Source: a virus
IMG/VR virus record: IMGVR_UViG_3300042868_003573
Coordinates: 1 to 21,391 of that record
DNA: 21,391 nt
Direction: 5' to 3' (one strand)
Position 1 is the stretch's first letter. Each line of letters begins with the position of its first letter. Below are positions 1-21,391 of the stretch, piece after piece. A program made the translations under genes and the position numbers. The notes below the pieces were generated by a model. The model was not told the DNA's origin, searched no databases, and worked only from the letters and a program-made list of their open reading frames with translations.

Positions 1-11
1 ATTTATATTAA

Positions 12-1736
12 ATGACTAGTAACCACGTTATAGAATTATCTGCATATACATCGCCAATAGTTACGGAAGATAAGCGTAATGAATGGGTAAACTATGGGGA
101 AGATAATAATTACTTTCAATTCTTAATCGATAGATATTCGAATAGTGCGACACATAGTGCTGTTGTGAATAATATTAGTAGATTGATTTACGGAAAAGGT
201 TTGAGTGCGTTAGATGCGTCTAAAAAGCCAAATGATTACGCACAGATGTTGACTCTATTTACAGCAAATGATATGCGTAGAGTTATCCAAGACTTATATT
301 TATTAGGCCAAGGTGCGTTTCAGGTACATTACGACAAAGGACATAAGAATGTTGTAAAGGTATATCATATCCCTGTGCAATTATTACGTCCTGAGAAGTG
401 CGATAAAGACGGGAATATTGTAGGATATTACTACTCCGATAACTGGGAAGATCCTAAAAAGTTTGTACCTAAAAGATTTGACGCATTTGGTGAGGGTAAA
501 TCAGAGATTGAAATTCTAATGATACAGCCTTATTCAGTAGGTACTAAGTATTTCAGTCGTGTTGACTATCAAGGTGCGTTAGAATATACGGTACTAGAAG
601 AGAAAATCAGTGAGTATCTTATTAATGAGGTTTCTAACGGTTTCAGTCCAACTACTATTGTAAACTTTAACAACGGAACACCTACAGATGAGCAGAAAGA
701 TGAGATTGCAAGAGCTACAATAAGCAAATTAACTGGTTCAACGGGTAAGAAAGTAGTAGTATCATTTAATGAAGATGAAGCTAAAAAGACTACAATCGAT
801 AGCGTACCACTCAATGATGCACCTGAACATTATCAATATTTGTCAGACGAGTGCAGAAGTAAGATTTTAACAGGTCATTGCGTAACATCTCCACTTATAT
901 TTGGTATTGCTACAACCACAGGTTTTAGTGCAAATGCAGACGAGTTAAAGAATAGTGTAATACTATTTGACAACATGGTAATAAGACCAAAACAAGAAAT
1001 ATTATTAGAAGCGTTAGATAGTATCTTAGCATTTAATGGTATATCATTAAAGTTATTCTTTAAAACTTTACAACCTTTAGAATTTGTAGACTTATCTAAC
1101 GCACAATCTACTGAACAAGTTAAAGAAGAGACAGGTGTTGAAATGAGTGCTGAAGACCATATTGAATGGATTGATGGACATGAATATGTGTTAATTGATA
1201 GTAGAGAAGTTGATTATGACTTAGAGGATGAGTTAGATGCTGAATTAGAAGCATTAAATTCACCAAAAAAAACGTTATTATCTAAAATTGTTAACCTAGT
1301 TTCTTCAGGGACTGCAAGAGCTAACATAAAGTCAGAGCAAGATGGTGCTGTTTTCAAACATAGATATAGATATGTTGGAGGTGTTTCTGACAATACTAGG
1401 GATTTTTGCAAGGGAATGATTAAAGCAAACAAAATATATCGTAAAGAAGACATTATCGCAATGGATTCACAAGCAGTTAATGAAGGATGGGGCCCAGAAG
1501 GAGCAGATACTTATTCAATTTGGTTATATAAAGGAGGTGGAGATTGTCACCATAAGTGGATGAGAGAGACATATCTTAAAAAATCAGATGCTAATTCACC
1601 ACTTGCTAAAACATTTACCCCAGCACAAACACGTAAAGCTGGGGAAATAGCACCAACTAATGACAAGCGAGTATATCAAAGACCAACGGATATGCCGTAC
1701 AATGGATTCTTACCAACAAATAAACGATTTAACTAA
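12..1736 (+). CDS. Phage portal protein with C-terminal head-morphogenesis-like extension
   Basis: This is the dodecameric-ring protein at the capsid vertex through which DNA is packaged and ejected. Residues about 1-400 have the pattern of Bacteroidota phage portals: an N-terminal mixed region, then a helical stem and clip region around residues 190-330, with a stretch on ATTTGFSANADELKNS and a long helix after it. From about residue 440 a separate part begins, with RYRYVGGVSDNTRDFC, a GWGPEGADTYSIWLYKGGG segment and DCHHKW near residue 512. This resembles the C-terminal domain of head-morphogenesis-type proteins, often a separate gene, so the protein may be a fusion. At 574 aa it is longer than a minimal portal (about 400-450 aa). 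The TAA immediately before the ATG would end an upstream frame, consistent with TerL if the window closes into a circle. The portal call is based on family pattern; the extension call is inferred. Confidence 0.83.
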   Translation: MTSNHVIELSAYTSPIVTEDKRNEWVNYGEDNNYFQFLIDRYSNSATHSAVVNNISRLIYGKGLSALDASKKPNDYAQMLTLFTANDMRRVIQDLYLLGQGAFQVHYDKGHKNVVKVYHIPVQLLRPEKCDKDGNIVGYYYSDNWEDPKKFVPKRFDAFGEGKSEIEILMIQPYSVGTKYFSRVDYQGALEYTVLEEKISEYLINEVSNGFSPTTIVNFNNGTPTDEQKDEIARATISKLTGSTGKKVVVSFNEDEAKKTTIDSVPLNDAPEHYQYLSDECRSKILTGHCVTSPLIFGIATTTGFSANADELKNSVILFDNMVIRPKQEILLEALDSILAFNGISLKLFFKTLQPLEFVDLSNAQSTEQVKEETGVEMSAEDHIEWIDGHEYVLIDSREVDYDLEDELDAELEALNSPKKTLLSKIVNLVSSGTARANIKSEQDGAVFKHRYRYVGGVSDNTRDFCKGMIKANKIYRKEDIIAMDSQAVNEGWGPEGADTYSIWLYKGGGDCHHKWMRETYLKKSDANSPLAKTFTPAQTRKAGEIAPTNDKRVYQRPTDMPYNGFLPTNKRFN

Positions 1737-2236
1737 TGGCAGAAGCATTATTAATAGGGAAAGCAGATTTGCAAGCGTATACAGCATTAAATGGTAATGT
1801 TGATACGGATAAGGTAATACCCTTCATAAAAATCGCACAGGATATTTGGGTGTTACAATATGTAGGTACTGACTTAATGACTAAAATTAAGAATGATATA
1901 GCAGCAAGTACATTGAGTGGTAATTATGCAACGCTTGTAAATACGTATTTAAAGCCTATGTTAATCCACTTTACGATGGTAGAATATTTACCATTCGCAG
2001 CTTATTCGATTTCTAATAAAGGACTTTATAAACATAGTTCTGAAAATGCTGAAATAGTAAGTAAGGAAGAAGTTGATTATTTGATTGAGAAAGAAAAACG
2101 TATTGCTGAAAATTACTCACAAAGATTCTTAGATTACATATGTGATAACGAAACTTTATTTCCTGAATATCAAACCAACACAAACGGTGATGTTGTGCCA
2201 CAAAAAAAGAATTACTTATCAAATTGGTATATATGA
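1736..2236 (+). CDS. Head-tail connector (adaptor) candidate
   Basis: A 166-aa, mostly helical protein that starts in a TAATG overlap with the portal stop, so it is translationally coupled to it. The N-terminus (ALLIGKADLQAYTALNGNV) followed by helices with IKIAQDIWVLQYVGTDLM is the pattern of gp6/gp15-type adaptor proteins of Bacteroidota phages (DUF6712-like). These form the ring below the portal, to which the tail or tail-completion proteins attach. A long charged helix at about residues 105-135 (EEVDYLIEKEKRIAENYSQR) fits an adaptor fold. In most relatives the capsid genes lie between portal and connector or just after; here neither place has one. The function is inferred from family resemblance and position. 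Confidence 0.6.
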   Translation: MAEALLIGKADLQAYTALNGNVDTDKVIPFIKIAQDIWVLQYVGTDLMTKIKNDIAASTLSGNYATLVNTYLKPMLIHFTMVEYLPFAAYSISNKGLYKHSSENAEIVSKEEVDYLIEKEKRIAENYSQRFLDYICDNETLFPEYQTNTNGDVVPQKKNYLSNWYI

Positions 2237-2364
2237 TTAGAGAGGTATACAAGCCTAAACAAAACAATGTTATTAAATTAGAGTTATATCTAAAGAAGAT
2301 AGAAAAAGATGGCAAACAAAAAGATAAGCGAGTTAACACCGAAGGCAGCACAACTAGAAGATAG
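2233..2364 (+). CDS. Short basic ORF at the connector/fibre boundary, possibly a truncated gene
   Basis: A 43-aa reading frame that starts in an ATGA overlap with the connector stop, which normally marks a genuine coupled gene. It begins MIREVYKPKQNNVIKLELYL and is lysine-rich. About 75 nt of it lie in the gap before the next gene; the rest overlaps the first 56 nt of that gene in a different frame. A real start followed by a tail that reads out of frame through a neighbour is what a truncated gene looks like. It may be the 5' stub of a lost structural gene, or a real small peptide. No domain is recognisable. Confidence 0.35.
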   Translation: MIREVYKPKQNNVIKLELYLKKIEKDGKQKDKRVNTEGSTTRR

Positions 2365-2764
2365 TGACTTAGTGATGGTGTCAGATTACAACGGAGCTAC
2401 GTACGACACTAAATCTGTTACAGGCGCGGAGATAAGACCATTCAAAACTATAATGTTTACATTGTCACAAACAGGTACTAGTGCACCAACTGTAGATTGG
2501 AGCTACGAAACAGAGGTTACTCAAACTTTTACCTTTGCTAGGGCTGCTGCAGGAGAGTATACATTAACAGCTTCAAGTGCTTTATTTACTGCTTCAAAAA
2601 CGTTTATAAATATATCGGTAGGAGCTAGTGGAGCAGGAACAAATATAGGAGCGTATAGAACGTCTACAACAGTAATAACGTTTTACACCGCGGATAGTAC
2701 AGCAGCTTCATTATTAGACTCATTGCTAGATGTCGCACAATTAGAAATCAAAATAATAAAATAG
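2309..2764 (+). CDS. Virion-associated fibre/decoration protein (KISELT N-terminus)
   Basis: A 151-aa protein opening with ANKKISELTPKAAQLEDSDLV, the N-terminal signature seen on many phage head- or tail-fibre proteins and thought to be the virion-attachment segment. The remaining ~100 residues are Ser/Thr/Ala/Gly-rich and predicted mostly beta (for example FTFARAAAGEYTLTASSALF), as in trimeric fibres or decoration domains. It is followed after 2 nt by another small structural-type gene, and the two look co-transcribed with the portal. It probably sits on the particle surface and contributes to host or surface contact. The attachment role is known from the N-terminal family; the rest is inference. 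Confidence 0.55.
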   Translation: MANKKISELTPKAAQLEDSDLVMVSDYNGATYDTKSVTGAEIRPFKTIMFTLSQTGTSAPTVDWSYETEVTQTFTFARAAAGEYTLTASSALFTASKTFINISVGASGAGTNIGAYRTSTTVITFYTADSTAASLLDSLLDVAQLEIKIIK

Positions 2765-2766
2765 AT

Positions 2767-3036
2767 ATGAGTTTACCAAATTTAGATAGATTAGTTGCTA
2801 CGAAAGGAACTAAATTAGTGAATGACACAACGGAAGTAACTGCTACAATTGCTGGAATTTTCGTATTAGAAGACACGGTTTTTGCATCAATTAAAGTTGG
2901 CGGTACAGATGTTAAAAGTACGTATATTACAACTCCTGCAACTGCCGTTAAAGCTGGCGCGTTGATTACAGGTCAAGGTGTATTATTTAGTGGTGTTGAC
3001 TTAACAAGCGGTTCGGTTAACTTAATCTTAGGTTAG
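2767..3036 (+). CDS. Small beta-rich structural protein
   Basis: An 89-aa protein rich in Val, Thr, Ala and Gly with no charged domains and alternating hydrophobic strands (TATIAGIFVLEDTVFASIKV, then GALITGQGVLFSGVDLTSGS). No enzyme motif is present. In Bacteroidota phages a protein of this size and style often sits between the KISELT protein and the large lectin-like tail protein, which is the order here. A minor virion component such as a fibre base or decoration subunit is the most likely role. It lies 2 nt after the previous stop and 1 nt before the next start, so it belongs to the same operon. Confidence 0.45.
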   Translation: MSLPNLDRLVATKGTKLVNDTTEVTATIAGIFVLEDTVFASIKVGGTDVKSTYITTPATAVKAGALITGQGVLFSGVDLTSGSVNLILG

Positions 3037-3037
3037 A

Positions 3038-3949
3038 ATGTTCTACGGGTACGGAATTCTTAATAATCACGTTCCAACGTTGAAGGCTACTGCTATGAAA
3101 GGTGGTATAAATTCATCTGGTAAATTACTAGATACCTATCCTAACGCAATAGGTGCTTACTCTTTACGAAAACTAAGAAGTGCTTATACTGGATACGCTG
3201 TTAGAGTAGTTAGATTCCCAGACCAGTCATCTTTAGATGTAGGTTTTGATGCAAACGGCAATTTTGATATAAATTCAGTTAATACGTTTTTAGGTTCTGC
3301 AATTTATGCTTCTATTTCAATATGGTATGACCAGTCAGGAAATGGAAACAATGCAACTCAAACGACATTTGATAACCAACCATATATAAGATATATTGGA
3401 GTAAATAATACTTTAAATGGAAAAATAATTTTATCTACAAATGTTGCAAATGGACTAAGATGTTTACAAACTCCAATTTCTAATTTACAAAACAGACCAA
3501 TATCAATAATAACAGCTGGTAAAATATCCGCTTTAGCAACCAATACGTATGAAAATATATCTTTTTATATTGGAGGAACTTCAAATGCTGGAGGTGGAGG
3601 TAGTAGATATGAAATGTCAGCAAATGATACTATTTTAAGGTCTAGTATACGCGATACATCTACAAGTTTAGCACAATCATCATTCAATACTAATCCTTTT
3701 ATTCATCAAGCACATTTTGGTTCTACAACATTAACAGGTAGATTTAACGGTGTAGATACTTCTATGGCAATAAATGATAGCGGTCAATTTTCAACTGCGT
3801 CAAATTTTGTGTTAATGAGTGCGCCATCAAATATAGCTTTGTTTTCTCCTAATATTGGAATGTACGAAACTATATTTTATTTAAGTGATAAAACGACAGA
3901 TAGAGCTGGGATAGAGTCAAATATTAACGCTTATTATTCAATTTATTAA
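3038..3949 (+). CDS. Virion surface protein with arabinofuranosidase-B/ConA-like lectin fold
   Basis: A 303-aa protein. Its N-terminus (FYGYGILNNHVPTLKATAMK) is a virion-anchoring leader seen on other tail proteins of Bacteroidota phages. From about residue 35 it carries the pattern of the alpha-L-arabinofuranosidase B catalytic-domain family (concanavalin A-like jelly roll): AYSLRKLRSAYTGYAVRVVR, a DVGFDANG turn, then SIWYDQSGNGNNATQ near residue 100. In phages this fold binds or trims surface polysaccharide. I cannot confirm catalytic residues by eye, so binding is safer than hydrolysis. It is the best candidate in the window for host recognition. The gene starts 1 nt after the preceding stop and is followed 1 nt later by the next gene. 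Confidence 0.62.
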   Translation: MFYGYGILNNHVPTLKATAMKGGINSSGKLLDTYPNAIGAYSLRKLRSAYTGYAVRVVRFPDQSSLDVGFDANGNFDINSVNTFLGSAIYASISIWYDQSGNGNNATQTTFDNQPYIRYIGVNNTLNGKIILSTNVANGLRCLQTPISNLQNRPISIITAGKISALATNTYENISFYIGGTSNAGGGGSRYEMSANDTILRSSIRDTSTSLAQSSFNTNPFIHQAHFGSTTLTGRFNGVDTSMAINDSGQFSTASNFVLMSAPSNIALFSPNIGMYETIFYLSDKTTDRAGIESNINAYYSIY

Positions 3950-3950
3950 T

Positions 3951-4169
3951 ATGTTAGGGTACACATATACAACAGAACAATATGCGATAAATGCACGTGA
4001 ATTATGTTCTACTTATAAAGGATTGCCAAACGAATTAGGTGATACGTTATATTGGGTTAATTATAATCACTCGGAAATTGATAATATCTATTATATTCAA
4101 TATACCGAAGGATTAGAAGCTGTTTTAGGCACTCCTTATGAATTTACAATAACAATTATTGGGATATAA
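3951..4169 (+). CDS. Hypothetical small structural-region protein
   Basis: A 72-aa acidic, tyrosine-rich protein (nine or more Tyr, for example GYTYTTEQYAINARELC and NIYYIQYTEGLEA). There is no transmembrane segment, signal peptide or recognised motif. It follows the lectin-like protein after 1 nt and overlaps the next gene by TAATG, so it is co-translated with them. It may be a tail-fibre accessory or chaperone, but that rests only on position. Confidence 0.5.
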   Translation: MLGYTYTTEQYAINARELCSTYKGLPNELGDTLYWVNYNHSEIDNIYYIQYTEGLEAVLGTPYEFTITIIGI

Positions 4170-4849
4170 TGCAAGAACTACAATCGATACTAAATTCTAA
4201 ACTATCCCCGATAATGATATTCGTGTTGGTTGTATTGGTTGTAATTCTATATTACTTTCATAAACCTATATCGACATGGTTTACTTCATTAATTAAACGT
4301 AAAGAAAAAATACAAGATATTAAGTCTTTGAAGTCTCATGATATATTTCCTACACTTGAAAGAGTTAAACGAGAAGCATTATTTTTAAAGTTTTTTTCTC
4401 ACGGCAAATACGACGAGACTAAATCACGAATGAGTTCCGATTTTGTAAAGTTTAAATGTGACGTATGTTATGATAAGTTTAGTGATTTCTTAGATAACGA
4501 TTTTAGCAAGTTATCTAGCGACGAATTAAAGCAATTAATACTAGCGTCTTTATGGAATATGCACGAAATTTATATAGATAAAATTAGAACGCATTGGTTA
4601 AGCAAAGGAATAAGCAGAGAAGAAGTTGATTACGTAATAGAATTATTTGAAGTATTTAGACATGGTGTTGTTTTAGGTTTTCAACATAGAACGGAAGCAA
4701 TTTTTTCATGCGAACATTACGATACGCATTTTAGTAAAATATTAGCTTGTTATAATATTTATGCGTTTGGAATAGATTTACTTCCAAAAGATTTACAAGA
4801 TACATTTGAAGCAATTAACGGCAAATTCACAAACATTAAATATAATTGA
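4169..4849 (+). CDS. Membrane-anchored protein of the lysis region, function unknown
   Basis: A 226-aa protein with one clear transmembrane segment at about residues 13-31 (SPIMIFVLVVLVVILYYF), then a basic stop-transfer stretch (IKRKEKIQDIKS) and a long soluble helical domain with several Cys (KCDVCYDKF, FSCEHYDTHF, ILACYNIYA). The topology suggests a short N-terminus outside and the bulk in the cytoplasm (positive-inside rule). It lies directly upstream of the holin candidate and endolysin, where proteins of this type recur in Bacteroidota phages. A role in lysis timing or membrane attachment of the lysis complex is possible but not shown. Confidence 0.55.
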   Translation: MQELQSILNSKLSPIMIFVLVVLVVILYYFHKPISTWFTSLIKRKEKIQDIKSLKSHDIFPTLERVKREALFLKFFSHGKYDETKSRMSSDFVKFKCDVCYDKFSDFLDNDFSKLSSDELKQLILASLWNMHEIYIDKIRTHWLSKGISREEVDYVIELFEVFRHGVVLGFQHRTEAIFSCEHYDTHFSKILACYNIYAFGIDLLPKDLQDTFEAINGKFTNIKYN

Positions 4850-4850
4850 T

Positions 4851-5051
4851 ATGAAATTAATAGACAGAATAAAATCGCCACGTCCTAAGTTTTGGGTAAA
4901 AATCGGAAAAGTAGGTGTAGCACTTACAATCGTAGGAGGTGTATTAGTTACCCCACTTCCAATCGTAGGCGGTGTATTATTAACAGCGGGAGCTACAATC
5001 AAAAGTATTTCTCACTTAGCAATAGAAGATAATGGACCAATTAACAATTGA
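4851..5051 (+). CDS. Holin candidate
   Basis: A 66-aa protein read from the ATG at 4851; a start at 4806 would overlap the preceding gene by 44 nt and add a polar, non-holin-like leader. It has a basic N-terminus (KLIDRIKSPRPKFWVKIGK) followed by two short hydrophobic segments, VGVALTIVGGVLV and LPIVGGVLLTAGATI, separated by a TP turn, then a short polar tail. This size and two-segment hairpin match small phage holins, which open the inner membrane to release or activate the endolysin. The next gene is an endolysin whose start overlaps this one by 20 nt. The holin assignment comes from topology and neighbour, not from a conserved motif. Confidence 0.6.
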   Translation: MKLIDRIKSPRPKFWVKIGKVGVALTIVGGVLVTPLPIVGGVLLTAGATIKSISHLAIEDNGPINN

Positions 5052-5511
5052 TAGGATAGCAACTGCACATCCTAAAATCAGAGAAGAGTTAAAGAATTAT
5101 TATATCGAATGTAATAACAAACTGCCAAAGGGTGTTAGATTGCGTTTTGCGTACGTTTATCGAAGTGTAGAAGAACAAAACAAGCTATACGCTCAAAGAC
5201 CTAAAGTAACGAACGCTAAAGGTGGACAATCAATTCATAATTATTCCTTAGCTTTTGATTACGTGATAATGTTAGACAAAGACAATAACGGAACATTTGA
5301 AACAATTGAATGGAGTTTAGCATCGCCATATCACAAAGTAGTAGTAGACTATTTTAAGTCTAAAGGGTATGAATGGGGTGGGGATTGGAAATTCAAAGAT
5401 GCACCTCATTTTCAGAAAGCGTTCGGTCACACATGGCAAAGTTTGAAACGTAAACTAGATACAGGAGATAGTTTCAAAGACGTAAACGGATTAACCTATC
5501 CAAAAATATAA
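5032..5511 (+). CDS. Endolysin, M15-family L-alanyl-D-glutamate/D-Ala-D-Ala-type peptidase
   Basis: A 159-aa zinc peptidase that cleaves peptidoglycan stem peptides at the end of infection. The M15 motifs are visible: QSIHNYSLAFDYV with His69 and Asp76 as zinc ligands, and WKFKDAPHFQ with His126 as the third ligand and Asp123 in the catalytic position. There is no signal peptide, so it needs a holin, and a holin candidate overlaps it upstream. The catalytic domain ends near residue 131. The last ~30 residues (from GHTWQSLKRKLDTG) are encoded within a duplicated 154-bp block, so this tail recurs fused to another N-terminus at 5959-6084. A strong terminator follows 9 nt after the stop. Confidence 0.88.
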   Translation: MDQLTIDRIATAHPKIREELKNYYIECNNKLPKGVRLRFAYVYRSVEEQNKLYAQRPKVTNAKGGQSIHNYSLAFDYVIMLDKDNNGTFETIEWSLASPYHKVVVDYFKSKGYEWGGDWKFKDAPHFQKAFGHTWQSLKRKLDTGDSFKDVNGLTYPKI

Positions 5512-5577
5512 AGAATTAACCTACTCAAAACGAGTGGGTTTTTTTATAATTAAAACTTTTTTTTCTTGAATTGTTAT
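5424..5577 (+). repeat. Direct repeat copy 1 (endolysin 3' end, terminator, promoter start)
   Basis: These 154 bp recur at 5997-6149 with a single difference that I can find: eight versus seven T in one homopolymer. The block runs from CGGTCACACATGGCAAAG through the last ~30 endolysin codons, the terminator hairpin and the first 7 nt of a promoter. The near-identity means the duplication is recent or kept homogeneous by recombination. Confidence 0.93.
5520..5545 (+). terminator. Intrinsic terminator after endolysin
   Basis: CCTACTC pairs with GAGTGGG around a 5-nt AAAAC loop (7 bp, one G-U), followed by seven T. It ends the virion/lysis transcript immediately before promoter P1. Confidence 0.85.
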
Positions 5578-5604
5578 GATATTATAATAAAAGCATTATA
5601 TTTG
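5571..5604 (+). promoter_or_regulatory. Promoter P1 with ATTATAATAAA box
   Basis: The Bacteroidota pattern is present: TTG at 5571, 23 nt, then TATATTTG at 5597-5604, about 20 nt before the start codon at 5625. The spacer holds ATTATAATAAA at 5581-5591. The same element at the same offset is found at 6143-6176 and 15318-15351. It drives the 68-aa gene and probably the RNA and small gene after it. Confidence 0.75.
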
Positions 5605-5624
5605 TAGAAACAAACAGATAAAAT

Positions 5625-5831
5625 ATGGAAACTTTAAACGCAAAAGACAAAGAACAATTAGAAAACTTAATGATGTTTGCTAAATTAAATAATTATATTT
5701 TAGAGACTGAAGAAGATATGAAGCAATTATTAAAAGATTGGGTAAATCATGGTTTAAGTTTCATGAAAAAAATAACTGGAAACAAACAATTCATGGATAG
5801 TATGTTTGAAGACTACATGAAAAAACAATAA
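5625..5831 (+). CDS. Hypothetical small helical protein
   Basis: A 68-aa, Met- and Lys-rich protein predicted to be all helical (ETLNAKDKEQLENLMMFAKL; EEDMKQLLKDWVNHGLSFMK). It is acidic and basic by turns, with no hydrophobic membrane segment and no known motif. It has its own promoter 20 nt upstream and is the only complete ordinary gene in the cassette between the two direct repeats. A regulator or host-takeover protein expressed apart from the lysis operon is possible; nothing in the sequence proves it. Confidence 0.55.
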   Translation: METLNAKDKEQLENLMMFAKLNNYILETEEDMKQLLKDWVNHGLSFMKKITGNKQFMDSMFEDYMKKQ

Positions 5832-5841
5832 ATTAATTAAT

Positions 5842-5946
5842 AAAATGATAAGAAGTAAGTTCGGCAACTTACCTTCTAAAGTGTAAGAAGAGGAGACGGT
5901 TACGCATACGGATTCCTAATTGGTTCGACTCCAATCTTATCATTTT
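5842..5946 (+). ncRNA. tRNA-like structured RNA
   Basis: A closing stem of up to 12 bp joins 5842-5853 to 5935-5946. Within it, TGATAAG/CTTATCA (5846-5852/5936-5942) is placed exactly as an acceptor stem next to a canonical T-arm: ATTGG, TTCGACT, CCAAT at 5919-5935, with the loop matching TTCRANY. A D-arm-like hairpin (GTAAG, TTCGGCAA, CTTAC) lies at 5855-5872 and a CTTCT/AGAAG hairpin with an 8-nt loop at 5873-5890. The anticodon loop lacks U33 and has the wrong length, the variable region is long (about 28 nt), and no CCA is encoded. It is therefore a tRNA-like or degenerate tRNA rather than a standard one. CTTCT can also pair with AGAAG at 5851-5855, giving an alternative fold. It ends 12 nt before the next start codon. 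Confidence 0.5.
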
Positions 5947-5958
5947 TAAAAAAATAAA

Positions 5959-6084
5959 ATGGGCAGAACTACAAAAATATGGAAATGTAACCATTGCGGT
6001 CACACATGGCAAAGTTTGAAACGTAAACTAGATACAGGAGATAGTTTCAAAGACGTAAACGGATTAACCTATCCAAAAATATAA
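5959..6084 (+). CDS. Chimeric small ORF: zinc-ribbon start fused to endolysin C-terminus
   Basis: A 41-aa frame. Its first 14 residues, MGRTTKIWKCNHCG, contain one CxxC knuckle as in small phage zinc ribbons. From GHTWQSLKRKLDTG onward it is identical in sequence and frame to the endolysin C-terminus. The junction falls where a zinc-ribbon continuation (CGHxWQS) and the endolysin (FGHTWQS) look alike, so a crossover at short similarity would explain it. The second CxxC expected of a zinc ribbon is missing, so the product is probably non-functional as a metal site. Best read as a broken gene that still has an open frame. Confidence 0.55.
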   Translation: MGRTTKIWKCNHCGHTWQSLKRKLDTGDSFKDVNGLTYPKI

Positions 6085-6149
6085 AGAATTAACCTACTCA
6101 AAACGAGTGGGTTTTTTTATAATTAAAACTTTTTTTCTTGAATTGTTAT
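5997..6149 (+). repeat. Direct repeat copy 2
   Basis: The second copy of the block at 5424-5577, offset by 573 bp and 153 bp long. Homologous recombination between the copies would remove the 68-aa gene, the tRNA-like RNA and the zinc-ribbon start, leaving a single endolysin-terminator-promoter unit. Confidence 0.93.
6093..6118 (+). terminator. Intrinsic terminator, duplicate
   Basis: The same CCTACTC/GAGTGGG hairpin and seven-T tract as at 5520-5545, inside repeat copy 2. It insulates the cassette from the following early-gene run. Confidence 0.83.
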
Positions 6150-6176
6150 TTTATTATAATAAAGTTGTTATATTTG
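6143..6176 (+). promoter_or_regulatory. Promoter P2 with ATTATAATAAA box
   Basis: TTG at 6143, 23 nt, TATATTTG at 6169-6176, with ATTATAATAAA at 6153-6163. Length and element positions are identical to P1 and P3 although the other bases differ. It is followed 31 nt later by the first gene of the small-gene run ending at 7909. Confidence 0.75.
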
Positions 6177-6207
6177 TAAGGTATTAACAAATTAAAAACT
6201 AGAAATT

Positions 6208-6405
6208 ATGAGAAGAGCACACGAAATAGCAGCAAAACATTTAAGAAATGCAAAATTTGAAGCGAGATTGTTTAAAAACTACGATATGCCACACCAACCA
6301 TTTGAGGTTAGAGTAAAAGGAATTACAAAAGATGTTGCTATGAAGTTACAATCTATGATGTGTCAAATTGTTAAATGTGATAGTATTAATATAATTGAAT
6401 GTTAA
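6208..6405 (+). CDS. Hypothetical small basic protein
   Basis: A 65-aa basic protein (RRAHEIAAKHLRNAKFEARL, then FEVRVKGITKDVAMKLQSMM), mixed alpha/beta, with three Cys near the C-terminus and no recognised motif. It is the first gene after promoter P2, and a run of small genes follows with short overlaps. The position directly behind a strong promoter suggests early expression and a possible host-takeover role, which is inference only. Confidence 0.6.
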   Translation: MRRAHEIAAKHLRNAKFEARLFKNYDMPHQPFEVRVKGITKDVAMKLQSMMCQIVKCDSINIIEC

Positions 6406-6407
6406 TT

Positions 6408-6794
6408 ATGGATAATTTATCAAAAGTTTTAGATTTCGTAAAATCAGAACAAAAAAGAGCGAAAAAAGGATTTAAAATGTGGGGTTGGATAGGTGCTAGT
6501 TCAAAGAGTTTTTATAGAGGTGCAATTACTTTTTTAGAAAATATTGAGGACTTTATCGAAATAGAAAAAATTACAAAAAGAGAAATAAACACAAAAATAA
6601 ATTTTGGAACTATAAAAGATTTAGATAAATATAAATATACTATTGAAAATTTTAATGTAGATTTAAGATTATGCAAAATAGATATAACAACACGATCAAT
6701 AAATCAAGAAAAAAATAGTTTTACAATTGATTTATTAGAAGCAAAAGAACAAGGGATAATAGATATAACATTTTTAAATAAATTATTAAAATAA
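6408..6794 (+). CDS. Hypothetical protein
   Basis: A 128-aa protein read from the ATG at 6408, 2 nt after the preceding stop; an in-frame ATG at 6399 would overlap that gene by 7 nt and is less likely. It is lysine-rich, starting DNLSKVLDFVKSEQKRAKKG, with an aromatic stretch (FKMWGWIGASSKSFYRG) that could be an amphipathic helix, then a mixed alpha/beta C-terminal half ending LLEAKEQGIIDITFLNKLL. No domain is recognisable. It lies in the small-gene run behind P2. Confidence 0.55.
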   Translation: MDNLSKVLDFVKSEQKRAKKGFKMWGWIGASSKSFYRGAITFLENIEDFIEIEKITKREINTKINFGTIKDLDKYKYTIENFNVDLRLCKIDITTRSINQEKNSFTIDLLEAKEQGIIDITFLNKLLK

Positions 6795-6801
6795 CAAAAT
6801 T

Positions 6802-6942
6802 ATGATAGAGCTGGTGTTAGGTGGTTTCATTTATTGGATAATCACAAAAATAGAAGAAGAACGTAAAATTAAAAAAAGATTAAAAGACGCTAAAAAGAAA
6901 GTGTTTCCACAAGACTATCCACAATATTATACAAGTTTATAG
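6802..6942 (+). CDS. Small membrane protein
   Basis: A 46-aa product with an N-terminal hydrophobic segment (MIELVLGGFIYWIITKI) followed by a highly charged helix (EEERKIKKRLKDAKKK) and a Tyr-rich end. It has the form of a single-pass inner-membrane peptide with a basic cytoplasmic tail. It lies 7 nt after the preceding stop and 2 nt before the next start. Short but well placed in the operon. Confidence 0.5.
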   Translation: MIELVLGGFIYWIITKIEEERKIKKRLKDAKKKVFPQDYPQYYTSL

Positions 6943-6944
6943 TT

Positions 6945-7010
6945 ATGTTTGTAGCAAAAATGATATTAGCGATTATAGTAATAACGATTACAATACTATT
7001 TATGTTATGA
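6945..7010 (+). CDS. Tiny single-pass membrane peptide
   Basis: A 21-aa frame, FVAKMILAIIVITITILFML after the Met, almost wholly hydrophobic. It begins 2 nt after one gene and ends in an ATGA overlap with the next, which supports real translation. A membrane insert of this size could act on host membrane potential or as a small lysis helper. It may also serve only to couple translation to the downstream gene. Confidence 0.42.
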   Translation: MFVAKMILAIIVITITILFML

Positions 7011-7300
7011 CAAGTGAATTAGCAAGAAAGTTAAGCACAGAAACTCTTACGAATAGACTGCATAAACAGCCGTTTAACGTGACTATATTAAAAGAGTTAA
7101 ACAAACGTGCTACAAAGGTACATAAATGCCAAATAGAAGGCTTAAAACGTATGGAGTTAGAGAAACTTAGAATGCAAACAAAAGTAGGTTTAGGATATAA
7201 AAACGAAGCGTATGATTCAGAGGAAAATATGTTAAACGGATTTAGTTGTAAATATGAAGATTTAAGTGAAAGTGAAAAATCAATATATGATAAATTATGA
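7007..7300 (+). CDS. Hypothetical helical protein
   Basis: A 97-aa protein, basic in its first two thirds (SELARKLSTETLTNRLHKQP; KELNKRATKVHKCQIEGLKR) and acidic at the end (YEDLSESEKSIYDKL). It is predicted mostly helical and possibly coiled-coil at residues 28-60. No catalytic motif. The start overlaps the previous stop by ATGA and its stop overlaps the next start, so it is part of a coupled chain. Confidence 0.55.
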   Translation: MTSELARKLSTETLTNRLHKQPFNVTILKELNKRATKVHKCQIEGLKRMELEKLRMQTKVGLGYKNEAYDSEENMLNGFSCKYEDLSESEKSIYDKL

Positions 7301-7521
7301 AAAAATGTTTCACGTGTAGAACTAACTACCCTATGTTTTTTTACCATTTAGATGAGTCTAGATACAAGATAAAAGCAAATAAGGGTAAGACAATAGAATG
7401 TAGACTTTGTAGTCTTAAACGCAATCTAAACGATAAAGGATTTACGCATCGTATAGATGGAAAGTTTACATTTACACAAGCTAGTAAAAAACAAATAATA
7501 CTTAATTTTTTTAAAAGATGA
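7297..7521 (+). CDS. Small zinc-finger protein (two CxxC knuckles)
   Basis: A 74-aa basic protein with KKCFTCRTNYPMFFYH at the N-terminus and ECRLCSLKRNLNDKGF near residue 38, giving a CxxC-n-CxxC zinc-binding pattern. Proteins of this build (Cys knuckle, FY aromatic segment, second knuckle, basic tail) are common in Bacteroidota phages and resemble the zinc-binding part of some HNH-like proteins, but no HNH residues are visible. Likely nucleic-acid binding. It overlaps genes on both sides by 4 nt. Confidence 0.6.
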   Translation: MKKCFTCRTNYPMFFYHLDESRYKIKANKGKTIECRLCSLKRNLNDKGFTHRIDGKFTFTQASKKQIILNFFKR

Positions 7522-7727
7522 AAAGAGCAACCGAACATTTATTTGTTGAGTTATATCAATTTATTGACATTAAACATTATGAAGAAGTAAATGATATATT
7601 TGAAAAAGCTATAGAAATAGAACGTAACTACTTAATAGATTTCTTCAAGTTCTTTCGAGATAACGGAGAAAATCACATTGGTTTAACAATTGAGCAATTT
7701 GTAGAACTATATTTAAAAAAATTGTGA
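7518..7727 (+). CDS. Hypothetical small acidic protein
   Basis: A 69-aa protein with a helical, aromatic-rich composition (YQFIDIKHYEEVNDIFEKAI; FFKFFRDNGENHIGL) and no known motif. It is coupled at both ends by short overlaps; its TGA overlaps the GTG start of the next gene. Acidic small early proteins of this sort may mimic DNA or bind host enzymes, but nothing specific is visible. Confidence 0.5.
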   Translation: MKRATEHLFVELYQFIDIKHYEEVNDIFEKAIEIERNYLIDFFKFFRDNGENHIGLTIEQFVELYLKKL

Positions 7728-7909
7728 CGTGTCCTAATTGCTTTAAAGAAACTAGTTGCGGTTGTAAATCATGTATAGATAGACCACGCGAATACGAACG
7801 TAATATAATGGAAGGTAATAATATTCAATGTCCTTACTGCAATTTTAAAAGTAGTTTTGATATATGGTTAGATTATGAATATAGCAACGTAACTCCAGAC
7901 TCGCTGTAG
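7724..7909 (+). CDS. Small Cys-rich zinc-ribbon protein (GTG start)
   Basis: A 61-aa protein starting from GTG in a GTGA overlap with the preceding stop. It has two Cys clusters: TCPNCFKETSCGCKSC at residues 2-17 and IQCPYCNFKSSFDIW near residue 35. The CPxC pairs indicate a zinc-ribbon or treble-clef fold that binds DNA, RNA or a protein partner. It is the last gene of the run and is followed by a terminator. The third and fourth ligands come from the two clusters, but the exact pairing cannot be told by eye. Confidence 0.55.
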   Translation: MTCPNCFKETSCGCKSCIDRPREYERNIMEGNNIQCPYCNFKSSFDIWLDYEYSNVTPDSL

Positions 7910-7926
7910 TAAAGCCTCTTGCTTGG

Positions 7927-7956
7927 ACTCCTATCGTAATTGGTAGGAGTTTTTTT
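7927..7956 (+). terminator. Intrinsic terminator
   Basis: ACTCCTATC pairs with GGTAGGAGT (9 bp, one G-U) around a GTAATT loop, followed by six T. It closes the small-gene run. Its T tract overlaps the first TTTGTACAAA palindrome. Confidence 0.9.
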
Positions 7957-8000
7957 GTACAAAACAATTGCGTAAATATGTAGTTACTTATTTGTACAAA
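7954..8000 (+). promoter_or_regulatory. Promoter bracketed by two TTTGTACAAA operator-like palindromes
   Basis: The perfect 10-bp palindrome TTTGTACAAA is found at 7954-7963 and again at 7991-8000, centres 37 bp apart. Between them lie TTG at 7968 and CTTATTTG at 7987-7994, a weak -33/-7 pair with a 16-nt spacer. The second palindrome covers the -7 element and probable start site, as a repressor site would. The start codon of the phosphoesterase follows at 8012. Confidence 0.55.
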
Positions 8001-8011
8001 TACGTATTTAA

Positions 8012-9130
8012 ATGGTTGAATTTAAAACCGAAATGATAGAGCTTTACAAAAAAGGAGTTACTATCACAGAAATTGCAAAGAAAATCTGCAAAGAAAACAG
8101 CCTAGAATATACAGACGCCAAAAGAAGTTCAACTTCTAAAATCATTAATAGAGTAAAAAACAAAGGTGTATTCGATGAGTGTGAAGCTGTAGGAATAGAT
8201 CCCGAGAAAATCAAAAACTATTGGTATAAAGGTAAGCACTATTCCATCAACGTAAAAGGTGAGACTGACACTTTTAAATATGAAGACTTTAAAGAAGACT
8301 TTATTGCATCGGTTAAGGATATTAAACCTAACTACATTCAGATAATTAGAACGGATTCAGATGAAGACTCACACTGCCTGCTAATAGATCCTGCAGATAT
8401 TCACGTTAACAAGCTATGTTCTGCATTTGAAACAGGTGAGGAGTACAACTCGCAGATAGCAGTACAACGCGTTAAGGATGGCGTATCGTCTATTTTAAGC
8501 AAGTCTAGGGGCTTTAATATAGATAAGATAATACTTATTGTAGGTAACGATGTTTTAAACACTGACAACGCACGAAATCAAACAACAAAGGGTACGCAAC
8601 AAGATACGCATATGAAGTGGTTTGACGCTTTCTTAATGGCTAAGCAATTATACATTGATATTATTAGTACGTTAGTAGCAATCGCGGACCTAGAAGTAGT
8701 GTATAATGTATCCAATCACGATGAGATGTCAGGGTTCTTCTTAATGGATTCTATATATTCATGGTACAACGAACATCCAAACATTAAATTCAATCGCTCA
8801 CCAGCACATCGTAAATATACAACATACGGAAATAACTTAATAGGTACAACACATGGAGATGGAGCTAAACAAAATGATCTTCCATTATTGATGTGTCACG
8901 AAGCTAGTCAACATTGGCACGATTGTAAGCATAGATACTGGTTTACTCACCACGTTCACCACAAAACAAGCAAAGATGTAATGTCCGTACAAATTGAGTC
9001 ATTACGTTCGCCGTCACCTGCAGATAGTTGGCACCACAAAAGCGGGTATCAACACTCGCCACTAGCTATCGAAGGCTTTATATTTCATAAAACACATGGA
9101 CAAGTCGCAAGATTAACCACACTTTTTTAA
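8012..9130 (+). CDS. Calcineurin-like metallophosphoesterase with N-terminal HTH
   Basis: A 372-aa protein. The two-metal phosphoesterase motifs appear in order: DIH (Asp129, His131), GND (178-180), NHDE (234-237), THGDG (His280) and HHVHH (312-316). These match the Mre11/SbcD-type superfamily, so the substrate may be DNA ends or nucleotides. Residues about 5-50 (KGVTITEIAKKICKENSL, then STSKIINRVKNKG) look like a helix-turn-helix, suggesting DNA targeting. Phage versions in Bacteroidota often carry this N-terminal extension. It starts its own transcription unit, behind the paired palindromes and just upstream of the putative origin, consistent with a role in DNA metabolism. The nuclease activity is inferred. 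Confidence 0.82.
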   Translation: MVEFKTEMIELYKKGVTITEIAKKICKENSLEYTDAKRSSTSKIINRVKNKGVFDECEAVGIDPEKIKNYWYKGKHYSINVKGETDTFKYEDFKEDFIASVKDIKPNYIQIIRTDSDEDSHCLLIDPADIHVNKLCSAFETGEEYNSQIAVQRVKDGVSSILSKSRGFNIDKIILIVGNDVLNTDNARNQTTKGTQQDTHMKWFDAFLMAKQLYIDIISTLVAIADLEVVYNVSNHDEMSGFFLMDSIYSWYNEHPNIKFNRSPAHRKYTTYGNNLIGTTHGDGAKQNDLPLLMCHEASQHWHDCKHRYWFTHHVHHKTSKDVMSVQIESLRSPSPADSWHHKSGYQHSPLAIEGFIFHKTHGQVARLTTLF

Positions 9131-9178
9131 GTCTATACCCTTAAAATAAAAAAATAATTTAATACTATTCCCTTAATT

Positions 9179-9397
9179 ATGGCAAAAGTTACACTAGAAT
9201 TCGACTCAATAGAAGACAGCGAAGATTTAAAATGCGCATTATACGGATGGAAATACGCATTTGTAATTGACGAGTTGGACCAATACTATAGAAGCATCTA
9301 TAAATACTCTGAAATAGGTAGCGAAATTGAAATGGCAGAACAAGTACGCAACAAAATTCGTGAGATAATGCACGATAATGGGTTGTTGATGGAGTGA
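9179..9397 (+). CDS. Conserved small phage protein
   Basis: A 72-aa acidic protein: AKVTLEFDSIEDSEDLKCAL, then a WKYAFVIDELDQYYRSIYKY segment and a helical C-terminus. The pattern (beta strand on VTLEFD, helix, WKY, LDQ.YR) is one I associate with small conserved proteins near replication genes in many phages, with no known function. It ends at the first iteron of the origin region. Possibly a partner of the neighbouring replication proteins. Confidence 0.6.
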   Translation: MAKVTLEFDSIEDSEDLKCALYGWKYAFVIDELDQYYRSIYKYSEIGSEIEMAEQVRNKIREIMHDNGLLME

Positions 9398-9646
9398 CAT
9401 CTCTACATCTCTACACATCTCTACAGTCATCTCTACAGCTACAACCCTAGTAAAATATAGGGTTTACGTAAAAGTGTAGAGATGTAGAGGAGAAATGCCA
9501 ATCTTTTATATAAAAGGGAACAGGTGAAAATAAAAAAAATCGTAAATTCATCTCTACATCTCTACAAAAAATCATAACTAATATTAAAATCAATACTTTA
9601 ACCCGTAGAGATGAGTGTAGAGATAGCGTAAAGATGTGTAGAGATG
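9398..9646 (+). repeat. Iteron array, likely replication origin
   Basis: This gene-free region holds a 10-bp unit, CATCTCTACA, in both orientations. Exact + copies are at 9398, 9406, 9416, 9428, 9549 and 9557. Exact reverse copies (TGTAGAGATG) are at 9475 and 9637. Near copies in reverse are at 9483, 9604, 9616 and 9627. An AACCCTA/TAGGGTT hairpin (9443-9464) and a very A+T-rich stretch (about 9505-9548) lie between the clusters. Iterons plus an A+T-rich segment next to a replicative helicase gene is the usual build of an initiator-dependent origin. A multi-site regulator binding region is the alternative. Confidence 0.72.
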
Positions 9647-9667
9647 TAATTATTTTTATAAAAAGTA

Positions 9668-9697
9668 TTGTAGATTAAAAAAGAATACTTATATTTG
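9668..9697 (+). promoter_or_regulatory. Promoter, TTG-19-TATATTTG
   Basis: TTG at 9668-9670, a 19-nt spacer, TATATTTG at 9690-9697: a textbook Bacteroidota promoter directly downstream of the iterons. Transcription would begin close to the first strand of the pseudoknot RNA. Confidence 0.8.
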
Positions 9698-9707
9698 TCA
9701 ACGTTCT

Positions 9708-9798
9708 CATCCTACATTATAAGAACAAAGAGATTTTAAGAGCCTCTATTATGAATAACAAGGTAGGATGTGTTAGGATTAATAGGGGCTTTTTATTT
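9708..9798 (+). ncRNA. Pseudoknot leader RNA 1, with terminator
   Basis: Stem A joins CATCCTAC (9708-9715) to GTAGGATG (9763-9770), 8 bp. Stem B joins GCCTCTATTA (9742-9751) to TAATAGGGGC (9780-9789), 10 bp with one G-U. The strands interleave A-B-A'-B', an H-type pseudoknot, and a T-rich tract follows stem B, so B doubles as a terminator stem. It ends 12 nt before the lipoprotein start. It shares its topology, not its sequence, with the elements at 14407 and 16339. Confidence 0.6.
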
Positions 9799-9810
9799 AA
9801 ACAAATTATT

Positions 9811-10074
9811 ATGAAAAAATTAGTATTAGTATTAGCAATTGGATTGTTTAGCTGTCAGAAAGAAGAGGTAACACCACAGCCTGTTACTCCCGTTAAAAAC
9901 TGTAATTGTGATAGAATAGTAAATATTGTTAGGGCAAAGTATAGTTTCCCTGGACAACCGAATACATATTGGGCTACAATAACAACTGTTAATGATTGTT
10001 CTAATTGGCAAAAGCAATATTCTTATGAAAGCAATTATTCTATTTATTCTAAAAAAGAAGGAGATTGTTATTAA
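9811..10074 (+). CDS. Small secreted lipoprotein
   Basis: An 87-aa protein read from the ATG at 9811; an upstream in-frame ATG at 9751 lies inside the leader RNA stem and gives no signal peptide. The signal peptide KKLVLVLAIGLFSC ends in a lipobox (LFSC), with Cys15 as the lipidated residue, followed by a Pro/Thr/Val linker (EEVTPQPVTPVK) and a small Cys-containing domain (NCNCDR, NDCSNW, EGDCY). This build is frequent in flavobacterial genomes. In a phage it fits a surface-acting moron such as a superinfection-exclusion or receptor-masking lipoprotein, which is inference. It has its own promoter and leader and sits between origin and helicase, unlike its metabolic neighbours. Confidence 0.7.
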   Translation: MKKLVLVLAIGLFSCQKEEVTPQPVTPVKNCNCDRIVNIVRAKYSFPGQPNTYWATITTVNDCSNWQKQYSYESNYSIYSKKEGDCY

Positions 10075-10271
10075 TGGAAGAGACTTGGAAACACTTAGAA
10101 GAGAATTATTACATTAGTAATTTTGGTAATGTTATGAATAGAAACACTAATCGTAACTTAAAGCCTATAAAATGCAATCAATATAAAACAAAAGTAACTT
10201 TGACACTAGATAACAATAGTAGAAAAAAAGATGTATTTAATAATAGAGTAGATAATATAAAAGTAATATGA
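10074..10271 (+). CDS. NUMOD4-like fragment without HNH domain
   Basis: A 65-aa protein from the ATG overlapping the lipoprotein stop by 1 nt. EETWKHLEENYYISNFGNVM follows the pattern of the NUMOD4 DNA-binding motif (compare GYEGLYQVSNLGNVKSL in the two complete HNH proteins here), with a LKPIKCNQYKTKVTLTL continuation. The HNH and AP2-like parts are absent. It then ends in an ATGA overlap with the helicase gene. It looks like the remnant of a homing-type nuclease, either decayed or kept as a DNA-binding peptide. Confidence 0.5.
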   Translation: MEETWKHLEENYYISNFGNVMNRNTNRNLKPIKCNQYKTKVTLTLDNNSRKKDVFNNRVDNIKVI

Positions 10272-11743
10272 TAAATCCAGACGAGAAATTTTGGTCAGTA
10301 AACCAAGACGGTAAAGTATCATTGAACAATTTTAAGTTCAAAAGATTCTTAGAAATAAATAATTTTAGTAAAAACAAACCTAACCCAAATAGTACATTCA
10401 ACATTATTAAAAAGAATGGTATATTTTTAGAAATAGTAGATGAAGTAGATCTTAAAGATTTTGTGCTTAAACATATCTTAGAGCAAGGCTTGAGTGAGGA
10501 TGTATATAATCTTATGACTTCAAATATAAAGTTCTTTAAAAGGGATTATTTAAGTATGATTGATAGTAAAGAAATTAAAGTGCTTAAAGATACAAAAGAC
10601 ACTGCATACTTATTTTACGAAAATGGTGTTCTAGAAGTTACTAAAAATAAGTCCGAACTTAAAAACTACTCTGATTTTAATCTTAATATTTGGGAAAATC
10701 AGGTTATAAAAAGAAAGTATGTAGATTCAGACCATCACCATTCAGAATTTAGGAAGTTTGTTTGGAAAATATCAGGTGGTTTTGATTTAGGAAGCACACC
10801 ATCTGCAGATGAAAAAATTAAATACGATTCTGCTGTTGATAGATATAATTCATTTCAAAGTGCAATAGGATATTTAATTCATTCATATAAGACATCAGGT
10901 AATAATAAAGCAATTATTCTTAACGATGAAATGATAAGTGATTCACCAAATGGAAGAAGCGGTAAGGGTGTATTTTGGAATAGTTTAAAACATATGAAAA
11001 AATTACAGTCAATTGATGGTAAACAATTTAAATTTGGTGGTGACTTTCCTTATCAATCAGTAAAAACAGATTGTCAGATATTAGTATTTGATGATGTTAA
11101 AAAGAACTTTCAATTTGAGAATTTGTTCAGTGTAATTACGGAAGGGATTGACATTACTTACAAGGGTAAAGACACTATTAAGCTACCTGTAGAAGATTCA
11201 CCAAAGATTATAATATCTACTAATTACGTTTTAAAGGGTAATGGAGACTCACACGATGCACGTAAATTTGAATTGGAACTATCTACTTTCTTTAATGCTA
11301 ATAATACACCATTTGAGTTCTTTGGACATTATTTATTTACAGATTGGAATGATTTAGAGTGGGCTAGGTTTGATTGTTATATGATTGAATGCTTAAAAAA
11401 GTATTTAAACAATGGTTTGGTATCTTATAAATCAATATCTTTGCCTGTTAAAAAACTTGAAGCAGATTTAGGGAAAGAATTATTTGAATATTGTCAAGAA
11501 TTACCAAGAAACGAATGGTTAAGTGGACAGGAAACATATGATAAATACAAGTTTAGTTTATCAAAATCATTCTTAGCAAAGTCTAAAAAGGAAGTAACAC
11601 AATCAATTAAGAAGTATTGTCAATTTTATGGATATGAATACGATTCACGTTCTCCAGGTGGACTTCTTAAATTTATGATAATGGAAGGAAGTATTAATAA
11701 TATTGAAGACATTTGGGATTCAAACGAACTACAAGGATTATGA
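10268..11743 (+). CDS. Replicative helicase, superfamily 3 (D5-like), primase domain not evident
   Basis: A 491-aa protein. The ATPase motifs of SF3 helicases are visible: Walker A SPNGRSGKGVF at about residues 225-235, Walker B QILVFDDV near 270-277, and motif C KIIISTN near 313-319. These hexameric enzymes unwind phage DNA from an origin. The N-terminal ~200 residues show no obvious primase catalytic residues; they may recruit a primase or bind the origin. A C-terminal winged-helix-like part (KSFLAKSKKEVTQSIKKYC) is typical of D5 proteins. The gene begins about 600 bp after the iteron array and overlaps both neighbours by ATGA, making it the likely initiator-helicase of the element. Confidence 0.82.
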   Translation: MINPDEKFWSVNQDGKVSLNNFKFKRFLEINNFSKNKPNPNSTFNIIKKNGIFLEIVDEVDLKDFVLKHILEQGLSEDVYNLMTSNIKFFKRDYLSMIDSKEIKVLKDTKDTAYLFYENGVLEVTKNKSELKNYSDFNLNIWENQVIKRKYVDSDHHHSEFRKFVWKISGGFDLGSTPSADEKIKYDSAVDRYNSFQSAIGYLIHSYKTSGNNKAIILNDEMISDSPNGRSGKGVFWNSLKHMKKLQSIDGKQFKFGGDFPYQSVKTDCQILVFDDVKKNFQFENLFSVITEGIDITYKGKDTIKLPVEDSPKIIISTNYVLKGNGDSHDARKFELELSTFFNANNTPFEFFGHYLFTDWNDLEWARFDCYMIECLKKYLNNGLVSYKSISLPVKKLEADLGKELFEYCQELPRNEWLSGQETYDKYKFSLSKSFLAKSKKEVTQSIKKYCQFYGYEYDSRSPGGLLKFMIMEGSINNIEDIWDSNELQGL

Positions 11744-11949
11744 CAATAGATAGTATAATAGTAATTAAGAAGATTGAAAGCATAATGGATAAGTACAAAG
11801 ATTCAATGGATTGGCTGCAAGAAAATCATGCGACTAGAAAGGATTTAATATCTAGTTTACAGCAGTCAATATTTATGCTCGGATTAATTAGAAAAGATAT
11901 AATTATGTACGACACTAAAATAGAAGCAAAAGAATGGATGGAAAACTAA
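11740..11949 (+). CDS. Hypothetical small helical protein A
   Basis: A 69-aa protein from the ATG overlapping the helicase stop (ATGA); an upstream in-frame start at 11713 would lie deep in the helicase gene. It is helical and charged (IDSIIVIKKIESIMDKYKDS, then RKDLISSLQQSIFMLGLIRK). It resembles the next gene in length and in helix pattern (a DKY segment, then a long basic helix), so the pair may be distant duplicates. No motif is known. Coupled to the helicase, it could be an accessory factor. Confidence 0.52.
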   Translation: MTIDSIIVIKKIESIMDKYKDSMDWLQENHATRKDLISSLQQSIFMLGLIRKDIIMYDTKIEAKEWMEN

Positions 11950-12134
11950 GTAATATAATAATAGATGCTGAAATTGATAAGATAAGCAATTCAATGCAAG
12001 AAATTATTGATAAATACCCTGAGAGATTGGAAACGATAGGAAAACTAAACTATGTGCTAAAAGATTTACAACACGTAAAAAGACATTTAAACTATTTAAT
12101 TAAGAAGTATGAAGCAACAACAAAAATTATTTGA
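11934..12134 (+). CDS. Hypothetical small helical protein B
   Basis: A 66-aa protein overlapping the previous gene by 16 nt and the next by 26 nt. It has the pattern AEIDKISNSMQEIIDKYPER followed by a basic helix (KDLQHVKRHLNYLIKKYEA). It is similar in plan to the preceding 69-aa protein and predicted to be a two-helix coiled hairpin. No catalytic or metal site. Its role is unknown; the overlaps indicate co-translation with the replication genes. Confidence 0.5.
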   Translation: MDGKLSNIIIDAEIDKISNSMQEIIDKYPERLETIGKLNYVLKDLQHVKRHLNYLIKKYEATTKII

Positions 12135-12360
12135 TGATATAGAAGATATTTATCAAAGTGAATGGAAGGGGATGCCAGAGTTTAACATGACTCCTGAAGT
12201 GCCTATTTTAACAATTAAATTAAATTTTAAAACGAAAGAAGATATTGAAAAATTTAGTGAGTTAATCGGTCAAAAAATAACTTTTAATACCGAGAATTAT
12301 TGGTATCCTAAATTAAATAGAAAAGCATTTTCAGAAAAAAAATATCACGATGAACCCTAA
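12109..12360 (+). CDS. Small conserved partner of the glycosyltransferase
   Basis: An 83-aa protein with YQSEWKGMPEFNMTPEVPIL, then TIKLNFKTKEDIEKFSELIG and TENYWYPK. A GMPEF element followed by a beta-alpha unit ending in IGQKIT and a WYP motif is a combination I recall beside TET-associated-type glycosyltransferases and ParB-like genes in phages. Its function is not known; a single ferredoxin-like beta-alpha-beta unit that binds a partner is plausible. It overlaps the glycosyltransferase gene by 11 nt, which supports joint action. Confidence 0.58.
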   Translation: MKQQQKLFDDIEDIYQSEWKGMPEFNMTPEVPILTIKLNFKTKEDIEKFSELIGQKITFNTENYWYPKLNRKAFSEKKYHDEP

Positions 12361-13171
12361 GTATCCAATTTATATAATAAGTAAGGGTAGATGGAAATCA
12401 AGACTTACAAGTAAGGCGTTAGAAAGCATGAATGTTCCTTACAAAATTGTAATCGAGCCACAAGAATATCAAGAGTATTCAAAAGTAATTGACAAAAATA
12501 AAATACTAGTATTACCTTTTAGTAATTTAGGATTAGGTGGAATCCCAGCGAGAAATTGGGTATGGGAACATTCAATAAGTGAGGGGCATTTAAAACATTG
12601 GATTTTAGATGATAATATTAGAGCATTTAGAAGATATAATGATGACATTAAATACTTAGTTACATCAGGTACTATATTTAAATGTGCCGAAGATTTTGTA
12701 GATAGATATGAAAATATAGCAATCGCTGGGTTTCAGTATAGTTCATTCATGGCTTATAATAGACAGAAAAGACCTTTTACAATAAATACACGAATTTATT
12801 CATGTTTGCTAATTGATAATAGTATCGATTATAGATGGAGAGGAAAATATAATGAAGATTCTGACTTATCTATTAGAGTGTTAAAAGATGGTTATTGTAC
12901 AGTTTTATTTAATGCGTTCTTACAAGATAAACAAAGTACAATGACTATGAAAGGCGGGAATACAGATAGTATTTATAATACAGGAGATAATCGCATGGAA
13001 TTTGCTAAATCACTTGAAGAACAGCACCCTGATTGTGTTAAAGTAATATGGAGATTTAATCGTTGGCATCATAGCATAAACTTCAATTCATTTAAAAAAA
13101 ATAAACTAATTCGTAAAAAATGTATTATAATAAAAGATGGTATAAATAATTACAATATGATTTTAAAATAA
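12350..13171 (+). CDS. GT-A-type glycosyltransferase, TET-associated (TAGT) family
   Basis: A 273-aa protein. YPIYIISKGRWKSRLTSKAL followed by VPYKIVIEPQEYQEY matches the N-terminus of the TAGT family. The GT-A features are the LPFSNLGLGGIPARNWVWEH segment, HWILDDNIRAF with Asp88-Asp89 as the metal/nucleotide-sugar site, and KYNEDSDLSIRVLKDG near residue 170. Family members are proposed to add sugars to hydroxymethylated bases in phage DNA, protecting it from host nucleases. No TET/JBP oxygenase, hydroxymethylase or dNMP kinase is visible in the window, so the acceptor may be host-made or something else. It is coupled upstream to the 83-aa protein and followed 2 nt later by the SF2 helicase. 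Confidence 0.78.
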   Translation: MNPKYPIYIISKGRWKSRLTSKALESMNVPYKIVIEPQEYQEYSKVIDKNKILVLPFSNLGLGGIPARNWVWEHSISEGHLKHWILDDNIRAFRRYNDDIKYLVTSGTIFKCAEDFVDRYENIAIAGFQYSSFMAYNRQKRPFTINTRIYSCLLIDNSIDYRWRGKYNEDSDLSIRVLKDGYCTVLFNAFLQDKQSTMTMKGGNTDSIYNTGDNRMEFAKSLEEQHPDCVKVIWRFNRWHHSINFNSFKKNKLIRKKCIIIKDGINNYNMILK

Positions 13172-13173
13172 TT

Positions 13174-14388
13174 ATGAAAAAACAACTAAGAGATTACCAG
13201 CTTGACCTATCACAAAAAGCTGTTGATATACTCCGAGATAAGAAGATAGTGTACTTAAATTTTAGTGTAAGAACAGGTAAGACAGCAACAGCATTAGAAA
13301 CGTGTAGACTATACGGAGCAAAGAAAGTATTGTTTCTAACTAAAAAGAAAGCTATTACTTCTATTCAAAACGATTATAATGACTTTGGATATACATTTGA
13401 CCTAGTTGTTATCAATAACGAATCACTATCCAAGGTAATAGGAAATGATTTCGATGTAGTTGTGCAAGATGAAGCACATGGAATGGCATCTTTCCCAAAG
13501 CCAAGTAATAAAGCAAAGGAATTTAAAGCACGTTTTTCAAGAATACCATTGATATTATTATCAGGGACCATGGCTGCAGAATCATACTCGCAAGTTTACC
13601 ATCAATTTTGGTTAAGTGCTTATAGTCCTTTTAGCCAATATAAAAACTTTTATGCGTGGGCCAAGGTATTTACACAACCAACACTAAAATATGTAAGCTA
13701 CGGAACTATAAATGATTATTCAGCAGCTAAGATTGATTTAATTGATGCAGTAATACAACCATACATTTTAAAATTCACTCAAGAAAATGCCGGCTTCGAA
13801 AGTAAGGTAAACGAAAAAGTAATATATTTTGATAGTTGCAATAAAAAGATAATCGATAAACTAAAAAAAGACCTTGTAGTTGAAGGGAAGAAAGAAGTTA
13901 TTTTAGCAGATACTTCTATAAAGCTAATGCAAAAGATTCATCAACTTGAAAATGGCACTTGTAAATTCGAGTCGGGAAAATCTATGATACTTGATACTTC
14001 CAAAGGTGAATTTATTAAAGAGCATTTTAAAGGTAAAAAGTTAGCAATTTTATATTTTTTCATAGAAGAATTTCATTTGTTGCAGTTTGAATTTCCTAAT
14101 CATACCACATCCATTGAAGAATTTAATACAACTGATAAGCATTATTTAGGTCAAATGTATTCAAGTAGTATGGGTATAAATTTAAGTAGTGCAGATTGTT
14201 TGATAATGTATAACATAGGATATTCAGGGACAAATTTTATACAGGCACGTGACCGATTAACAACTCAAACCCGAAAAGAAAATGATGTTTATTTTATATA
14301 TGGAAAAGGTAGTTTGACTGAGCAAATTCATAAGACTGTTTCACAGAAGAAAAACTTTACAGAAGCACAATTTAAGAAATATATTTAG
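13174..14388 (+). CDS. Superfamily 2 DEAH-type helicase/translocase
   Basis: A 404-aa protein. Motifs in order: LRDYQLDLSQKAVD (Q-like lead), Walker A SVRTGKTATAL at about residues 31-40, DEAH at about 99-102 in VVQDEAHGM, SGT (motif III) near 130, and a C-terminal motif VI-like QARDRLTTQTR near residue 360. This is a compact SNF2/UvsW-like helicase of the type used by phages for branch migration or origin processing. It starts 2 nt after the glycosyltransferase. It is followed by a pseudoknot leader and an HNH gene placed between it and a VRR-NUC nuclease, which is the helicase's usual neighbour. Confidence 0.86.
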   Translation: MKKQLRDYQLDLSQKAVDILRDKKIVYLNFSVRTGKTATALETCRLYGAKKVLFLTKKKAITSIQNDYNDFGYTFDLVVINNESLSKVIGNDFDVVVQDEAHGMASFPKPSNKAKEFKARFSRIPLILLSGTMAAESYSQVYHQFWLSAYSPFSQYKNFYAWAKVFTQPTLKYVSYGTINDYSAAKIDLIDAVIQPYILKFTQENAGFESKVNEKVIYFDSCNKKIIDKLKKDLVVEGKKEVILADTSIKLMQKIHQLENGTCKFESGKSMILDTSKGEFIKEHFKGKKLAILYFFIEEFHLLQFEFPNHTTSIEEFNTTDKHYLGQMYSSSMGINLSSADCLIMYNIGYSGTNFIQARDRLTTQTRKENDVYFIYGKGSLTEQIHKTVSQKKNFTEAQFKKYI

Positions 14389-14485
14389 TATATTTACATC
14401 TGTATTGTCGCAGATACTTTAAGAACTTTAATAATTCCCTATCATGACGAAACTGCGACTTCCGATTGATGGGGTTTTTTATTTT
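14389..14485 (+). ncRNA. Pseudoknot leader RNA 2, with terminator
   Basis: A TATATTTA -7-like element (14389-14396) abuts the helicase stop, though no clear TTG is upstream. Stem A joins GTCGCAG (14407-14413) to CTGCGAC (14453-14459), 7 bp. Stem B joins CCCTATCA (14437-14444) to TGATGGGG (14467-14474), 8 bp with one G-U. The order is A-B-A'-B', followed by TTTTTTATTTT up to the HNH start codon. Stem B plus the T tract is a terminator, so the HNH gene needs readthrough or a fold change to be expressed from here. Confidence 0.6.
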
Positions 14486-14998
14486 ATGGAAGAAATATTT
14501 AAAGACATTCCTGGTTATGAAGGATTGTATCAAGTGAGTAATTTAGGTAATGTAAAGAGTTTATCTAGGCAAATATGGAATGGTAAAGTTTTCTTTATTT
14601 CTAAAGATAAAATACTAAAGCCAGGAGGAAATGGAACTGGTTATTTATTAGTAATGTTAAGATTAGGTAATAATTTTAAAGCAAAAACAATACATTCATT
14701 AGTTGCAGAAACATTTTTAAATCATAATAAAAATAATAAAAGAATAGTAGTAGACCATATAAATGGAGATAGGTCAGATAATAGATTAGAAAACTTACAA
14801 GTTATAACTCAAAGAGAGAATACTTCAAAAGATAAAAAAAATAAAACTTCTAAATACACAGGAGTATGTTGGAATAGATTTAATAATAAATGGATGTCAG
14901 GAATTAGAATTAGTGGTAAAAAAATACATATAGGCTATTTCAAATGCGAATTAGCTGCTCACTTAGCTTATCAAAACAAACTTAAAGATATAATATAA
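14486..14998 (+). CDS. NUMOD4-HNH-AP2-like homing endonuclease 1
   Basis: A 170-aa free-standing homing-type nuclease. The start at 14486 is chosen because the in-frame ATG at 14444 lies in the leader RNA. Domains: NUMOD4 (FKDIPGYEGLYQVSNLG, about residues 5-55), HNH_3 (VVDHINGDRSDNRLENLQVI, about 90-110, with DH, N and N as the active-site pattern), then an AP2-like DNA-binding end (KYTGVCWNRFNNKWMSGIRI to the C-terminus). Such nucleases cut uninvaded alleles and spread by recombination. It sits between the SF2 helicase and VRR-NUC genes, a likely insertion, and ends in TAATG overlap with the latter. Paralogous to the protein at 16433. Confidence 0.85.
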   Translation: MEEIFKDIPGYEGLYQVSNLGNVKSLSRQIWNGKVFFISKDKILKPGGNGTGYLLVMLRLGNNFKAKTIHSLVAETFLNHNKNNKRIVVDHINGDRSDNRLENLQVITQRENTSKDKKNKTSKYTGVCWNRFNNKWMSGIRISGKKIHIGYFKCELAAHLAYQNKLKDII

Positions 14999-15315
14999 TG
15001 GCATCGGCATTCCAAACGAAAATAAAAACCACATTCGAAAAGAATAATTGGTTCGTAATTAATCTAATCAAAACAAATAAGAATGGTATCCCTGACTTAC
15101 ATTGTATTAAGAATGGAGTATCAATATTTATTGAATCAAAGGAAATAAAGGATACTTTAAAGCCATTACAGATGTACCGAATTGATGAATTAAACCAACA
15201 AAATACATCTGCAATCTGTTTACAAAAGTCTAAAGGAATAACTTATGGTAATATAATTCATTCAGATATAGAAAGTTATGATACAATAATGAAAATAATT
15301 GAAAATATATTATAG
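14998..15315 (+). CDS. VRR-NUC domain nuclease
   Basis: A 105-aa single-domain PD-(D/E)XK nuclease. The VRR-NUC signature is present: NKNGIPDLHCIKNGVSIFIE, giving the PD...ExK catalytic set (Asp in IPDLH, then Glu and Lys in IESKE), followed by LKPLQMYRIDEL, the Q-x-x-x-(L/I) helix. Members of the family resolve or nick branched DNA structures. Next to a helicase it probably processes replication or recombination intermediates. Its length is typical of phage versions (90-120 aa). It starts in TAATG overlap with the inserted HNH gene, showing how neatly that gene was fitted in. Confidence 0.82.
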   Translation: MASAFQTKIKTTFEKNNWFVINLIKTNKNGIPDLHCIKNGVSIFIESKEIKDTLKPLQMYRIDELNQQNTSAICLQKSKGITYGNIIHSDIESYDTIMKIIENIL

Positions 15316-15317
15316 AA

Positions 15318-15351
15318 ATGTGATTATATTATAATAAAATAGTTATATTTG
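15318..15351 (+). promoter_or_regulatory. Promoter P3 with ATTATAATAAA box
   Basis: The same 34-bp layout as P1 and P2: ATTATAATAAA at 15328-15338 and TATATTTG at 15344-15351. The TTG is replaced by ATG (15318). It is far from the duplicated region, so the shared box is not a by-product of that duplication. It serves the genes from 15381 or 15465. Confidence 0.65.
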
Positions 15352-15380
15352 TCATATAGAAACAATTTAATATTTGAGTT

Positions 15381-15617
15381 ATGAGTTACCCAAGTCCCTA
15401 TTTAAAAGTAAAGTTTAAAACAAATTACGCTACTGGGTGTAGTGAATTAATTAAAGAAAAAGTTATGACAACTGAAGAGAAAGCAAGAAAGTACGATGAG
15501 TTAATGTTAACCATACAAGAGATGGAACTAATGTACACAAAGGCATTGGATAAATATCCAAGTCTTACGGAAATGATACAAGAAAAGTTAAACGTATTAA
15601 AACTAGTTAAATTATGA
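15381..15617 (+). CDS. Hypothetical small protein
   Basis: 78 aa from the first ATG, or 50 aa from the internal ATG at 15465, which gives MTTEEKARKYDELMLTIQEM, a start I find more protein-like because the preceding 28 residues are Tyr/Lys-rich and unlike a domain. The C-terminal part is a charged helical hairpin (MYTKALDKYPSLTEMIQEKL) similar in style to the two small proteins at 11740-12134. It is the first gene behind P3 and overlaps the next gene by ATGA. Function unknown. Confidence 0.5.
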   Translation: MSYPSPYLKVKFKTNYATGCSELIKEKVMTTEEKARKYDELMLTIQEMELMYTKALDKYPSLTEMIQEKLNVLKLVKL

Positions 15618-15820
15618 AGATAGTAGCAGATTTAACGGATAAGCATGAAATTAACCTAAAAATAATCAAAAGACTTGGTTACATATTAGGTGAAGAAGTC
15701 AACACCAAACCACAACAAGTATCACTAGCAATGGATATGTTGCAATACTTAATGTGGGAATTCAGTGAGCCAGAACTAATAGAAATAATCTTAAAAAATA
15801 AAGACAATGAAAGAACATAA
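15614..15820 (+). CDS. Hypothetical small protein
   Basis: A 68-aa protein that is mostly helical after a short beta start (KIVADLTDKHEINLKIIKRL, then PQQVSLAMDMLQYLMWEFSE). Acidic overall, no known motif. It is translationally coupled at both ends: an ATGA overlap upstream and a 14-nt overlap downstream with the candidate ssDNA-binding protein. The position suggests an accessory role in recombination or replication, without direct evidence. Confidence 0.5.
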   Translation: MKIVADLTDKHEINLKIIKRLGYILGEEVNTKPQQVSLAMDMLQYLMWEFSEPELIEIILKNKDNERT

Positions 15821-16325
15821 TATAGATTGCATGAAACACAGAAAGCATACACATATAAGCGGTGTAGATGTAGAAATGATAACTGCTGAGAAAGGTAGTT
15901 GTATAGTTACAATTAAAGACGCTTATTTTAGTCGTGGAGTAGATGTATCAGGAAATAAAACAGATGCTTATTTTTTAGAGTTTGAAGAAGATGTTATGGA
16001 TATGGTTTGCAATTCTACCAATAGAAAAAGAATAGCAAATAACTTAATGATTGAAAAGAAAATAACACCATTAGAATCTCGTAATATTGGCAACTGGATA
16101 GGATTAAAGATTAATTTAAAATTTGATCCAAGTATAAAAATGATGGGGAAGATTACAGGTGGTATAGTTGTAGATAGCATAAAAATACTTCCTGATTTAA
16201 TTATTGATAGTGATAACTTTAAAGCAGTAAAAGATGCTGTTACAAATAAAGGATATACATTAGATCAAGTTCGTAGCAAATATAATTTATCAAAAGAATG
16301 TGAAGCATTGCTATTAAAGAAATAA
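15807..16325 (+). CDS. Phage ssDNA-binding-like (OB-fold candidate) protein
   Basis: A 172-aa protein. The central part, TVDVSGNK-like turn then DAYFLEFEEDVMDMVCNSTN, followed by NWIGLKINLKFDPSIKMMGK and a TGGIVVDSIKIL strand, follows a pattern shared by phage proteins encoded beside recombination exonucleases (the LNKTN...WIGK...GIRV pattern), which I take to be OB-fold, ssDNA-binding type. The last ~45 residues (FKAVKDAVTNKGYTLDQVRS) form a helical tail that could contact partners. Its normal neighbour is probably the exonuclease at 16942, from which it is now parted by the leader RNA and HNH gene. The function is inferred, with moderate support. Confidence 0.5.
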   Translation: MKEHNIDCMKHRKHTHISGVDVEMITAEKGSCIVTIKDAYFSRGVDVSGNKTDAYFLEFEEDVMDMVCNSTNRKRIANNLMIEKKITPLESRNIGNWIGLKINLKFDPSIKMMGKITGGIVVDSIKILPDLIIDSDNFKAVKDAVTNKGYTLDQVRSKYNLSKECEALLLKK

Positions 16326-16337
16326 TTTGTATATTTG
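16308..16337 (+). promoter_or_regulatory. Promoter, TTG-19-TATATTTG
   Basis: TTG at 16308-16310, a 19-nt spacer, TATATTTG at 16330-16337. The -33 element lies inside the end of the preceding gene, so this promoter came with, or was built onto, the insertion point. The pseudoknot RNA begins 1 nt downstream of the -7 element. Confidence 0.8.
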
Positions 16338-16338
16338 C

Positions 16339-16414
16339 AAACAAGGATAGGTTAGAGGTAATTGGCTAACTGAAAGACGAAGCGTTTACGTTTTCCTTGT
16401 TTCTTTTAAACGCT
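16339..16414 (+). ncRNA. Pseudoknot leader RNA 3
   Basis: Stem A joins AAACAAGGA (16339-16347) to TCCTTGTTT (16394-16402), 9 perfect bp. Stem B joins AGCGTTTA (16381-16388) to TAAACGCT (16407-16414), 8 perfect bp. The order is A-B-A'-B'. The first loop also holds a GTTAG/CTAAC hairpin (16351-16370). No T tract follows, so unlike the other two it is not a terminator; stem B ends 18 nt before the HNH start codon and could affect its translation. Confidence 0.6.
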
Positions 16415-16432
16415 AATTAAACGTATAAAAAC

Positions 16433-16939
16433 ATGAATGAAAATTGGAAAGATGTAATTGGATACGAAGGATTGTATCAAGTATCTAATTTAGGTAGAGT
16501 GAAGAGTTTAAATAGATTTGTAACTAGAGGTTGTAATTCAGTATTTAGAACAGGAAATGTATTAAAATCTTCTATCACTAAAGATTATTTAAAAGTAGTG
16601 TTATCTAAAGATGCAAATAAAAAAACATTTACAATACATCAACTTATGGCTATAGCTTTTTTAAATCATAAAGTAGATGGACATAAATTAGTCGTGGATC
16701 ATATTGATTCTAATAAAACCAATAATCGGTTAGAAAATTTACAGATAGTATCTCAAAGAGAAAATGTATCTAAATCAAACAAGTTAAAAACATCTAAATA
16801 CATTGGTGTTTTTTGGTGTAAATCAAAAAATAAATGGGTTAGTAGAATTACAATAAACAATAAAAGATTTTTTTTAGGTTCATTTAATTGCGAATTAACT
16901 GCTCACTTAGCATACCAAAACAAATTAAAAACAATATAA
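16433..16939 (+). CDS. NUMOD4-HNH-AP2-like homing endonuclease 2
   Basis: A 168-aa paralogue of the nuclease at 14486. NUMOD4 (WKDVIGYEGLYQVSNLGRVK), HNH_3 (VVDHIDSNKTNNRLENLQIV) and the AP2-like tail (KYIGVFWCKSKNKWVSRITI) are all present and complete. The two proteins end almost identically (CELxAHLAYQNKLK). It lies between the OB-fold candidate and the exonuclease, which normally form a recombination pair, so this is again a likely insertion. It has its own promoter and a pseudoknot leader but ends only 2 nt before the exonuclease start, so the exonuclease may depend on its transcript. Confidence 0.86.
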   Translation: MNENWKDVIGYEGLYQVSNLGRVKSLNRFVTRGCNSVFRTGNVLKSSITKDYLKVVLSKDANKKTFTIHQLMAIAFLNHKVDGHKLVVDHIDSNKTNNRLENLQIVSQRENVSKSNKLKTSKYIGVFWCKSKNKWVSRITINNKRFFLGSFNCELTAHLAYQNKLKTI

Positions 16940-16941
16940 TT

Positions 16942-17571
16942 ATGGAAAACAAAATTTTTAGAATGAGAGCATCACAAGGTGGCTTGCTTTTAACAAACGG
17001 AAAAGACGATTTAAAGTTAGGTGCGTCAATGATTACTTACCTAAAAAAATGGTTTGCGGAACAAAAGTCTGGAGTACGTGACGAGATAGATTCTAAATAC
17101 TTTCGTAAAGGTAATATGTGCGAAGATGAAGCTATTGATATTTGTGCTGAACGTTTTGGATTAGGAATACTAGAAAAAAACATAGTACATTTCAACGATG
17201 AGCACTTCAATGGGACTCCAGATGTTATCACAGATGAGTTTGTAATCGATACTAAATGCTCATGGGATTACGTTACATTTTTAGATGCTATCACAAGTCC
17301 AATCAATAAAGACTACGAAGCACAATTGCAAGTGTACATGCATTTGACAGGACTTAAGAAAGCGAAGTTAGTCTATGTATTGTTAGATACACCTGCAGAA
17401 GCTAACTACGGTAACGATGTATTCTACTCACACCTTCCGATTGAGCAACGATTCTTTGCGTTTGAATTGGAATATGATAAAGAAATGATTGAAGCAATGC
17501 AAGAGAAGGTAATTAATGCAAGAACTTTTTTAAATGATTACGATGCAAGAATCAAAAATATACTTAGATAA
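16942..17571 (+). CDS. YqaJ/Cas4-like PD-(D/E)XK exonuclease
   Basis: A 209-aa protein read from the ATG at 16942, just after the HNH stop. RMRASQGGLLLTNGKDD at the start, then FRKGNMCEDEAIDICAERFG (helical region with the conserved Glu), FNGTPDVITDEFVIDTKCSW (GxPD...DxK catalytic core) and YEAQLQVYMHLTGLKKA (QxxxY motif) define a RecB/lambda-exonuclease-type nuclease. It would resect DNA ends for phage recombination, with an ssDNA-binding or annealing partner. The nearest candidate partner is the protein at 15807. The length is normal for phage YqaJ-like enzymes. Its 3' end overlaps a 50-aa gene. Confidence 0.82.
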   Translation: MENKIFRMRASQGGLLLTNGKDDLKLGASMITYLKKWFAEQKSGVRDEIDSKYFRKGNMCEDEAIDICAERFGLGILEKNIVHFNDEHFNGTPDVITDEFVIDTKCSWDYVTFLDAITSPINKDYEAQLQVYMHLTGLKKAKLVYVLLDTPAEANYGNDVFYSHLPIEQRFFAFELEYDKEMIEAMQEKVINARTFLNDYDARIKNILR

Positions 17572-17695
17572 GAGAGATAACACCATTGTCATGTTAGTAT
17601 TACGTGGCAATGGATTCATCCGAGTAAAGCCTTTGAAAGGATTGGATATAGTTATGAGTGTAGAATGTTTTAAAACTAATTTTAAAAGGATATGA
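17543..17695 (+). CDS. Small conserved-looking protein
   Basis: A 50-aa frame from ATG 17543, overlapping the exonuclease end by 29 nt. QESKIYLDKRDNTIVMLVL followed by GNGFIRVKPLKGLDIVMSVE and a CFKTNFKRI end gives three beta strands and a helix. The sequence has the feel of a genuine small phage protein (IYLDxRDNTIV, GxIRVKP), and its stop overlaps the next start by ATGA. Function unknown. Confidence 0.5.
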   Translation: MQESKIYLDKRDNTIVMLVLRGNGFIRVKPLKGLDIVMSVECFKTNFKRI

Positions 17696-17865
17696 TAATT
17701 GAAGTAAAAATGAAATGTGGAGATATAATTGTATTTGAAACTGATACGATATTTGAAAATATTTCAGAGGATATACTTAATAGGCAATGGTCAAGAGTAG
17801 TACAAAAAAGCGGAGTAAAAATAGTATTTAATAGGGATGATATAAAATATATAACACATGAATAA
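17692..17865 (+). CDS. Small hypothetical protein
   Basis: A 57-aa frame starting in ATGA overlap with the previous stop and overlapping the next start by 8 nt. It is beta-rich and acidic (IIEVKMKCGDIIVFETDTIF, then SGVKIVFNRDDIKYI). No motif is recognised; the two edge strands and central helix suggest a single small domain. The couplings on both sides support it as a real gene. Confidence 0.5.
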   Translation: MIIEVKMKCGDIIVFETDTIFENISEDILNRQWSRVVQKSGVKIVFNRDDIKYITHE

Positions 17866-18106
17866 ACAAATTAATAATACGTTCCAAGTACTATGCTTAA
17901 TGCAAGTAGCTTTAGAGAAGTTAGAAGACATGCCAGAGGGTAACATCTTTAGAGAGAATAACTATGATACAATAGATAACTTTATTAAGTATCTTGAATC
18001 ACATGTTGAACCTTTGACAAGTGAAATTAATGTACAAGAATCAGATAATTATGTTTACATCACTAAGAACATTCGTAAAGTAATTGATAAAATTAGAATC
18101 AAATGA
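17858..18106 (+). CDS. Hypothetical small protein
   Basis: An 82-aa, largely helical acidic protein (NNTFQVLCLMQVALEKLEDM, then YDTIDNFIKYLESHVEPLTS, then a basic end). No domain, signal or membrane segment. It sits in a coupled chain: an 8-nt overlap upstream, ATGA overlap with the RlpA-like gene downstream. No function can be given. Confidence 0.5.
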   Translation: MNKQINNTFQVLCLMQVALEKLEDMPEGNIFRENNYDTIDNFIKYLESHVEPLTSEINVQESDNYVYITKNIRKVIDKIRIK

Positions 18107-18420
18107 AAATAATAATCGCGATGTGTGTTTGGTGCGCTCTAACAAGTTTAAAAGCTACTTACTATAGTGATACATTCCACGGTAAAGTTATGCGTTCAGG
18201 AGCAATCTATGATATGAATAAGTTGACATGTGCTAGTAATACGCATAAGCTAGGAACTAGACTAAAAGTAACTAACCTAGATAACGGAAAGAGCGTGATA
18301 GTTAAAGTTACAGATACAGGATCATTCAGAAAAGTAAGTATCGACCTATCAAAGAAAGCATTTGAACGGATAGCTGAGTTAGATAAAGGAGTAATAAATA
18401 TTAAAATAAAGAAAATATGA
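18103..18420 (+). CDS. RlpA-like secreted double-psi beta-barrel protein
   Basis: A 105-aa protein with a signal peptide (KIIIAMCVWCALTSLKA, cleavage near residue 18), then the RlpA-type barrel: TYYSDTFHGKVMRSGAIYDM, LTCASNTHKLGTRLKVTNLD, NGKSVIVKVTDTGSF and IDLSKKAFERIA. RlpA proteins act on, or bind, denuded peptidoglycan in the periplasm. The family's DRGPF element reads DTGSF here, so the active-site loop is altered and activity is uncertain. It lies far from the lysis genes, among replication-region genes, and is coupled by ATGA to genes on both sides. A periplasmic role during infection or entry/lysis assistance is inferred. Confidence 0.75.
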   Translation: MKIIIAMCVWCALTSLKATYYSDTFHGKVMRSGAIYDMNKLTCASNTHKLGTRLKVTNLDNGKSVIVKVTDTGSFRKVSIDLSKKAFERIAELDKGVINIKIKKI

Positions 18421-18752
18421 CAAAGAAAGAAGAATTAAAACATCAATTGACAATGGAACAGCTTTTAACAAGTCAATTGTTTGAAAAGATAAGACAATTA
18501 AATCATGAGAACGCAACAATGCGAGACGATTTATATCAGTTAAGTAAGGACTACTTCACACCAAAGGATGCTATTGTAGCAAAGGTTATCGAAGCGTATA
18601 AAACAAGGTCAGAAATAGGTATAGCAAAGTATGGAACTACACTAGATGCAAATAATACCGATGACTTTCTGCAGCATCTACAGGAGGAACTTATGGATGC
18701 CACACTTTATATTGAAAAATTAAAAGAAATTGCATCGCAGTTAAATAAATAA
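18417..18752 (+). CDS. MazG-like / phage nucleotide-metabolism protein
   Basis: A 111-aa protein with an N-terminal coiled coil (residues about 5-40) followed by a helical domain containing YKTRSEIGIAKYGTTLDANN and LQHLQEELMDATLYIEKLKE. The EELxDA element and the helix before it resemble the metal-binding EExxD of MazG-type NTP pyrophosphohydrolases, and RSEIGIxKYGTTL is recurrent in phage proteins of this type. The second acidic motif is not clear, so the enzyme call is tentative. It would hydrolyse non-canonical or host-signal nucleotides. Confidence 0.55.
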   Translation: MTKKEELKHQLTMEQLLTSQLFEKIRQLNHENATMRDDLYQLSKDYFTPKDAIVAKVIEAYKTRSEIGIAKYGTTLDANNTDDFLQHLQEELMDATLYIEKLKEIASQLNK

Positions 18753-18764
18753 TACTTATATTAG
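18730..18764 (+). promoter_or_regulatory. Possible weak promoter
   Basis: TATATTAG at 18757-18764 (one mismatch to TAnnTTTG) lies 17 nt before the start at 18781, with a TTG at 18730 at a rather long spacing of 24 nt. It may drive the DUF3127-like, sigma factor and pre-terminase genes. Confidence 0.3.
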
Positions 18765-18780
18765 TCAAAAATTAAAAAGG

Positions 18781-19059
18781 ATGAGTAAATTTAAAGGAGT
18801 GATTACGCACATTGGAGAGGTAATCGAATTAGGTAACTACAAAAAGCTGTATGTTCATGTAGTAGAAAACGAAGGAGAATATCCTCAATCATGTAACTTC
18901 GAAGTATTTGGAGAAGCAAAAGTAGATGCAGTTCTAAAATACAATCGAGTTGGTGATGTTGTTGAAGTAGACTACAATCTGAAAGCTCAAGAATCAAAAC
19001 GAGAAGCTGGTGTGTATTTTAATACCATTCAATCTTGGAAGATTACAAAGCATGATTAA
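18781..19059 (+). CDS. DUF3127-like OB-fold protein
   Basis: A 92-aa protein beginning KFKGVITHIGEVIELGNYKK and continuing with CNFEVFGEAKVDAVLKYNRV, GDVVEVDYNLKAQES and a final NTIQSWKI strand. The order (beta strand, NYKKLYVHV, FEVFG, a GD.VEVDYNL strand, W-K-I end) is that of DUF3127 proteins in Bacteroidota and their phages, which are small OB-fold, SSB-like proteins. It probably binds ssDNA during replication. Its 3' end overlaps the sigma-factor start by 8 nt. Confidence 0.65.
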   Translation: MSKFKGVITHIGEVIELGNYKKLYVHVVENEGEYPQSCNFEVFGEAKVDAVLKYNRVGDVVEVDYNLKAQESKREAGVYFNTIQSWKITKHD

Positions 19060-19576
19060 GCAAATAGAAGTAATAGCAAAGAAACATAAGGACTGGGTGA
19101 ATATCGCTCGGTCCTTTGGTGCTAAAACAGAGGCAGAGGACATTGTACAGGAAATGTACCTTCGATTAGATAAGTATATCAAACCTGACCAAAAGATTAC
19201 ATCTTCTTTTGTATGGATTACTTTGAGAAATATTTACTTTGACTTCCTGAAGAAAGAACCTGTGACGTTTGAACTAGATAAGACCGTTTCTGAGGCTATT
19301 TCTGACACCGAAAGTATAATTGCATACGAGGAACTAAATAAACGCGTTAGAGACGAACTTAATAATATAGATTGGTTTGATAAAATGCTATTTGAATTAT
19401 ATGTGACAAGTGACAAGTCAATGCGTCAACTATCAAAAGAGACAGGGATAAGTCTTTCTTGTATATTCTACACGACCAATAGAACAAAAAAGCACTTAAT
19501 TAGTTTACTTAATGAGGACTATGAAGATTACTTAAACGAAGATTACGAATGGCTAAAAGAAAAGCAACAGGACTAG
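19052..19576 (+). CDS. RNA polymerase sigma-70 family factor
   Basis: A 174-aa protein read from ATG 19052; an ATG at 19010 would lie within the upstream gene. Region 2 is visible as GAKTEAEDIVQEMYLRLDKY with SSFVWITLRNIYFDFLKKE, and region 4 as FDKMLFELYVTSDKSMRQLSKETG plus a recognition helix (SLSCIFYTTNRTKKHLISLL). This is ECF-sized. It would redirect host RNA polymerase to phage promoters, probably for the terminase and virion genes that follow; the target promoters are not shown directly. An acidic tail (EDYEDYLNEDYEWLKEKQQ) follows region 4. It overlaps the next gene by 28 nt. Confidence 0.8.
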   Translation: MIKQIEVIAKKHKDWVNIARSFGAKTEAEDIVQEMYLRLDKYIKPDQKITSSFVWITLRNIYFDFLKKEPVTFELDKTVSEAISDTESIIAYEELNKRVRDELNNIDWFDKMLFELYVTSDKSMRQLSKETGISLSCIFYTTNRTKKHLISLLNEDYEDYLNEDYEWLKEKQQD

Positions 19577-19905
19577 GAGATACAATAGAGAATGTACTCC
19601 AAGTAACAGGAATAGATAAGGTAGCAAAGTTTATATTAGGAGAAGATTGCGGATGTGATGAACGTAAAGCAAAACTTAACGAGCTTTGGTCCTATAGAAA
19701 GAAGCCACTTTGCCTTAATGAAGATGAATATCTTTGGCTTAGTGAAGGAGGTTTAAAGAAAGCAGAGACATCCTTAGTTGATTCTATGTTAATGCAAAGA
19801 ACACATAACAGAATATTCCAAACAGGGAGATTAGAATATACTTCTTGTGCTTCTTGTTTGAGAGATCAATACCAAGACTTAAAGAAAATTTATGACACAT
19901 ACTAA
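19549..19905 (+). CDS. Conserved pre-terminase phage protein
   Basis: A 118-aa protein: AKRKATGLGDTIENVLQVTG, then FILGEDCGCDERKAKLNELW (CxC), a CLNEDEYLWL segment, and TSCASCLRDQYQDLKK (CxxC) near the C-terminus. The GLGDTIEKVTxxTGI...GEDCGC pattern is one I recognise from Bacteroidota phages immediately upstream of terminase genes, function unknown. The Cys pairs could bind zinc. Its position after the sigma factor and before TerS fits late expression. Confidence 0.6.
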   Translation: MAKRKATGLGDTIENVLQVTGIDKVAKFILGEDCGCDERKAKLNELWSYRKKPLCLNEDEYLWLSEGGLKKAETSLVDSMLMQRTHNRIFQTGRLEYTSCASCLRDQYQDLKKIYDTY

Positions 19906-19928
19906 CAACGATATAATACAAGTAATAT

Positions 19929-19963
19929 ATTCAGGTAGATTCTTTTTTGTAGTTTGCCTGAAT
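19929..19963 (+). terminator. Hairpin between pre-terminase gene and TerS
   Basis: ATTCAGG (19929-19935) pairs with CCTGAAT (19957-19963), 7 bp around a 21-nt loop that contains a T run. No T tract follows, so it is a weak terminator at best and may be an operator or RNA-processing hairpin. The surrounding 80-nt gap shows nothing else clear. Confidence 0.35.
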
Positions 19964-19985
19964 TGAATAAACAATACAAAATCAA

Positions 19986-20264
19986 ATGGCAGGACCAGGA
20001 GGAGCAAGACCAGGAGCAGGTCGCAAACCAAAAGATGAAGAGAATAGAATTAGGGATTTAATGATGCCTTATTCACTAGATGCAGTTCAATGCCTTGCTA
20101 ATATAGTAGTTAGTGATAAGTCAAAGGATGCAGATAAGATTAGCGCGTCAAAGATAATCATTGAGTATTCATATGGTAAACCTAAGGAGAAAGTAGAATC
20201 TGACATCACAATCAATACAACAACATTAAAAGATTTAATTAACTTTGGTAACACTGAATCCTAA
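19986..20264 (+). CDS. Terminase small subunit
   Basis: A 92-aa DNA-recognition subunit of the packaging motor. The N-terminus AGPGGARPGAGRKPKDEENR is the classic GGARPGAGRKP start of small terminases in Bacteroidota phages. A helical core follows (DLMMPYSLDAVQCLANIVV) and a C-terminal part ending LKDLINFGNTES that would contact the large subunit. Its stop lies 17 nt inside the TerL reading frame, so the two are coupled. It is shorter than many TerS proteins (100-180 aa) but complete. Confidence 0.82.
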   Translation: MAGPGGARPGAGRKPKDEENRIRDLMMPYSLDAVQCLANIVVSDKSKDADKISASKIIIEYSYGKPKEKVESDITINTTTLKDLINFGNTES

Positions 20265-21391
20265 ATACAAACCTTTTGGAAGTGATAGCAGATATTTTAT
20301 TGTTACTGGTGGTAGGGGTAGTGGGAAGTCTTATAGCATTAACTTGCTACTTCTACTTCTTACGTATGAAAGTGGGCATACAATATTATTTACAAGATAT
20401 ACACTTACTTCTGCTCACGTTTCTATTATTCCTGAGTTTATTGATAAGATTGATATACTAGATAAGCATTCAGACTTTCATATAACAAAGGATGAGATTA
20501 TAAACTTAAGGACAGGAAGTAAGATATTATTTAAGGGTATTAAAACAAGCTCAGGAACTCAGACTGCAAACCTTAAATCTTTGGCTGGTGTTACGACATG
20601 GATATTAGATGAAGCAGAAGAGCTAACTGATGAAGATACATTTGATAAGATAGATTATTCTATACGTTCTAAAGACAAACAGAATAGGGTAATATTAATA
20701 CTTAATCCAGCTACGAAAGAGCACTTCATTTATCAAAAGTTCTTTGAAGCGAAAGGAATTGAAGCAGGAAGTAATATAGTCAAAGGGGATACTACATACA
20801 TACATACGACATACCTAGATAATTACAACAACTTATCTGAATCGTTTTTAAATCAAATAAAAACAATAAAAGAACGTCGACCTGACAAGTATAAACACAC
20901 TATTCTTGGTGGATGGTTAGAGAAAGCAGAAGGAGTTATCTTCACGAACTGGAGAATAGGAGAGTTTAACAAAGATAATGGAAGCGTATTCGGTCAGGAT
21001 TATGGTTTTAGTAACGACCCAAGTACATTAATTGAAACGTCAATTGATAGGACAAACAAACGAATATACATTAAAGAGCATATACATAAGCAAGGTTTAA
21101 CAACATCGGAACTTGCGCAATTAAATCAACAATTTGCGGGACGTGATTTGATAGTAGGTGATAATTCAGAGCCTAGATTGATAGCAGAACTTAAAGCAAG
21201 AGGTTTAAATATAGTAGCAACAATTAAGGGAGCAGATTCAGTTAAATATGGTATAAGTTTAATCCAAGATTATGACTTGATTATTGAAGAAAATTCCGTA
21301 AATTTGATAAAGGAATTAAACAACTATTGTTGGCTTGAAAAGAAGAGCGAGACGCCAATAGATAAATGGAATCACTGCTTAGATGCAATGA
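20245..21391 (+). CDS. Terminase large subunit (3' end at window edge)
   Basis: The ATPase-nuclease of the packaging motor. The frame opens after a stop at 20236. It contains no ATG until the last visible codon, and no GTG that I can find, so the likely start is TTG at 20245 (L/M-VTLNPKYKPFGSDSRYF). Walker A is VTGGRGSGKSYS (about residues 22-33), Walker B is TTWILDEAEEL, and the coupling stretch is VILILNPATKE. The RuvC-like nuclease shows QDYGFSNDP, VGDNSEPRLIAEL and WNHCLDAM with its three acidic residues. The 3' end is cut 1 nt after Met. If joined to base 1, the frame would run NLY and stop directly before the portal start. Confidence 0.86.
   Translation, partial: MVTLNPKYKPFGSDSRYFIVTGGRGSGKSYSINLLLLLLTYESGHTILFTRYTLTSAHVSIIPEFIDKIDILDKHSDFHITKDEIINLRTGSKILFKGIKTSSGTQTANLKSLAGVTTWILDEAEELTDEDTFDKIDYSIRSKDKQNRVILILNPATKEHFIYQKFFEAKGIEAGSNIVKGDTTYIHTTYLDNYNNLSESFLNQIKTIKERRPDKYKHTILGGWLEKAEGVIFTNWRIGEFNKDNGSVFGQDYGFSNDPSTLIETSIDRTNKRIYIKEHIHKQGLTTSELAQLNQQFAGRDLIVGDNSEPRLIAELKARGLNIVATIKGADSVKYGISLIQDYDLIIEENSVNLIKELNNYCWLEKKSETPIDKWNHCLDAM

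Follow-up and report, generated by a model that had tools for sequence, protein, structure and literature searches.

The window, a 21,391-nucleotide stretch of viral DNA (IMG/VR record IMGVR_UViG_3300042868_003573), carries three structured elements on the plus strand: W1 (9703-9794), W2 (14402-14480) and W3 (16339-16424). W1 is followed by a short lipoprotein-like open reading frame without a Pfam match (9811-10074), a truncated NUMOD4 gene (10074-10271; Pfam E 1.7e-4) and a replication-type gene (10268-11743; phrog_28855), whose match in phage MW202828 is annotated there as VirE-type. W2 and W3 each directly precede a NUMOD4-HNH-AP2 homing endonuclease gene identified with Pfam (14486-14998 and 16433-16939, respectively).

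Upstream of each element lies a putative promoter, recognized by its -7 box: TATATTTG at 9690-9697 for W1, of the Bacteroidota TAnnTTTG type, TATATTTA at 14389-14396 for W2, and TATATTTG at 16330-16337 for W3. The pattern searched for behind promoter boxes occurred 43 times in real and 6 times in shuffled sequence, and the same pattern gave 29 matches against 0 in shuffles when large parts of 20 phage contigs were covered.

The original prediction described three leaders of one pseudoknot topology, possibly cis-acting riboregulators on mobile genes. The stems and the TATATTTG/A boxes are present in the sequence where it placed them, the elements as it delimited them stand 21, 11 and 18 nt from the start codons (11–21 nt was claimed), and a NUMOD4-type gene is the first gene downstream of W2 and W3 and the second downstream of W1. 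The common topology did not hold: W1 and W2 are kissing-hairpin leaders (type I), whereas W3 belongs to a separate family of three-way-junction leaders (type II). A single family of H-type pseudoknots was rejected, since hairpin stems flank both kissing strands in W1 and W2 and W3 aligns with the three-way-junction family; the alignment of W3 with approximately 25 type II elements likewise excluded it from type I. The further homologues with compensatory changes that the prediction called for were looked for and found, and sequence comparison strongly supports a structured leader family on mobile genes that has covarying helices and no named counterpart.

Kissing hairpins of the type I leaders

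In W1, hairpin 1 (9703-9726; MFE fold and flank tests) has the stem GTTCT 9703-9707 / AGAAC 9722-9726, and its loop contains the kissing strand CATCCTAC (9708-9715). Hairpin 2 (9738-9793; MFE fold, z -2.7) consists of a basal stem (9738-9751 / 9780-9793), an apical stem (TAACA 9756-9760 / TGTTA 9771-9775) and a loop with the second kissing strand, GTAGGATG (9763-9770). The predicted stem B, GCCTCTATTA at 9742-9751 with TAATAGGGGC at 9780-9789, can be lengthened to 14 bp, and a terminator-like U-tract (9790-9794) lies behind its GC-rich base. W2 is built in the same way from hairpin 1 (14402-14417; stem GTAT 14402-14405 / ATAC 14414-14417; kissing strand GTCGCAG 14407-14413), hairpin 2 (14437-14474; basal stem CCCTATCA 14437-14444 / TGATGGGG 14467-14474; apical stem GAA 14449-14451 / TTC 14460-14462; kissing strand CTGCGAC 14453-14459) and a U-tract (14475-14480). 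What had been taken for stem A is thus a loop-loop kiss between two hairpins; it had been overlooked that both of its strands are themselves hairpin loops.

Approximately 50 type I elements with differing helices were found. In these, the loop of a small 5′ hairpin forms a perfect helix of 7–11 bp with that of a second hairpin, and a U-tract ends the second hairpin, as in an intrinsic terminator. In matches chosen with a model that left the kiss out, pairing over at least 7 bp with the own partner held for 22 of 24 distinct loops, compared with 3% of swapped pairs. The kissing strands are therefore mutually complementary hairpin loops, as in loop-loop kissing RNAs. The small flanking stems lie approximately 5 sd above shuffles (P1, 3.88 versus 2.57, sd 0.25; P3, 4.21 versus 2.77, sd 0.26), while the pairing of the basal stem is not independent of selection, the elements having first been picked by a descriptor. 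Nested MFE folding recovers the two hairpins of W1 and of W2, and in L163 it recovers hairpin 2; z ranges from -2.4 to -3.2 across these folds.

Stems and loops of type I diverge at similar rates. Hence, there is no sign that the kissing loops are recognized by their sequence, and diversifying selection on them, through incompatibility or an arms race, was not supported on the same grounds. No conserved alternative fold able to break the terminator came to notice in reading the approximately 50 elements, so that type I cannot be called a demonstrated switch.

The three-way junction of the type II leaders

The junction of W3 (16339-16402) was established by alignment and covariation. Helix P1 (AAACAAGGA 16339-16347 / TCCTTGTTT 16394-16402) encloses the conserved TAG (16348-16350), P2 (16351-16355 / 16366-16370; loop AGGTAATTGG 16356-16365), the conserved TGAA (16371-16374) and P3 (AGACG 16375-16379 / CGTTT 16389-16393), which is capped by the 9-nt loop AAGCGTTTA (16380-16388). 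The predicted stem B joins AGCGTTTA of this loop (16381-16388) to loop-complement copy 1, TAAACGCT (16407-16414). The original prediction had missed the junction and, with it, a second loop complement, TAAACGT (16418-16424), which ends 8 nt upstream of the start codon.

Type II leaders in general have this 9-nt loop, complementary to two tandem copies downstream, the second approximately 8–10 nt upstream of the start codon. Both copies are present for 10 of 10 distinct loops, compared with 3 of 90 when loops are swapped; a few members have a weaker second copy. Paired cells amount to 96.9% (75.5% in shuffles), double changes number 135 (40 in shuffles), and the covariation score of 0.588 (0.177 in shuffles) was reached in 0 of 500 shuffles. 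The copy-1 helix is 100% paired and the copy-2 helix 90% (score 0.382 versus 0.187). Seven further pattern matches (L338, L343, L345, L350, L355, L358 and L372) resembled coding regions and were dropped.

Cassettes and occurrence

Type I leaders head many homing-endonuclease genes and, in related phages, the replication operon; type II leaders lie upstream of homing-endonuclease genes. In most relatives of the 10268-11743 gene, a type I leader immediately precedes the gene (by 23–46 nt in L150, L157 and L163), and W1 itself heads the replication operon, a position that had escaped notice. The predicted confinement to mobile genes was therefore too narrow, although structured leaders on mobile genes were borne out.

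An inserted cassette at approximately 14380-14989, comprising promoter, type I leader and endonuclease gene, is missing in the relatives L084 and L085. At the same site, G001 has a different endonuclease with its own leader, and at the W3 site the relative G004 carries a type I cassette where the window has a type II one. Mobile endonuclease cassettes are thus seen, at the level of sequence, to include their own putative promoter and a conserved folded leader.

A search of 299 Flavobacteriaceae and 295 Bacteroidales-order genomes yielded one type II locus, the previously found L232, and weak matches to the type I model, which look to us like ordinary terminators with that shape. Both types are nearly absent from these host genomes, and we rejected a host origin. 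The replication protein, used as a query against bacterial genomes, found no relative there, and among the named phages searched, a type I leader as query matched nothing beyond chance.

Proposed regulation and its alternatives

We consider it probable that the two families are cis-regulatory 5′ leaders, type I acting as an attenuator and type II as a start-site switch. In type I, the nascent RNA would form the 5′ hairpin, whose loop would kiss that of the second hairpin, a putative intrinsic terminator just upstream of the gene; the kiss may stiffen the terminator hairpin or render the terminator conditional. The default is probably partial termination, which would limit or time expression, together with a start site near a stable hairpin. 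In type II, the junction would present its loop to either complement, and mutually exclusive pairing with copy 1 or copy 2 would switch ribosome access. Homing-endonuclease cassettes bear one type or the other, and a type I leader common to the replication operon and to endonucleases would time the endonuclease with replication. More tentatively, type II may be a new bistable switch that responds to a factor of the phage or its host. Cassettes throughout the Bacteroidota phages, and in one phage group whose promoters are of the TATAAT type, may carry either type II or a kissing-loop attenuator acquired from the replication operon, an arrangement that would tie cutting to the time of replication.

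It is possible, if doubtful, that the leaders are riboswitches, copy 1 or copy 2 being selected by a metabolite, or by a protein of the phage or the host, bound to the type II junction. The two copies are mutually exclusive partners, and the unpaired nucleotides of type II (GGATAG, the P2 loop ARGTAATTRG and TGAA) are invariant while the helices are free to vary; however, this sequence lies partly inside the search pattern, so that its invariance is partly built in. Moreover, the genes behind the leaders are mostly nucleases (NUMOD4-HNH-AP2, HNH or GIY-YIG of the T5orf172 kind) with no common metabolic theme, and the unpaired positions of type I are weakly conserved. The leaders resemble the preQ1, SAM-II, fluoride, ZTP and glutamine riboswitches as compact pseudoknotted leaders near a start codon, and type II shares a conserved junction with H-type and three-way-junction riboswitches, but differs in that its loop has two tandem targets and endonuclease genes lie downstream.

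A role as mRNA stabilizers, with compact 5′ structures protecting against 5′-end-dependent decay, seems unlikely to us. Hairpin 1 begins a few nucleotides from the expected transcription start, such protection would benefit essential operons as well as selfish genes, and, as Bacteroidota start regions are AU-rich, the type I U-tract could be a mere start-site spacer. In contrast, a set of 37 non-redundant elements, of which two are type II, has T at positions +1 to +6 behind the stem in 95, 92, 81, 76, 84 and 65% and A at -4 to -1 on its opposite side in 62–70%, just as intrinsic terminators of the host are built; short leaders lacking a T-tract follow the promoters at 5597, 6169 and 15344, and the two loop-complement copies of type II would be left unexplained.

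We regard it as distinctly improbable that the leaders are independent trans-acting small RNAs of approximately 80–95 nt from promoter to terminator, the gene being reached by read-through. Type I does have a promoter, a compact fold and a terminator-like end, with no room for a second promoter between U-tract and start codon; yet it lies nearly always directly upstream of the start codon (10–26 nt), and its loops vary among copies and track only their own partner, so that the sequences show no shared target in trans.

Self-cleaving ribozymes or intron remnants are very improbable: homing endonucleases often travel with ribozymes and the folds are pseudoknotted and 75–95 nt long, but the leaders are intergenic behind their own promoters rather than within a gene, and no Rfam ribozyme or intron family matched at relaxed thresholds.

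None of the 4227 Rfam 15 families matched the window above the gathering threshold, the type I loci had no match to Rfam 15 at relaxed E-values, and W3, L021, L232, L189 and L188 gave only chance matches at relaxed thresholds, in agreement with the predicted lack of a named counterpart. Among the titles and abstracts retrieved from open papers, none was relevant to such leaders. An IscB/OMEGA (HEARO) guide RNA was rejected, as the neighbouring genes are not IscB-type and HEARO gave no match.

The attenuator reading of type I rests on a GC-rich hairpin with a directly adjoining U-tract upstream of a gene. As in intrinsic-terminator attenuators and riboswitch expression platforms, a terminator-like hairpin and U-tract lie between promoter and start codon; unlike in these, the terminator loop is gripped by the loop of a 5′ hairpin, no antiterminator was noticed and helix sequences are unconserved. 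Plasmid replication leaders (IncI-alpha/IncB repZ, ColE1 RNA I/II and pT181) control a replication gene by loop pairing or attenuation. Type I shares with them loop-loop helices of 6–8 bp and a replication gene, but its kiss lies inside one RNA, in a phage instead of a plasmid. A kiss across an intrinsic terminator, as predicted here, would be an unusual attenuator, and two tandem complements to a single loop make a simple design for a natural switch.

The leaders of T4 homing endonucleases (I-TevI and others) hide the start region in single hairpins. We propose from the sequences a similar structured leader limiting a free-standing phage endonuclease, with the difference that two conserved families travel as cassette parts. 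This bears on how free-standing homing genes spare their carrier phage and suggests that mobile genes can bring along an RNA device for their own control. The two families, previously undescribed and found in phages of Flavobacterium-like bacteria, are unrelated in design, yet interchangeable at one site. Each family is present in cultured phages (Flavobacterium FCV-1, found via its endonuclease gene, and Polaribacter P12002L) and is therefore open to direct testing.

Kissing-hairpin leaders

The stems, promoter boxes and distances of the original prediction were all present in the window (21,391 bases of an IMG/VR virus record; G+C 31%), which carries portal, terminase, helicase, exonuclease and replication-type genes, has the Bacteroidota box TAnnTTTG in its intergenic promoters, and has relatives of approximately 34–35 kb that are common in IMG/VR. 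A descriptor scan for a promoter box followed by two interleaved helices yielded 43 cases versus 6 after shuffling (2,976 promoter-like sites), and 29 versus 0 with a gene start close behind (20 phage contigs, whole or large part).

The pairing of the predicted “stem A” is present in the leaders at 9703–9794 (W1) and 14402–14480 (W2), but side-by-side comparison of approximately 50 distinct relatives showed that each strand is a hairpin loop, and the two loops kiss (type I). The 5′ strand lies in a loop closed by a 4–6 bp stem (GTAG-AGTGGAAG-CTAC in L004, GTTG-GTAGGCT-CAAC in L161), and the 3′ strand in the apical loop of the second, U-tract-ended hairpin (hairpin 2; TGATG-TGTGGTAG-CATCA in L182). 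The stems flanking these strands, which played no part in element selection, were about five standard deviations above shuffled flanks, and nested folding gave both hairpins in W1 and W2 and hairpin 2 in L163 (z-scores −2.4 to −3.2). Further type I copies were detected by a covariance model, R1, built from the first hairpin and basal stem only, without the kiss. In 22/24 distinct R1 matches, a count that takes in the eight sequences used to build the model, the element's own two loops pair over at least 7 bp, compared with 3.1% for swapped loops; L139:568 is a natural variant with a broken kiss. The stems and loops diverge at similar rates, which argues against sequence-specific loop recognition.

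Immediately 3′ of the hairpin 2 GC core, T occupies positions 1–6 in 95, 92, 81, 76, 84 and 65% of cases, the opposite flank is rich in A, and the start codon usually lies 10–26 nt further on. Host-chromosome matches of the type I model were weak and look like ordinary terminators, alike in their A-tract/stem/T-tract form. The T-tract profile and this likeness support, but do not prove, transcription termination at the type I end. Hairpin 2 also contains an in-frame ATG in W1 (9751), W2 (14444), L002, L003, L086 and L102, a possible alternative start. Four type I elements (L009 at 979 and 2847, L114 at 1771, L182 at 3725) have an additional linker hairpin (e.g. GGTTAATTACTTAACC). In L009, TAG and GAA flank this hairpin in a manner close to that of type II, and such elements may link the two types in evolution.

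Three-way-junction leaders

A search pattern derived from the leader at 16339–16424 (W3, type II) and one second example found approximately 25 further elements, nearly all about 90 nt upstream of the start codon of an endonuclease-type gene. These genes are mostly NUMOD4-HNH, with other HNH-like proteins, two of them assigned from matches below Pfam's cut-off and one (L347) without any match. The aligned order is P1, TAG, P2 (loop ARGTAATTRG), TGAA, P3 (9-nt loop) and P1′. Because the pattern prescribed GGATAG, TGAA and the P2 loop, part of their invariance comes from the search itself; it left the helices and P3 loop free. Helix covariation is overwhelming: 96.9% of cells are paired, 135 double changes were observed versus 40 expected, and 0/500 shuffles attained any measure.

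The P3 loop has two tandem downstream complements. Copy 1 is 100% paired, and copy 2, just 5′ of the start codon, is 90% paired (covariation score 0.382 versus 0.187). Each of ten distinct loops has both complements, each of at least 6 nt, compared with 3/90 swapped combinations; the ten include those of a Bacteroidales MAG (L232), of a phage whose promoter is of the TATAAT type (L021) and of a diverged subtype (at ~13.2 kb in Polaribacter phages P12002L/S, and at MAG locus L189). P12002L also carries a canonical type II element, before an annotated HNH homing endonuclease.

Downstream genes and proposed regulation

In most relatives, type I lies upstream of a replication-type gene related to that at 10268–11743, either at 23–46 nt (L150, L157, L163) or with a lipoprotein-like or endonuclease gene between. 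It also precedes NUMOD4-HNH, GIY-YIG-type (T5orf172) and DUF6291 genes and one HNH gene. FCV-1, a cultured phage of Flavobacterium columnare, has a type I leader ahead of a NUMOD4-type gene whose annotation is hypothetical.

Relatives L084 and L085 lack both leader and gene at the W2 site; there, G001 and G003 have type I leaders with different stems before a GIY-YIG-type gene and another NUMOD4 gene, respectively. This comparison indicates that promoter, leader and gene were inserted there together. At the W3 site, the match of G004 to the window ends at TATATTTGCA and is followed by a type I leader and NUMOD4 gene; thus, the two leader types can replace each other. In other, G+C-richer phages (L031, L044), a long GC-rich hairpin lies near the start codon ahead of NUMOD4 genes.

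We favor cis-regulation of expression by both types. Type I would be an attenuator whose kiss holds the terminator hairpin, and type II would choose between two loop targets, the start region being freed or hidden accordingly. That type I is also found on the replication operon suggests shared timing. In this scheme, the points where transcription begins and ends, the start-site control and any effector are all putative. Structured leaders and attenuators are an already known kind of element; no Rfam family matched these leaders, and our search of the open-access literature found no paper on them. The two architectures and their link to homing cassettes appear to be new.

Other features of the window

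Promoters at 5597, 6169 and 15344 have a common extended upstream sequence (TATTATAATAAA...TATATTTG); their short, A-rich leaders, without evident structure, form a contrast class to the structured ones. An exact 140-bp duplication (5424–5563/5997–6136) spans the 3′ end of a peptidase-like gene and its terminator, and the neighboring sequence, including the promoter that comes next, is doubled too, at ~80% identity. The TET-associated glycosyltransferase at 12350–13171 (PF20691, E 4e-44) may indicate a phage with glycosylated modified bases. Several copies of CATCTCTACA/TGTAGAGATG, in direct and in inverted orientation, lie at 9398–9648, immediately ahead of W1 and the replication-type gene; these iteron-like repeats possibly mark a replication origin.
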